Below the pieces are notes generated by a model. The model did not search any database and was not told the origin of the DNA. It saw nothing but the letters and a program-made list of their open reading frames with translations. This document shows positions 1-64,000 of a DNA stretch of 64,000 nucleotides, piece after piece. The stretch comes from Burkholderiales bacterium. Its GTDB lineage: Bacteria; Pseudomonadota; Gammaproteobacteria; Burkholderiales; SG8-39. The position numbers were made by a program, and so were the translations under genes. Every line of letters begins with the position of its first letter. Position 1 is the first letter of the stretch. The stretch covers positions 1-64,000 of the forward strand of contig JAOAEA010000004.1 in assembly GCA_026417035.1 (NCBI GenBank), written 5' to 3'.

Positions 1-17
1 ATGTGTATAAGAGACAG
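1..17 (+). other. Nextera/Tn5 transposase mosaic-end adapter remnant (sequencing artefact)
   Basis: Window begins atgtgtataagagacag, which matches the 3' part of the Tn5 mosaic end AGATGTGTATAAGAGACAG used in Nextera libraries. Confidence 0.93.
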
Positions 18-187
18 ATCCTGGGCCGTATCGACCGGGGAACTCCGGTCGGCCGGCGATCAGCCACGGCGCTGGCCCGCGCCGCCGCCGTCGCGCGGCG
101 GCCGGCCCGCGCGGCTCGCCGGCGCGGGGCCGACACCGGCGCGCCGCGGCGACGGGCGTCCGATCACGCGCCGTGCCGCGCCCGCCG

Positions 188-3100
188 ATGACCGGGACCG
201 ACCTCGCCTCCCTGCCTGCGACCGAGCGCCGCACCCTGAGCGCGATCCGCGCGCTCAGGATCGTGGCGTGGGCGCTCGTCGCCGGCTGGCTGCTCCTCGC
301 GGTGGCGATCATCGCCCTGCGCTACTTCGTGCTCCCGAACGTCGGCGCGTACAAGGACGACGTGGCGGCGCTCATGTCGCGCGCGGTGGGCGCGAAGGTC
401 ACGATCGGCGCCATCGGCGCGCACTGGCACGGGCTGCACCCCTGGCTCGAGCTCGGCGACGTGCGCATCCACGACGCGGGCGGCGCGGTGGCCCTGTCGC
501 TCCCCGCGATCGACGCATCCGTGGGCTGGCGCTCGCTCGTCGCCGGGGAGCTCCGCTTCCACTCGCTCGCGTTCGAGAGCCCGGAGCTCAAGATTCGCCG
601 CGACCGCGAGGGCCGGATCTTCGTCGCCGGGATGGAGGTCGCCGGCCCGGCGCCGGCCGATGGCGGCCTCGCCGACTGGGTGCTGCGGCAGGGCGAGGTG
701 GTCGTGCGCAACGGGCGCGTCGAGTGGCTCGACGAGAAGCGCGGGGCGCCGCCGCTCGCGCTCGCGTCCGTGGGGATCCGCATCCGCAACCACCTCTCGG
801 ACCACCACGTCGCCATCGCGGCGACGCCGCCGCCCGAGCTCGCGTCGAAGCTCGACCTCCGCGCGCGGCTCGAGGGCGATTCGTTCGAGGCGCTGCAGGC
901 GTGGACCGGGCGGTTCTTCGCCGAGGTGGATTTCGTCGACCTCGCGGCCTGGAAGGCGTGGTTCGACTACCCGATCCAGGTCGACGCGGGCCGGGGCTCA
1001 TTGCGCGCGTGGCTCGACTTCGCCGGGGGCCGGCTCACCGAGGCGGTGGCCGACGTCGGCCTCGCCGACGTCGGCACGCGCCTCGCGCCCGACCTGCCGC
1101 GGCTCGACCTCGCCTCGCTCTCCGGGCGCTTCGGCGCGCGCGAGGTCCGCAAGGGCTCGGGATTCTTCGCGTTCGTCGGCCGCGGCCAGCCCGGCTGGGA
1201 GGTGTTCGGGGAGAAGCTCGCCTTCGGGTTGCGCGGCGAGCCGGAGCTCAAGCCCACCGACTTCCGGCTGCGGTGGCAGCCGCGCAGCGAAGGCCGCGAG
1301 GGCAGCGGCGAGTTCCGCGCTGACGCGATCGAGCTCGAGCCGCTCGCCGCGCTGGTGGAGCGGCTGCCGTTCCCCGGCAACGTGCGGCGCGCGCTCCTCG
1401 AATCCGAGCCGAAGGGGGCGTTGCGCGAGGTCACGTTCACCTGGGACGGCCCGGCCGAGGAGCCCAACCGCTACTCCGCGCGCGGCCGCTTCGACGGGCT
1501 CGGCCTGCGGCCGCGGGCGGGCCTGCCGGGCTTCTCCGGACTCGCCGGCGCGTTCGGGATCAACGAGGCGGGCGGGAGCGTGACCGTCGACGCGAGGCCG
1601 GCGGGCTTCGAGTATCCGGGCGTGCTCGCGGGCGGACCGCTCGCCTTCGACGCGCTCGCCGGCCGCGTCACCTGGACCCGGACCGGCGCCGGCCTCGAGC
1701 TGCGGTTCGACAACGTCTCGCTCGCGAGCCCGGACATCGCCGCGACCGCGCAGGGGAGCTGGCGCGAGGGGCCGGGCGGCGGCGTCGACCTCACCCTGCG
1801 CGGCACGCGCGTCGCGGCGGCGAGCGCCTGGCGCTACGTCCCGAACCTCAGCCCCGCGGCGCTCGAGTGGCTGTCCACCGCGGTCACCGGCGGGACCGCG
1901 ACCGACATCCGCATGCGGCTCAAGGGGAGCCTCGCCGACTTCCCCTTCGACGACCCGAAGACCGGCGCCTTCGAGCTCGCGCTGAAGGTCGCCGACGCGA
2001 CGATCGAGATCGGCAACGGCTGGCCGAGGTTCGAGCGCGTCGCCGGCGAGGTCGCCTTCGAGGGCCGGCGCATGACGATCGCGGCGGCGAAGGGCACGAC
2101 CCTCGGCATGCCGGTGAGTCCCGTCAAGGGGCGCATCCCGGACCTCTACGCGCCGATCACGCTGCTCGTGATCGAAGGGCAGGCCGAGGGCCCCACCGAC
2201 GCGTTCCTGCGCTACGTCGAGGCGAGCCCCGTGAACGACGCGATCGGGAGGCTCACCGCGGGGATGCGCGCGGAAGGGCGCGGCAGGCTCTCGCTCAAGC
2301 TCGAGCTGCCGATCGAGGAGCTCGCGAAGACCAGCGTCGCGGGGAGCTTCCAATTCGCGGGGAACACGCTCCGCGCCCCTGACGGCGACGCGCCCGTGAC
2401 GCAGCTCTCGGGCACGCTCTCGTTCACCGAGCAGGGGGTGAGCGCGCGCGCGCTCACCGGGCAGCTCCTTGGCGGACCCTTCACCGCCAGCGCGGCGACG
2501 CGCGAGGGCGTGGTCCAGGTGACCGTCCAGGGCACGGCGCGCGTCGCGGAGCTCGCCGACTTCCTCGACGCGCCGCGGGCGATCGCTGGCCGCCTGCAGG
2601 GGGCGCTCCCGTACACCGCGACCGCCCGCTTGCGCGGGCGGCTCGCCGACGTCATGGTCGAGTCGAACCTGCAGGGCGTCGCATCCGACCTTCCCCCGCC
2701 CTTCGCGAAAGCGGCGCAGGACGTCTGGCCCTCGCGGGTGGAGCGCACGATCGTCGCCGGGACCGTTCCGGCGCAGCGGCGCGACAACGTGACGGCCCAG
2801 ATCGGCGCGGCCCTCGCGGCGGCCGCGCAGTTCCGCCCCGAAGGCGAGCGGCTCGTCCTCGACCGCGCCGCCCTGAGCGTGGGCGCGGCCGCGACCCCGC
2901 CCCTGCCGCGGGAGCCCGGCATCGCGCTCGCCGTGAGCCTCGCGGACTTCGACTACGACCGCTTCGCCGCCGCCTTCCCCGCCGACCTGCAGCCGGGCGG
3001 CGGCCTCGCGTTCGAGTCCGCGACCCTGAAGGTGGGCCTGCTCACCGCCGGCGGCAAGCGCTTCCACGACGTCGACGTGAAGGCACGCATCTCGGGCGAC

Positions 3101-4117
3101 ACCGTGCAGATGACCGTCGCCGCGCGCGAGGCGAGCGGCGAGGCCACCTACCGGGCGGGCGGCGCCGGCGCCCTCACGGCGCGGCTGAAGCACCTCGTCT
3201 ATCCGGAGCCGGCGCCGGGTGGCGCGCCGCTCGAGCGCCCCAAGGAGCTGCCCGCGCTCGACATCGTCGCCGAGAGTTTCACCCTGGACGAGCACCGCCT
3301 CGGCCGGCTCGAGCTCGTCGCGCTGAGCGAGGGCGGCGACTGGCGCATCAAGCGGGCCGCGCTCATCGCGCCGGAGGGCGTGGCGAAGCTCGAGGGCGTC
3401 GCGCGGCCGGCGCTCGGCGGGGCGCCGGCCCGCACCGACCTCTCGTTCACCATCGACGTGAACGACGTCGGCGCTTACCTCGAGCGGATCGGCATGCCGG
3501 GGGTCATCGCGCGCGGCGACGCGTCGCTCACCGGGCGCGCCGCCTGGAACGGCCCGGTGTACGACATCGACTATCCGACCCTCACGGGCAAGCTCACGCT
3601 GCGCGCCGAGAATGGCCAGTTCCTCAAGGTGAAGCCGGGCATCGGGCGGCTGCTCGGCGTGCTCTCGCTGCAGTCGATCGGGCGGCGGCTGTCGCTCGAC
3701 TTCCGCGACGTGTTCAGCGAGGGGTTCGCGTTCGACGTCGTCTCCGGCAGCGCGGCGATCACGAAGGGCATCGCCTCCACCACCGACCTCGCGATGGTGG
3801 GCCCCGCGGCGAACGTGTCGATCACCGGCACCGCGAACCTCGCCAAGGAGACGCAGGACCTGCGCGTGCGCATCGTGCCCTCGATCGGCGACAGCGCCGC
3901 GGTCGCGGCGGGGATCGCGCTCGTCAACCCCGTGATCGGGCTCGGGGCGCTGCTCGCGCAGCGCGTGCTGAAGGACCCGATCGGGCAGATGCTCGCCTAC
4001 GAGTACCAGGTCACGGGCAGCTGGGACGACCCGCGCGTGGAGCGGGTGCGCGCGCCGCAGCCGCTCGTGGAGACGCCGATCCCGCGCGAGGCAGGCGTGC
4101 CGGGTGCCGCCAACTGA
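188..4117 (+). CDS. yhdP: YhdP family protein (AsmA-like / DUF3971, large envelope protein)
   Basis: ~1310 aa ORF with N-terminal TM segment (ALRIVAWALVAGWLLLAVAIIALRYFVLP), AsmA-like body and C-terminal LSLQSIGRRLSLDFRDVFSEGFAFD; sits upstream of nitrilase and tldD as in many beta/gammaproteobacteria. Alternative GTG start at 173. Confidence 0.85.
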   Translation: MTGTDLASLPATERRTLSAIRALRIVAWALVAGWLLLAVAIIALRYFVLPNVGAYKDDVAALMSRAVGAKVTIGAIGAHWHGLHPWLELGDVRIHDAGGAVALSLPAIDASVGWRSLVAGELRFHSLAFESPELKIRRDREGRIFVAGMEVAGPAPADGGLADWVLRQGEVVVRNGRVEWLDEKRGAPPLALASVGIRIRNHLSDHHVAIAATPPPELASKLDLRARLEGDSFEALQAWTGRFFAEVDFVDLAAWKAWFDYPIQVDAGRGSLRAWLDFAGGRLTEAVADVGLADVGTRLAPDLPRLDLASLSGRFGAREVRKGSGFFAFVGRGQPGWEVFGEKLAFGLRGEPELKPTDFRLRWQPRSEGREGSGEFRADAIELEPLAALVERLPFPGNVRRALLESEPKGALREVTFTWDGPAEEPNRYSARGRFDGLGLRPRAGLPGFSGLAGAFGINEAGGSVTVDARPAGFEYPGVLAGGPLAFDALAGRVTWTRTGAGLELRFDNVSLASPDIAATAQGSWREGPGGGVDLTLRGTRVAAASAWRYVPNLSPAALEWLSTAVTGGTATDIRMRLKGSLADFPFDDPKTGAFELALKVADATIEIGNGWPRFERVAGEVAFEGRRMTIAAAKGTTLGMPVSPVKGRIPDLYAPITLLVIEGQAEGPTDAFLRYVEASPVNDAIGRLTAGMRAEGRGRLSLKLELPIEELAKTSVAGSFQFAGNTLRAPDGDAPVTQLSGTLSFTEQGVSARALTGQLLGGPFTASAATREGVVQVTVQGTARVAELADFLDAPRAIAGRLQGALPYTATARLRGRLADVMVESNLQGVASDLPPPFAKAAQDVWPSRVERTIVAGTVPAQRRDNVTAQIGAALAAAAQFRPEGERLVLDRAALSVGAAATPPLPREPGIALAVSLADFDYDRFAAAFPADLQPGGGLAFESATLKVGLLTAGGKRFHDVDVKARISGDTVQMTVAAREASGEATYRAGGAGALTARLKHLVYPEPAPGGAPLERPKELPALDIVAESFTLDEHRLGRLELVALSEGGDWRIKRAALIAPEGVAKLEGVARPALGGAPARTDLSFTIDVNDVGAYLERIGMPGVIARGDASLTGRAAWNGPVYDIDYPTLTGKLTLRAENGQFLKVKPGIGRLLGVLSLQSIGRRLSLDFRDVFSEGFAFDVVSGSAAITKGIASTTDLAMVGPAANVSITGTANLAKETQDLRVRIVPSIGDSAAVAAGIALVNPVIGLGALLAQRVLKDPIGQMLAYEYQVTGSWDDPRVERVRAPQPLVETPIPREAGVPGAAN

Positions 4118-4288
4118 GAAGAACCGCGAAGGCGCGAAGGTGCGCGAACGCAACTCCCGTCACACGCCGGTGGGCGCGCGTGGAAGAGCCGGCCGGCCGG
4201 AGGGCCGCGGCACGCGCCGCGCGACCCCGAAGCCTCCCGCCTTGCGCCCCTTCGCGCGCCCGGCGCTCTAGCGGTTGGCCGTGACACG

Positions 4289-5092
4289 ATGAGGCCCTTC
4301 CGCGCCGCCGCCGTCCAGATGGTCTCGGAGCCCTCGGTCGAGGCGAACATCGCCGCGGCCGAGGCGCTGGTCGCCGAGGCCGCCGCGGCGGGTGCGCGCC
4401 TCGTCGCGCTGCCGGAGAACTGGAGCTTCATGGGCCGCGGCGAGCGCGACAAGCTCACGGTGCGCGAGACCGAGGACGGCGGTCCGGCGCAGGCGTTCCT
4501 CGCGCGCGCGGCGCGTTCCCACGGCGTCTGGATCGTCGGCGGCTCGATCCCGATGGAATGCGGCGTCGCGGACAAGGTGGCGAACACGTGCCTCGTCTAC
4601 GACGACAGGGGGCGCCGCGTCGCGCGCTACGACAAGATCCACCTCTTCGGCTTCAGCCGCGGCGAGGAACGCTACGACGAGGCGGCGAGCGTGCTGGCGG
4701 GCGCGCGGCCCGCGGCGGTCGCCACGCCCTTCGGCCGCATCGGCCTCTCCATCTGCTACGACCTGCGTTTTCCCGAGCTCTACCGCTCGCTCGGGCCGGT
4801 CGACCTCCTCACGGTCCCCTCGGCGTTCACGCACACCACCGGGAGCGCGCACTGGGAGACGCTCGTGCGGGCGCGGGCGATCGAGAACCTGGCGTGGGTG
4901 ATCGCGCCGGCGCAGGGCGGCACCCACCCGAACGGACGCCGCACCTGGGGCCACACGATGGTCGTCGACCCCTGGGGCACGGTGAAGGCCGAGCTCGCGG
5001 AGGGGCCCGGCGTCGTCCTCGCCGACATCGACCCGGCGTTCCAGGCCGAGGTCCGGGCGAGCCTTCCGGCACTGGCGCACCGGGTCTTGTGA
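4289..5092 (+). CDS. carbon-nitrogen hydrolase family protein (nitrilase/omega-amidase-like)
   Basis: Nitrilase motifs: ALPENWSFMG (Glu), YDKIHLFGF (Lys), GLSICYDLRFPELYR (Cys). Confidence 0.9.
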   Translation: MRPFRAAAVQMVSEPSVEANIAAAEALVAEAAAAGARLVALPENWSFMGRGERDKLTVRETEDGGPAQAFLARAARSHGVWIVGGSIPMECGVADKVANTCLVYDDRGRRVARYDKIHLFGFSRGEERYDEAASVLAGARPAAVATPFGRIGLSICYDLRFPELYRSLGPVDLLTVPSAFTHTTGSAHWETLVRARAIENLAWVIAPAQGGTHPNGRRTWGHTMVVDPWGTVKAELAEGPGVVLADIDPAFQAEVRASLPALAHRVL

Positions 5093-5269
5093 CGCGACGC
5101 CCGCGCAATCCGGGGTTGATCGCGGCACGGGTGGCCCCATCTGGACGAGAGCGGCGAAGCGCCTGATCCGAAAGGGGTTATGGCGTCCGGGCCCCGGCGC
5201 GGGCGCCAGCCCTTAGAATCGGCCCACCCCGGCCCGCCCGCGGCGCCGCGCCTTTGCGGAAAGCTCCCC

Positions 5270-6742
<1,473 letters not shown>

Positions 6743-6803
6743 ATTCCCGCGGCGGGCGGATTTCGGTGAGAATCCCCCGGCCCGCCACCCACCGAGAACG
6801 ACC

Positions 6804-7925
6804 ATGACACACGCCGCGATCACCGGCTGGGGCAAGTGCATGCCTCCGGCGACGCTCACCAACGCCGACCTCGCCACGCTGATGGAGACCGACGACGAGT
6901 GGATCGTCAGCCGCACCGGCATCCGCGAACGCCGCATCTCGCACGTCCCGCTCGCGGAGCTCGCGCACGTCGCCGCGCGCCGCGCGCTGGCCTGTGCCGG
7001 CCTGGATCCCGCCGGGCTCGAGCTGGTGGTGTTCGGCAGCTGCACCTACGACGAGCAGGTGCCCAACACCGCCTCGGGCGTGCAGTTCAAGCTCGGCGCC
7101 CGGAGCGCGGCGGCGATGGACATCAACACCGCGTGCACGAGCTTCCTCTACGGACTCTCGTCGGCGACCGCCATGATCCGAACCGGCGTGGTGAAGAACG
7201 CGCTGGTGATCGGCGGCGAGGTGATCTCGCAGTACATGGACTGGACGAACCGCAACGTCGCGGTGCTCTTCGGCGACGGCTGCGCGGCGGTGGTGCTGCA
7301 GGCCACCGACCGGGAGGAGGGCCTCCTCGCGGAGAAACTCGGCTGCTACGCGGACGCGCGGCAGATCCTCCGGGTGCGTGGCGCCGGGGCGGCCTACGCG
7401 AACCTCGGCGTCGTCTACGGCGACGTGCGCTGGGACTTCGACGGGCCGGAGATCTTCAAGCGCGCGGTGCACGGCATGGCCCAGGCCTCCGCGGAGGCGC
7501 TCGCGAGGCGCGGCGTCGCCGCCGAGGCCATCGACCTCGCGATCCCGCACCAGGCGAACCTGCGCATCATCGAGGCGGTCGCGAAACGCGCCGGCGTGCC
7601 GATGGAGAAGGTCTTCCTCACGGTGCAGCGCTACGGCAACATGTCGGCGGCGACCGTGCCGGTGGCGCTCGTCGATGCGCTCGAGGAGGGTCGCGTCGCG
7701 CCCGGGGCGCTCATCCTCATGCCCGCCTTCGGCGGCGGCCTCACCTACTGCTCGCACCTCGTGCGCTGGGGCGATCGCGTGCAGCCCCGCGGCGAGAGCG
7801 ACGCGGCGCTTCCGCCCTGCGACCGCTCCGCCCTGGAGATCGTCAAGGACCTGATCGAGCGCAAGGCGGGCGCGGGCCGTTCCGACCGGGGCCTCTTCGC
7901 CGCGCGCTTCGCGGAGTCCGCGTAG
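6804..7925 (+). CDS. beta-ketoacyl-ACP synthase III (FabH-like)
   Basis: DEWIVSRTGIRERR, DINTACTSFLYGLSSA (Cys), IPHQANLRIIEAVAKRAG (His), RYGNMSAATVPVAL (Asn). Confidence 0.92.
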   Translation: MTHAAITGWGKCMPPATLTNADLATLMETDDEWIVSRTGIRERRISHVPLAELAHVAARRALACAGLDPAGLELVVFGSCTYDEQVPNTASGVQFKLGARSAAAMDINTACTSFLYGLSSATAMIRTGVVKNALVIGGEVISQYMDWTNRNVAVLFGDGCAAVVLQATDREEGLLAEKLGCYADARQILRVRGAGAAYANLGVVYGDVRWDFDGPEIFKRAVHGMAQASAEALARRGVAAEAIDLAIPHQANLRIIEAVAKRAGVPMEKVFLTVQRYGNMSAATVPVALVDALEEGRVAPGALILMPAFGGGLTYCSHLVRWGDRVQPRGESDAALPPCDRSALEIVKDLIERKAGAGRSDRGLFAARFAESA

Positions 7926-8090
7926 CGAACGCGTGCGCGGCGCGGCCCGCCGGCCCCCGTCGCCCGGCGGATTCCCGGCTGATCCTTCGGCGGGGCGCGG
8001 CCTCCCCGGCCGGCGTGACGCGGGCCCTTCCGCCGCGGCGCGCTGCTCGCGTAAACTCGCCTCCGCCGCCGCAGTCCCTGGAGCCGCCCC

Positions 8091-9152
8091 GTGTCCTCCC
8101 AGCCGCCCGTGCTCGACCGCAACGTCGTGCTGACGCAGTGCCGCGCGAACGCGGAGAAGCGCCTGGCGGCGGTGCTGGAGGGCATGGTCGACAAGATCGC
8201 GGCGCAACTCAACGAGCAGGCGCAGCACGCCAAGGACCGCGAGGAGCGCGACGCGCTCTCCCAGGGCGCGGCGCGCCTCGGCGCCGACCGGCAGGCCTTC
8301 CTCGACGCCTTTCGCACCGAATTCGCGCGGCGCTTCGAGGCCGCCGCGAAGGCGCTCCAGGGCATGGGGCCGAGCCGCGAGGAGCTCGACCGCGAGCAGG
8401 CGGCGATGCTCAAGACGAACGTCCTCGAGAACGAGGTGGCGGTCATCAAGCTGTCGGTGCGGCTGAAGCAGGACGCCGCGGCCGAGCTCGGCGAGCTGTC
8501 GCGGCGCCTCGTGACGCTCTTCCGCCTGCACGCGCTCGACGACGGCGACAATCCGCTCGGGCCGCTGCCGATCGCGCACGCCGTGTTCGCCGGGTTCGCG
8601 CGCGCGCGCGTCGAGGGGCGCGCCGCACGCGCCGTGCGGCCGCTCGTCGAGGAGCAGCTCTCCGGCCCGGTGCGGGAGCTCTATCGCGCGTTGAACCAGC
8701 TGCTGCAGGCGCTCGGCGTCGAGCCCAATGTCCCGCGCCCGGCCGCGGCGGCGCCGGCTGCGGCGCCCGCCGCCCCGGCGCCCGCGCTGGCGCGCGCCGG
8801 GCCGACCGCGAGGCCGGCGGCGATCGCCGCGGCGGCGATCCGTGCGACGGTGCCGCCCGCGGTGGACGCGTTCCTGCGCAAGAACTGGCTGGAGCTCCTC
8901 GCGCGCACCCACGCGGCGCAGGGTCCCGAAGGGACGCCCTGGAAGCAGACCGTCGCGGCGATGCAGTACCTGGTGGCGAGCCTGAAGCCGCGGAACGACC
9001 CGGCCGAGCGCGCGAAGCTGCAGGCGGCGATCCCGGCCATCCTCAAGAACATCACCGTCGGCATGGACGCGCTCGGCATGCCGCCCGCGGAGCGCCAGCC
9101 GGTGCTCGACGCGCTGATGGCCGCGCACCGCGAGATCCTGCGCGGGAAGTAA
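8091..9152 (+). CDS. DUF1631-like protein (short form)
   Basis: GTG start; N-terminal helical region and C-terminal WKQTVAAMQYLVASLKPRNDP..RAKLQAAIPAILKNITVGMDALGMP resemble DUF1631-type proteins; family call by eye only. Confidence 0.5.
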   Translation: MSSQPPVLDRNVVLTQCRANAEKRLAAVLEGMVDKIAAQLNEQAQHAKDREERDALSQGAARLGADRQAFLDAFRTEFARRFEAAAKALQGMGPSREELDREQAAMLKTNVLENEVAVIKLSVRLKQDAAAELGELSRRLVTLFRLHALDDGDNPLGPLPIAHAVFAGFARARVEGRAARAVRPLVEEQLSGPVRELYRALNQLLQALGVEPNVPRPAAAAPAAAPAAPAPALARAGPTARPAAIAAAAIRATVPPAVDAFLRKNWLELLARTHAAQGPEGTPWKQTVAAMQYLVASLKPRNDPAERAKLQAAIPAILKNITVGMDALGMPPAERQPVLDALMAAHREILRGK

Positions 9153-9306
9153 CGGCGCCGTCCGGCACGTCGCTGGCCGGCAGCGCCGCGCAGGGCGGAA
9201 GGGGCAGCGACGCGCGCGGAGCGGGACAACGCCGCCAACGCGGCGGGTGCGCCTCGCGCCGCCGGATTCGGGAATTGCAGGCGGGTCGCCCCGTTGCGAC
9301 GACCCG

Positions 9307-9999
9307 CTACGGACCGGCCGCGGCGACTGCGGCGCTGCGGCCGTGCCCGCCCGCGGAGCCGCACAGGACGTAGCGCTCCTGCTCGTCGCGCGTTTCCCGA
9401 TAGGCGTCGAGGGCAGTCGACGTGCCCTCGCGCGCCGTGCGCATCGCGCCCGAGCCGGGCTGATGGTCGTCGAGCTGGGCATCGAGCGCCGCGGCCATGT
9501 AATCCTGCAGGCCCGCGAGGCACAGCGTGAGGCCCGCGAGGCCCAGCGCTTCGTGCTCGGCGCCCATGATGCCGCCCGCGGCGTGGAGGGGCTGGCCGAG
9601 CGCGGAGGCGCCGGTGGCGACGCCGGAGGCGAGCCCCGCGAGCCGCAGGTGCCACCAGAAGGCGAGCGACTCGCCGCCGAGGGCATCGACCGTGAACCCG
9701 GAGAGCTCGCGCGGCGCGAGCGCGTCGAAGCGTCCCGAGAGCCGGCGGTCGCCGTTGCCGGCGAGCGCGCCCGCCCAGCGCCGCGCCGCGCCGGGGTCGT
9801 CGCCCGGAATGGCGGAATAGCGATCCACGTAGAGCTGGTAGGCGGCGAGGGTGCCGCTGTAATCGGCGACGAGCCCCTTGATGCGCGACTGTGCGACGAG
9901 CTCGCCGCTGCGGAGCGCGGCCGCCACGAGGAGCCCTGCGACGAGCATCGCGAGCGCCACCTCGGCGAGGGTGTAGCCGCGTGCCCGGCGCGTCCCCAT
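9307..9999 (-). CDS. type IV prepilin-like protein with N-terminal methylation motif
   Basis: MGTRRARGYTLAEVALAMLVAGLLVAAALRSGELVAQSRIKGLVADY: class III prepilin leader ending in G, hydrophobic helix with Glu at +5; start chosen at Met before the leader (ORF opens at 10146). Confidence 0.75.
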   Translation of the reverse strand: MGTRRARGYTLAEVALAMLVAGLLVAAALRSGELVAQSRIKGLVADYSGTLAAYQLYVDRYSAIPGDDPGAARRWAGALAGNGDRRLSGRFDALAPRELSGFTVDALGGESLAFWWHLRLAGLASGVATGASALGQPLHAAGGIMGAEHEALGLAGLTLCLAGLQDYMAAALDAQLDDHQPGSGAMRTAREGTSTALDAYRETRDEQERYVLCGSAGGHGRSAAVAAAGP

Positions 10000-10277
10000 G
10001 CGGCGCTGTGCGCGATCCATGGGCTTCGCTGTCGAGCAAACGGCGTGCCCGGGATGGATCGCCCGCCGCCGGGTCGCGCATGGCGGCAGCGAAGGCTTCC
10101 AGCGCTCGCCGGCCGCGGCGATGCGCCGGCGCGCGACGACAGGCATCGCGCAAGCGCGCGTTGACTTGTCGGCGCGGCCGTTTGCGTTCCGACAGGCGCG
10201 GCGGGGCGGCTATACTGCGCCCTCGCGCGCGGCGGAGCGGCATTGGGCCGCCCGCGCTTTCCGGGATGGAAGAGACC

Positions 10278-10667
10278 ATGAAACAGGAACGGCCGGGCGG
10301 CGCCGCGCGCAACGTCCTCGGCGGCGCGCTCGCGGACTGCTCGCACCGCCCGCTCACCGGCTTCTACCGCGACGGCTGTTGCCAGACCGGTCCGGACGAC
10401 CTGGGCGTGCACACCGTGTGCGCGGTGATGACGCGCGAGTTCCTCGACTTCTCGGTCGCGCGCGGCAACGACCTGGTGACGCCGGTGCCGGCCTTCGGCT
10501 TCCCCGGGCTCAAGCCGGGCGACCGCTGGTGCCTGTGCGCGGCGCGCTGGAAGGAGGCGCTGGAGGCCGGCGCGGCGCCGCGTGTCGTGCTCGCCGCCAC
10601 GCACGAGCAGACGCTCGAGATCGTCCCGCTCGCGGATCTCAAGCGGCACGCGATCGACCTGCAGTGA
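10278..10667 (+). CDS. DUF2237 family protein
   Basis: NVLGGALADCSHRPLTGFYRDGCCQTGPDDLGVHTVCAVMTREFLDFS is typical of DUF2237; GGAAGAG precedes the ATG. Confidence 0.88.
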   Translation: MKQERPGGAARNVLGGALADCSHRPLTGFYRDGCCQTGPDDLGVHTVCAVMTREFLDFSVARGNDLVTPVPAFGFPGLKPGDRWCLCAARWKEALEAGAAPRVVLAATHEQTLEIVPLADLKRHAIDLQ

Positions 10668-11428
10668 GCGTGCGCGGGACGCTCGGCCACCATCTTGCGC
10701 TGGGGGCGCTCGCACCGCTCCTCCCGGTGATGCTCTGGCAGGGACGCCGGGTGCGCCGCACGACGCCGCGGCTCCCGGACGCCGCCGGCGCGGATCGCGG
10801 GGTCGCGGGGACCGGCGCGCGGCGCGTCGCGATCGCCGTCGTGGGCGAATCGACCGTGTCCGGCGTCGGCGCGCGCACCCACGCCACTGGCTGGCCCGGG
10901 CGGCTCGCCGAATCGCTCGCGCGCGCGACGGACGCGCGCGTCGCGTGGCGCGCGGTGGGCGTGAACGGTGCGGCGGCGGCGCGCGTGGCGCGCGTTGCCG
11001 CGGAAACCCTCGCCGGCGGCCGGTGCGACGCGGCGTTCGTCGCGCTCGGGGTGAACGACGTGCTCGAGTTCACGCGCGTGGCGCGCTGGCGGGCGGACGT
11101 CGCGAGCCTGTGCGATTTCCTCGCCGGCGCGTGCGGCGCGCGGCTCGTGGTGCTCGCCGGCGTGCCGCCGCTCGAGCGCTTCCCGGCGCTGCCGCAGCCG
11201 CTCGCCGCCTTCCTCGGGACGCGCGCCCGGGCGCTCGACGCGGCGCTCGCGGACCTCGCCCGGCGGCGCGGCGACGCCGTCCACGTACCGTTCGCGATCG
11301 CGGGCGGCGCGGCGATGTTCTGCGCCGACCGCTTCCACCCTTCGGAGCGCGGCTACGCGCGCTGGGCCGCGCACACCGTCGCCGCGGCGCTACCCGCGCT
11401 CACCGCGCGCGGCGTGCCGGGCGCCTGA
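10664..11428 (+). CDS. SGNH/GDSL-type hydrolase
   Basis: GTG start overlapping preceding stop (GTGA); blocks VVGESTVSGVGA, FVALGVNDVLEFT, DRFHPSERGYARWA. Confidence 0.82.
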   Translation: MSVRGTLGHHLALGALAPLLPVMLWQGRRVRRTTPRLPDAAGADRGVAGTGARRVAIAVVGESTVSGVGARTHATGWPGRLAESLARATDARVAWRAVGVNGAAAARVARVAAETLAGGRCDAAFVALGVNDVLEFTRVARWRADVASLCDFLAGACGARLVVLAGVPPLERFPALPQPLAAFLGTRARALDAALADLARRRGDAVHVPFAIAGGAAMFCADRFHPSERGYARWAAHTVAAALPALTARGVPGA

Positions 11429-11532
11429 CTGCGCCGCGGGGCAGAGGGCGCGCTTCCCCCGAGCGCGTGGCCGAGAGATGACGGCGGACGGGCCGCCCGC
11501 AGCCGACGCAGCCGCGCCCGGGCGGCGACGGG

Positions 11533-12996
11533 TCACTTCTTCCCGACCGCCTCGCGCGCCTTCTGCCGCTCGGCGTGCTCCGCGAGCGTGAGGCGATACG
11601 CGGCGTAGTACTTGTAGATGTTGCGCACGTAGGTGGTGGTCTCGCGCCCGACCTTCTCGCTCACCACCAGCTCGACGTTGTTGAACCACTTGTTCGGGTC
11701 GAGGCCGCGTTTCTCGGCTTCCTTGCGCATCTGCGCGATGCGCCCCGGGCCGGCGTTGTAGGAGGCGAATGCAAACAGCGTCCGGTTCGCCTCGTCGAAG
11801 TGCGCGTCGGCGAAATAGCGCGTCATCAGCTGGTCCATGTACTTCGCGCCCGCGTGGATGTTCGGCTCGAGCAGCGTGATGTCGCCCACCTTGAGCTCCG
11901 CCCCGGTCGCCGGCATGAGCTGCATCACGCCGATCGCGCCGACCGGGCTCTTGGCGTTCTGGTCGAGCTGCGACTCCTGGAAGCCCTGCGCCGCGAGCAT
12001 GAGCGGGTCGAACCCGTATTTCGGCCCGTACGTCCGGAAGAGCGCGAGCGTCGCCTCGAACCGCTTCCATTCCGCGGATGCCGTCGGATCCTTCAGCTGC
12101 CGGATGTTCCGGTGGTACTGCTTCATGCGCCAGTCCGCCACGCCCTGCTTCTTCAGGTGGTTGTCGAAGAAGTCGAGGAGCGCCGCTTCGAGCTGCGGGC
12201 TGCCCTTGCGGATTGCCCAGCCGATCCTGCCGCCCTCGCGCACGGCGGCGGTCTCGTTCAGCCGCACCGCGGGCAGGACCTGCGCCCACATCCGCGCCTT
12301 CCAGTCGTCGACGACGATCGCCTCGACGAGGCCGGCGTTCACCATCTCGAGCAGGTCCTCGTCCTCGAGCGCGTCGGGCACGCGGACGAGGTTCACGGCC
12401 GGCCTGCCCGCCTGCTTCAGGCGCTCGTTCAGCGCCACGAGGCTCTCGTAGTAGCTCGACGCGGGACGCACGTGCACGGTCCGGCCCGCGAGGTCGTCGG
12501 CCGCGGCCACCGGCGCCGCCTTCGCCCCGGTCACGACGATCTCGCGCACCGGCGCCTGCCATTCGGGCACGGCGAAGTCCACGATCCGGCGCCGCGCCTC
12601 GGTCACGGTGAGGTTGCCCGCGGCGATGTCGGCGCGGCCCTCGGCGACATCGGCGAGCAGCTCGTCGCGGGTGGTGGCGATGACGTACACGGTGAGGGGC
12701 CGGTTGCCGAGCTGCTTCGCGTGCTTCTTGTTGACGTAGCGCTCGAAGTCGCGCACGTTGTCGGCGGTGACGCCGCGCTCGCGCCCCTTGTCGATGAAAT
12801 ACAGGGTCCGGCTGTAGGGCACCGCCACCCGGATCACGCGCCGCTCCAGCATCGCGTCGAAGTCCCCGGTCCAGGGCTTCGCGCCGAGGGGCAGGGCGCG
12901 CAGCTCGCCCACGCTGGCCCGGGGTCCTTCGGCGGCGTGCGCCGCCGAAGCGGCGAGGAGCACGGCGCCGAGCGCGCCGGCAAGGATGCTCCGCAT
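11533..12996 (-). CDS. mltF: membrane-bound lytic transglycosylase F-like (SBP_bac_3 domain plus SLT domain)
   Basis: Signal peptide, amino-acid-binding-like N-terminal domain (RVIRVAVPYSRTLYFID..) and SLT: AAQGFQESQLDQNAKSPVGAIGVMQLMPATG, ASYNAGPGRIAQMRKEAEKRGLDPNKWF. Confidence 0.88.
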   Translation of the reverse strand: MRSILAGALGAVLLAASAAHAAEGPRASVGELRALPLGAKPWTGDFDAMLERRVIRVAVPYSRTLYFIDKGRERGVTADNVRDFERYVNKKHAKQLGNRPLTVYVIATTRDELLADVAEGRADIAAGNLTVTEARRRIVDFAVPEWQAPVREIVVTGAKAAPVAAADDLAGRTVHVRPASSYYESLVALNERLKQAGRPAVNLVRVPDALEDEDLLEMVNAGLVEAIVVDDWKARMWAQVLPAVRLNETAAVREGGRIGWAIRKGSPQLEAALLDFFDNHLKKQGVADWRMKQYHRNIRQLKDPTASAEWKRFEATLALFRTYGPKYGFDPLMLAAQGFQESQLDQNAKSPVGAIGVMQLMPATGAELKVGDITLLEPNIHAGAKYMDQLMTRYFADAHFDEANRTLFAFASYNAGPGRIAQMRKEAEKRGLDPNKWFNNVELVVSEKVGRETTTYVRNIYKYYAAYRLTLAEHAERQKAREAVGKK

Positions 12997-13031
12997 GGCT
13001 GTCCTCCGTCTTTCGCGACGCGCGCGGCCGG

Positions 13032-15086
13032 TCAGTCTTCCTCGGCCTGCTTGCGCGTCGCCTGGTACTGGCTCACGAGCTCCTTCTGGATCGCGGGCGG
13101 CACCGGCTCGTAGTGCGAGAGCTGCATCGAGTACGAGCCGCGCCCGGCGGTGATCGACTTCAGCCGGTTGGCGTAGCCGTCGAGCTCGGAGAGCGGCACG
13201 ACGCCGGCGACGACCATCTGCCCGCCGGCGAGGTTGTCGGTGCCGGTGACCTGGCCGCGGCGCCCGGAGAGGTCGCCGGTGATGTCGCCCATGTTCGCCT
13301 CGGGCGCGACGATCTCCACCGACACGATCGGCTCGAGCACGATCGGGCGCGCCTTGGCGAGCGCGTCGAGGAAGGCCTTGCGGCCCGCCGACACGAACGC
13401 GACCTCCTTCGAGTCCACCGGATGGTGCTTGCCGTCGTACACGGTCACGCGCACGTCCTGCATGCGGAAGCCCGCGAGGTAGCCCGACTCCAGCACCTCG
13501 CGCACGCCCTTCTCGACGGCCGGGATGAACTGGTTGGGGATCACGCCGCCCTTCACCTGGTCGACGAACTCGAAGCCCGCGCCGCGCGGCAGCGGCTCGA
13601 CGCGCAGGTACACCTCGCCGAACTGCCCGGCACCGCCGGTCTGCTTCTTGTGCCGCGCGTGGCCTTCCGCCGGCGCGGTGATCGTCTCGCGGTAGGGGAT
13701 GCGCGGTGGCCGCGTCGTGACCTCGAGCTTGAACTGCGAGCTCATGCGCTCGAGCACCGAGCGCAGGTGCAGCTCCGAGAGGCCGCGGATCACCGTCTCG
13801 TTCATGTGCGGGTCATGCTCGACGGCGAGCGTCGGGTCCTCCGCCGACATCTTGCCGAGGATCTCCGAGATCCGGCCCTCGTCGCCGCGGCGCTTCGGTT
13901 CGATGGCGAGCCCGAACATCGGCCGCGGGAACTCGAGCGGCTTCATGCGGATGCCGTCCTCGTCGTGCGAGTCGTGCAGCACGCAGTCGAAGGTGATCTC
14001 GTCCACCTTCGCCACCGCGCCGATGTCGCCCGGGACGAGCCGCGGCACCTCCACCTGTTCCTTGCCCTGGAGCATGAAGAGGTGCCCGACCTTGAACGGC
14101 TTCTTGTTCTCGCCCACGTAGAGCTGCGAGTCCTTGGTCACCGTGCCCTGGTGCACGCGGAAGACGCCGATCTTGCCGACGTACGGGTCGTTCACGATCT
14201 TGAAGACGTGCGCGAGCACGTGCTTCGCCGGATCCGGCTCGCTGCGGAAGGACTCGTCCGCGCCGCCGCCGGCGCGGAAGAAGAGCGGCGGGTTCCCCTC
14301 CGCGGGGTTGGGCAGGTGGCGGGTCATCACCTCGAGGAGGTCCACGATGCCCGCGCCGGTGCGCGCCGATGCGAACACCACCGGCACGATGTGGCCCTCG
14401 CGCAGCGCCTTCTCGAGGGGCGCGTGCAGCGCCTCGGGCGCGACGTCGCCCTTCTCGAGGTACTCGGTCATCGCGCCTTCGTCCACCTCGACGATCTGCT
14501 CGACGACCATGCGGTGCACGTCCGCCACCGAGAGGAAGTCGGCGTTGCCCGAGTCGGCTGCGAAGCAGTCGATGACGCGTTTCGCGCCGTCCGCGGGCAG
14601 GTTGATGGGCAGGCATTCCTTGCCGAAGGCCTCGCGGATGGCGGCGAGCACGCCCTCGAGGTCGGCGTTCTCGTGGTCGATCTTGTTGACCACCACCATG
14701 CGCACGAGGTTGCGCGCCTTGGCCCACTCCATCATCCGCGTGGTGACGAGCTCGATGCCGGCGGCCGCGCTCACCACCACCGCCACCGTTTCCACGGCGT
14801 CCAGCGCGCCGATCGCCTGGCCGATGAAGTCGGGGTAGCCGGGCGTGTCGATGAGGTGCACCCGCGTGCCCTTGTAGTCGACGTGCAGGACCGCCGAGCG
14901 CAGCGAGTGCTGGTAGTCCTTCTCCAGCGGGTCGAAGTCGGCGACCGTCGTGCCGCGCTCCACCGCGCCCGCGGCGCCGATCATGCCGCTCTTCGCGAGC
15001 AGGGCCTCCGCGAGCGAGGTCTTGCCCGACGCGCCGTGCCCGACGAGGGCCACGGTGCGCAGGTCGGCGGTGGCGTATTGCGTCAT
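13032..15086 (-). CDS. fusA: elongation factor G paralogue (EF-G2-like GTPase)
   Basis: G1 GHGASGKTSL, G3 DTPGYPDF, G4 NKID, and EF-G domains II-V; 684 aa. Confidence 0.88.
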   Translation of the reverse strand: MTQYATADLRTVALVGHGASGKTSLAEALLAKSGMIGAAGAVERGTTVADFDPLEKDYQHSLRSAVLHVDYKGTRVHLIDTPGYPDFIGQAIGALDAVETVAVVVSAAAGIELVTTRMMEWAKARNLVRMVVVNKIDHENADLEGVLAAIREAFGKECLPINLPADGAKRVIDCFAADSGNADFLSVADVHRMVVEQIVEVDEGAMTEYLEKGDVAPEALHAPLEKALREGHIVPVVFASARTGAGIVDLLEVMTRHLPNPAEGNPPLFFRAGGGADESFRSEPDPAKHVLAHVFKIVNDPYVGKIGVFRVHQGTVTKDSQLYVGENKKPFKVGHLFMLQGKEQVEVPRLVPGDIGAVAKVDEITFDCVLHDSHDEDGIRMKPLEFPRPMFGLAIEPKRRGDEGRISEILGKMSAEDPTLAVEHDPHMNETVIRGLSELHLRSVLERMSSQFKLEVTTRPPRIPYRETITAPAEGHARHKKQTGGAGQFGEVYLRVEPLPRGAGFEFVDQVKGGVIPNQFIPAVEKGVREVLESGYLAGFRMQDVRVTVYDGKHHPVDSKEVAFVSAGRKAFLDALAKARPIVLEPIVSVEIVAPEANMGDITGDLSGRRGQVTGTDNLAGGQMVVAGVVPLSELDGYANRLKSITAGRGSYSMQLSHYEPVPPAIQKELVSQYQATRKQAEED

Positions 15087-15269
15087 TGTTCCTCCTCCCC
15101 TTTTCGCCCGAATTTAACCGCTCGGGCGAGGGCCTGCCAGCCCCGGGATCAAGCGGGCGCGCCCGGGCGCGCGCCGTGCACGAATGCGCACCGCGCGGCG
15201 GCTCGCGCCGGCCCGCGCGGCGGCCCGGTGATACCGTTGATGCGGCAAGACTTTCGGGGAGGACGTCGC

Positions 15270-15692
15270 ATGCGCCAGGGCCATGCCGCCGCCGCGCGCG
15301 CCGCGCCGGACGGCGAGCGCTTCCAGAAGTGGGAGCCGGTCGCGGGACTCGACGCGGGGCCCGCGCGCCTCGTCGAGCTGCGCGACGACGCCGACGGGCT
15401 CGCGCTCACGATCGCGTTCGACGAGCCGTTGCCGCGCTCGCTGCACGTCGCCTTCGCCACGCCCCTCGCGCACCGGCGCAGCTCCTTCGAGGTGTTCATC
15501 CGCATCTGGTCCATGGAAGTCCCGCACCCGTGGTACACGGTGGAGAACTCCCGCTGGATCCGCTGGCTGCACGAGGAGAGCTTCGGGCAGTTCGCGAGCG
15601 CCTCGCTCGCCCACTACGTGATCACCACCGCCCGCGACTTCATCGAGGTGCTCGCGGCCGAGGCGCCGGCGGTGCGCTGGCTCGACCGCTGA
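15270..15692 (+). CDS. hypothetical protein
   Basis: Frame-3 ORF with GGGGAGG ribosome-binding site 7 nt before ATG; protein MRQGHAAAARAAPDGERFQKWEPVAGLDAGPARLVEL..; occupies the strand switch between EF-G and pelG. Confidence 0.6.
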   Translation: MRQGHAAAARAAPDGERFQKWEPVAGLDAGPARLVELRDDADGLALTIAFDEPLPRSLHVAFATPLAHRRSSFEVFIRIWSMEVPHPWYTVENSRWIRWLHEESFGQFASASLAHYVITTARDFIEVLAAEAPAVRWLDR

Positions 15693-15794
15693 GCAGCCGC
15701 CGCACGAAGGGGAACGTGCCGTGGACCCGAGGCGGCTCCGATCCGCCCGGCGGGGGCCAGGGCTCTCCCGGCGGCGCGCGCGGCGTGCCCGCGG

Positions 15795-17165
15795 TCACTG
15801 CAGCATGAAGGTCTCGTACTCCAGGCGCCCGAGCTTCGACTCGAGCACGCGTACGCCGGCCACGACGGTGACGAGCAGGGCCGCCGCGAAGCCGTAGCCG
15901 TACCAGGGCGCCCCCAGGGCGAGCGTCGCGAGCGTGAGCGCGACGTTGGCGGTCACGAGCAGGGCCGTGAGGCCGACCACCGCGGCGCGCTTGTCGAGGT
16001 AGTAGCAGACGGTCAGGATGCCGAGCAGCACCACCTGCAGCCCGGCCGAGACGACGTTGATGTAGAGCAGCGGCAGGTAGAGCTCCGAGATGCCGAGCCG
16101 CGCGAGCACCCAGGCCCCGGTGGCGAACACGACGAGCACGGCCATCCCCTGGATCTTCACGATCTCGGCGAGCGCCTGGCGGATGGTGAAGACCATCTCC
16201 TCGCGCATGCCCTCGATGAAGTCGATCGAGCTCCCCGCGCGCACCGCCTCGTAGAACTTCTCGAAGTACTCGGCGAAGTCGGTCTCGATGCGCACCAGGA
16301 ACACCGCCATGCCGGGGATGATGGCGAGGTAGGCGAGGAACACCGGCATGTCGTAGATCACCGAGGCGTGCAGGGGCCCGATGACGCGGCTGCCCGTCTC
16401 CGGGCTGTACCAGAAGATGAACTTGTCGGCCCAGATGCCGAGGTGGTAGAGCAGGCCGCTCGCGGCGAGCGCCGGGAACATCGCGCCGCGCCGCGCGAAG
16501 TCGAACGCCACGAGGCGCGGCGCCGGGAACTCGCGGATCACGAGCGTCACCATGCCGGTGAGCAGCACGAAGTGGCCGATGACGAAGCCGAAGAGCAGGC
16601 CCTCGGTGCCGAGCGGCCGCAGCGCGAGCGCCGCCGCGACGGTGATCGAGTAGCCGAGCGCGAAGAGCGACACGATCGCGCGGTAGCGCTTCATGCCCGA
16701 GAGGAAGATGGTGGTGGTCCACACGCAGCAGAGGATCACGAACCCCGAGAGCATGAGCACGCGGTACATGTCGGACAGGCCGCCGAAGAGCGCGAAGAGG
16801 AGCACGATGCCGGTCGTGCCGGCCGCCGCCATGACGCACAGCAGCAGGCCCATGAAGTTCGGCATCACGAGCGCGTCCTTCTTCTCGAAGAGGCGGTCGG
16901 CCACCCAGCGCGTGAAGGCGAGCTGCACCGGGCCGGTGAAGATGATCGAGCTCACCAGGAGGAAGGTCACGGAGACCTGGAACTGGGTGATCAGGACCTC
17001 GGGCGAGACCACCGCGAGGCTCATGACGCCGATCACGAGGATCGCGACGATCGACAGCACCCACGGACCGGCGCTCACGACGCCCGCGTACGCGTAGGCC
17101 CGGAAGAGCCCCGCGTAGGTGCCCTTGCGCATGAGCTTGCGCAGCTCGAAGCCGATGCCCGCCAT
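15795..17165 (-). CDS. pelG: Pel exopolysaccharide export protein PelG
   Basis: MAGIGFELRKLMRKGTYAGLFRAYAYAGVVSAGPWVLSI N-terminus plus polytopic membrane protein at the end of a pel operon. Confidence 0.95.
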   Translation of the reverse strand: MAGIGFELRKLMRKGTYAGLFRAYAYAGVVSAGPWVLSIVAILVIGVMSLAVVSPEVLITQFQVSVTFLLVSSIIFTGPVQLAFTRWVADRLFEKKDALVMPNFMGLLLCVMAAAGTTGIVLLFALFGGLSDMYRVLMLSGFVILCCVWTTTIFLSGMKRYRAIVSLFALGYSITVAAALALRPLGTEGLLFGFVIGHFVLLTGMVTLVIREFPAPRLVAFDFARRGAMFPALAASGLLYHLGIWADKFIFWYSPETGSRVIGPLHASVIYDMPVFLAYLAIIPGMAVFLVRIETDFAEYFEKFYEAVRAGSSIDFIEGMREEMVFTIRQALAEIVKIQGMAVLVVFATGAWVLARLGISELYLPLLYINVVSAGLQVVLLGILTVCYYLDKRAAVVGLTALLVTANVALTLATLALGAPWYGYGFAAALLVTVVAGVRVLESKLGRLEYETFMLQ

Positions 17166-17168
17166 CGC

Positions 17169-18719
17169 CTAGCTCCCCGCCCGCGCGCGCCCGCGCACCG
17201 CGTCCGGCGCGGCGAGCGCGCGCTCGTAGATCGCCCGGTAGCGGGCGAAGACGAGGTCCTGCGCGTAGTAACGCGCGACGCGCGCGAGCGCCGCAGCCGA
17301 GGCGGCGCGCCACGCGTCGGGATCGGCGAGCAGCTCCACCACCGCCGCGGCGAGCGCGGAGGGGTCGGCGATGCCCACGACGCGGCCGGCGGCGCCGAGC
17401 GCCGCGTCCTCGCCCGCGAGGCCGTACACGAGCTCGCGGCAGGCGCCGACGTCGGTGGTCACCGCCGGGGCGCCGGAGGCGAAGCCCTCGAGCACGACGA
17501 GCGGCAGGCCCTCGCTGATCGACGAGAGCACGACGACACCCACCTGCGGCAGGAGCTCGGTGACCTTCCGGAAGCCGAGGAACTTGACGCGGTCCGCGAG
17601 CCCGAGGTCGGCCGCGATCGCCTCGCACTCGCGCGCATAAGCGGGGTCCTCGTCCGTCGGGCCGGCGATCCAGCCCTCGGCGTCGGGCAGCCGGTTCACC
17701 ACGCTGCGCATCGCGCGCACGAAGGTCTTCACGTCCTTGATCGGGACGACGCGGCCGACCAGGGCGGCGACGCGCGGCGCGGGCGAGGGGCGCGCCGCGG
17801 CGAGCGGCGCGAAGCGCGGGAGGTCGACGCCGTTCGGGATGGTCGTGAGCTTCGCGGGATCGGCGCCGTCGGCGACCTGGCGGCGGCGGTTCGCCTCGAA
17901 CAGGGCGACGATGTCGCTCGCCGCGTCGTAGGCGGCGCGCCCCAGCGTCTCGAAAAAGCGGATCCAGAGCTGGCGGTAGTAGCTGATCTCTGTCGTGTCG
18001 CGCTGGAACACCGAGCGGTTGTCGTGGATCCACTCCGCCGAGAAGAGGTCGATGCGGCGCTCCTTCGTGTAGATGCCGTGCTCCGACACCACCAGCGGGC
18101 GGCCGGTGCGGCGGTGGACGAGCGCGCCGAGGTAGCCGGCGAAGCCGGTGGAGGCGGTGTGGTACACGCGCGCCGGGATCAGGCGGTCGCGGATCGCGGC
18201 GAGCTTCCAGAGCGGGCCGTGCATGTTGCGCACCGTCCAGAAGTAGTCCACGAACGACGGGTCGGTGGAGAAGCGCCCGAACATGCCGCGGATGTAGCGC
18301 CAGGAGGCCTCGCTGTAGAGGAAGTCCTCGTAGGTGAGGCGGTGGCCGAGCTCGTCGCCGAGGCTGCCGAGGAGCTCCTCGTCCCCGGCGTGCGCGAGCG
18401 GCGCGTGGAAGTACTCGTGCAGCCGCTCGACGCGCTCGTACATCGCGCGGTCGCCGGCGGTCGCGCGCTTGGGCGGCAGGCCGGCGCGGTCGTAGAGGTA
18501 GTGCGTCTCCAGGTGCACCAGGTTCGGCGGCAGCTCGTAGCGGATCGGGCCGTAGTCCTCGGGCCGGCTGCCGATGAACACCGCGGCGAAGCGCAGGTCC
18601 GGGAAGCCGCGCACGATCTGGTGCACCCAGGTCGAGACGCCGCCCGACACGTACGGGTAAGTCCCCTCGAGGAGGAGCGCCACGTCGGCCGAGGACGCGC
18701 GCGGCAGCGGCTCAGTCAC
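17169..18719 (-). CDS. pelF: Pel glycosyltransferase PelF (GT4)
   Basis: ADVALLLEGTYPYVSGGVSTWVHQIVRGFPDLRF; HGIYTKERRIDL; SSISEGLPLVVLEGFASGAPAVTTDVGACREL. Confidence 0.96.
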   Translation of the reverse strand: MTEPLPRASSADVALLLEGTYPYVSGGVSTWVHQIVRGFPDLRFAAVFIGSRPEDYGPIRYELPPNLVHLETHYLYDRAGLPPKRATAGDRAMYERVERLHEYFHAPLAHAGDEELLGSLGDELGHRLTYEDFLYSEASWRYIRGMFGRFSTDPSFVDYFWTVRNMHGPLWKLAAIRDRLIPARVYHTASTGFAGYLGALVHRRTGRPLVVSEHGIYTKERRIDLFSAEWIHDNRSVFQRDTTEISYYRQLWIRFFETLGRAAYDAASDIVALFEANRRRQVADGADPAKLTTIPNGVDLPRFAPLAAARPSPAPRVAALVGRVVPIKDVKTFVRAMRSVVNRLPDAEGWIAGPTDEDPAYARECEAIAADLGLADRVKFLGFRKVTELLPQVGVVVLSSISEGLPLVVLEGFASGAPAVTTDVGACRELVYGLAGEDAALGAAGRVVGIADPSALAAAVVELLADPDAWRAASAAALARVARYYAQDLVFARYRAIYERALAAPDAVRGRARAGS

Positions 18720-19794
18720 GCGCGCCTCCCGCCCAGAACCGCACCACCGGCGTCATGGTCGCGCCCGCCGCGCCGCGCGCGAGCGGGGCGAGGCACTCGC
18801 GCACGCGGGCGTAGTCGCCCCGCGCGTACGCGATCTCGGCGAGATACGGCAGCACGCGCGCTTCGACCAGGCCCGCGGCCATCGCCGCGCGGTAGCTCGC
18901 CTCGGCGGCCGCGAGGTCGCCCGCCGCCTGCTCGAGGCGCCCGCGCAGGAACAGGATCCCTGCATCCCCGGGCGCGAGCGCCACGGCCTCGCGCGCGCAC
19001 GCGAGGCCCTGCCCGATCGCGAAGCGGCGCAGGTCGCCCTGCACGAGCTGCGCATAGACGAGCTCGTTGTACTGCTCGGCGAGACGCCGCAGCGCGGTGA
19101 GGCGCGCCACCGGCTCGGGATCGCCGGCGAGCACCGCCCGCTCGCGGTCGATCACCGCCTGGATGCGGCGCTCCATCCCCTCGACCATGCCGTAGGCGGT
19201 GAGGCGCAGGTCCTCGGACGGGTCCGAGAGCAGGCGGCGCAGCAGCGGCCCGGCGACGCGCACCGGCATGTTCTGCATCGCGACGAGCGACTTCATGCGC
19301 GTCTCGGGCGCGACGCGCGCGTCGAGGAGCAGCCCGCGCAGGCCCGCCGGCCGCAGCCGCGTCGCCGCCTCGTGCGCCGGCGTGGCGTACTCCGGCGGCC
19401 GCACGGCGGCGAACGGCCGGTAGCGGAGCGGCTTCGGGATGAGCCGCGGGATCGCGAGCGCGGCGGCCACGCCGGCCACCCCGAAGAGCGGGATGAAGAA
19501 CACGAAGGCCGCGAGCAGCGCGAGCACCGGCAGCGCCGGGTCGCGGAAGGCGAGCGGCAGCACGCCGCGCAGCGCGGCGGCGAAGAGCAGGCTCGCGGCG
19601 CCGTGCAGCAGGAAGAACGCGGCGAGGTCGCGGTCGCCGTGCGTGACGTCGATCAGGAGGTAGAGCGCGCTCGCCTCGAGCGCCGCCGCGGGCAGCGCGA
19701 GCCAGAACCACGCGAACCCGCGCATCGCCTGCGCGAAGCGCTCGGCGCGCTCGCTCTCGGAGCCGAGCGGCTGCGCGGCGATCGGCGCGCTCAT
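18712..19794 (-). CDS. pelE: Pel biosynthesis protein PelE
   Basis: Two-TM N-terminus plus TPR-like C-terminus; ATGA overlap with pelD, 8-nt overlap with pelF; operon position. Confidence 0.88.
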   Translation of the reverse strand: MSAPIAAQPLGSESERAERFAQAMRGFAWFWLALPAAALEASALYLLIDVTHGDRDLAAFFLLHGAASLLFAAALRGVLPLAFRDPALPVLALLAAFVFFIPLFGVAGVAAALAIPRLIPKPLRYRPFAAVRPPEYATPAHEAATRLRPAGLRGLLLDARVAPETRMKSLVAMQNMPVRVAGPLLRRLLSDPSEDLRLTAYGMVEGMERRIQAVIDRERAVLAGDPEPVARLTALRRLAEQYNELVYAQLVQGDLRRFAIGQGLACAREAVALAPGDAGILFLRGRLEQAAGDLAAAEASYRAAMAAGLVEARVLPYLAEIAYARGDYARVRECLAPLARGAAGATMTPVVRFWAGGARD

Positions 19795-21146
19795 CGCTTC
19801 CGTCCCCGCCACCGGGCGAGGGTGGCGAGCGGCGCGCGGTCGGTGAGCGGGATGGTGAGCGTCTGGATGCCCAGGCCCGCGAGGCCGGCGCCGAAGCTCT
19901 CCTTCAGCGCGCCGTCGATGCGCAGGAGGTAGCCGTCCACCGCGGCGATGCCCGCCACCGGCAGCAGGTTCACGACGACGCTCTGGTCGGCCTCCGCGCT
20001 CGGCGTCCACAGCACGTCCTTGCCGCGGCGGCTGCGCACCACCAGCTCGAAGGCGTCCTTCCACAGCGGGTGGCTGCCGAACCTGAACGCGACGATGTGG
20101 CTCGGCACCTGGAACTCGCGGGCGAGCCGCGCGAGCCGGACCATCTCCGCGGCGAAGTCGAGCGGCACGTCGGGGTGGCTCTCCACGACCGCGTGCACCG
20201 CCGGCGCGGCCGCGACCGCGTCCGCGTAGTAGGCGAGCAGCACGGCGACGAGCTGCAGGGTCTCGTCGGTGAGCGCGAAGAAGGGCATGCGGTCCACCAC
20301 CAGCACGCCGGCGAGGGCGCCGGCCTCGCCGCGCACCGGCGCGACGACGAGGTGCGGCGTCGGCACGCTGCGGTCGAGCGCGGCGCTCTGCACGTGGGCG
20401 AGCTCGCCGCGCTCCTCCATGTGCGCGAGCAGCGGGTCGTCGGGCGCGAGCGGCGCGGGCTCGCCGAGAGCGGCCACGCGCTCGAAGCGCCGCTCGCCGT
20501 CGCGGCTCGCGACCGCCTCGAGGGCGGCCACCTCGATCTGCGCCGTCTGCGCGAGGAAGGCGAGGAGCTCGCGCGCCCCCGGCAGCGGGCCGTCCTTCGC
20601 GACCGCGATCACCCGCCGCTCGAGCTCGCCGAGCGCGTCGCGCAGCGTCGTCGGGCGCGCGAGCAGGTCCTGCTCGAGGTGCTCGTGCGAGAGCCGGAGC
20701 AGGTAGAGCCGGTTGGTGACGCGCTCGACGCGCTCCTCGAGGTATTCGACGAGCTCGCTCTGCCGGCGCAGGCGCATGCGCCAGATGCCGCTGTACTCGC
20801 CCGCGATCATCACGAGCAGCAGCCCGCCCAGGAAGTAGAGCTTCGGCGGCGCGAACGCCGTGGTGGCCGGCGTGGACCAGTACCAGTAACCGAGCAGCAG
20901 CGCCGAGGAGGCGAGCCCCGCGACCACGCCGTAGCGCAGCGCGAGGAGGACCGGCGCGAACCACGCCCAGGGGAACTCGGCGGCGACGAAGAGCGGGTCT
21001 TCGGGCGAGAACGCGAGGCCGAGCCCGAGGACGGCGCCGGTGAGCACCAGCACCTCGACCCAGATCCACGGCCCCTCGAGCCGCGGCAGCGCGCGCGCCG
21101 CCGCGCGCCGGGCGCGCCGGACGAGCTGGCTCAGGTTCCCGGTCAC
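19791..21146 (-). CDS. pelD: Pel c-di-GMP receptor PelD (GAF plus degenerate GGDEF)
   Basis: Four TM N-terminus, coiled coil, GAF-like and C-terminal domain with RGKD (RxxD); operon position. Confidence 0.9.
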   Translation of the reverse strand: MTGNLSQLVRRARRAAARALPRLEGPWIWVEVLVLTGAVLGLGLAFSPEDPLFVAAEFPWAWFAPVLLALRYGVVAGLASSALLLGYWYWSTPATTAFAPPKLYFLGGLLLVMIAGEYSGIWRMRLRRQSELVEYLEERVERVTNRLYLLRLSHEHLEQDLLARPTTLRDALGELERRVIAVAKDGPLPGARELLAFLAQTAQIEVAALEAVASRDGERRFERVAALGEPAPLAPDDPLLAHMEERGELAHVQSAALDRSVPTPHLVVAPVRGEAGALAGVLVVDRMPFFALTDETLQLVAVLLAYYADAVAAAPAVHAVVESHPDVPLDFAAEMVRLARLAREFQVPSHIVAFRFGSHPLWKDAFELVVRSRRGKDVLWTPSAEADQSVVVNLLPVAGIAAVDGYLLRIDGALKESFGAGLAGLGIQTLTIPLTDRAPLATLARWRGRKR

Positions 21147-21150
21147 GCGC

Positions 21151-21669
21151 CTACTCGATTCTCGCGGAGGCGAGCAGCTCGCGGATCAGCTTCTGGCCGA
21201 CCGCGGCGAGCGCCTCGCGGCTCCACCCGCTCTTGCCACCGACCGCGCTCCACAGCACCTCGCCCGACTGCAGATCGACGATGAAGAGCGCGACGCCCAC
21301 CGCCGGCTCGCCGTCCACGCCGACCTTGTAGCGCCACTCGTCCACCGCGCCGTACACGCCGTAGCGGGCGCCCTCGGCGCGTGCCCACTTGCGCGCCTCG
21401 TCCTGGACCTTGCGCTCGGCGGGCTCGAACAGCGTCTCCGGGTTCATCGCCGCCGGGTAGCGCACGAGGTTCCCGACGCCGCGCGCGCGCAGCAGGCCGT
21501 CGGTGATCGACTCCGCGCGCAGGCCCGCCTGGGGCGTGTCGGTGTGGTTCACGATCGGCAGGAGCGCCCACTTGGCGTTCTTGTCGAGCGTGGCGGTGCC
21601 GGGGCCGCGGTCGGTGACCGTGCAGCCGGCGAGGAGCGCCGCGAGGGCGAGGGTGAGGGCGATGCGCAT
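21151..21669 (-). CDS. pelC: Pel outer-membrane lipoprotein PelC
   Basis: Lipobox LAALLAGC; KNAKWALLPIVNHTDTPQAGLRAESITDGLL; 172 aa; operon position. Confidence 0.93.
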   Translation of the reverse strand: MRIALTLALAALLAGCTVTDRGPGTATLDKNAKWALLPIVNHTDTPQAGLRAESITDGLLRARGVGNLVRYPAAMNPETLFEPAERKVQDEARKWARAEGARYGVYGAVDEWRYKVGVDGEPAVGVALFIVDLQSGEVLWSAVGGKSGWSREALAAVGQKLIRELLASARIE

Positions 21670-21696
21670 GGTGGCCTCCGTTGTCGTCCTTTTCCG

Positions 21697-24600
21697 TCAA
21701 AAGAAGTACTGGTAACGCAAACCGACCTCGCGCACCGTGGTGAGCGCGCCCGCGCCGCCGTCGGAGTGGAGCGCGTAGGCCGCGAGGTAGTCCGAGCCGA
21801 GGACGCTGCCACCGGCGCCGAGGAGCGCGTTCCAGCCGGCGCCGAGCACCGACGACCAGCTCACGCCCAGGGTGGCGAAGGGCCGCACGCCGCGCGAGTA
21901 GGGCAGGTCGACGCGCCGCCGGTCCCACACGAAGAGCTGCGGCCGGTACTCGTCGCCGAAGCCCACGTTGAGGCTGGCGTAGGTGTTGTCCTCGGGGATG
22001 AAGAACGCGGCGGCGGGCACCGTCCCGTCGGGCGTCAGCGCCGCATACCGCGCACCCGGCGTGCCAGCGCCGCTGTAGGTGCGCTGCGCCGCGTAGACCC
22101 ACGCGCGCCAGTCGGGATACGCCGTGCGGATGCGGTAGCCGGCCTCGATCTCGTAGGCCGCGCCGTTCGCGAGCCACTCGCGGTTCTGCGTGTAGTAGCG
22201 CTGCACCGACACCGCGGCCGAGAGGTACTCGCGCCGTGCGAGGTTCCAGAACACCGAGGCGCGGACCTGGTCCTGTACGCCGGCGACGAGCAGCGCCGCC
22301 GTGTCGAACGCGCGCAGGTTGTAGCCAGCGGACGCCTCGCCCGAGAGCCGCGCCCCGAGCGGCCGCGCGTAGCGGATCGCCGCCGTCGGGAATCCGGCGA
22401 ACGCCGAGCGGTAGCCCACCGCGACGTCGGTCTCGCTGCGCGCGCCGACGAAAAGCGCCTCCACGCCGAAGGCGTTGTCGTGGGCCGGCACGCGCAGTGC
22501 CGAAGTGTCGCTCGAGCGCTGGCTGATCCAGGACGCGTAGGGCGCGACGCGGATGTCGCGCCGCACCCAGACGGGCGCCGCGAGGCCGGTCTGCGTGCCC
22601 GCGACCGGCTGGTATTCGAACCACCGGAAATCGACGACCGCCGCGCCCGCGCGGTCGAGCACGTCGGCGACGAGCCGCGTGTGCACCTCGTCGTCGGCGG
22701 GGTAGCGCTCCTGCGCCGCGAACCCCGCGCTCTGCGCGAGCCCGATCGCGCCGAGCGCGCGCGCCGCGTCCACCTGGTTGTAGCGGGGCAGGGCCGCGAA
22801 GTTGCCTTCGACGAGGCGCTGCAGGGTCTCGGTGTCGTTCTCCGCGAGCGCGACGCTCACCTCGGCCCAGAGCGGCTGCGCGAGCCGCCGGCCGTACTGC
22901 CTCCAGAGCCACGCCTTCGCCGCTTCGTTCTGCTCGGTCGAGATGGCCCACGCGACGACGAGCTCGCGCTCGGCCGCGTCGAGGCGCCGCGCGCCGGCGA
23001 GCGGCGCGCCGTCGCCGCGGTCCTGGCGCAGCACGCGGCGCACGGCGGCGAGGCTCGCGTCGCCCGGCGCGCGCTCGACCGCGAGCCGCGCGTACGCGAG
23101 CAGCGGCTCGCCCTTCGCGTACGCCGCGGGGTCGGCGGCTGCGCCGGCCCGCACGGCCATCCACGCGTGCCGCCGCACGCGCCACGCCTGGCCGCCGAAT
23201 CCCGCGTCCTCGAGCGCCTCGGCGTAATTGAGGAGCCAGAGGTAGTCGTCCCGCTTCGCGGCGAGCTCGCGCTGGAAGAACGCGAGCGCGCGCCGCGGCT
23301 CGCCGAGGGCGAGGTAGCCCGCCGCGGACGGCGCCCAGAGGACGCTCGCGCGCTCGGCCGCGGGGGCGAGGCGCGCGAGCTCGCGGCGCAGCTCGGGGAG
23401 GTTGCGCGTGTCGACGAGGAACCAGAGGAGCGCCGCCTGGAACTCGGCATGGCCCGGCTGCAGCGCCAGCGCGCGCCGGTAGTCCGCTGCGGCGCCGGCG
23501 TTGTCGCCGACGCGCACGCGGTAGGTGCCGCGCAGGACGAAGAAATACGGGGTGCGGGCGAGGAGCGCCTCGTCGGCGGGTGCGACGCGCGCGAGCAGCC
23601 GCTGCGCGGCGGCGACGTCGCCGCGCGCGAGGTGGATGTCGAGGGCCGCCACCAGCGCGGCCGGGTCGCGATAGCGGTCCCAGGCGGTTTCCGCGAAGCG
23701 CGCCGCTTCGCGCGGCTGGCGCGCGCGCGTGAGGGCGGTGAGCCGCGCGAGCCCGTCGCGCGTGCCCTTGCCGGCGGACTCGAGCTCGACGTAGGCGGCG
23801 ATCGCCGCCTCGTCCTCCGCGAGCTGCCACGCGAGGTCGCCGAGCAGCGTCCAGTACGCGGTGTCCCCGGGGGCGGCGCGCTCGCGCGCGCGTCCGAGCG
23901 CCTCGTAGGCCTTGCGGAAGTCGCCGGCCGCGATGTGGAGCGAAGCGAGCGTGAGCGCCTGTCGCGGGGTGAGGCCCGCGGCCGCCGCCAGGCGCTCGTA
24001 GCTGCGGATCGCCTCGTCGCGGCGGCCGGTGCGCTCGTGCAGGAAGGCGAGCGCCTCGAGGAGGTCCGCGCGCGGCCCGCGCGCGAGCTCGCCCTCGAGC
24101 CAGGCGATGCCGTCGTGCGGCCGGCCTGCGCCCTCGAACATCTCGACGAGCCGCGCGGCCTCCTCGGGCGCGAGCGGCCGACGCGCCGCCTCGCGCATCC
24201 ACACCGCGAGCAGCGCCTCGTCGTCGGCGAGCCCCGGGGCGAGCCGCAGCACCCCTTCGGCCGCGCGCGCGCTGCCGGTCCGCGCAAAGAGCCACTTCCA
24301 CTGCTCGAGCGCGAGCTCGGGCCGGCCGTCCCATTCCGCGGCCTGGGCGAGCCGCTCGCGCCAGACGATGTCGTCGGGGCGCTGCGCGACGGCGGCCGAT
24401 GCGACGCGGATCGCGTCGGCCAGGTTGCCGTTGGCGAGAAAGACCTCGAAGGCGAGCCGGTAGCTCGCCTCGTCGTAAGGCCGAATGCCGTGCGGCGCGG
24501 CCCCGCCCGGCGCATCCGCCGCGTGGGCGGCGCCGACGAGCCAGTCGAGCACGGCGGCGAGCGGGCTCGCTCGCGCCGCCGCCGGCGTCATCCGCAGCAG

Positions 24601-25455
24601 GCGGCGGGCGTACGCCTGCGCCCGTGCGCCGTCGTTCGCTGCGCGCGCGAGGCGGATCAGGGTGCGCAGCACGGCCTCGTCGTCGGCGAGCCCGCCGAGG
24701 TGCTTCTCGGCGGCGGCGAGCGCGACGGCCGCGGAACCGCTCGCTTCGAGCGCCGCGACGCCGCGCAGGAACCACTCGCGCTCGGCGTCGCGGCCCGGGG
24801 CGACGCCCTGCAGGGCGAAGTACAGCGCCGCGGCGGCGGAGTGATCGCCGATGCCGACCGCGTGGCGCGCCGCCTCCTCGAGCGCTTCCGGCGCGATGTG
24901 CTGCGCGTGCAGCGCGAGGCGCGCGTAATAGCGCCCGGCGAGGCGCGCGTCGCCGGCCGCCGCGGCTTCGCGCGCGAGGTACACGAGCTCGGGGTCGTCC
25001 CAGTCCATCGGCGCCATCGCGACGAGCCGCGCCGCGAGGTCGGCCTCGGCGGCGGCGCGCGCCCCGGAGCCCGGCGGGAGCTCGAAGGCGTGCTCGCGCG
25101 CGATGCGGTAGCGCTGCAGGGCCGCCTGCCGCTCGAGTGCCGGCGTGCGCGGCCTGCCGAGCCCGGCGAGCGTTTTCTCCGCCTGGCGCAGCTCGCCCAG
25201 CGCGAGCTCCTTTTCCACGAGGAGCAGCCGCAGCTCCTGGTCGTCGGGCTGGGTGCGCAGGAGCCCGCGCACGTAGGCTGCCGCGAGGCGGTCGCTCGAC
25301 TGCGGCTCGCGCACGCCCTCGAGCAGCGTGCGCTTGGGAAAGAGCATCGCCAGCACCGCGACGACGAGCGCGGTGATGCCGAGCAGCGCCGGCGTGGAGA
25401 CGAGGCGGCTCGCCCGGCTAGGCGCGGCAGCGTACCGTGACCGTTGCTCCGCCAT
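21697..25455 (-). CDS. pelB: PelB: TPR repeats plus outer-membrane beta-barrel
   Basis: 1252 aa, N-terminal TM, many TPR-like repeats, C-terminal barrel ending in aromatic ..VREVGLRYQYFF. Confidence 0.93.
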   Translation of the reverse strand: MAEQRSRYAAAPSRASRLVSTPALLGITALVVAVLAMLFPKRTLLEGVREPQSSDRLAAAYVRGLLRTQPDDQELRLLLVEKELALGELRQAEKTLAGLGRPRTPALERQAALQRYRIAREHAFELPPGSGARAAAEADLAARLVAMAPMDWDDPELVYLAREAAAAGDARLAGRYYARLALHAQHIAPEALEEAARHAVGIGDHSAAAALYFALQGVAPGRDAEREWFLRGVAALEASGSAAVALAAAEKHLGGLADDEAVLRTLIRLARAANDGARAQAYARRLLRMTPAAARASPLAAVLDWLVGAAHAADAPGGAAPHGIRPYDEASYRLAFEVFLANGNLADAIRVASAAVAQRPDDIVWRERLAQAAEWDGRPELALEQWKWLFARTGSARAAEGVLRLAPGLADDEALLAVWMREAARRPLAPEEAARLVEMFEGAGRPHDGIAWLEGELARGPRADLLEALAFLHERTGRRDEAIRSYERLAAAAGLTPRQALTLASLHIAAGDFRKAYEALGRARERAAPGDTAYWTLLGDLAWQLAEDEAAIAAYVELESAGKGTRDGLARLTALTRARQPREAARFAETAWDRYRDPAALVAALDIHLARGDVAAAQRLLARVAPADEALLARTPYFFVLRGTYRVRVGDNAGAAADYRRALALQPGHAEFQAALLWFLVDTRNLPELRRELARLAPAAERASVLWAPSAAGYLALGEPRRALAFFQRELAAKRDDYLWLLNYAEALEDAGFGGQAWRVRRHAWMAVRAGAAADPAAYAKGEPLLAYARLAVERAPGDASLAAVRRVLRQDRGDGAPLAGARRLDAAERELVVAWAISTEQNEAAKAWLWRQYGRRLAQPLWAEVSVALAENDTETLQRLVEGNFAALPRYNQVDAARALGAIGLAQSAGFAAQERYPADDEVHTRLVADVLDRAGAAVVDFRWFEYQPVAGTQTGLAAPVWVRRDIRVAPYASWISQRSSDTSALRVPAHDNAFGVEALFVGARSETDVAVGYRSAFAGFPTAAIRYARPLGARLSGEASAGYNLRAFDTAALLVAGVQDQVRASVFWNLARREYLSAAVSVQRYYTQNREWLANGAAYEIEAGYRIRTAYPDWRAWVYAAQRTYSGAGTPGARYAALTPDGTVPAAAFFIPEDNTYASLNVGFGDEYRPQLFVWDRRRVDLPYSRGVRPFATLGVSWSSVLGAGWNALLGAGGSVLGSDYLAAYALHSDGGAGALTTVREVGLRYQYFF

Positions 25456-28186
25456 CGCCGGAAACCGCGAAATCCGTCAGGCCTGCCGCCGCCGGGCGCG
25501 CCGGCACGGCGCGCCCGCGCGAGCGCACCGCGCAGCGCGCGCCGTCGCGTAGCGTGAGCGAAGGCGCGACCGCGGCCACGAGCTCGAGCGTGAACCCGTC
25601 CGCGTCGCGCGCCCAAGCCGTGATGTGCCCGTTCGCCGAGGCGAGATAAGGACCCGCGGGCGGCTCGGGCGCGAGCGCGAAGCGCGCCTCGGCGCCCGCG
25701 AGGTGGATGTAGTGGTCGCCGTTCGCGCGCGCATAGCCCGCCACGCCGGCGGCGCCCGCGAGCGCCGGATAGCCGGCCGATGCGGGGACGCGCACCGTGC
25801 GCGCTTCGCCGCGCGTGCGCACCAGCCAACCCTCGGGCGTGCGCGCCACCGCCGCCCGGTTCGCGTCGAGCACGATGCGCGCGTACCGCGACGCGAACAC
25901 CGGGTTGAGCGGCTGCGCCTGCGCCCAGCGGAACACCTTCTGCAGCGCGGCGAGCGAGGCGCGCTTGGACGCGGCGTACGTGTGGAAGTAGATGTTCACC
26001 GGCTTGAGGCGCCGCGGCGACTCGGTGAGCTCGAAGGTCTCGATCACGCGCTCGAACCCGTAGAAAGGCCCGGTCCAGTTGCCGGTGTACACGTTCTCGT
26101 TCTGGTTCGGGGCGAACACCTGGTAGCTCGCGCCCTTGGGGATCCCCCGCGGCGCGACCAGGGTGAGCGAGGGCTCGGCGCGCGTGATCCAGGTGTCGCC
26201 GCCGTTCATGTTCACGAGCCCGAGCCCGTCCACGTATTCGACGACCGCGGCGCTCGGATCGGTGTCGCCGGTCCAGAGGAAGACCGCCGTCTTCTTCCCG
26301 GGCGGCGCCAGGACCCGGTCGATGTATTCGACCGAGCCCTTCACCTCGCGCTCGAGGTCGAAGCCGTAGCCCGGGAGGGCGAGCGCGTACTGGCCGGCCG
26401 CGTCCGGGTCGGCGCCCTCCACCCTGCGCCAGCGGAACGGGTGCGACCACGAGTGGCTGGCGATCTCGACGTGCGGCAGCGCGAACATGCGGCGCGCGAT
26501 CGCCTCCATCGCCGGCGCGAGCTCGCCGTACAGGCCCTTGGGCGAGACCTCGCCCTCGATCACCGACACCGTCGTCGGCACACGGAAGCGCGCGAGCACT
26601 TCCTTCAGCATCACCTCGGACGCGAGCGGCGCGCCCGGGAGCTCGGCACGGTTCGCGAAGCCGTCGCCGTCCATGTGGACGAGCAGCAGCCGGCGGCCGT
26701 TCTCGGTAGTCACGTCCGGTACCGGGAAGACGGGTAGCGCGAGCGCGCGCTTGAAGAAGGCGAACGGGTCCACGACCCAGCGCGCGCCGCGGTCGCCCGG
26801 GAGGAGCAGCACGTCGTTCGGCGAGAGCGCGTAGCCGCCCCAGCGGGCGATCGCCACCGCGTCCATCGTGCGCCCGCGCTCGTCGGCGAGCCGCAGCAGC
26901 ACGTCGGCGCCCGGCGCCGCGACGGGCTGGAACTCGCGCGTGTCGGGCTGCGCCGGGACCTCGAATCCGACCGCCGCGTCGCGCGCGAGCACGCGCACGC
27001 CGCGGCCGCCGATCGGCCCGCTCGCGACCCGCAGGCCGAAGAGCCGCGCCGCGTCGTCTGCGGATACGGGCAGGTCGCCGAGCATCGCCACCGGCACGCC
27101 TTCGGCCACGGCGCGTGCGAGCAGCGCCCCGAATTCGGCGCCGCGCGTGACGCGGTCGGCGGCGAACCAGGTGACGACGCCGGCGTAGCGCCCGGCGAGC
27201 ACGTGCGCCGGCAGCGGGTCCTCGTTCACCTCGTAGTACGCCGGCACCAGGCCGAGATGCTCGAGGGGCATCGCGGCGATGCGCAGGATCCGGTTCTCCA
27301 TCAGCGTCTCGTCGGGCTCGGCGCGGTTCCACAGCATCAGCACGCGCCGCGGCACCACCTCGACCGCGCCGACGCCGAGCATGTCGAGCGCGGGGTTCGT
27401 GACCCAGGGCACGATTCCCAGGGCACGGATGCGCTCGGCGGTCTCACGCGCGAGCACCCGTTCGCCGGGCGGCACGTAATCGATTGCCACCACCGGCAGC
27501 CGGTACTCGCTCCTCACCCGCTCGAGCTGGCCGAGCAGCCACTCCCGGTCGGCCTGCGGCACCTCGCGGTACGCGCGGTTCGCCTGGTCCCAGCCGCGGA
27601 ACAGCGACTCCGCCGCCACGGCCCAAACCTCGCGGTTGAGCTCGGGCAGCACCTCGAAGCCGCGGTTGAAGAAGAGCTTCGCCTCGGGGAAGGCGGCGCG
27701 GATCGCACGGATCGCGCGCACGAGCCCCGCTTCCTGCGCGCGGCGCGCGGCGTCGGTCTTCGCGTGGAGCTGGTAGGAGTCGAGCGTGTCGAGGAAGAAA
27801 CCACGGTAGCCGGCGGCCCACAGCGGGCGCACCACGCGCTCGACGAGCCACGCCGGCCACTCCGGCTGCGACTGGTCCACGACCACGCTCTCCCACGGCG
27901 CGTTGTCCCCGAGCCGCCAGGCCGCCGGGAGCTCGGCGAGGTAGGGCCGGGTCTTCTCGATCTCGCCGACGGAGACGTACGCGAAGAGCTCCGTGCGCGG
28001 CCCGGCCTGCGCGCGCGCGGCGGGGACGTGCGCCGGCTCCACGACCACGGCGTCGAAGGCGGCGAGCTCGTCCCAAGGCGGCTGCGCGCCGTAGAAGAAG
28101 GCGACGCTGGGTGAGGCGGCGGCGACGTGCGGGAGGGTAGCGAGGAGTGCGGCCGCCAGCGCGGAAGCGAAGGAGCGCCGGTGCAT
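25418..28186 (-). CDS. pelA: PelA: bifunctional glycoside hydrolase/polysaccharide deacetylase
   Basis: Signal peptide; GH domain (SVAFFYGAQPPWDELAAFDAVVVEP, GFFLDTLDSY); deacetylase-like HMDGDGFANRAELPG..ASHSWSHPFRW. Confidence 0.95.
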   Translation of the reverse strand: MHRRSFASALAAALLATLPHVAAASPSVAFFYGAQPPWDELAAFDAVVVEPAHVPAARAQAGPRTELFAYVSVGEIEKTRPYLAELPAAWRLGDNAPWESVVVDQSQPEWPAWLVERVVRPLWAAGYRGFFLDTLDSYQLHAKTDAARRAQEAGLVRAIRAIRAAFPEAKLFFNRGFEVLPELNREVWAVAAESLFRGWDQANRAYREVPQADREWLLGQLERVRSEYRLPVVAIDYVPPGERVLARETAERIRALGIVPWVTNPALDMLGVGAVEVVPRRVLMLWNRAEPDETLMENRILRIAAMPLEHLGLVPAYYEVNEDPLPAHVLAGRYAGVVTWFAADRVTRGAEFGALLARAVAEGVPVAMLGDLPVSADDAARLFGLRVASGPIGGRGVRVLARDAAVGFEVPAQPDTREFQPVAAPGADVLLRLADERGRTMDAVAIARWGGYALSPNDVLLLPGDRGARWVVDPFAFFKRALALPVFPVPDVTTENGRRLLLVHMDGDGFANRAELPGAPLASEVMLKEVLARFRVPTTVSVIEGEVSPKGLYGELAPAMEAIARRMFALPHVEIASHSWSHPFRWRRVEGADPDAAGQYALALPGYGFDLEREVKGSVEYIDRVLAPPGKKTAVFLWTGDTDPSAAVVEYVDGLGLVNMNGGDTWITRAEPSLTLVAPRGIPKGASYQVFAPNQNENVYTGNWTGPFYGFERVIETFELTESPRRLKPVNIYFHTYAASKRASLAALQKVFRWAQAQPLNPVFASRYARIVLDANRAAVARTPEGWLVRTRGEARTVRVPASAGYPALAGAAGVAGYARANGDHYIHLAGAEARFALAPEPPAGPYLASANGHITAWARDADGFTLELVAAVAPSLTLRDGARCAVRSRGRAVPARPAAAGLTDFAVSGDGGATVTVRCRA

Positions 28187-28254
28187 GAGCGCGATTTTAC
28201 CCGGCCGCCCCGGCGCGAACGTTGAAGCTTTGCAATATCGGCGATCGCCGTGAC

Positions 28255-29289
28255 TTATGCCGCGAGCAGGCGCGCGAGGCCGTGCTCGAGGTCCGTCGGC
28301 GCTTGCGCGCCGGCGATCTCCTCGATCCGCTCCGGCCTCATCGCCGAGTGGCGGATGTCGCCGGGCACCGCCGCGGCGAAACGCCGCTTCGCCGCGCGTC
28401 CCGCGGCCCGCTCGAGCGCGGCGACGAGCTCGAGCAGCGTCACGCTGCGGCCAGTGCCGACGTTCGCAATCCCGGTGGCATCGGAGCCGAGTGCGGCGAC
28501 GTTCACCCGCGCCACGTCCGCCACGAACACGAAGTCGCGCGTCTGCCCGCCGTCGCCGAAGATGGTGAGCGGGCTTCCCGCCGCGATCGCTTCGGCGAAC
28601 CGGCTGATCACGCCCGCGTACTGCGAGCGCGGATCCTGCCGCGGGCCGTAGACGTTGAAGTAACGCAGCCCGAGGGTGGAAAGCCCGTGGAGCGACGCGA
28701 AGAGCGCCGCGTACTGCTCGTCGACGAGCTTCTCCAGGCCGTAGGGCGAGATCGGCGCCGTGGGGGAGGCCTCGGTGAGCGGCAGCTCGCGCGGCGTGCC
28801 GTACACCGCGGCGCTCGAGGCATAGACGACGCGGCGTGCGCCGGCGCGCCGCGCCGCGTCGAGTACGTTCACGAAGCCGAGCACGTTCTGGGCGCAGGAG
28901 TCGGACGGGTCCTCGACCGAGGCGCGCACCGAGACCTGCGCCGCGAGGTGCAGCACGTGCGTCGCCCCGGCGATCGCGCGCGCCACCGCCGCGCGGTCGC
29001 GGATGTCGCCCTCGAGCACCGTGAGCCGTGCATCGCGCGCAGGCAGGTTGGCGCGCTTGCCGGTCGAGAAGTTGTCGAGCACGACCACTTCCGCCCCTGC
29101 GGCGAGGAGCGCCTCCACGGAATGCGAGCCGATGAAACCGGCCCCGCCGGTGACGAGCACTCGCGGAGGGTGTCGAAAAAGGGGGACGGGTCGCCCTTGA
29201 GCCCCTGGTTCAGAGGCTGCTGCAAAACGCGTCCCTCCGACCGCGCCGGTGGGGGTCGCCGCCGGCGAGTGCCGGGAAGCGTTCTGCAT
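28255..29289 (-). CDS. NAD-dependent epimerase, probable UDP-GlcNAc C4-epimerase PelX-like
   Basis: VLVTGGAGFIGSHSVEALLAAGAEVVVLDNFSTGKRANL; catalytic SSAAVYG..YGLEK (YxxxK); immediately upstream of pelA. Start uncertain: ATG 29289 or GTG 29160. Confidence 0.85.
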   Translation of the reverse strand: MQNASRHSPAATPTGAVGGTRFAAASEPGAQGRPVPLFRHPPRVLVTGGAGFIGSHSVEALLAAGAEVVVLDNFSTGKRANLPARDARLTVLEGDIRDRAAVARAIAGATHVLHLAAQVSVRASVEDPSDSCAQNVLGFVNVLDAARRAGARRVVYASSAAVYGTPRELPLTEASPTAPISPYGLEKLVDEQYAALFASLHGLSTLGLRYFNVYGPRQDPRSQYAGVISRFAEAIAAGSPLTIFGDGGQTRDFVFVADVARVNVAALGSDATGIANVGTGRSVTLLELVAALERAAGRAAKRRFAAAVPGDIRHSAMRPERIEEIAGAQAPTDLEHGLARLLAA

Positions 29290-29303
29290 CAGCCTGCTCA
29301 CGC

Positions 29304-30791
29304 TCACGCCCTCGCCCAGTCCTTCGCGCGCTCCACGGCGCGCAGCCACTGGGCGATGCGCTCGGCGGCCGCCGCGCGCGTCATCCGCGGCTCGAACACC
29401 CGCGCGCGCCGCCACTGCGCGGCGATCTCGGGCACGTCGCGCCAAACGCCCGTCGCGAGGCCGGCGAGATAGGCGGCGCCGAGGGCCGTCGTCTCCACCG
29501 TCCGCGGGCGCACGACCGGCACGCCGAGGAGGTCGGCCTGGAACTGCATCAGGAGGTCGTTCGCCGCCGCGCCGCCGTCGACGCGCAGCTCCGCGAGCTG
29601 CAAGCCCGCCTCGCGCTGCATCACCGCGAGCACGTCCGCGGTCTGGAACGCGATCGACTCCAGCGCGGCGCGCGCGAGGTGTGCCGCGCTCGTGCCGCGG
29701 GTGAGCCCGATGATCGCGCCGCGCGCGAAGGCGTCCCAATGCGGGGCGCCCAGGCCCACGAACGCCGGGACGAGGAACACGCCGCCCGCGTCGGGCGTGC
29801 TCGCGGCGAGCGCCTCGACCTCGGCCGACGAGCGGATGATGCCGAGGCCGTCGCGCAGCCACTGCACGACCGCGCCGGCCACGAACACGCTGCCCTCGAG
29901 CGCGTACCCGCGCCCCCCGACCTGCGCCGCCGCGGTGGTGAGCAGGCCCTGCGACGACGCGATCGGGATTGCGCCGGTGTGCAGCAGGATGAAGGCACCG
30001 GTGCCGTAGGTGTTCTTCGCCATGCCCGGCGCGACCGCCGCCTGGCCGAAGAGCGCCGCCTGCTGGTCCCCGGCGATGCCCGCGATCGGCACCGCCGCGC
30101 CGAGCGCGTCCGCCGCGGCGTGGCCGAAGACGCCGGAGGACGGACGCACGTCGGGAAGCAGCGCGAGCGGCACGCGGAAGAGCGCCGCGAGCTCCGCATC
30201 CCACTCGCCCGCGGCGAGGTCGTAGAGCAGCGTGCGCGAGGCGTTCGAGGGGTCGGTGACGTGGAGCTTCCCGCCCGAGAGGTTCCACGCGAGCCAGCTG
30301 TCCACAGTGCCGAACGCGAGCTCGCCGGCCTCGGCACGCGCGCGCGCGTGCGGCACGTGGTCCAGAAGCCACTCGATCTTGGTGGCGGAGAAGTAGGGGT
30401 CGAGCACGAGCCCGGTGCGTTCGCGCACGCGCGCCGCGTGGCCGTCGCGCTTGAGCTCGTCGCAGCGGCCCGCGGTGCGCCGGTCCTGCCAAACGATCGC
30501 GTTCGCGATCGGCCGGCCGGTCGCGCGCTCCCAGATCACCGTCGTCTCGCGCTGGTTGGCGATGCCGATGGCGGCGATGTCGGCGGCGCCGAGCCCGGCG
30601 CGCGCGAGCGCCTCGCGCGCGACGGCGCGCTGGCTCGCCCAGATCTCGAACGGATCGTGCTCGACCCAGCCCGGCTGCGGGAAGATCTGCCGGAACTCGG
30701 CCTGCGCGGCGGCCCGCACCGCGCCGTCCTCGCCGAAGACGATCGCGCGCGAGCTCGTCGTGCCCTGGTCGAGTGCGAGGACGTATCTCAT
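29304..30791 (-). CDS. glpK: glycerol kinase
   Basis: [88 protein letters not shown]. Confidence 0.96.
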
Positions 30792-30910
30792 GTGCCGCGC
30801 CGATTCTAGCAACCCGCCGCGACGCGCCGCGGCCCGCGCGAGGCGCGTGTGCTAAACTGCGCGCCCTGCCGCGCCGTGAGAGCGGTGCGCGCCCCGCCGA
30901 TCGCGAACGC

Positions 30911-31468
30911 ATGCCCCTGCCGCCTCCTTCCGCGCCGCGGACGCTCACGCACACGCGCCGCATCCGCTTCGCGGGCTACCGGCGCACCGACGGCCTGTGG
31001 GACCTGGAGGCGCACCTCCAGGACGTCAAGCCGCAGGACTACCTCCTCTCCAGCGGCACGCGCCCCGCCGGCATGCCCGTGCACGACATGTGGATCCGGC
31101 TCACGGTGGACCGCCGCTACAACGTGCTCGCCGCGTGCGCGTCCACCGACGCGATGCCCTACGAGGGGATCTGCGACGTGATCACGGCCGATTACGCGAA
31201 AGTCGTGGGCCTCAACCTGATGCACGGCTTCCGCAAGGCGCTGAAGGAGCGCTTCAGCGGCGTGCGCGGCTGCAGCCACCTCACCGAGCTCCTCGCCCAC
31301 TTCCCGACCGTGGCGCTGCAGACCTTCGCCGGCGAGGTGCGCGACAACGAGGACCGCGGCCACAAGCCCTTCCAGCTCGACCGCTGCCATGCGCTCGACA
31401 CGCACGGCGAGGGCGTGCGCCGCTACTACCCGAAGTGGCACAAGGCGGCGCGCACCGGGACCGAATGA
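30911..31468 (+). CDS. DUF2889 domain protein
   Basis: TRRIRFAGYRRTDGLWDLEAHLQDVKPQDY..; upstream of sucCD. Confidence 0.87.
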   Translation: MPLPPPSAPRTLTHTRRIRFAGYRRTDGLWDLEAHLQDVKPQDYLLSSGTRPAGMPVHDMWIRLTVDRRYNVLAACASTDAMPYEGICDVITADYAKVVGLNLMHGFRKALKERFSGVRGCSHLTELLAHFPTVALQTFAGEVRDNEDRGHKPFQLDRCHALDTHGEGVRRYYPKWHKAARTGTE

Positions 31469-31486
31469 CCCGGCCCGCCCGCGGCG

Positions 31487-31500
31487 TTGACGGGGGTCAA
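31487..31500. promoter_or_regulatory. Crp/Fnr-type palindrome TTGAC-GGGG-GTCAA (site 1, upstream of sucC)
   Basis: Perfect inverted repeat ttgacgggggtcaa; -10-like gagact at 31524, 23 nt downstream (weak). Confidence 0.6.
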
Positions 31501-31553
31501 TGCGCGGCGGCGCGGCCGGGACCGAGACTTCGCCACCACACGGAGAACCGGCG

Positions 31554-32723
<1,170 letters not shown>

Positions 32724-32725
32724 CC

Positions 32726-33607
32726 ATGTCGATCCTCGTCAACAGGAACACGCGCGTCGTCACGCAGGGCATCACCGGCAAGACCGGGCAGTTCCACACG
32801 CGCACCTCGCGCGACTACGCGAACGGCCGCGCCTGTTACGTCGCGGGCGTCAACCCGAAGAAAGCCGGCGAGGACTTCGAGGGGATCCCGATCTTCGCGT
32901 CGGTGCGCGAGGCGAAGGCGCAGACCGGCGCGAACGCGTCGGTGGTCTACGTGCCGCCGGCGGGCGCGGCGGCGGCGATCCTCGAGGCGGTCGAGGCCGA
33001 CCTCGACCTCGTCATCTGCATCACCGAGGGCATCCCGGTGCGCGACATGATCGAGGTGCGCGACCGCATGCGCAAGCGCGGCGCGCGCACGCTGCTCCTC
33101 GGCCCGAACTGCCCCGGCGTGATCACGCCCGAGGAGGTGAAGATCGGCATCATGCCCGGGCACATCCACCGCAAGGGCCGCGTCGGCGTCGTCTCGCGCT
33201 CCGGCACGCTCACCTACGAGGCGGTCGCGCAGCTCACCGAGCTCGGCCTGGGGCAGTCCTCTGCCGTCGGCATCGGCGGCGACCCGGTCAATGGCCTCAA
33301 GCACGTCGACGTGATGAAGCTCTTCAACGACGACCCGGAGACCGACGCGGTCATCATGATCGGTGAGATCGGCGGCAACGACGAGGAGACCGCCGCCTAC
33401 TGGGTCCGCGACCACATGAAAAAGCCGGTCGTCGGCTTCATCGCCGGCGTCACCGCGCCGCCCGGCAAGCGCATGGGCCACGCCGGCGCGATCATCTCCG
33501 GCGGGCAGGGCACGGCGCAGGCGAAGCTCGAGGTGATGGAAGCCTGCGGGATCAAGGTGACGCGCAACCCGGCGGAGATGGGGAAGCTGCTGAAGTCGGT
33601 CTTGTAG
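32726..33607 (+). CDS. sucD: succinate-CoA ligase alpha subunit
   Basis: [62 protein letters not shown]. Confidence 0.96.
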
Positions 33608-33637
33608 GGCTCCGAGGCAGAGGGCGCGGCGATCGCC

Positions 33638-34603
33638 GTGACTCGCGATCCGCGTAGCGACCCTCGGCGAGCCTCTGCGTGCTCTGCGTCCTCCGCGTTG
33701 GATAGAGCGGCGGTGGCGCCGCGCCGCCGCTTCCTCGCCGGCGCCGGCGCCGCGCTCGGGCTCGCGGCGCTCTCCGGCTGCGCGGTGCCCATCGGCGCCG
33801 AGCGGCGGCCCGAGACGCTCGAGGTGAACGGCGCGCGCCTCGCCTACCAGTCGGCGGGCGAGGGCGAGCCGGTCGTGCTGCTGCACGGCTTCGCCCTCGA
33901 CCTGCGCCTCTGGGAGGCGCAGGTCCCCGCGCTCGCGGCCGGCCGCCGCGTCGTGCGCTACGACCTGCGCGGCTACGGCGGCTCGTCGCTGCCGCAGCCG
34001 GGGGCGCTCTACTCGCACGCGGACGACCTCGCGGCGCTCTGCGCGCGCCTCGGCGCGCCGCGCCCGCACCTCGTCGGCTTCGGGCTCGGCGGGCGGGTCG
34101 CGCTCGATTTCGCGCTCGCGTATCCGGGCCGCGCGCGCAGCATCGTCCTCGTCGAGGGCGTCGTGGGCGGGTGGACCTGGTCGCCCGCGTTCCAGAACGC
34201 CTACCGGCCGGTGCTGGAAGCCGGGCGGCGCGGCGACATCGCGGCGGCGAAGGCGGCGTGGCTCGCGCAGCCGATGTTCGACCGCGCGCGGGCGCGCCCC
34301 GAGGTGATGGGGCGGATCGAGCGCATGGTGGCGGACTACTCCGGCTGGCACTTCGCCCACGTGGACCCGGAACGGCCGGTGACGCCACCCGCCGCGCGCC
34401 GCATGGGCGAGGTGTCGCCGCCGCTCCTCGCGCTCGTCGGCGAGCACGACGTCGCCGACATCCATCGCATGGCGGAGGCGCTCGCGGCAGCCGCGCCCGC
34501 CGCGCGCCACGCGACGCTCTCCGGGGCCGGACACGCCTCGCCGCTCGAGTCGCCCGAAGCGCTGAACCGCGCGCTCCTCGCGTTTCTCGCCGTCCCGGTT
34601 TGA
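33638..34603 (+). CDS. alpha/beta hydrolase, predicted Tat/lipoprotein-exported
   Basis: RRRFLAGAGAALGLAALSGC N-terminal signal with lipobox; VVLLHGFALDLRLWEAQ, GFGLGGRVALDFAL, C-terminal GHASPLE His; N-terminal start uncertain. Confidence 0.8.
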   Translation: MTRDPRSDPRRASACSASSALDRAAVAPRRRFLAGAGAALGLAALSGCAVPIGAERRPETLEVNGARLAYQSAGEGEPVVLLHGFALDLRLWEAQVPALAAGRRVVRYDLRGYGGSSLPQPGALYSHADDLAALCARLGAPRPHLVGFGLGGRVALDFALAYPGRARSIVLVEGVVGGWTWSPAFQNAYRPVLEAGRRGDIAAAKAAWLAQPMFDRARARPEVMGRIERMVADYSGWHFAHVDPERPVTPPAARRMGEVSPPLLALVGEHDVADIHRMAEALAAAAPAARHATLSGAGHASPLESPEALNRALLAFLAVPV

Positions 34604-34636
34604 GCCGGCGCGCTGTTGCGCCGCGGCAGCGGGTTG

Positions 34637-34650
34637 TTGACTGCCGTCAA
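34637..34650. promoter_or_regulatory. Crp/Fnr-type palindrome TTGAC-TGCC-GTCAA (site 2, upstream of formate dehydrogenase operon)
   Basis: Perfect inverted repeat; tatcat -10 at 34675-34680, 24 nt downstream. Confidence 0.72.
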
Positions 34651-34817
34651 TGGCTCGCGGCGCAGAGCGGGGTGTATCATCGACCGCGACGTCTCCACCG
34701 GTGCGATGAGCCCGCGAGAAGCAGGCCGGCGCCGGTTTGTGGGTTGCAGCCAGGCAAGTCACAAGCGCCGGAGCCGGTGGCCGCCCCCGCGGCCGCCCGC
34801 AACTCGAGGCCCATGTG

Positions 34818-36587
<1,770 letters not shown>

Positions 36588-36690
36588 CGAACCTCCAACG
36601 GAGAGGGCACGGGGGTCTGCCGCGGACGTTCGACGCGTCGGGCTCTGCGTCCTCGGCGTCCCCTGCGGTGCGCCCTTCCCTGGAGCGTCG

Positions 36691-39528
36691 ATGACGGCGA
36701 TCGGCAAGGAGGAAGTCGCGGCGCTGCCCGTCGCGTTCACGCTGAACGGCCGCGCCGTCGTCGGCCGCACCGACGAGCCGATCATCGCGACGGCGAAGAA
36801 GCACGGCATCGAGATCCCGCACCTCTGCCACAAAGACGGGCTGCGGCCGGACGGCAACTGCCGCGCCTGCGTCGTCGAGGTGAAGGGCGAGCGGCTGCTC
36901 GCGCCCTCCTGCTGCCGTTATCCCAAGGCGGGCATGGAAGTCACCACCGACAGCCCGCGCGCGCGCGCCGCGCAGAAGATGGTGGTGGAGCTCCTGCTCG
37001 CGGACACCGCGCCGACACCCTACACGCGCGATTCGGAGCTCGACCGTTGGGCGCGCCGGCTCGGCGTCGGGACGCCGCGGTTCCCGTCGCGGCGCCAGCC
37101 CCGGGCCGACCTCTCGCACCCCGCGATCGCGGTGAACCTCGACGCCTGCATCCAGTGCACGCGGTGTCTCCGGGCCTGCCGCGAGGAGCAGGCGAACGAC
37201 GTGATCGGCTACGCTTTCCGCGGCGACGCGGCGAAGATCGTCTTCGACCTCGACGACCCGATGGGCGATTCGACCTGCGTCGCCTGCGGCGAGTGCGTGC
37301 AGGCCTGCCCGACGGGCGCGCTGGCGCCGGCGCGCGGCGCCGCGCTCGTCGCGAGCGAGCGCACGGTGGACTCCGTCTGCCCGTTCTGCGGTGTGGGTTG
37401 CCAGCTCACCTACAGCGTGAGCGGCAACCGGATCGTGTCGGTGGCGGGCCGCGACGGCCCGGCGAACCGGGGGCGGCTGTGCGTGAAGGGCCGTTACGGG
37501 TTCGACTACGCGCACCACCGCCAGCGGCTGACCAGGCCGCTCATCCGCAAGCCGGGCGCGCCGAAGACGCCGCCTGCGGGCTTCGACCCCGAGCGCTGGC
37601 ACGAGATCTTCCGCGAGGCGAGCTGGGAGGAGGCGCTCGACGCGGCGGCCGCGGGCCTCGCGCGCATCCGCGACGCGGCGGAGCCGCGCAGCGGGGCGGC
37701 GGCGCTCGCCGGGTTCGGGTCGGCGAAGGGCACGAACGAGGAGGCCTACCTCTTCCAGAAGCTCGTGCGCACCGGCTTCGGCACGAACAACGTCGACCAC
37801 TGCACGCGGCTCTGTCACGCCTCGTCGGTCGCGGCGCTGCTCGAGGGCATCGGCTCCGGGGCGGTATCGAACCCGGTGCGCGACGTGGCGAAGGCCGAGG
37901 CGATCTTCGTGATCGGCGCCAACCCGACGGTCAACCATCCGGTCGCGGCGACCTGGATCAAGAACGCGGCGAAGCGCGGCGCGAAGCTCATCGTCGCCGA
38001 CCCGCGGCGCACCGAGCTCGCCCGCCACGCCACGCACTTCCTGCAGTTCAACCCCGACACCGACGTCGCGCTGCTGAACGCCATGCTGCACACCATCGTC
38101 GCCGAGGGCCTGGTCAACGAGGCGTTCGTGCGCGAGCGCACCTCGGGCTACGAGGCGCTCGCCGAGAACGTGAAGGCCTACAGCCCGGAAGCGATGGCGG
38201 GCGTGTGCGGCATCCCGGCCGGGACGATCCGCGAGGTGGCGCGGCTCTACGCGCGCTCGCGCGCCTCGATGATCCTCTGGGGCATGGGCGTGAGCCAGCA
38301 CGTGCACGGCACCGACAACGCGCGCTGCCTGATCGCGCTCGCGCTCGCGACCGGGCAGATCGGCCGCCCGGGCACCGGGCTGCACCCGCTGCGCGGGCAG
38401 AACAACGTGCAGGGCGCGTCCGACTCGGGGCTGATCCCGATGGTGTATCCGGACTATCAGCGCGTGGACAACCCCGAGGCGAAGCGGCGCTTCGAGACGC
38501 TCTGGGGCGCCGCGCTCGATCCGAAGCCCGGCCTCACGGTGGTGGAGATCATGAACGCCGCGCAGGCCGGGACGATCCGCGGCATGTACATCATGGGCGA
38601 GAACCCGGCGATGTCGGACCCCGACGTCGACCACGCGCGCGCCGCGCTCGCCGCGCTCGAGCACCTCGTGGTGCAGGACATCTTCCTCACCGAGACCGCC
38701 TACTACGCCGACGTGGTGCTCCCCGCCACCGCGTGGCCGGAGAAGACCGGCACGGTGACCAACACCGACCGCCTGGTGCAGCTCGGCCGCAAGGCGCTCG
38801 AGCCGCCGGGCGAGGCGCGCGAGGACCTCTGGATCATCGTCGAACTCGCGCGCCGGCTCGGCCTTCCCTGGACCCACGTGCACCCGCGCGAGGTGTTCGC
38901 GGAGATGCGGCTCGCCATGGACTCGATCGCGGGCATCACCTGGGAGCGGCTCGAACGCGACGGATCGGTCACCTATCCCTGCGAGACAGAGGGCGACCCG
39001 GGGCGGCCGGTCGTGTTCACCGACCGCTTCCCGACCGCCACCGGCCGCGCGCGGTTCGTCCCCGCCGACCTGATCCCGGCGGCCGAGCGTCCCGACGCCG
39101 ATTACCCGATGGTGCTCATCACCGGGCGCCAGCTCGAGCACTGGCACACCGGCGCGATGACGCGCCGCGCCGGCGTGCTCGACGCGCTCGAGCCCGAGCC
39201 GGTCGCGTCGGTGCACCCGCTCGACCTCGCGGCGCTCGGCGCGCGGCCCGGCGACATCCTCACCGTCGCCTCGCGCCGCGGCGCGATCTCGCTCTACGCG
39301 CGCGCCGACGAGGGCACGCCGCGCGGCGCGGTGTTCGTGCCGTTCTGCTATTACGAGGCGGCGGCGAACCGGCTCACCAATCCGGCGCTCGACCCCTTCG
39401 GCAAGATCCCCGAGTTCAAGTACTGCGCGGTGCGCGTCACGAAGGGCGGCGCGACGCCGGTGCACGCGAGCTACGGCGGCGGGCAGACGCCGCTGCCCGC
39501 GCCGCGCGCCGGGCTTCTTCCGGCCTGA
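36691..39528 (+). CDS. formate dehydrogenase alpha subunit (molybdopterin, Cys-type)
   Basis: 2Fe-2S (CHKDGLRPDGNCRACVVEV), 4Fe-4S (CIQCTRCLRACRE; CVACGECVQACPTGAL), CPFCGVGCQLTYSV, NNVDHCTRLCHASSV, MENP-type MGENPAMSDPD; GRQLEHWHTG. Confidence 0.95.
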   Translation: MTAIGKEEVAALPVAFTLNGRAVVGRTDEPIIATAKKHGIEIPHLCHKDGLRPDGNCRACVVEVKGERLLAPSCCRYPKAGMEVTTDSPRARAAQKMVVELLLADTAPTPYTRDSELDRWARRLGVGTPRFPSRRQPRADLSHPAIAVNLDACIQCTRCLRACREEQANDVIGYAFRGDAAKIVFDLDDPMGDSTCVACGECVQACPTGALAPARGAALVASERTVDSVCPFCGVGCQLTYSVSGNRIVSVAGRDGPANRGRLCVKGRYGFDYAHHRQRLTRPLIRKPGAPKTPPAGFDPERWHEIFREASWEEALDAAAAGLARIRDAAEPRSGAAALAGFGSAKGTNEEAYLFQKLVRTGFGTNNVDHCTRLCHASSVAALLEGIGSGAVSNPVRDVAKAEAIFVIGANPTVNHPVAATWIKNAAKRGAKLIVADPRRTELARHATHFLQFNPDTDVALLNAMLHTIVAEGLVNEAFVRERTSGYEALAENVKAYSPEAMAGVCGIPAGTIREVARLYARSRASMILWGMGVSQHVHGTDNARCLIALALATGQIGRPGTGLHPLRGQNNVQGASDSGLIPMVYPDYQRVDNPEAKRRFETLWGAALDPKPGLTVVEIMNAAQAGTIRGMYIMGENPAMSDPDVDHARAALAALEHLVVQDIFLTETAYYADVVLPATAWPEKTGTVTNTDRLVQLGRKALEPPGEAREDLWIIVELARRLGLPWTHVHPREVFAEMRLAMDSIAGITWERLERDGSVTYPCETEGDPGRPVVFTDRFPTATGRARFVPADLIPAAERPDADYPMVLITGRQLEHWHTGAMTRRAGVLDALEPEPVASVHPLDLAALGARPGDILTVASRRGAISLYARADEGTPRGAVFVPFCYYEAAANRLTNPALDPFGKIPEFKYCAVRVTKGGATPVHASYGGGQTPLPAPRAGLLPA

Positions 39529-39587
39529 GCCGCCCGCGCGCCGGCGCGTTGCTACACTCGCGGCGCGGCGAAGCGCCGCTCGCCCCG

Positions 39588-40589
39588 ATGACCGACTCGC
39601 CCGCAACCGACGCGTGGATCGGCGCGCTCGCGCGCGCGGGGCTCCTCGCCCCGGGCGAGCGCGCGACGGTGACGCCGCTCGCGGGCGGGGTCTCCTCCGA
39701 CATCGTGCGCGTCGAGGTCCCGGGCCGCACCTTCTGCGTGAAGCGCGCGCTCGCGAAGCTCAGGGTGGCCGCCGACTGGCGCGCGCCGGTCGAGCGCAAC
39801 CACGCCGAGGCGGAGTGGATGCGCGTGGCCGGCGCGGTCGAGCCCGACGCCGTTCCCGGCGTGCTCGCGGAGGACCTCGCGCAGGGCCTGTTCGCGATGC
39901 CGTGGCTGGACCCGCGCGATCACCCGGTGTGGAAGGCCCAGCTGCGCGACGGACGCATCGACGCCCCCTTCGCCGCCGAAGTCGGGCGCCGCATCGCGCG
40001 CATCCACGCCGCCACGGCCGGGCGGGCGGACATCGCCGCGCGGTTCGCGACCGACCACATCTTCCATCCCATCCGGCTCGAGGCCTACCTCGTCGCCACC
40101 GCGGCGCGGCACGCGGACCTCGCGGGCGAGCTCGGCGCGCTCGTCGAGCGCACGCGGCGCACGAAGCTCGCGCTCGTGCACGGCGACGTGAGCCCCAAGA
40201 ACATCCTCGCCGGGCCGCGCGGGCCGGTGTTCCTCGACGCCGAGTGCGCCTGGTACGGCGACCCCGCCTTCGACCTCGCCTTCTGCCTGAACCACCTGCT
40301 GCTGAAGTGCGTGTGGCGGCCGCAGTGGCTCGGGCGCTATCTCGATGCCTTCGCCGCGCTGGCGGCTGCGTATCTGGCGCTCGTCGCATGGGAGCCGGCG
40401 GCGGACCTCGAGGCGCGCGCCGCGCGGCTCCTGCCCGGGCTGCTCCTCGCGCGCGTGGACGGGAAGTCGCCGGTCGAGTACATCACCGCCGAGCCCGAAC
40501 GCGATCGCGTGCGCGGCGTGGCGCGCGCCCTCCTCGCGCGGCCGGTGGCGCGGTTGGGCGAAGTCGCCGCGGCGTGGCGCGCGGGCTGA
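39588..40589 (+). CDS. APH/choline-kinase-like phosphotransferase
   Basis: VHGDVSPKNILAGPRGPVFLDAECAWYGDPAFDLAFCLNHLLLK (HxDxxxxN / DxE loops). Confidence 0.85.
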   Translation: MTDSPATDAWIGALARAGLLAPGERATVTPLAGGVSSDIVRVEVPGRTFCVKRALAKLRVAADWRAPVERNHAEAEWMRVAGAVEPDAVPGVLAEDLAQGLFAMPWLDPRDHPVWKAQLRDGRIDAPFAAEVGRRIARIHAATAGRADIAARFATDHIFHPIRLEAYLVATAARHADLAGELGALVERTRRTKLALVHGDVSPKNILAGPRGPVFLDAECAWYGDPAFDLAFCLNHLLLKCVWRPQWLGRYLDAFAALAAAYLALVAWEPAADLEARAARLLPGLLLARVDGKSPVEYITAEPERDRVRGVARALLARPVARLGEVAAAWRAG

Positions 40590-40692
40590 CGGCGCCCGCG
40601 GCCGACGGCGATCGGGGTCGGCGCGCGGCTCGCGCGACGTGACAGGGGCGCCGCGCGATGCTTCAATCGGCGCTTTCGCGCGAGCCCCCGCC

Positions 40693-41979
40693 ATGAACGA
40701 CACCGAGATCGTCCGCGTCCGCGGCCGCCGCATCTGGGACTCACGCGGGCGTCCGACCGTCGAGGCGGACGTCGTGCTCGCGTGCGGCGCGCTCGGCCGC
40801 GCCGCCGCGCCCGCCGGGGCGTCGCGCGGCACGCGCGAGGCGGTCGACCTGCGCGACGGCGGCGCGCGCTTCGGCGGACTCGGCGTGGCGAACGCGGTCG
40901 CCAACGTGAACGGCCCGATCGCCGCCGCGCTCGCCGGCATGGACGCGCGCGACCAGGCGGCGATCGACGCGCGCCTCGTCGCGCTCGACGGCACGCCGAC
41001 GAAGGCGCGGCTCGGCGGCAACGCGACCGTCGCGACCTCGCTCGCCGTCCTGCACGCCGCTGCTGCCGCCGCCGGCCAGCCGCTGTGGGCGCACCTCGCG
41101 GGCGACGCCGCGCCGACGCTGCCGCTCCCGGAGATCCAGATCTTCGGCGGCGGGGCGCACGCGGGGCGGCGCGTGGACGTCCAGGACTTCATGGTGGTGG
41201 CGACCGGCGCGCGGAGCTTCGCGGAAGCGCTCGAGATGACCGCCGAGGTGCACCGGGCCGCGGGTGAGCTCATGCGCGACGCGGGGAAGCTCGCGGGTGT
41301 CGCCGACGAGGGGGGCTGGTGGCCCGCCTTCGACTCGAACGAGGCCGCGCTCGCGATGCTCGTTCGCGCCATCGAGCGCGCGGGCTACGCGCCCGGCGCC
41401 GAGGTGGCCATCTCACTCGACATCGCCGCGTCCGAGCTCGGCCGCGGCGGGCGCTACCGGCTCGGCCTGGAGGGGCGCGAGCTTCCGGGCGACGGCCTCG
41501 CCGAGCTGCTCGCGGGCTGGATCGAGCGCTACCCCATTGTCTCCGTCGAGGATCCGCTCGGCGAGGACGATCCCGAGGGCATGGCGCGCTTCACGCGCGC
41601 CGTCGGCGACCGCGTGCAGGTCGTCGGCGACGACTTCCTCGTGACGAGCGCCGCGCGCGTGGCGGAGGCCGCTGCGATCGGCGCCTGCAACTGCGCGCTC
41701 ATCAAGCCGAACCAGGCCGGCACGGTCACCGAGACGCGCGCCGCCCTGGACGCCGCGCGCGCCGCCGGGTGGGCGACCATCGTCTCGGCACGCTCCGGCG
41801 AGACCGAGGACACGAGCATCGTCGACCTCGCGGTCGGCTGGCGCGCCGGCCAGCTGAAGGTGGGCTCGTTCGCGCGGTCGGAGCGGATGGCGAAGTGGAA
41901 TGCCGCGCTGCGGATCGAGGAGGCGCTGGGCGAGCGCGCCCGGTTCGCGGGCGCAGCGGCGCTGGCGCGGCGAGGTTAG
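40693..41979 (+). CDS. divergent enolase (phosphopyruvate hydratase)-like protein
   Basis: IWDSRGRPTVEADV, GASRGTREAVDLRDGG, VADEGGWWPAF, VSVEDPLGEDD, GDDFLVTSA, KPNQAGTVTET, but ARSGETED instead of HRSGETED and VQDFM instead of QEFM. Confidence 0.85.
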   Translation: MNDTEIVRVRGRRIWDSRGRPTVEADVVLACGALGRAAAPAGASRGTREAVDLRDGGARFGGLGVANAVANVNGPIAAALAGMDARDQAAIDARLVALDGTPTKARLGGNATVATSLAVLHAAAAAAGQPLWAHLAGDAAPTLPLPEIQIFGGGAHAGRRVDVQDFMVVATGARSFAEALEMTAEVHRAAGELMRDAGKLAGVADEGGWWPAFDSNEAALAMLVRAIERAGYAPGAEVAISLDIAASELGRGGRYRLGLEGRELPGDGLAELLAGWIERYPIVSVEDPLGEDDPEGMARFTRAVGDRVQVVGDDFLVTSAARVAEAAAIGACNCALIKPNQAGTVTETRAALDAARAAGWATIVSARSGETEDTSIVDLAVGWRAGQLKVGSFARSERMAKWNAALRIEEALGERARFAGAAALARRG

Positions 41980-42174
41980 CGGCGCGACGAGCTCGGGGGA
42001 GTTGCGAGGGGGCGTCGCCCCCTCGCTCGGTCGGGGAATGCCGCGCTCTCGATCGAGGAGGCGCTGGGCGAGCGCGCCCGGTTCGCGGGCGCAGCGGCGC
42101 TGGCGCGGCGAGGTTAGCAGCGCGGCGAGCTCGGGGGAGTTGCGAGGGGGCGTCGCTCCCTCGTCCGGCCCGGG
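41899..42174. repeat. Two-copy tandem duplication, 138-bp period (3' end of enolase-like gene plus downstream)
   Basis: Copy 1 begins aatgccgcgct..gcgggcgcagcggcgctggcgcggcgaggttag at 41899, copy 2 at 42037, with few mismatches. Confidence 0.93.
42004..42026. terminator. Perfect 10-bp stem hairpin (candidate terminator-like or attenuating structure, no T-tract)
   Basis: gcgagggggc-gtc-gccccctcgc; imperfect copy at 42142-42164 in the second repeat. Confidence 0.4.
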
Positions 42175-42220
42175 CGCGTGCCGTGCTGCGCCGCGGTGCG
42201 CTCGCCGCGCCTCCGCCTTC

Positions 42221-42234
42221 TTGACGGCCGTCAA
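42221..42234. promoter_or_regulatory. Crp/Fnr-type palindrome TTGAC-GGCC-GTCAA (site 3, upstream of fhs)
   Basis: Perfect inverted repeat; tatagt -10 at 42258-42263, 23 nt downstream. Confidence 0.75.
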
Positions 42235-42309
42235 CGCCGCGCACGCTCGCCCTTCCCTATAGTGCGCGCTCGGGAACGCCCGTCGATCGCAGACCCACAG
42301 GAGACCGCA

Positions 42310-43980
42310 ATGCCGTCCGACATCGAAATCGCCCAGGCCGCGAAGATGCAGCGCATCTCCCGCGTCGCGGCGGAGAAGCTCGGCATCCCGGACGAGCACC
42401 TGGTGCCCTACGGCCACTACAAGGCGAAGGTGTCCCTCGAGTACCTCGAGACACTCGAGAACCGGCCCGACGGGAAGCTCATCCTCGTCACCGCGATCAG
42501 CCCGACGCCGGCCGGCGAGGGCAAGACGACGACGACCGTCGGGCTCGGCGACGGGCTGAACCACATCGGCAAGAAGGCCGTGATCTGCCTGCGCGAGCCC
42601 TCGCTCGGGCCGGTCTTCGGGGTCAAGGGCGGCGCCGCCGGCGGCGGCTACGCGCAGGTGGTGCCGATGGAGGACATCAACCTGCACTTCACCGGGGATT
42701 TCTCCGCCATCGCGCTCGCGAACAACCTGCTCGCGGCGATGATCGACAACCACGTCAACCACGGCAACGAGCTCGGCCTCGACATCCGCCGCATCCAGTG
42801 GAAGCGCGTGGTCGACATGAACGACCGCGCGCTGCGCGACATCACCGTCGCGCTCGGCGGCACCGCCAACGGCTATCCGCGCCAGGACGGCTTCGACATC
42901 GTGGTCGCCTCCGAGGTGATGGCGATCTTCTGCCTCGCGCGATCGGTCGAGGACCTGAAAAAGCGCCTCGGCAACATCGTCGTCGGCTACACCCGCGACC
43001 AGAAGCCGGTCACCGCGCGCGACCTCAGGGCGCACGGCGCCATGACCGTGCTGCTCAAGGACGCGCTCGCGCCCAACCTGGTGCAGACGCTCGAGAACAA
43101 TCCCGCCTTCATCCACGGCGGCCCGTTCGCCAACATCGCCCACGGCTGCAACTCGGTGATCGCGACCCGGTCGGCCCTCAAGCTCGCCGACTACGTGGTC
43201 ACCGAAGCGGGCTTCGGGGCCGACCTCGGGGCGGAGAAGTTCGTCGACATCAAGTGCCGGAAGAGCGGGCTGCGGCCGAGCGCGGCGGTGATCGTCGCCA
43301 CCGTGCGCGCGATGAAATACCACGGCGGACAGGACCTGAAGACGATCACGCAGGAGAACCTCGACGCGTTGCACAAGGGGATCGTCAACCTCGAGCGGCA
43401 CGTCGAGAACGTGCAGAAGAGCTACGGCATCCCGTGCGTGGTGTCGATCAACCGCTTCAACTCCGACACGCCGGCCGAGATCGCGATGCTGAAGGACCGC
43501 ATGGCGCGCATGGGGGTGCCGGTGGTGCTCGCCACCCACTGGGGCGAGGGTGGCAGGGGCGCGGCCGAGCTCGCGCGCGTGGTGGTGGACCTGTGCGACA
43601 AGCCCTCGGCGATGCAGTTCGTGTACGACGACGCGGATCCGTTGTGGGACAAGATCAACAAGATCGCGAAGAAGATCTACCGCGCGTCCGAAGTGACCGC
43701 GGATGCCAAGGTGCGCGCGCAGATCAAGAAGCTCCAGGAGGAAGGCTACGGCCACTATCCGGTGTGCGTGGCGAAGACGCAGTACTCCTTCTCCACCGAC
43801 GCGCAGCTGCGCGGCGCCCCGGAGAACCACGTCGTCAACGTTCGCGAAGTGCGGCTCGCCGCGGGCGCGGAATTCGTCGTGATGATCTGCGGCGACATCA
43901 TGACCATGCCCGGCCTGCCGAAGGTCCCCTCGGCCGAGAAGATCGACCTCGTCGACGGCAAGGTGGTGGGCCTGTTCTGA
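42310..43980 (+). CDS. fhs: formate--tetrahydrofolate ligase
   Basis: [83 protein letters not shown]. Confidence 0.98.
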
Positions 43981-44064
43981 ACCGGGTGGCCGCCCGCGGG
44001 CGGCGGCCGGAGGTTAGAATCGGCGCGCCGCCGGCGTCCCGGCGGCGGGGAGGAGCGGCAGGGC

Positions 44065-45378
44065 ATGGAATTCGCGCAATGGCTGGCGGTCGCGATCTTC
44101 GCGGTCACGATCCTCGCGGTCATCTCCAACGTCATCGACGGCACGCTCGCGGCGCTCCTCGGCGTGGCGGTGATGGTCGTGCTCGGGGTGATGACCGAGA
44201 CCGACGCGTTCGGCTACGTCGACTGGAACGTGATGGCGATCCTGGTCGGCATCTGGATCATCGCCGGCTACTTCGGCAAGAGCGGGGTGCCGAGCTGGCT
44301 CTCGGTCCAGGCGCTGCGGCTCTCGGGCGGCCGCCCGGGGCTCCTGGTGGTGATCCTCACCTTCCTCGCCGGGGTCATCTCCATGTTCGTGGACAACGTG
44401 GTGACGATCCTCATGATGGCGCCGGTCGCGCTGCCGCTCGCGCGGGCGATGAAGCTGCCCGCCGCGCCGGTGATCCTGATGATCGGCTTCGGCGCCAACT
44501 TCATGGGCACGGCGCTCCTGATCGGCGACCTGCCGCCGCAGATGCTGCACAGCGTCGCCGGCGCCGAATTCTTCGATTTCATCTGGCAGTTCGGCCGGCC
44601 GTCGTCCTTCCCGATCCTGATGGTGACCTTCCTCGTCACGCTCGCGGCGATGTACGCCTACGGCTTCCGCGGCCGCCAGCGGGTCGCCGACATCGGCGCG
44701 CTCGGCATCGACGCGCGCATCCCGAACCCGCTGTTCGCGACCGTGGTGGTCGTCTGGTTCATCGGCACCGTGATCGCGATGTCGCTGCGCGAGCACCTCG
44801 GCGTGAAGCTCGGGTTCATCGCCATGACCGGGGCGGTGACGCTGGTGCTCGTCCTGACGCTCCTCGGCGAGCGCGTCAAGGCCGCGACCTTCGAGGAGTC
44901 GATGCAGGAGCTCGACTGGCGGGCGATCTTCTTCTACATCGCGCTCTTCGCGCTGGTCGGCGGGCTGGAGAAGAGCCACGTGCTCGACGTGCTCGCGGAG
45001 GCGCTGAAGCCGCTCTTCGCCGAGAGCTACGCGCTCGGCGCGACGGTGCTCTACTGGGTGACGGTGCCGATCGTCGGGCTGGTCGAGCACGACGCCTACA
45101 TCCTCACCTTCCTCTACACGATCCGCGACCTCGGCAAGGCCGGCATCGAGCCCTGGCCCCTCTACTGGATGCTGCTCTGGTCGGGGACGCTCGGCAGCAA
45201 CCTCACGGTGGCCGGCGCGCCGGCGCTCTACGTGGCGATGACGCTCGCCGAAAAGGAAGAGGGGCGGAAGGTCAGCTTGCGCGAATTCCTCGCCTGGAGC
45301 GTGCCGTTCACCGTGGTCTGCGCCGGCGTGTGCTACGTGCTCGGCATGCTCATCTGGGTGCTCCCGTACGCGAAGTGA
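44065..45378 (+). CDS. SLC13/ArsB-type (ion transporter superfamily) permease
   Basis: Polytopic 437 aa membrane protein; ISMFVDNVVTILMMAPVALPLARAMK, GANFMGTALLIGDLPPQML, SGTLGSNLTVAGAPALYVAM. Confidence 0.82.
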   Translation: MEFAQWLAVAIFAVTILAVISNVIDGTLAALLGVAVMVVLGVMTETDAFGYVDWNVMAILVGIWIIAGYFGKSGVPSWLSVQALRLSGGRPGLLVVILTFLAGVISMFVDNVVTILMMAPVALPLARAMKLPAAPVILMIGFGANFMGTALLIGDLPPQMLHSVAGAEFFDFIWQFGRPSSFPILMVTFLVTLAAMYAYGFRGRQRVADIGALGIDARIPNPLFATVVVVWFIGTVIAMSLREHLGVKLGFIAMTGAVTLVLVLTLLGERVKAATFEESMQELDWRAIFFYIALFALVGGLEKSHVLDVLAEALKPLFAESYALGATVLYWVTVPIVGLVEHDAYILTFLYTIRDLGKAGIEPWPLYWMLLWSGTLGSNLTVAGAPALYVAMTLAEKEEGRKVSLREFLAWSVPFTVVCAGVCYVLGMLIWVLPYAK

Positions 45379-45388
45379 GGAGGGCCTC

Positions 45389-45832
45389 ATGTACACGCAC
45401 ATCCTCATCCCCACCGACGGCTCGGAGCTCTCCCGCAAGGCGGTGCGCGACGGCATCGCCCTGGCGAAGGCGCTCGGCGCGCGGGTGACCGGGCTCTACG
45501 CCGCACCGCCGGCGACGCCGATCGTCTACGAGCACCTGCTGCCCAGGCGCTACATGACGCCGCAGGAGCACGCCCGCCTCACCGAGCAGGCCGCGCGCAA
45601 GTACCTCGGCCAGATCGAAGCCGCGGCGCGTGCGGCGGGCGTCGCCTGCGAGACCGTCACCGTCACGAGCGACTTCCCTTCCGAGGCGATCCTGGCGGTC
45701 GCGAAGCAGAAGAAGTGCGACCTCATCGTGATGGCCTCGCACGGCCGGCGCGGCCTGCAGAAGATGCTGCTCGGCAGCGAGACGCAGAAGGTGCTCGCCC
45801 AGGCGAAGATCCCGGTCCTGGTGCACCGCTAG
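45389..45832 (+). CDS. universal stress protein (UspA family)
   Basis: MYTHILIPTDGSELSRKAVRDGIALAKALGARVTGLYA; CDLIVMASHGRRGLQKMLLGSETQKVLAQAKIPVLV. Confidence 0.95.
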   Translation: MYTHILIPTDGSELSRKAVRDGIALAKALGARVTGLYAAPPATPIVYEHLLPRRYMTPQEHARLTEQAARKYLGQIEAAARAAGVACETVTVTSDFPSEAILAVAKQKKCDLIVMASHGRRGLQKMLLGSETQKVLAQAKIPVLVHR

Positions 45833-45926
45833 CCTCGCCGCCACCGGGCGCGGCGAGCGGGGCTCGGCGGCCGGGAGCGCGGCGTCCGCCGGCCGTGGCC
45901 CGCGCCGGCGGCGAGCTTGCCGATCG

Positions 45927-45940
45927 TTGACTGCGGTCAA
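45927..45940. promoter_or_regulatory. Crp/Fnr-type palindrome TTGAC-TGCG-GTCAA (site 4, upstream of tct operon)
   Basis: Perfect inverted repeat; cacaat -10-like at 45964-45969, 23 nt downstream. Confidence 0.68.
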
Positions 45941-46083
45941 GTGAATCGCGGAGAATCTGCCGCCACAATCCGTTCGCGCAGCACCGAGCGGCGAGGCGCG
46001 GGGCGACCGGGCGAAGCGCGGCGTCCGCACCGGCTTCGGGGAGGAAGCCGCCGCCGCTCGCACCTTTCCTTGAGGAGGAGTCC

Positions 46084-47097
46084 ATGCGTATCCGCCAATC
46101 GATCGCCTGCGCCATCGCGGCACTCGCCGCGGCGCTGGCTCCCGCGGCCCATGCCCAGCTCGGCGGCTGGGAGCCCACGAAGACCGTCGAGTTCATCGTC
46201 CCCGCCGGCACCGGCGGCGGCGCCGACCAGATGGCGCGGCTCATCGACGCGATCATCAAGAAGAACAACCTGATGAAGCAGCCGATGGTGGTCGTGAACA
46301 AGGGCGGCGGCGCCGGCGCCGAGGGGTTCCTCGACATCAAGAACGCGAAGGGCGACCCGCACAAGATCATCATCACCCTGTCCAACCTCTTCACGACGCC
46401 GCTCGCGACCGGGGTGCCGTTCAACTGGAAGGACCTCACGCCGGTGGCGATGCTGGCGCTCGACCAGTTCATCCTGTGGGTGCCGGCCGACACGCCCTAC
46501 AAGACCGCCAAGGAGTACATCGACGCCGTCAAGGCGGCGGGCCCGGGCAAGTTCAAGATGGGCGGCACGGGGTCGAAGCAGGAGGACGAGATCATCACCG
46601 TCGCGCTCGAGAAGCAGACCGGCACGAAGTTCACCTACATCCCCTACAAGGGCGGCGGCGAGGTCGCGACGCAGCTCGTCGGCAAGCACGTCGACTCGAC
46701 CGTGAACAACCCGATCGAGGCCGTGTCGCAATGGCGCGCCGGGCAGCTCCGGCCGCTGTGCGTGTTCGACGACCAGCGGCTCGTGTACCGCGGCAAGGTG
46801 ACCGAGACCATGGCGTGGTCCGACATCCCGACCTGCAAGGAGGCGGGCGTCGACATCGACTACCTGATGCTGCGCGGCATCTTCATGGCGCCGGGCGTGA
46901 CCGAGGCGCAGCGCAACTATTACGTCGCGCTCCTCAAGAAGGTCCGCGAGACGCCCGAGTGGAAGGACTTCATGGAGAAGGGCGCCTTCAACCAGACCGC
47001 GCTCATCGGCGACGACTACAGGGCGTGGCTGCAGAAGGAGGAGCAGCGCCACTACCAGCTCATGAAGGAGGCCGGGTTCCTCGCGCCCGGGAAGTGA
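46084..47097 (+). CDS. tripartite tricarboxylate transporter substrate-binding protein (TctC/Bug family)
   Basis: Signal peptide; PTKTVEFIVPAGTGGGADQMARLIDAII, VVVNKGGGAGAEGFL; followed by TctB and TctA. Confidence 0.93.
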   Translation: MRIRQSIACAIAALAAALAPAAHAQLGGWEPTKTVEFIVPAGTGGGADQMARLIDAIIKKNNLMKQPMVVVNKGGGAGAEGFLDIKNAKGDPHKIIITLSNLFTTPLATGVPFNWKDLTPVAMLALDQFILWVPADTPYKTAKEYIDAVKAAGPGKFKMGGTGSKQEDEIITVALEKQTGTKFTYIPYKGGGEVATQLVGKHVDSTVNNPIEAVSQWRAGQLRPLCVFDDQRLVYRGKVTETMAWSDIPTCKEAGVDIDYLMLRGIFMAPGVTEAQRNYYVALLKKVRETPEWKDFMEKGAFNQTALIGDDYRAWLQKEEQRHYQLMKEAGFLAPGK

Positions 47098-47173
47098 CGC
47101 CATCGCGGCCGCCGGCGATCCCGGCGGCCTTTTCTCGCCGCCGCGCCCGCGCGCGCAAGGGAGCCAGGGAGCC

Positions 47174-47680
47174 ATGGAAGAGCACCACCGCCACGACCGC
47201 GCGGCCGTCTCCAACCGCACGATGGAGCTCGTCGTCGCCGCGATCGTGTTCGCGTTCGGCGCCGTCGTCGTGTACGACAGCGCCCGCCTCGGCGCGGAAT
47301 GGGCCGACGACGGCCCGCAGGCCGGCTACTTCCCCTTCTACATCGGGCTGCTCACCTGCCTCGCGGCGGTGATCGTGTTCGCCAAGGCGGCGTTCGACGC
47401 GCGGGGGCGCAAGGCGTTCGTCGGCGTCGGCCAGCTCGCGATGGTCCTCAAGCTCTTCGTCCCGACGGTCGTCTTCGTCGCGCTGATCCAGGTCGTCGGC
47501 CTGTATTTCGCGTCGACCCTGTTCATCGCCTTCTTCATGATCTGGCTCGGCAAGTACGCGTGGATCAAGGCGGTGCCGGTGGCGGTGGCCGTGAACCTCT
47601 CCCTCTTCCTGCTCTTCGAGGTGTGGTTCAAGGTGCCGCTGCCGAAGGGGCCGATCGAGGCGGCGTTCGGGCTGCACTGA
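47174..47680 (+). CDS. tripartite tricarboxylate transporter TctB family protein
   Basis: Four predicted TM helices, DDGPQAGYFPFYIGLLTCLAAV; between TctC and TctA. Confidence 0.9.
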   Translation: MEEHHRHDRAAVSNRTMELVVAAIVFAFGAVVVYDSARLGAEWADDGPQAGYFPFYIGLLTCLAAVIVFAKAAFDARGRKAFVGVGQLAMVLKLFVPTVVFVALIQVVGLYFASTLFIAFFMIWLGKYAWIKAVPVAVAVNLSLFLLFEVWFKVPLPKGPIEAAFGLH

Positions 47681-47750
47681 GCGCCCGGGGGCGCGCGGGC
47701 GCAAAACGGGGGGCGGCCGGGTGCGCCGGCCGCGGGGGAGAGGGGAACCG

Positions 47751-49247
47751 GTGGAAGAGATCAATTCGCTCCTGCACGGCTTCGCGGTCGCGCTGACGCC
47801 GTTCAACCTGATGCTCATGCTCGTGGGCGTCGTGCTCGGCGTCCTGATCGGCGTGCTGCCGGGGCTCGGCGGCGCCAACGGCGTCGCGATCCTGCTGCCC
47901 CTCACCTTCACGATGCCGCCGACCTCGGCGATCATCATGCTCTCCTGCATCTACTGGGGCGCGCTCTTCGGCGGGGCAATCACCTCGATCCTCTTCAACA
48001 TCCCCGGCGAGCCGTGGTCGGTGGCGACCACCTTCGACGGCTATCCGCTGGCACAGAAGGGCCGCGCCGGCCACGCGCTGACGGCGGCGTTCACCTCGTC
48101 GTTCATCGGCGCGCTGATCGCGGTGGTCGTGATCACCTTCCTCTCGCCGGTGGTCGCGCGGTTCGCGCTCAAGTTCGGCCCGCCCGAGTACTTCGCCGTG
48201 TACTTCCTCACCTTCGCGGCGTTCGTCGGCATGAGCAAGGGGCAGGCGTGGAAGACGATCGCCTCGATGATGATCGGCTTCGCCCTCGCCGCCGTGGGGC
48301 TCGACTCGGTGACCGGCCAGCTGCGCCTCACCTTCGGCTTCACCGAGCTCCTGCAGGGCTTCGACTTCCTGATCGCGGTGATCGGCCTCTTCGGCATCGG
48401 CGAGATCCTGCTCACCCTGGAGGAGGGGCTCGCGTTCAAGGGCGCGAACGCGCGGCTCAACGTGAAGGCGGTGATGGAGACCTGGCGCGAGCTGCCGCGC
48501 TACTGGCTCACCAGCCTGCGCAGCTCGGCGGTGGGCTGCTTCATGGGCATCGTCCCGGGCGGCGCGACGCCCGCCTCGTTCATGGCCTACGGCGTGGCGA
48601 AGCGCTTCTCGAAGGACGGCGAGCGCTTCGGCACCGGCCAGGTCGAGGGCGTGGTCGCGCCCGAGACCGCCGCGCACGCCGCCGGGACGAGCGCGCTCCT
48701 GCCGATGCTCACGCTCGGCGTGCCCGGCTCGCCGACGGCGGCGGTGCTGCTCGGCGGGCTGCTCATCTGGGGCCTGCAGCCCGGGCCGATGCTCTTCGTC
48801 GAGCAGAAGGACTTCGTCTGGGGCCTGATCGCGAGCATGTACCTCGGCAACATCGCCGGCCTCGTCGTGGTGCTCACCACGGTGCCGCTCTTCGCCGCGA
48901 TCCTGCGCATCCCATTCTCGATCATCGCGCCGGTGATCCTGGTCGTGTGCGCGATCGGCGCCTACACGGTGCACACCTCGATGTTCGACGTGTGGCTGAT
49001 GCTCGTGTTCGGGGTCGTCGGCTACGTGTTCAAGAAGCTCGACTACCCGCTCGCGCCGCTCGTGCTCGCGCTCGTGCTCGGCGACCGCGCCGAGAGCTCG
49101 TTCCGGCAGGCGCTGCTCGGCTCGCAGGGCGACCTCGCGATCTTCTTCTCGAACGCGCTGGTCGGCGGGATCATGACCCTCGGCATCCTGCTCCTCGTCT
49201 GGCCGCTCGTGAGCGCCGGGCTCACCCGGCTGCGCAAGGCGGCCTGA
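47751..49247 (+). CDS. tripartite tricarboxylate transporter TctA family permease
   Basis: GVLIGVLPGLGGANGVAILLPLTFTMPPTSAIIML; GAITSILFNIPGEPWSVATTFDGYPLAQKGRAG; GTG start with GGGGAGAGGGG upstream. Confidence 0.96.
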   Translation: MEEINSLLHGFAVALTPFNLMLMLVGVVLGVLIGVLPGLGGANGVAILLPLTFTMPPTSAIIMLSCIYWGALFGGAITSILFNIPGEPWSVATTFDGYPLAQKGRAGHALTAAFTSSFIGALIAVVVITFLSPVVARFALKFGPPEYFAVYFLTFAAFVGMSKGQAWKTIASMMIGFALAAVGLDSVTGQLRLTFGFTELLQGFDFLIAVIGLFGIGEILLTLEEGLAFKGANARLNVKAVMETWRELPRYWLTSLRSSAVGCFMGIVPGGATPASFMAYGVAKRFSKDGERFGTGQVEGVVAPETAAHAAGTSALLPMLTLGVPGSPTAAVLLGGLLIWGLQPGPMLFVEQKDFVWGLIASMYLGNIAGLVVVLTTVPLFAAILRIPFSIIAPVILVVCAIGAYTVHTSMFDVWLMLVFGVVGYVFKKLDYPLAPLVLALVLGDRAESSFRQALLGSQGDLAIFFSNALVGGIMTLGILLLVWPLVSAGLTRLRKAA

Positions 49248-49280
49248 CCGGGCGCCGGGCGCGAACCCAAGGAAGCGAAC

Positions 49281-50090
49281 ATGCCCGTCATCGCGATGAC
49301 CCAGGAAGCCGGCACGCGGGGCTCGGAGGTCGCCGCCGGCGTCGCCGCCGCGCTCGGCATCGAGTCGGTGAGCCACGACCTCGCCGAGCGCGTCGCCGAC
49401 AAGATGCACGTCAAGAAGAGCCTGCTGCAGCGCCTGCGCGAGGGCAAGGCGTCGATGTTCGAGAAGCTCGCCACCTCGAAGGCCGAGATCGCGGTGTTCA
49501 CCGCCGAGGAGGTGCTGTCGCTCGCGAGCCGCGGCAACATCCTCATCCGCGGCTGGGGCTCGACGCTGATCCTGCGCCCGGTGCCGCACGTGGTGACGGT
49601 GCGCGTGTGCGCGCCGATGGCGCTGCGTATCCGCTCCCTGATGGAGCGCCTCGACACCGACGACGAGGACTTCATCCGCGACGAGATCGAGCGCAGCGAC
49701 GCGGCGCACGCCGCGGCGATGCACGCGCGCTTCAACGTTCGCTGGGGCGACCCGCTGCTCTACGACCTCACGCTCAACACCGAACGGGTGTCGATCGCGT
49801 CCTGCGTGGAGCAGGTGGTCGCGCTGACGCGCCGGCCGGAGTTCCAGGAGACGGAGGCCTCGCGCGCGAAGCTCGCCAACCTCGCCCTCGAGGCGCGCGT
49901 GCGCGCGGCACTGCACGCCGACCCGCGCACCGCCGACATCCACATCACGCTCGCGGCCGAGGGCGGCACGCTGCGCCTGCGCGGCATCGTCGAGAGCGAC
50001 GCCGAGCGGCGCGCCGTCGCCGAGGTCGCGCGCCACGTGGAGGGCGTGCGCGAGGTCGCGAACGAGCTGAAGAGCATGTCGCGGCGGTAG
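49281..50090 (+). CDS. cytidylate kinase-like domain protein with C-terminal BON domain
   Basis: MPVIAMTQEAGTRGSEVAAGVAAALGIESVSHDLAERVA.. (cytidylate-kinase-like fold) then IHITLAAEGGTLRLRGIVESDAERRAVAEVARHVEGVREVANELK (BON). Confidence 0.8.
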   Translation: MPVIAMTQEAGTRGSEVAAGVAAALGIESVSHDLAERVADKMHVKKSLLQRLREGKASMFEKLATSKAEIAVFTAEEVLSLASRGNILIRGWGSTLILRPVPHVVTVRVCAPMALRIRSLMERLDTDDEDFIRDEIERSDAAHAAAMHARFNVRWGDPLLYDLTLNTERVSIASCVEQVVALTRRPEFQETEASRAKLANLALEARVRAALHADPRTADIHITLAAEGGTLRLRGIVESDAERRAVAEVARHVEGVREVANELKSMSRR

Positions 50091-50140
50091 GCGGCCGCCG
50101 CAGGGCGGCGCGGCCCTCGCCTCCGGCCGGGCGCGGCGTC

Positions 50141-50755
50141 TCAGGCCGCGTGCGCGGCGCGCGCCTTCAGCCGCGAGAGCGTCTCGGGCGTGAGGTTGAG
50201 GTACGAGGCGAGCTCCTTGTTCGGGAGCCGGCCCGCCATGTCGGCATGCTTGCGCATGAACCGCGCGAGCCGCCCCGGGGCGTCGAGGAGGTGCAGCGTG
50301 ATCGTGTGCGCCATCACCTCGCTCATCAGCTTCATCACCTCGTATTCGAAGCGCGCCTTCACGTCCGGGTGGCGCTCGAGGAAATCGACCCAGGTCGGCA
50401 TGCCGAGCTTCGCCGCGCGCACCTTGGTCACCGCGACGATCGAGTAGGGCACCGGCGTCTTCAGGCGCCAGGCCGCGTAGGACGTGTCCATGTCGGTCTC
50501 GGCCGCGAAGCGCAGGATCATTTCCTTGCCCTCGGGGTTGGCGACGACGCGCTTCAGCACGCCGTCGAGGATGAAGAACTGCTCCATCTCGTGCGAGCCC
50601 TGGTGCACGAGGAGCTCGCCCTTGCGGTAGTCGGCGATCTCGAGCAGCGGCTCGAGCTCCTCCCAGGCCGCCTGCGGCATCGGCCCGAGGATCCGGTTCT
50701 TCCTGAGCTCGAGGCGGATCGTGTTGCGCTGCGGATGGGAGGCGATGGAGGACAT
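50141..50755 (-). CDS. Crp/Fnr family transcriptional regulator (cysteine-free, ExxSR recognition helix)
   Basis: cNMP-binding-like fold GELLVHQGSHEMEQFFILDGVLKRVV; C-terminal HTH GRLPNKELASYLNLTPETLSRLKARA; divergent from oxc. Confidence 0.92.
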   Translation of the reverse strand: MSSIASHPQRNTIRLELRKNRILGPMPQAAWEELEPLLEIADYRKGELLVHQGSHEMEQFFILDGVLKRVVANPEGKEMILRFAAETDMDTSYAAWRLKTPVPYSIVAVTKVRAAKLGMPTWVDFLERHPDVKARFEYEVMKLMSEVMAHTITLHLLDAPGRLARFMRKHADMAGRLPNKELASYLNLTPETLSRLKARAAHAA

Positions 50756-50820
50756 GCTGGGGAGGGAGGAGGGGCCCTCGGAATGACCGCGCCGCAATCG
50801 CGGGAAGTTAACTGCAATGA

Positions 50821-50834
50821 TTGACCGCAGTCAA
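50821..50834. promoter_or_regulatory. Crp/Fnr-type palindrome TTGAC-CGCA-GTCAA (site 5, oxc / Crp-Fnr gene divergent region)
   Basis: Perfect inverted repeat; tatcat -10 at 50858-50863, 23 nt downstream. Confidence 0.78.
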
Positions 50835-50918
50835 GGTTGGCCCCGCAGCCGACTCACTATCATCCGGGGCGTCCCGGATTCGCCTCCGGCGCCACACCCT
50901 TTCCAGAGGGAGATCCGC

Positions 50919-52673
50919 ATGGGCAACGTCGAACCGCAAGTCGCCCCGCCGGCCGCCGCGCCGCCGCAGCTCACCGACGGCTTCCACCTCGTCATCGACG
51001 CCCTGAAGCTGAACGGCATCGACACGATCTTCGGCCTGCCGGGCATCCCGATCACCGACCTCGCGCGCATGGCGCAGGGGGCGGGGCTACGCGTCATCTC
51101 GTTCCGCCACGAGCAGAACGCGGGCTACGCGGCGTCGATTGCGGGCTTCATCACGGGAAAGCCCGGCATCTGCCTCACGGTGTCGGCGCCGGGCTTCCTG
51201 AACGGCCTCACCGCGCTCGCGAACGCCACGACCAACTGCTTCCCGATGATCCTGATGAGCGGGTCGAGCGAGCGCGAGATCGTGGACCTGCAGCAGGGCG
51301 ACTACGAGGAGATGGACCAGCTCGCCATCGCGAGGCCGCTCGCGAAGGCCGCCTTCCGGGTGCTGCACGCGGAGGACATCGGCGTCGGCGTCGCGCGCGC
51401 GATCCGCGCCGCCGTGTCCGGGCGCCCCGGCGGCGTGTACCTCGACCTGCCGGCGAAGCTCTTCGCGCAGACGATGGACGCCGAGGCGGGCAGGCGCTCG
51501 CTCATCGCGGTCGTCGATCCGGCGCCGCGCCAGATCCCCGCGCCGGAGGCGGTCGGGCGCGCCCTCGCGCTCCTCAGGAGCGCGCAGCGGCCGCTGATCG
51601 TGCTCGGCAAGGGCGCCGCGTACGCCCGGGCCGACGCCGACATCCGGGCGCTCGTCGAGCGCACCGGGATCCCGTACCTGCCCATGTCCATGGCGAAAGG
51701 GCTGCTGCCCGACACGCACGAGCAGTCGGCGGCGGCGGCACGCTCGTACGTGCTGCCCGAAGCCGACGTGGTGATGCTCGTCGGCGCCCGCCTCAATTGG
51801 CTCCTCTCGCACGGCAAGGGCAAGACCTGGGGCGCCAGGGACGCGAAGGGCTGGGGCGGGCAGAAGTTCATCCAGATCGACATCTCCCCGCAGGAAGCCG
51901 ACAGCAACGTGCGCATCGACGCGCCGGTCGTGGGCGACATCGGCTCCTGCGTCGCGGCGCTGCTCGCCGGGATCGGGGCGGACTGGCCGAAGCCGCCCGC
52001 CGGGTGGCTCGCCGCGATCGCCGAGCGCAAGGCCAAGAACATCGCGAAGATGGCCGAGACGCTGGCGAAGAACCCCTCGCCGATGAGCTTCCACAGCGCG
52101 CTCGCCGTCGTGCGCGACATCGTCCGGGAGAACCCCCGCGCGTACCTCGTGAACGAGGGCGCCAATGCGCTCGACTTCACGCGCGCGATCGTCGACATGT
52201 ACCAGCCGCGCAAGCGCCTCGATGTCGGCACCTGGGGCGTGATGGGCATCGGGATGGGTTTTTCCGTCGCCGCCGCGGTGGTGAGCGGCGAGCAGGTGAT
52301 CGCCGTCGAGGGCGACAGCGCCTTCGGTTTCTCGGGCATGGAGGTGGAGACGATCTGCCGCTACAACCTGCCGGTGTGCGTCGTGGTCCTCAACAACAAC
52401 GGCGTCTACCGCGGCACCGACGTCAACCCCGCCGGCGGGCCCGACGTCGCGCCCACCGTGTTCGTGAAGGACGCGCGCTACGAGAAGCTGATGGAGGCGT
52501 TCGGGGGTGTCGGCGCGTACGCCACCACCCGCGCCGAGCTGCGCGCGGCGATGGAAACGGCGATCCGCACCCGCCGGCCGACGCTCGTCAACGCGATCAT
52601 CGACGAGACGGCCGGCACGGAGAGCGGGCGCATCACGAGCCTCAACCCGAGCGCGAAGCAGAAGCAGGCCTGA
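50919..52673 (+). CDS. oxc: oxalyl-CoA decarboxylase
   Basis: ThDP enzyme; [103 protein letters not shown]. Confidence 0.97.
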
Positions 52674-52733
52674 GCCGCGGACCGGAGAGGTAGAATCCGC
52701 GCCCTGTCCGCGGCCGATTTCCGGGAGACCAGC

Positions 52734-54005
52734 ATGGAAGCACTCAAGGGCATTCGCATCCTCGACATGACGCACGTGCAGGCGGGCCCCACCTGCTCGC
52801 AGCTCCTCGCGTGGATGGGCGCCGACGTGATCAAGTTCGAGAACCCGCAGGGCGACGCGACCCGCGGCCAGCTGCGCGACGTGCCGCACGCCGACAGCCT
52901 CTACTTCACGATGCTCAACTGCAACAAGCGGTCGATCACCGTGAACATGAAGACGCCCGAGGGCAAGCAGGTGTTCGTCGACCTGGTGAAGCGCTGCGAC
53001 ATCATCATGGAGAACTTCGGCCCGGGCGTGCTCGACCGCCTCGGGTTCACGTGGGAGAAGATCCACGAGATCAATCCGAAGATCGTGATGGGCTCGATCA
53101 AGGGCTTCGGCTCGACCGGCCCGTACGCCGAGTTCAAGGCCTACGAGAACGTCGCGCAGGCGATGGGCGGGGCCATGAGCACGACCGGCGTGCCCGATGG
53201 CCCGCCGTTCGTCACCGGCGCGCAGATCGGCGACTCGGGAACCGGCCTGCACCTGGCGATCGGGTTGCTCGCGGCGCTGCGGCAGGCCGAGCGCACCGGC
53301 CAGGGCCAGTACGTCGAGGTGGCGATGATGGACGGGGTGATGAACCTCTGCCGCGTGAAGTTCCGCGACCACCAACGCCTCACCCGCGGGCCGTTGCCCG
53401 AGTACTCGGTGCCCACCTACCAGGGCATGGGCGAGGTGCCGCGCGCGGGCAACGATTCCGGCGGCGGGCAGCTCGGCAACGCCATCCACTGCAAGCCGCA
53501 CGGCGCGAACGACTGGCTCTACGTGGTCGTGCAGGAGGCGGTGTGGGAAGCGCTCGCGCGGCGCATCGGCCCCGACGTGCACATGCCGGACATGGCGACC
53601 GACCCGCGGCTCGCCACGATCGGCGAGCGGCGCAAGAACCAGAGCCTCATGTGGACGCTCATCAACAAGTTCGCCGAGAACTACACCAAGCGCGAGCTCA
53701 TGGCCATCCTCAACGAGCTCGACGTGCCGTGCGGCCCGATCATGAGCACCGAGGACCTCGCCAACGACGAGCACGTGCGCGGCCGCGGGATGTGGGTCGA
53801 GCTCGACCACCCGCAGCGCGGCAAGTGGTGGAACGTCGGCATGCCGATCAAGCTGTCGGCCTCGCCCGCGGTGATCAAGCGCTCGCCGCTGCTCGGCGAG
53901 CACACCGACGAGGTGCTGCGCGACGTGCTCGGCTACGACGACGGCCGGATCGCCGCGCTGAAGGCCGCGGGCGCCTTCAGCGCGCCGCCGAAGAAGGCGG
54001 CGTGA
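52734..54005 (+). CDS. frc: formyl-CoA transferase (CoA-transferase family III)
   Basis: [74 protein letters not shown]; follows oxc. Confidence 0.97.
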
Positions 54006-54128
54006 GCCCGGCGATCGGCCCTCGGCCATCGGCATCGGGCGATCGGCAGTCCGTCTGGAGCGCCGGGGCGCGCGATCCTCGATGACCCGTCCCCGACCCT
54101 CCCTTCCCAACGCGCGGTGACCCACGCC

Positions 54129-55061
54129 ATGAGAATCGCCATCATCGGACAGCAGGACTTCGGCAAGGCCGTGTTGGAAGCGTTCCTCGCCCGCGGCGAC
54201 GAGGTCGCGGCGGTCTTCTGCGCACCGGAGAAGGAGGGCGCCAAGGCCGACCCCCTCAAGGCCGCGGCGCTCGCCAAGGGCCTCACGGTCCACCAGTTCC
54301 AGTCGTTGCGCAGCCCGGAGGCCGCCGCCGCGATGCAGGCGCTCGGCGCGGACCTCGGGGTCATGGCCTACGTCCTGCAGTTCGCGCCGCAGGACTTCGT
54401 GACGATCCCGAAGCACGGCACGATCCAGTACCATCCGTCGCTGCTGCCGAAGTTCCGCGGCCCGAGCTCGATCAACTGGCCGATCGCCAAGGGCGAGACG
54501 AAGACCGGCCTCACCATCTTCCGGCCCACCGACGGGCTCGACGAGGGTCCGGTGATCCTGCAGAAGGAAACGCCGATCGGCCCAGACGACACGCTCGGCA
54601 CGGTCTACTTCGACCGCCTCTTCCCGATGGGCGTCGCCGCGATGCTGGAGGCCGCCGACCTCGTGGTGGCGGGCAAGCACACCGAGACCGTGCAGGACGA
54701 GCGCCAGGCGTCCTACGAGGGCTGGTTCCGCGCCGCCGAGGCGCGGATCAACTGGGCGAACCACGTCGACTTCGTCCACAACCTCATCCGGGCCGCGAAC
54801 CCCGCGCCCGGCGCGTGGACGACCTTCGGCGGGAAGAAGGTCCAGATCTTCGACTGCCGCAAGCACGTCTTTCGCACCTTCGGCGCGGTGAAGGGGAAGA
54901 TCGGCGAGGTGACCGACGTGGGCGCCGAGAGCTTCTTCGTCACGGCCCAGGGCGGCCGCATCGAGGTGCTGAAGGCGAAGGCCGAGGACGGGAAGAAGCT
55001 TCCCGCGGCCGAATTCGCCGCGAGCGTCGGCCTCGCCGCTGGCGCCATCCTCGGCGCCTGA
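54129..55061 (+). CDS. formyltransferase-fold protein resembling the 10-formyl-THF hydrolase domain of ALDH1L1
   Basis: MRIAIIGQQDFGKAVLEAFLARGDEVAAVFCAPEKEGAKADPL; HGTIQYHPSLLPKFRGPSSINWPIAKGETKTGLTIFRPTDGLDEGPVILQKE; YEGWFRAAEARINW; follows frc. Confidence 0.85.
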   Translation: MRIAIIGQQDFGKAVLEAFLARGDEVAAVFCAPEKEGAKADPLKAAALAKGLTVHQFQSLRSPEAAAAMQALGADLGVMAYVLQFAPQDFVTIPKHGTIQYHPSLLPKFRGPSSINWPIAKGETKTGLTIFRPTDGLDEGPVILQKETPIGPDDTLGTVYFDRLFPMGVAAMLEAADLVVAGKHTETVQDERQASYEGWFRAAEARINWANHVDFVHNLIRAANPAPGAWTTFGGKKVQIFDCRKHVFRTFGAVKGKIGEVTDVGAESFFVTAQGGRIEVLKAKAEDGKKLPAAEFAASVGLAAGAILGA

Positions 55062-55310
55062 CGGCGTCCCGTCGCGCGCGGCCGGGGCCGCGCGCCGCAC
55101 GCCGGGAAAGCTCGGGTGTGCGCCCCCGGCCTTGAAACCTGCAAGCGGCTTCACACGCCGGCCAGCTCCGCTGCCCGGGCGACGGGCCTTGGCGTTCGCC
55201 CGATCCCCCGCGCTGACGCAAGCGCCTCCCCGACCCGCCCCCCCACCGCGTCGCGGCGCCCGCAACCACAGGCGGCCGTGAAATCTGCGGCATCCGCCCC
55301 TGCCAAAAAT

Positions 55311-55339
55311 TTGACTAGTTTCATACCCGACTGTAAGAA
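55311..55339 (+). promoter_or_regulatory. sigma70-like promoter for kinase/cyclase operon
   Basis: ttgact - 17 nt - taagaa inside a locally AT-rich intergenic stretch upstream of the CHASE2-kinase gene. Confidence 0.65.
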
Positions 55340-55388
55340 TCCCGGTTAGCCTGCTGTTTCTTCAAATACTTACGCGGGTTTTTTCGGG

Positions 55389-58082
55389 TTGCGACGGAGC
55401 ACCCGCCGGGTGCGCCCGGACCCGCCGAAGGACGGCGGCGCGCGCCGGCGCGGCGAGCGTGGGTCGCGGCTCGCCGGCGCGCGTGCCGCGCGGCGCGGAG
55501 AAGAACGAGAACGAGAACACGAGGGAGATGCGGGGTTGAACAGGACGGCCATCTGGAAGCGCGACTGGGTCCTCGGGCTCGCGGTCGCGGTCGTCCTCTT
55601 CTTCGCCGGGGGCACGGACCTCGTCCAGAGCCTCGAGCGCAAGGCCTACGACCTCGGCGTGCGCGCGACCGACCGCGCGCCGAGCGAGCGCGTGGTGGTG
55701 CTCGCGATCGACGACGCGAGCATCCAGAACATCGGGCGCTGGCCGTGGCCGCGCGACGTGCACGCGAAAGCGACCGACTTGCTCGCCTCGGGAAAGCCCA
55801 AGGTGATCGGCAACCTGGTGTTCTTCTCCGAGCCGCAGAAGGACCCCGGCCTCGTCTACGTCACCAGGCTCGCCGAGGAGTACGCGAAAGCGGTGCCCGA
55901 CGCGACGGCCCTGGAGAGCGGCGCGCCGCTCGAGCGCATCGGCGCGCTCCTCAAGGAGGCGCAGGACGCGCTCGACACCGACCGCAAGCTCGCCGAGAGC
56001 TACACCCGGGCCGGTAACGTCCTGCTGCCGATGTTCTTCGAGTTCGGCGAGCCGCGCGGCAAGCCCGACCGCCCGCTGCCGGCGTTCGTCACCCGGAACG
56101 AGCTCGCTAACGTCGAGGGCCCGCCCGATGCGGTCCCGCTCACGACCACGGCCAACGTGAACTTCCCGACCGATGCGATCGGCGCCACCGCCGCCGGCCT
56201 CGGGCACCTCTCCTCGCGCGTCGAGGTGGACGGCGGCGTGCGCACCGAGCCGCTGGTGCTGGCGCACTTCGACCAGCTCTATCCCTCGCTCTCGCTCGTG
56301 CTCGCGGCGAAGAGCCTCAACCTCGGCCCCGGCGACGTGAAGGTGCGGCTCGGCGAGGGGGTGAGCCTCGGCAACCTGCGCATCACCACCGATCCGCGGC
56401 TCGCCATGAACACCTACTTCTACAAGGACCGCGACGGCCGGCCGGCCTTCCAGGTGGACTCCTTCTTCGATCTGTACTCGGGGAAGATCCCGCCGGCGAA
56501 GTACGCCGACAAGGTCGTGCTCATCGGGCCGACCGCGACCGGGCTCGGCACCGCGTTCGTGACCCCGGTCTCGCCCGCGATGCCGCCGGTGCTCACCCTC
56601 GCGCACAACGTGTCGTCGATCCTGCAGGAGCACTTCTTCGTGGTGCCGCCGTGGGGGCGCTGGGCCGAGCTCGCGGTCTATGCCGCGGTGGCGCTCTACC
56701 TCATCCTCGCCCTGCCGCGGCTCAAGGCCGGCCCGGCGGCGATCGTGACGCTCGCGATCCTGGTCATCCTCGTCGGGACGCACTTCGCGCTGATGACGAC
56801 GCGCGGCGTCTGGCTGCAGCTGATGCTCCCGGTGGTGCTGCTCGTCATCGGCCACCTGCTGCTCACCACCAAGCGGTTCCTGGTGACCGAGGCGGGCAAG
56901 GTGAAGTCGGACCAGGAGTCCGCGGTCTCGAACCGCATGCTCGGCCTCGCCTTCCAGGGGCAGGGGCAGCTCGACATGGCCTTCGATTACTTCCGCAAGT
57001 GCCCGGTCGACGACACCCTGCTCGACAACATCTACAACCTCGCCCTCGACTTCGAGCGCAAGCGCCAGTTCAACAAGGCCGAGGCCGCGTTCCGCTACAT
57101 CGCCCAGCACAACCCCAGGTTCCGCGACCTGGGCGAGCGGCTCGCGCGTGCGAAGCAGCTCTCCGAGACCGTGATCCTCGGCGGCGCCGCGCAGAGCCAC
57201 CCCGGCGGCACGATGGTCCTCGGCGGCGCTGCCGAGAAGCCGATGCTCGGCCGCTACCAGGTGGAGAAGGAGCTCGGCAAGGGCGCGATGGGCGCCGTGT
57301 ACCTCGGACGCGATCCGAAGATCGGCCGCGTCGTGGCGATCAAGACGATGGCGCTCTCGCAGGAGTTCGAGGCCGACGAGCTCGCCGACGTGAAGGCGCG
57401 GTTCTTCCGCGAGGCCGAGACCGCGGGGCGCCTGAACCACCCCAATATCGTCACCATCTTCGACGCGGGCGAGGAGCACGACCTCGCCTACATCGCGATG
57501 GAGTTCCTGAAGGGCCGGGACCTCGCCGGCTACACCAAGCCGGGCAGCCTGCTGCCCTTCGACAAGGTGGTCTCGATCGTGGCGCGGGTGGCCGACGCGC
57601 TCGGTTACGCGCACCGGCAGAATGTCGTGCACCGCGACATCAAGCCGGCCAACATCATGTACGAGCCCGAGTCCGACGCGGTCAAGGTCACCGACTTCGG
57701 CATCGCGCGCATCACCGACTCGTCGAAGACGAAGACCGGCATGGTGCTCGGCACCCCCTCCTACATGTCGCCCGAGCAGCTCGCCGGCCGGAAAGTGGAC
57801 GGCCGCTCCGACCTCTTCTCGCTCGCGGTCATGCTCTACCAGCTCGTCGCCGGGAAGCTCCCGTTCGAAGGCGACTCGATGGCGCAGCTCATGTTCAAGA
57901 TCGCGAACGACCCGGCGCCCGACATCCGCACCGTCAACCCGCAGGCGCCGGCGGCGCTCGCCGCGTTCCTCGCGCGCGCGCTCGCCAAGGAGCCCGCGGA
58001 ACGCTTCCAGACCGGCGAGGAGTTCGCGCAGGCGCTGCGCGCCGCGGCCGGCCTCGCGCCGGCGGCCCAGGGGGCGCGATGA
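55389..58082 (+). CDS. CHASE2-TPR-Ser/Thr protein kinase
   Basis: N-terminal CHASE2 (RVVVLAIDDASIQNIGRWPWPRDVHAKATDLLASGKPKVIG), three TM, TPR-like linker, Hanks kinase GKGAMGAVYLG, VAIK, HRDIKPANIMY, DFGIA, GTPSYMSPEQ. TTG at 55536 (LNRTAIWKRDWVLG) is a likely true start. Confidence 0.92.
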   Translation: MRRSTRRVRPDPPKDGGARRRGERGSRLAGARAARRGEEREREHEGDAGLNRTAIWKRDWVLGLAVAVVLFFAGGTDLVQSLERKAYDLGVRATDRAPSERVVVLAIDDASIQNIGRWPWPRDVHAKATDLLASGKPKVIGNLVFFSEPQKDPGLVYVTRLAEEYAKAVPDATALESGAPLERIGALLKEAQDALDTDRKLAESYTRAGNVLLPMFFEFGEPRGKPDRPLPAFVTRNELANVEGPPDAVPLTTTANVNFPTDAIGATAAGLGHLSSRVEVDGGVRTEPLVLAHFDQLYPSLSLVLAAKSLNLGPGDVKVRLGEGVSLGNLRITTDPRLAMNTYFYKDRDGRPAFQVDSFFDLYSGKIPPAKYADKVVLIGPTATGLGTAFVTPVSPAMPPVLTLAHNVSSILQEHFFVVPPWGRWAELAVYAAVALYLILALPRLKAGPAAIVTLAILVILVGTHFALMTTRGVWLQLMLPVVLLVIGHLLLTTKRFLVTEAGKVKSDQESAVSNRMLGLAFQGQGQLDMAFDYFRKCPVDDTLLDNIYNLALDFERKRQFNKAEAAFRYIAQHNPRFRDLGERLARAKQLSETVILGGAAQSHPGGTMVLGGAAEKPMLGRYQVEKELGKGAMGAVYLGRDPKIGRVVAIKTMALSQEFEADELADVKARFFREAETAGRLNHPNIVTIFDAGEEHDLAYIAMEFLKGRDLAGYTKPGSLLPFDKVVSIVARVADALGYAHRQNVVHRDIKPANIMYEPESDAVKVTDFGIARITDSSKTKTGMVLGTPSYMSPEQLAGRKVDGRSDLFSLAVMLYQLVAGKLPFEGDSMAQLMFKIANDPAPDIRTVNPQAPAALAAFLARALAKEPAERFQTGEEFAQALRAAAGLAPAAQGAR

Positions 58083-58906
58083 ACCTCTCCCAGGCACTCG
58101 AGATCGCCACCTGCACCGACCCGGGCATGGTGCGCTCGCACAACGAGGACTCGGTCGCCGCCGACGCCTCGATCGGCGTCGCGGTGCTCGCCGACGGCAT
58201 GGGCGGCTACAACGCCGGCGAGGTCGCGAGCGGCATGGCCACCACCGTGCTGACGACCGAGCTGCAGCACCTGCTCGCGAGCGGCGAGGCGGCGGCGATG
58301 GCGGGCGCGGCCGGCCGCGAGCGCGCCGAGGCGATGCTGCGCGCCGAGATCGCGAAGGCCAACACGTCGATCTACCAGGCGGCGCAGAGCCAGCCGCAGT
58401 ACGCGGGCATGGGCACGACGCTGGTGGTCGCGCTCTTCTACGACAACCGCGTGACGGTGGCGCACATCGGCGACTCGCGCGTCTACCGCCTGCGCGACGA
58501 CGAGCTCGTCCAGATCACCAAGGACCATTCGCTGCTGCAGGAGCAGATCGACAGCGGCATGATCACGGCCGAGCAGGCGCGCTTCTCGCAGAACAAGAAC
58601 CTGGTCACCCGGGCGCTCGGCATCGACCCGACGGTGGACGCCGAGATCCGCGAGTACGAGACGCAACCCGGCGACCTGTGGCTGCTCTGCTCCGACGGCC
58701 TGAACGACATGGTGAGCGACGAGGACATCGCGATGACGCTGCAGGCGCTCGCCTCGAACCTGCCGCTCGCGGCGCAGCAGCTGGTGCAGATGGCGAACGA
58801 CAACGGGGGGCGCGACAACGTCTCGGTCGTCCTCGTTCGGGTGGTGCGGGACTACGCGGCGCCGAAGGGCCTGCTCGCGCGGTTATTCGGTTGGTTGAGG
58901 CATTGA
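58079..58906 (+). CDS. PP2C-family Ser/Thr protein phosphatase
   Basis: ATGA overlap with kinase; CTDPGMVRSHNEDSVAA, VLADGMGGYNAGEVAS, GMGTTLVVALF, VAHIGDSRVYRLR, LLCSDGLNDMVSD, DNGGRDNVSVVLV. Confidence 0.96.
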   Translation: MNLSQALEIATCTDPGMVRSHNEDSVAADASIGVAVLADGMGGYNAGEVASGMATTVLTTELQHLLASGEAAAMAGAAGRERAEAMLRAEIAKANTSIYQAAQSQPQYAGMGTTLVVALFYDNRVTVAHIGDSRVYRLRDDELVQITKDHSLLQEQIDSGMITAEQARFSQNKNLVTRALGIDPTVDAEIREYETQPGDLWLLCSDGLNDMVSDEDIAMTLQALASNLPLAAQQLVQMANDNGGRDNVSVVLVRVVRDYAAPKGLLARLFGWLRH

Positions 58907-58918
58907 CGGGGAACTGCT

Positions 58919-59764
58919 ATGGCGAAATTCATTCTCAGCATGGACGGGCTGGTGCTCAAGGAGATCCCGGTCTCCAAGGAGCGGATGACCATCGGCCGCA
59001 AGCCTCACAACGACATCCAGATCGACAACCTGGCGGTGTCGGGCGAGCACGCGGTGGTCGTGACGATCCTGAACGACTCGTTCCTCGAGGACCTCGGCTC
59101 GACGAACGGCACGCTCGTGAACGGCCAGCCGATCAAGAAGCACTTCCTGCAGCACAACGACGTCGTCGAGCTCGGCAAGTACAAGCTCAAGTACGTGAAC
59201 GAGCAGGCGCAGCAGCACCGCGCGGCGCCGCAGGACTTCGAGAAGACCATGGTGCTCCGGCCCGGCCAGGTGCCCAAGGTCGAGCCCGGGAAGCCGGCCT
59301 CCGAGTCGCAGCAGATGCGCGCGCCCGGCGTTTCACAGCCGGTCGGCGTGTCGCAGCCCAACCCGGCGCTCAGCGAGTCGCAGGCGATGCGCGCCGGGCA
59401 GGGCGCGCCGGCGGCCTCGCAGCCGATGGGCGTCTCGCAGCAGGTGAGCACCTCGCAGCCGATGGGGGCTTCGCAGCCGGTCGCCGGCGGGAAGCAGGTG
59501 CCGCCCGCGGCGATCCAGATCCTCACCGGGGCGAACGCCGGGCGCGAGCTCGAGCTCGTGAAGCCGCTCACCACGCTCGGCAAACCCGGCGTGCAGGTCG
59601 CGGTCATCACGCGCCGGCCGCAGGGCTACTTCATCACCCACGTCGAAGGCGCGACGTTCCCGGTCGTGAACGGGAAGGCGCTCGACGCCCAGGCGCACGC
59701 GCTCGCCGACCACGACGTGATCGAGCTCGCCGGGGTGAAGATGGAGTTCTTCTTCAAGACCTGA
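58919..59764 (+). CDS. FHA domain protein (N-terminal FHA, SQP-rich linker, C-terminal FHA-like domain)
   Basis: MTIGRKPHNDIQIDNLAVSGEHAVV..LGSTNGTLVNGQPI; linker SQPVGVSQP..SQPMGVSQQVSTSQPMGASQP. Confidence 0.93.
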   Translation: MAKFILSMDGLVLKEIPVSKERMTIGRKPHNDIQIDNLAVSGEHAVVVTILNDSFLEDLGSTNGTLVNGQPIKKHFLQHNDVVELGKYKLKYVNEQAQQHRAAPQDFEKTMVLRPGQVPKVEPGKPASESQQMRAPGVSQPVGVSQPNPALSESQAMRAGQGAPAASQPMGVSQQVSTSQPMGASQPVAGGKQVPPAAIQILTGANAGRELELVKPLTTLGKPGVQVAVITRRPQGYFITHVEGATFPVVNGKALDAQAHALADHDVIELAGVKMEFFFKT

Positions 59765-59798
59765 GCGTTCCCGTCCCCCGCCCCGGTCCGGCCAAGCC

Positions 59799-62021
59799 GT
59801 GAAGCAGCATCTCGCCCGGATCGCGCTCGGGCTCGCCGTCGTCGCCCTGTTCGCCGGCCATGCGGTGAAGCTCTACCGCATCGGCTTCGTCTCGCAGCTC
59901 GACAACATCATCTACGACTACCGGCTGCGGCTCACCGCGCCGGGCGGCGTCGACCCGCGCATCGTCATCCTCGACATCGACGAGAAGAGCCTCGCCGACC
60001 CCGCGCTCGGCCGCTGGCCGTGGGGGCGCGACAAGATGGCGGCGATCGTCGAGCGGCTCTTCGACCACTACGGCATCGCGGTGCTCGGGGTCGACGTCGT
60101 GAACCCCGAGCCGGACACCTCGAGCGGACTCGGTGTGCTCGAGTCGCTCGCCGCCGGCGAGCTCAAAGAGCTGCCCGAATTCCGCGACGCGCTCGCGCGC
60201 CTGCGGCCGAGCCTCGACCACGACGGGCGGCTCGCCGGCGCGGTGAAGGGCCGCCCGGTGGTGCTCGGCTACTACTTCAACTTCGACGAGGGCGCGCGCG
60301 AGGCGGGCAAGCTGCCGCCCCCGGTGCTGCCCGCCGGGACGTTCACCGGGCGAAACATCGCCTTCCTGCGCGCGCGTGGCTTCGGCGCGAACCTGCCCGC
60401 GATCCAGGACGCCGCGCCGAGCGCCGGCCACTTCAACCCGGCCCCGGACTTCGACGGCGTGACCCGCCGCGTCCCGATGCTGGTCGAGTACAAGGGCGCG
60501 ACCTACGAGGCGCTGTCGCTCGCGCTGGTGCGGCTGCTCATCGGGTCCCCGGGGATCGCGCCGGGCTACGCGCAGGAGCGGTTCCTCGCCGGCAACTACT
60601 CCGGCCTCGAGTGGCTCGAAGTGGGCCCCCTGCGCATCCCGGTGGACGAGAACGTCGCCGCGCTGGTCCCCTACCGCGGACCGCGCGGCAGCTTCGCGTA
60701 CTTCTCGCTCGCCGACATCTACCACGCCCGCGTCCCGGCCGAGGCGCTGAAGGGCAAGATCGCGCTCCTCGGCACCACGACGCCGTCGCTCTTCGACCTG
60801 CGCGCGGCGCCGGTCGGGGAGGTGTACCCGGGCGTCGAGATCCACGCCAACCTGGTGGCGGGGATCCTCGACGGCGCGATCAAGCACAAGCCGGCCTACA
60901 TGTGGGGGGGCGAGGTCCTGCTCCTGGTGGTCCTCGGCGTCGGGCTGGCGGTGCTCGTGCCGATGCTCTCGCCGCTGCGGGCCACCGTCGTCTCGGCGGC
61001 GACCGTGGCATCGGTCACGGCGCTCTCCATCGCGCTCTGGAGCGGGGCGGGCATCGTGCTGCCCCTGGCAAGCGTCTTGCTAATGACGCTCGGGATCTTC
61101 GCCCTCAACATGTCCTACGGCTATTTCGTCGAGTCCCGCTCGAAGCGCCAGATCACCGAGCGCTTCGGCGAATACGTGCCCCCGGAACTCGCCGACCAGA
61201 TGGCGCGCGACCCGGCGAAGTACACCATGGAGGGCCGCAGCGAGACGCTCACCGTGCTCTTCTCCGACATCCGCGGCTTCACGACCATCTCCGAGGGCAT
61301 GGAGCCGACCGAGCTGCGGCGCATGCTGAACGAGTACCTCACCGAGATGAGCCTCGTCATCCGCGGCAACCGCGGCACGCTCGACAAGTACATCGGCGAC
61401 GCGATCATGGCGTTCTGGGGCGCGCCGGTCGCCGATCCCGGCCACGCGACCCGAGCGGTCGAGACGGGGATGGCGATGCAGGCGCGGCTCGCCGAGCTCG
61501 CGCCGGCGTTCCGCGCCAAGGGCTGGCCGGAGCTCGCCATCGGCGTGGGCGTCAACACCGGGCCGATGTACGTCGGCGACATGGGCTCGCGCATCCGGCG
61601 CGCCTACACCGTGATCGGCGACGCGGTGAACACGGCCTCGCGCCTGGAGGGCCTGACGAAGCGATACGGCGTCGGCGTGCTCGTCGGCGAGGAGACGCGC
61701 CGGCACGCTTCCGGGATCGTGTTCCGGGAGCTCGACCGGGTGCGGGTGAAGGGCAAGGACGAGCCGGTCGCGATCTTCGAGCCGCTCGGCCGCGAGGGCG
61801 CGGTGCCCTCGGCGAGGCTCGAGGAGGCGAAGCTCTGGGCGCAGGCGCTCAAGCTCTACCGCGCGCAGTCCTGGGAGCAGGCCGAGCTCGCGCTCTTCAA
61901 CCTCGACCGGCTCTACCCGGGCACGCGCCTCTACCCCCTGTACGCCGAGCGGGTGAGACACTATCGGGCCGCGCCGCCCGGGCCGGGCTGGGACGGCGCC
62001 ACGACGTTCGAGGAAAAATGA
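59799..62021 (+). CDS. CHASE2 domain adenylate cyclase (class III)
   Basis: CHASE2: PRIVILDIDEKSLADPALGRWPWGRDKMAAIVERLFDHYGIAVLGVDVV; cyclase: LTVLFSDIRGFTTISE, GTLDKYIGDAIMAFWGAP, YTVIGDAVNTASRLEGL. Confidence 0.95.
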   Translation: MKQHLARIALGLAVVALFAGHAVKLYRIGFVSQLDNIIYDYRLRLTAPGGVDPRIVILDIDEKSLADPALGRWPWGRDKMAAIVERLFDHYGIAVLGVDVVNPEPDTSSGLGVLESLAAGELKELPEFRDALARLRPSLDHDGRLAGAVKGRPVVLGYYFNFDEGAREAGKLPPPVLPAGTFTGRNIAFLRARGFGANLPAIQDAAPSAGHFNPAPDFDGVTRRVPMLVEYKGATYEALSLALVRLLIGSPGIAPGYAQERFLAGNYSGLEWLEVGPLRIPVDENVAALVPYRGPRGSFAYFSLADIYHARVPAEALKGKIALLGTTTPSLFDLRAAPVGEVYPGVEIHANLVAGILDGAIKHKPAYMWGGEVLLLVVLGVGLAVLVPMLSPLRATVVSAATVASVTALSIALWSGAGIVLPLASVLLMTLGIFALNMSYGYFVESRSKRQITERFGEYVPPELADQMARDPAKYTMEGRSETLTVLFSDIRGFTTISEGMEPTELRRMLNEYLTEMSLVIRGNRGTLDKYIGDAIMAFWGAPVADPGHATRAVETGMAMQARLAELAPAFRAKGWPELAIGVGVNTGPMYVGDMGSRIRRAYTVIGDAVNTASRLEGLTKRYGVGVLVGEETRRHASGIVFRELDRVRVKGKDEPVAIFEPLGREGAVPSARLEEAKLWAQALKLYRAQSWEQAELALFNLDRLYPGTRLYPLYAERVRHYRAAPPGPGWDGATTFEEK

Positions 62022-62785
62022 AGCTCAGGGTGCTCGGCTGCAGCGGCGGCATCGGCGGGCGGCATCTGCGCACGACGTCGTTCCTGCTCGACAAGGACGT
62101 CCTCGTCGACGCCGGCACGGGCGTGGGCGACCTGACGCTCGCCGAGATCACGCAGATCGACCACGTGTTCGTCACGCACTCGCACCTCGACCACGTCTGC
62201 TCGATCCCCTTCCTCGTCGACACCGTCGGGCAGATGCGCGACAAGCCGATCACGGTGTACGGCATCGGCGCCACGCTCGAGATCCTGCAGAACCACGTCT
62301 TCAACTGGTCGATCTGGCCGGACTTCACCCAGATCCCGAGCCCGGAGGCGCCGTTCCTGCGCTACCAGCCGGTGCAGATCGGCGAGACCGTGGAGATCGA
62401 CGGCCGCCGCGTCACGGCGCTGCCCGCGAACCACGTGGTGCCGGCGGTGGGCTACCACCTCGACAGCGGCGAGGCGAGCCTCGTGTTCAGCGGCGACACG
62501 ACCACAAACGACGCGCTGTGGAAGATCGTCAACAAGATCGCCAACCTGAAGTACCTCGTCATCGAGACCGCGTTTTCCAACCAGGAGCGGCAGCTCGCCG
62601 TCGTGTCGAAGCACCTCTGCCCGAGCATGCTCGCCGAGGAGCTCGCCAAGCTCGAGCGCAGCGCCGAGATCTACATCTCGCACCTGAAGCCGGGCGAGAT
62701 CGAGCTGATCATGGAGGAAATCGAGGAGTGCTGCGGCCACTACCGACCGCGCATCCTGCAGAACAACCTGGTCCTCGAGTTCTAG
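62018..62785 (+). CDS. MBL-fold phosphodiesterase (3',5'-cyclic-nucleotide phosphodiesterase-like)
   Basis: ATGA overlap with cyclase; FVTHSHLDHVCSIPFLVDTV (HxHxDH), LVFSGDTTTNDALW, ISHLKPGE. Confidence 0.88.
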   Translation: MKLRVLGCSGGIGGRHLRTTSFLLDKDVLVDAGTGVGDLTLAEITQIDHVFVTHSHLDHVCSIPFLVDTVGQMRDKPITVYGIGATLEILQNHVFNWSIWPDFTQIPSPEAPFLRYQPVQIGETVEIDGRRVTALPANHVVPAVGYHLDSGEASLVFSGDTTTNDALWKIVNKIANLKYLVIETAFSNQERQLAVVSKHLCPSMLAEELAKLERSAEIYISHLKPGEIELIMEEIEECCGHYRPRILQNNLVLEF

Positions 62786-62816
62786 GGCCGGGCGCGCATC
62801 CCGACCAAGGCAAGCC

Positions 62817-63893
62817 ATGACCGAAGACAAAGTCTCCGCCAAGGTGCTCAAGGGCCTCGAGCCGCTCGGCTCGCTCTCCGAGTCCCGCCTCGGGGAGCTC
62901 GCCGCGCTCGTGTTCGTCGAGCACGTCTCCAAGAACCTCGACCCGTTCCGCATGCAGGGCGTCGCCGGGCAGTCGGTGTACCTGCTGCGCGGCGAGCTGG
63001 CGCTCACGCTCAAGGACGGCAGCTCGACCGTGGTGGTCGGAGGCACCGGCGAGGCGCGCTACCCGCTCGGGCGCAAGGCGCCGTTCGCGGCCGCCAAGGC
63101 GATCACCGACATCGACCTCGTGCGCATCGACGACGATCTGCTGGACATCATGGCCACCTGGGACCAGCTCGGCGGCGGCGACCGGCGCGCCTCCGAGCAA
63201 GCGGCGCCCACGCTCGGCAACTGGGCCATCCTGACCGGCATGTTCAGCGTGAACAACCTGCGCACCGGCGCCTTCTCGCAGCTGCCGCCGGCGCACATCG
63301 AGGCGCTGCTCAAGCGTTTCACCCGGGTGCCGGCGAAGCGCGGCCAGGCGATCATCCGCGAGGGCGAGGTCGGCGATTTCTACTACGTGGTGGAGACCGG
63401 CAAGTGCGAGGTCGAGCGCACCGTCGGCGGGGCGCGCATCAAGCTCGCCCAGCTCAAGGCGGGGGACGCTTTCGGGGAGGAGGCGCTCGTCTCGGGCGCG
63501 AAGCGCAACGCCACCGTGACCATGATCACCGACGGCACGCTCTTCCGGCTCGACCAGAAGGACTTCAACGAGCTCCTGCGCGAGCCGCTCCTCCAGCGTG
63601 TCACCCTGGAGGAGGCGAAGGCCAAGGTGGCGGCCGGGGCGCAGTGGCTCGACGTCAGGTATCCGTCGGAATTCCAGTTCGACAAGCTGCCCGGGGCGAT
63701 CAACATCCCCGTGGCGGAGATCCGGGACGCGGCGCGGCTCCTCGACCGGGACCGCGAGTACGTCGTCTACTGCCAGAGCGGCCGCCGCAGCTCCGCCGCG
63801 GCGTTCCTGCTCGCCCAGCGCGGCTACAAGGCCTTCCTCCTGGAAGGGGGGCTCTGGGGCGGCGAGAAGCGGGCCCCGGCGGCGGCGCGATGA
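62817..63893 (+). CDS. cyclic-nucleotide-binding domain(s) plus rhodanese domain protein
   Basis: cNMP phosphate-binding cassette FGEEALVSGAKRNATVTM; rhodanese WLDVRYPSEFQFDKLPGAINIPVAEIRD..YVVYCQSGRRSSAAAFLLAQRGYKAFLLEGGL. Confidence 0.93.
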   Translation: MTEDKVSAKVLKGLEPLGSLSESRLGELAALVFVEHVSKNLDPFRMQGVAGQSVYLLRGELALTLKDGSSTVVVGGTGEARYPLGRKAPFAAAKAITDIDLVRIDDDLLDIMATWDQLGGGDRRASEQAAPTLGNWAILTGMFSVNNLRTGAFSQLPPAHIEALLKRFTRVPAKRGQAIIREGEVGDFYYVVETGKCEVERTVGGARIKLAQLKAGDAFGEEALVSGAKRNATVTMITDGTLFRLDQKDFNELLREPLLQRVTLEEAKAKVAAGAQWLDVRYPSEFQFDKLPGAINIPVAEIRDAARLLDRDREYVVYCQSGRRSSAAAFLLAQRGYKAFLLEGGLWGGEKRAPAAAR

Positions 63894-63940
63894 CCGCCCG
63901 GACCCCCCTGAAAAAGGCCACACCCGGCCCCCGGGCGCGG

Positions 63941-63969
63941 TTGAACTGCATTGGCAGGGGGGCTAGCAT
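63941..63969 (+). promoter_or_regulatory. possible sigma70-like promoter at right edge
   Basis: ttgaac - 17 nt - tagcat; downstream gene lies outside the window. Confidence 0.3.
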
Positions 63970-64000
63970 CCCGGGATCATTCCGACAACAGCATGCCCCG

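What the first reader, a model, noticed from the sequence alone, without database searches (positions are those of the whole stretch)
55311..63893. Self-contained dual signalling operon: CHASE2-kinase, PP2C, FHA, CHASE2-adenylate cyclase, MBL phosphodiesterase, cNMP-binding rhodanese
Six co-oriented genes, two joined by ATGA overlaps (kinase/PP2C and cyclase/PDE). Domain content gives a writer (Hanks kinase), eraser (PP2C) and reader (FHA) for phospho-Ser/Thr, plus a writer (class III cyclase), eraser (HxHxDH MBL protein) and reader (cNMP-binding domain) for a cyclic nucleotide. Both sensor proteins carry extracellular CHASE2 domains, so one periplasmic cue could feed both branches. The output appears to be a rhodanese with intact CQSGRRS active-site loop, suggesting nucleotide-gated sulfur transfer. 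I do not know of this six-gene module being characterised as one system.
Basis: partly seen in the sequence, partly recalled or inferred. Interest (0 to 1): 0.88.

Follow-up and report, generated by a model that had tools for sequence, protein, structure and literature searches.

The report
Conserved kinase–cAMP–pilus-motor signalling operon
A run of eight neighbouring bacterial genes, kept in the same order in many relatives, appears to combine protein phosphorylation, cyclic AMP and cyclic-di-GMP signalling, and probably controls a pilus-type motor ATPase rather than, as first guessed, mainly a sulfur-transfer enzyme.

Summary
The six genes are real, with the domains and two ATGA overlaps described. 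But the window cuts the locus. On the same contig it continues with a GAF-MshEN-PilB/GspE-type ATPase and a GAF-HD-GYP phosphodiesterase. In 27 related loci with enough flanking DNA the order never changes: nine carry all eight genes, ten lack only the cNMP-binding rhodanese. In 56 same-order genomes that carry the ATPase gene, the MBL gene lies just upstream in 51, HD-GYP downstream in 44, FHA upstream in 42, the cyclase upstream in 33, and the full-length rhodanese in only 9. So the rhodanese is an accessory, not the main output. All catalytic residues are invariant. The cyclase has the K/T signature of class IIIb adenylyl cyclases, and the MBL protein fits the atypical class-II cAMP phosphodiesterases (Rv1339/YhfI). 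The ATPase GAF domain matches only cAMP/cGMP-type GAFs, best cyanobacterial CyaB2. Two threonine motifs, SETVILGG in the kinase and DFEKTMVLR in the FHA protein, are conserved islands in hypervariable linkers, probably FHA-docking phosphosites. Best explanation: a CHASE2-driven phospho-switch plus a cAMP writer/eraser gating a pilus-type ATPase and c-di-GMP breakdown. Conservation is shown; ligands and output are inferred. I found no published description.

The parts
55311..55340 (+). putative sigma-70-type promoter (TTGACT-18-AAGAAT, extended TG)
   Evidence: L005 5312-5341; 3 found in the region against 0.6 expected in shuffles, so a weak call
55536..58082 (+). KIN: CHASE2 receptor Ser/Thr kinase, 848 aa; TM-CHASE2-TM-TPR-like-linker-kinase
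   Evidence: K603, E626, D701, D720, T732, T734 invariant in 30 of 30
57162..57185 (+). conserved SETVILGG in the kinase juxtamembrane linker (T545, candidate autophosphosite and FHA-docking site pTxxL)
   Evidence: T545 in 29/30, L548 in 30/30, next to a hypervariable stretch (residues 551-563)
58079..58906 (+). PP2C: Stp1/IreP-type Ser/Thr phosphatase, 275 aa; ATGA overlap with KIN
   Evidence: NF033484 255 bits against cut-off 230; metal-binding Asp invariant in 39/39
58919..59764 (+). FHA: N-terminal canonical FHA, hypervariable linker, conserved degenerate FHA-like C-terminal domain
   Evidence: G26, R27, S41, H44, N63 invariant in 41/41
59234..59260 (+). DFEKTMVLR island in the FHA linker (T110, candidate phosphosite)
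   Evidence: positions 106-111 and 114 at least 0.90 conserved, flanks mostly below 0.35; T in 39/41
59799..62021 (+). CYC: CHASE2 class III (IIIb-signature) adenylyl cyclase, 740 aa
   Evidence: D490, K530, D534, T604, N611, R615 invariant in 44/44
62018..62785 (+). MBL: metallo-beta-lactamase-fold phosphodiesterase, 255 aa, THSHLDH; ATGA overlap with CYC
   Evidence: (T53 H54 H56 D58 H59 H139 D160 H222 invariant in 26)
62817..63893 (+). CRPRHO: degenerate cNBD - intact cNBD - rhodanese (CQSGRRS), 358 aa; lineage-restricted accessory
   Evidence: (E221, R230, C319 invariant in 23/23)
63951..63980 (+). promoter-like site (TTGGCA-18-GATCAT) in the ~246-nt gap before the ATPase gene; that gene (C193:64140-66509) and the GAF-HD-GYP gene (C193 ~66509-68221) lie just beyond the window end

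Best explanation
The six genes are the first three quarters of a conserved eight-gene signalling locus of Betaproteobacteria. Proposed mechanism: a periplasmic cue sensed by CHASE2 activates the membrane kinase. It autophosphorylates, probably also at T545 in the conserved SETVILGG linker motif, and phosphorylates T110 in the DFEKTMVLR motif of the FHA protein. The FHA domain reads such pTxxL sites, docking to the kinase or folding back on itself, and the PP2C resets them. In parallel the CHASE2 cyclase makes cAMP and the MBL protein hydrolyses it. cAMP is read mainly by the PDE/CyaB2-type GAF domains of the two downstream proteins: it switches the PilB/GspE-like ATPase, an alternative motor for the type IV pilus or type II secretion machine encoded elsewhere, and the HD-GYP phosphodiesterase, which lowers c-di-GMP. 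In some lineages, including this one, a tandem-cNBD rhodanese is an extra cAMP-responsive branch. Shown by computation: gene content, synteny, intact active sites, conserved Thr motifs, GAF subfamily. Inferred: cAMP as product and ligand, phosphosites, direction of control, pilus or secretion output.
For: Synteny: of the loci found with the cyclase, 44 (window included) have it beside PP2C/FHA. In the 27 with enough flank, order is always KIN-PP2C-FHA-CYC-MBL-(CRPRHO)-PILB-HDGYP; 9 have all eight and 10 lack only CRPRHO. In an even sample of 120 genomes of the order, 56 carry the GAF-MshEN-ATPase; MBL is upstream in 51, FHA in 42, CYC in 33, HD-GYP downstream in 44. Active sites invariant. Cyclase K530/T604 is the adenine-selecting pair of class IIIb cyclases (established knowledge); nearest solved structures are adenylate cyclases. 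MBL: [T/S]HXHXDH of atypical class-II PDEs (PMC9293780), top fold hit YhfI, yeast PDE1 TMq 0.82. GAF of the ATPase: best PDB hit CyaB2 1ykd at 1.4e-29, and every hit up to E 1.3e-5 comes from cNMP PDEs/cyclases except one GAF-HD-GYP; GAF of HD-GYP: PDE5, CyaB2. HD-GYP orthologues also sit beside this cyclase, without the rest of the operon, in 8 other loci. Thr motifs are islands in hypervariable linkers.
Against: No ligand, product or phosphosite is measured. In 12 of 56 genomes with the ATPase there is no cyclase orthologue, though MBL-ATPase often stays, so the eraser and ATPase are not strictly tied to this cyclase. MBL is missing in L018, L026 and L074, and the kinase in L011 and L049. 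The ATPase has no PilC neighbour and falls below the PilB and GspE equivalog cut-offs. Its MshEN domain lacks the c-di-GMP motif in 36 of 36, so c-di-GMP probably does not gate it directly. The HD-GYP GAF has mostly lost the Lys of the NKFDE motif. The MBL protein scores below the NCBI cyclic-nucleotide-PDE cut-off (42 against 400).
Confidence: 0.5

Rival explanations
1. Two independent but co-regulated modules: a KIN-PP2C-FHA phospho-switch and a CYC-MBL-(CRPRHO)-ATPase-HD-GYP cyclic-nucleotide module, placed together by selection for co-expression but acting on different targets.
For: KIN-PP2C-FHA occurs without the ATPase across Gammaproteobacteria and is divergent from the cyclase in L043 and L046. 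HD-GYP-CYC pairs occur alone in L065, L071, L072, L077, L080, L086. Within the order, the phospho-module or the cyclase can be absent while MBL-ATPase remains (G163, G210, G254).
Against: The strict common order and orientation across many families, and overlaps or short gaps between most genes, favour one transcript and coordinated stoichiometry.
Confidence: 0.3
2. One reading: the cNMP-binding rhodanese is the output, i.e. nucleotide-gated sulfur transfer controlled by the two branches.
For: cNBD phosphate-binding cassette (E221, R230) and rhodanese Cys319 are invariant in 23/23; whenever full-length it lies between MBL and the ATPase gene.
Against: Full-length in only 9 of 56 genomes that carry the ATPase gene; 10 of 27 well-flanked loci lack only it; the same-family genome G250 has an in-frame stop in it.
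Confidence: 0.08
3. The MBL protein is an RNase Z-like or other hydrolase unrelated to cAMP, and the GAF domains bind another ligand, so there is no cAMP circuit beyond the cyclase.
For: TIGR02651 RNase Z is the top NCBIfam hit by bits (71, cut-off 293); RNase Z structures are among the top folds; MBL persists in genomes without this cyclase.
Against: Far below the RNase Z cut-off; [T/S]HXHXDH and the YhfI fold match the atypical class-II PDEs, themselves considered RNase Z-derived (PMC9293780); the gene directly follows the cyclase, overlapping it in the window.
Confidence: 0.12

Closest known systems
PpkA-PppA-Fha threonine-phosphorylation pathway (type VI secretion) and mycobacterial PknB/PstP/FHA clusters
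   Same: Transmembrane Hanks kinase, PP2C and FHA reader encoded together; FHA protein as kinase target
   Different: Sensor is CHASE2, not PASTA or vWA; FHA protein scores below the T6SS-FHA cut-off (49.6 against 120); partnered here with a cyclase, PDE, pilus-type ATPase and HD-GYP
GarA/OdhI FHA switch proteins
   Same: Single canonical FHA plus a conserved Thr motif outside the domain, as in phospho-dependent self-binding; best PDB hits
   Different: Motif lies C-terminal of the FHA in a long linker, and a second degenerate FHA-like domain follows; below the OdhI cut-off (50.7 against 200)
CHASE2 class III adenylyl cyclases and CHASE2 Ser/Thr kinases (cyanobacterial cbSTKII, PMC2176072)
   Same: Receptor architectures known separately
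   Different: Here both occur in one operon with matched erasers and readers
Atypical class-II cAMP phosphodiesterases (Rv1339, YhfI, C. glutamicum CpdA; PMC9293780)
   Same: [T/S]HXHXDH, PF12706, YhfI-like fold
   Different: Operon partner of a membrane cyclase; scores below NCBI's equivalog; activity untested
MshE/PilB/PilF traffic ATPases gated by c-di-GMP (PMC11731258)
   Same: MshEN-T2SSE architecture, Walker A, tetracysteine zinc site
   Different: Carries a PDE/CyaB2-type GAF and has lost the (R/K/L)LG c-di-GMP motif: plausibly cAMP-gated instead; orphan with no PilC neighbour

Membership tests
Class III (IIIb) adenylyl cyclase | two metal Asp, adenine-selecting Lys with Thr, transition-state Asn/Arg | tested here: met
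   D490, D534, K530, T604, N611, R615 in 44/44
Class III (IIIb) adenylyl cyclase | makes cAMP from ATP | not testable with these tools
   needs an assay
Hanks-type Ser/Thr kinase | Gly loop, VAIK Lys, HRD, DFG, activation-loop Thr | tested here: met
   30/30; Pkinase 184 bits
PknB (PASTA) kinase | NF033483 curated cut-off | tested here: not met
   304 against 450 bits; CHASE2 in place of PASTA
Stp1/IreP PP2C phosphatase | NF033484 cut-off and metal Asp residues | tested here: met
   255 against 230 bits; Asp 39/39
phosphothreonine-binding FHA | GR, SxxH, N residues | tested here: met
   41/41
GarA/OdhI switch protein | NCBIfam OdhI cut-off | tested here: not met
   50.7 against 200 bits
Atypical class-II cAMP phosphodiesterase | [T/S]HXHXDH and YhfI-like fold | tested here: met
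   THSHLDH in the window protein; T53, H54, H56, D58, H59 invariant in 26; top fold hit 6kns
Atypical class-II cAMP phosphodiesterase | NF041851 equivalog cut-off | tested here: not met
   42 against 400 bits
Atypical class-II cAMP phosphodiesterase | cAMP hydrolysis | not testable with these tools
   needs an assay
RNase Z | TIGR02651 cut-off | tested here: not met
   71 against 293 bits
cNMP-binding GAF (CyaB2/PDE type) | subfamily-specific similarity | tested here: met
   1ykd 1.4e-29, then PDE5/2/10/6; other GAF or regulator proteins only above E 0.05
cNMP-binding GAF (CyaB2/PDE type) | NKFDE motif | tested here: inconclusive
   ATPase GAF: N 35/35, K 30/35, F 35/35, E173 34/35; HD-GYP GAF lost K in most
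PilB/GspE traffic ATPase | Walker A/B and tetracysteine | tested here: met
   35/35; T2SSE 395 bits
PilB/GspE traffic ATPase | PilB or GspE equivalog cut-off | tested here: not met
   481 against 676 and 444 against 630 bits
MshEN c-di-GMP receptor | (R/K/L)LG 24-residue motifs | tested here: not met
   0 of 36; a paralogue in the same genome (L090) keeps the core
HD-GYP phosphodiesterase | HD...K, HHExxDGxGYP | tested here: met
   33/33 for these positions except the GYP Pro, 31/33
Pycsar/CBASS-type defence | dedicated cyclase with toxic cNMP-gated effector | tested here: inconclusive
   only domain-level PycC and PycTIR hits in PADLOC; partners match signalling, not TIR or TM effectors

The most novel reading that the evidence does not exclude
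A dedicated three-currency module (pThr, cAMP, c-di-GMP) in which cAMP directly gates a pilus/secretion-type motor ATPase through a PDE-type GAF domain that has functionally replaced c-di-GMP sensing by MshEN. This would be a direct allosteric cAMP receptor in a traffic ATPase.
Probability: 0.35. Interest if true: 0.8.

Novelty: new variant of a known kind. Interest (0 to 1): 0.62.

Why it matters
Crosstalk among Ser/Thr phosphorylation, cAMP and c-di-GMP in bacteria is usually pieced together from scattered genes. Here writers, erasers and readers are packaged in one conserved locus with a plausible mechanical output, and two conserved threonine motifs and a GAF domain give precise mutable targets. 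If the GAF binds cAMP, it gives a direct route from cAMP to a motor ATPase, where known cAMP control of pili (established knowledge, e.g. Vfr in Pseudomonas) runs through transcription.

Tried and rejected
Rhodanese as main output: rejected on distribution. c-di-GMP gating of the ATPase by MshEN: motif absent in 36/36. Guanylyl-cyclase reading: the Lys/Thr pair is invariant instead. Defence system: PADLOC gives only generic kinase and cyclase domain hits. A single cue for both CHASE2 domains: 28% identity is not informative. Literature searches for CHASE2 with PP2C/FHA, HD-GYP/PilB, or GAF/PilB/cAMP found no description of this locus; the Ramlibacter paper only notes three PilB paralogues. No genome-wide test of T6SS adjacency was made.
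Full report
Observation. The kinase most likely starts at the TTG at 55536 behind GAGGGAG. The stated start, 55311, falls on a promoter-like site.

The window cuts the locus. The contig runs on for another 49 kb. Directly downstream on the same strand lie an ATPase gene (C193:64140-66509; GAF 39 bits, MshEN 30.5, T2SSE 395) and a GAF-HD-GYP gene (C193 about 66509-68221). After that an ORF on the opposite strand begins. The gap before the ATPase gene is about 246 nt and holds a weak promoter-like match, so a second promoter is possible.

Conservation. A scan of species genomes with the cyclase gave 80 loci, mostly Betaproteobacteria. In 44 loci (the window's own contig included) the cyclase sits beside the PP2C or FHA gene. 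In the 27 with enough DNA on both sides the order is always KIN-PP2C-FHA-CYC-MBL-(CRPRHO)-PILB-HDGYP: nine have all eight genes, ten lack only CRPRHO, three lack MBL and CRPRHO, and two lack KIN. L022 was counted as lacking HD-GYP, but one search shows it. Independently, in 120 genomes drawn evenly from the order, 56 have the GAF-MshEN ATPase. Of those, 51 have MBL upstream on the same strand, 42 FHA, 33 the cyclase, and 44 HD-GYP downstream. CRPRHO is full-length in 9. MBL-ATPase is the most persistent pair: it remains in G163, G210 and G254, which lack FHA, cyclase and HD-GYP hits. Outside the order, KIN-PP2C-FHA is widespread without the ATPase, and HD-GYP next to the cyclase recurs alone in 8 loci. 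The locus therefore looks assembled from separable sub-modules, with HD-GYP-cyclase linkage arising more than once or being old.

Biochemistry from sequence. Every catalytic position checked in the kinase, phosphatase, cyclase, cNBD, rhodanese, ATPase and HD-GYP is invariant or nearly so, so none looks like a pseudoenzyme. The cyclase keeps Lys530 and Thr604, the pair of class IIIb adenylyl cyclases (established knowledge), so cAMP is the expected product. The MBL protein carries THSHLDH, and its metal ligands are invariant across 26 homologues; its model (pLDDT 93.6) is closest to YhfI, with yeast PDE1 giving the highest query TM-score of the listed hits (0.82). A published analysis defines atypical class-II PDEs (Rv1339, YhfI, CpdA) by [T/S]HXHXDH (PMC9293780). 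RNase Z is disfavoured by score but not excluded biochemically.

Phospho-switch. The FHA protein has an N-terminal canonical FHA, a hypervariable Ala/Pro-rich linker and a conserved degenerate FHA-like C-terminal domain (the fold assignment of the last is by eye). Within the linker one block, DFEKTMVLR, is over 0.9 conserved at most positions while the surroundings are mostly below 0.35. The kinase has a similar block, SETVILGG, in its juxtamembrane linker, with T545 in 29/30 and L548 in 30/30. Both read T-x-x-L, fitting FHA pT+3 recognition (established knowledge). The motifs are also present in gammaproteobacterial KIN-FHA pairs lacking the ATPase (L043, L046, L073, L084). That these are phosphosites is inference.

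Cyclic-nucleotide readers. The ATPase GAF matches CyaB2 (1ykd, a cyanobacterial adenylate cyclase whose GAFs bind cAMP; ligand from established knowledge) at 1.4e-29 and then almost only cyclic-nucleotide PDEs. Its NKFDE-like residues are largely kept. The HD-GYP GAF matches PDE5 and CyaB2 but has mostly lost the motif Lys. The ATPase MshEN domain has no (R/K/L)LG c-di-GMP motif in 36 orthologues (consensus from PMC11731258). CRPRHO models as two tandem cNBD-like folds, the first degenerate, plus rhodanese; pLDDT is 79.9 with a low-confidence linker, and the Foldseek hits to PKG/PKA tandem cNBDs have low TM, probably because domain orientation is not reproduced.

Host context. The genome (3.8 Mb, 249 contigs, about 90% complete) encodes PilB-PilC (C11), GspE-GspF (C204) and two further PilB-like ATPases without T2SSF neighbours (C203, C207); the ATPase described here likewise has no T2SSF gene nearby. 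It may be an alternative motor for one of those machines; which one is unknown.

Verdict. Literature coverage is limited to open-licence PMC papers, so novelty is provisional.

Noticed in passing
50141-55061: Upstream of the operon: Crp-type regulator (minus strand), oxalyl-CoA decarboxylase-like, formyl-CoA transferase-like and formyltransferase-like genes, i.e. an oxalate-degradation-like cluster (by eye). The formyltransferase-like gene (54117-55061) also precedes the operon in about a dozen relatives at 70-77% identity.
   Followed up: partly
G000 C182:102859-103782 (L001/L006) and C175:22278-23234 (L004/L007): Two further CHASE2 proteins in the genome; the C182 one is a second CHASE2-cyclase about 33% identical to the operon's.
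   Followed up: no
G000 C207 (L089) and C203 (L090): Two more PilB/GspE-like ATPases without a T2SSF/PilC hit nearby; L090 keeps an RLG c-di-GMP motif core.
   Followed up: partly
L009, L011, L049: Kinase gene absent although PP2C and FHA remain right behind the formyltransferase-like gene: loss of the kinase but retention of phosphatase and reader.
   Followed up: no
G250 C57:3438-4502: CRPRHO orthologue in the same family has one in-frame TAG, suggesting ongoing loss of the rhodanese gene, or a sequencing error.
   Followed up: no
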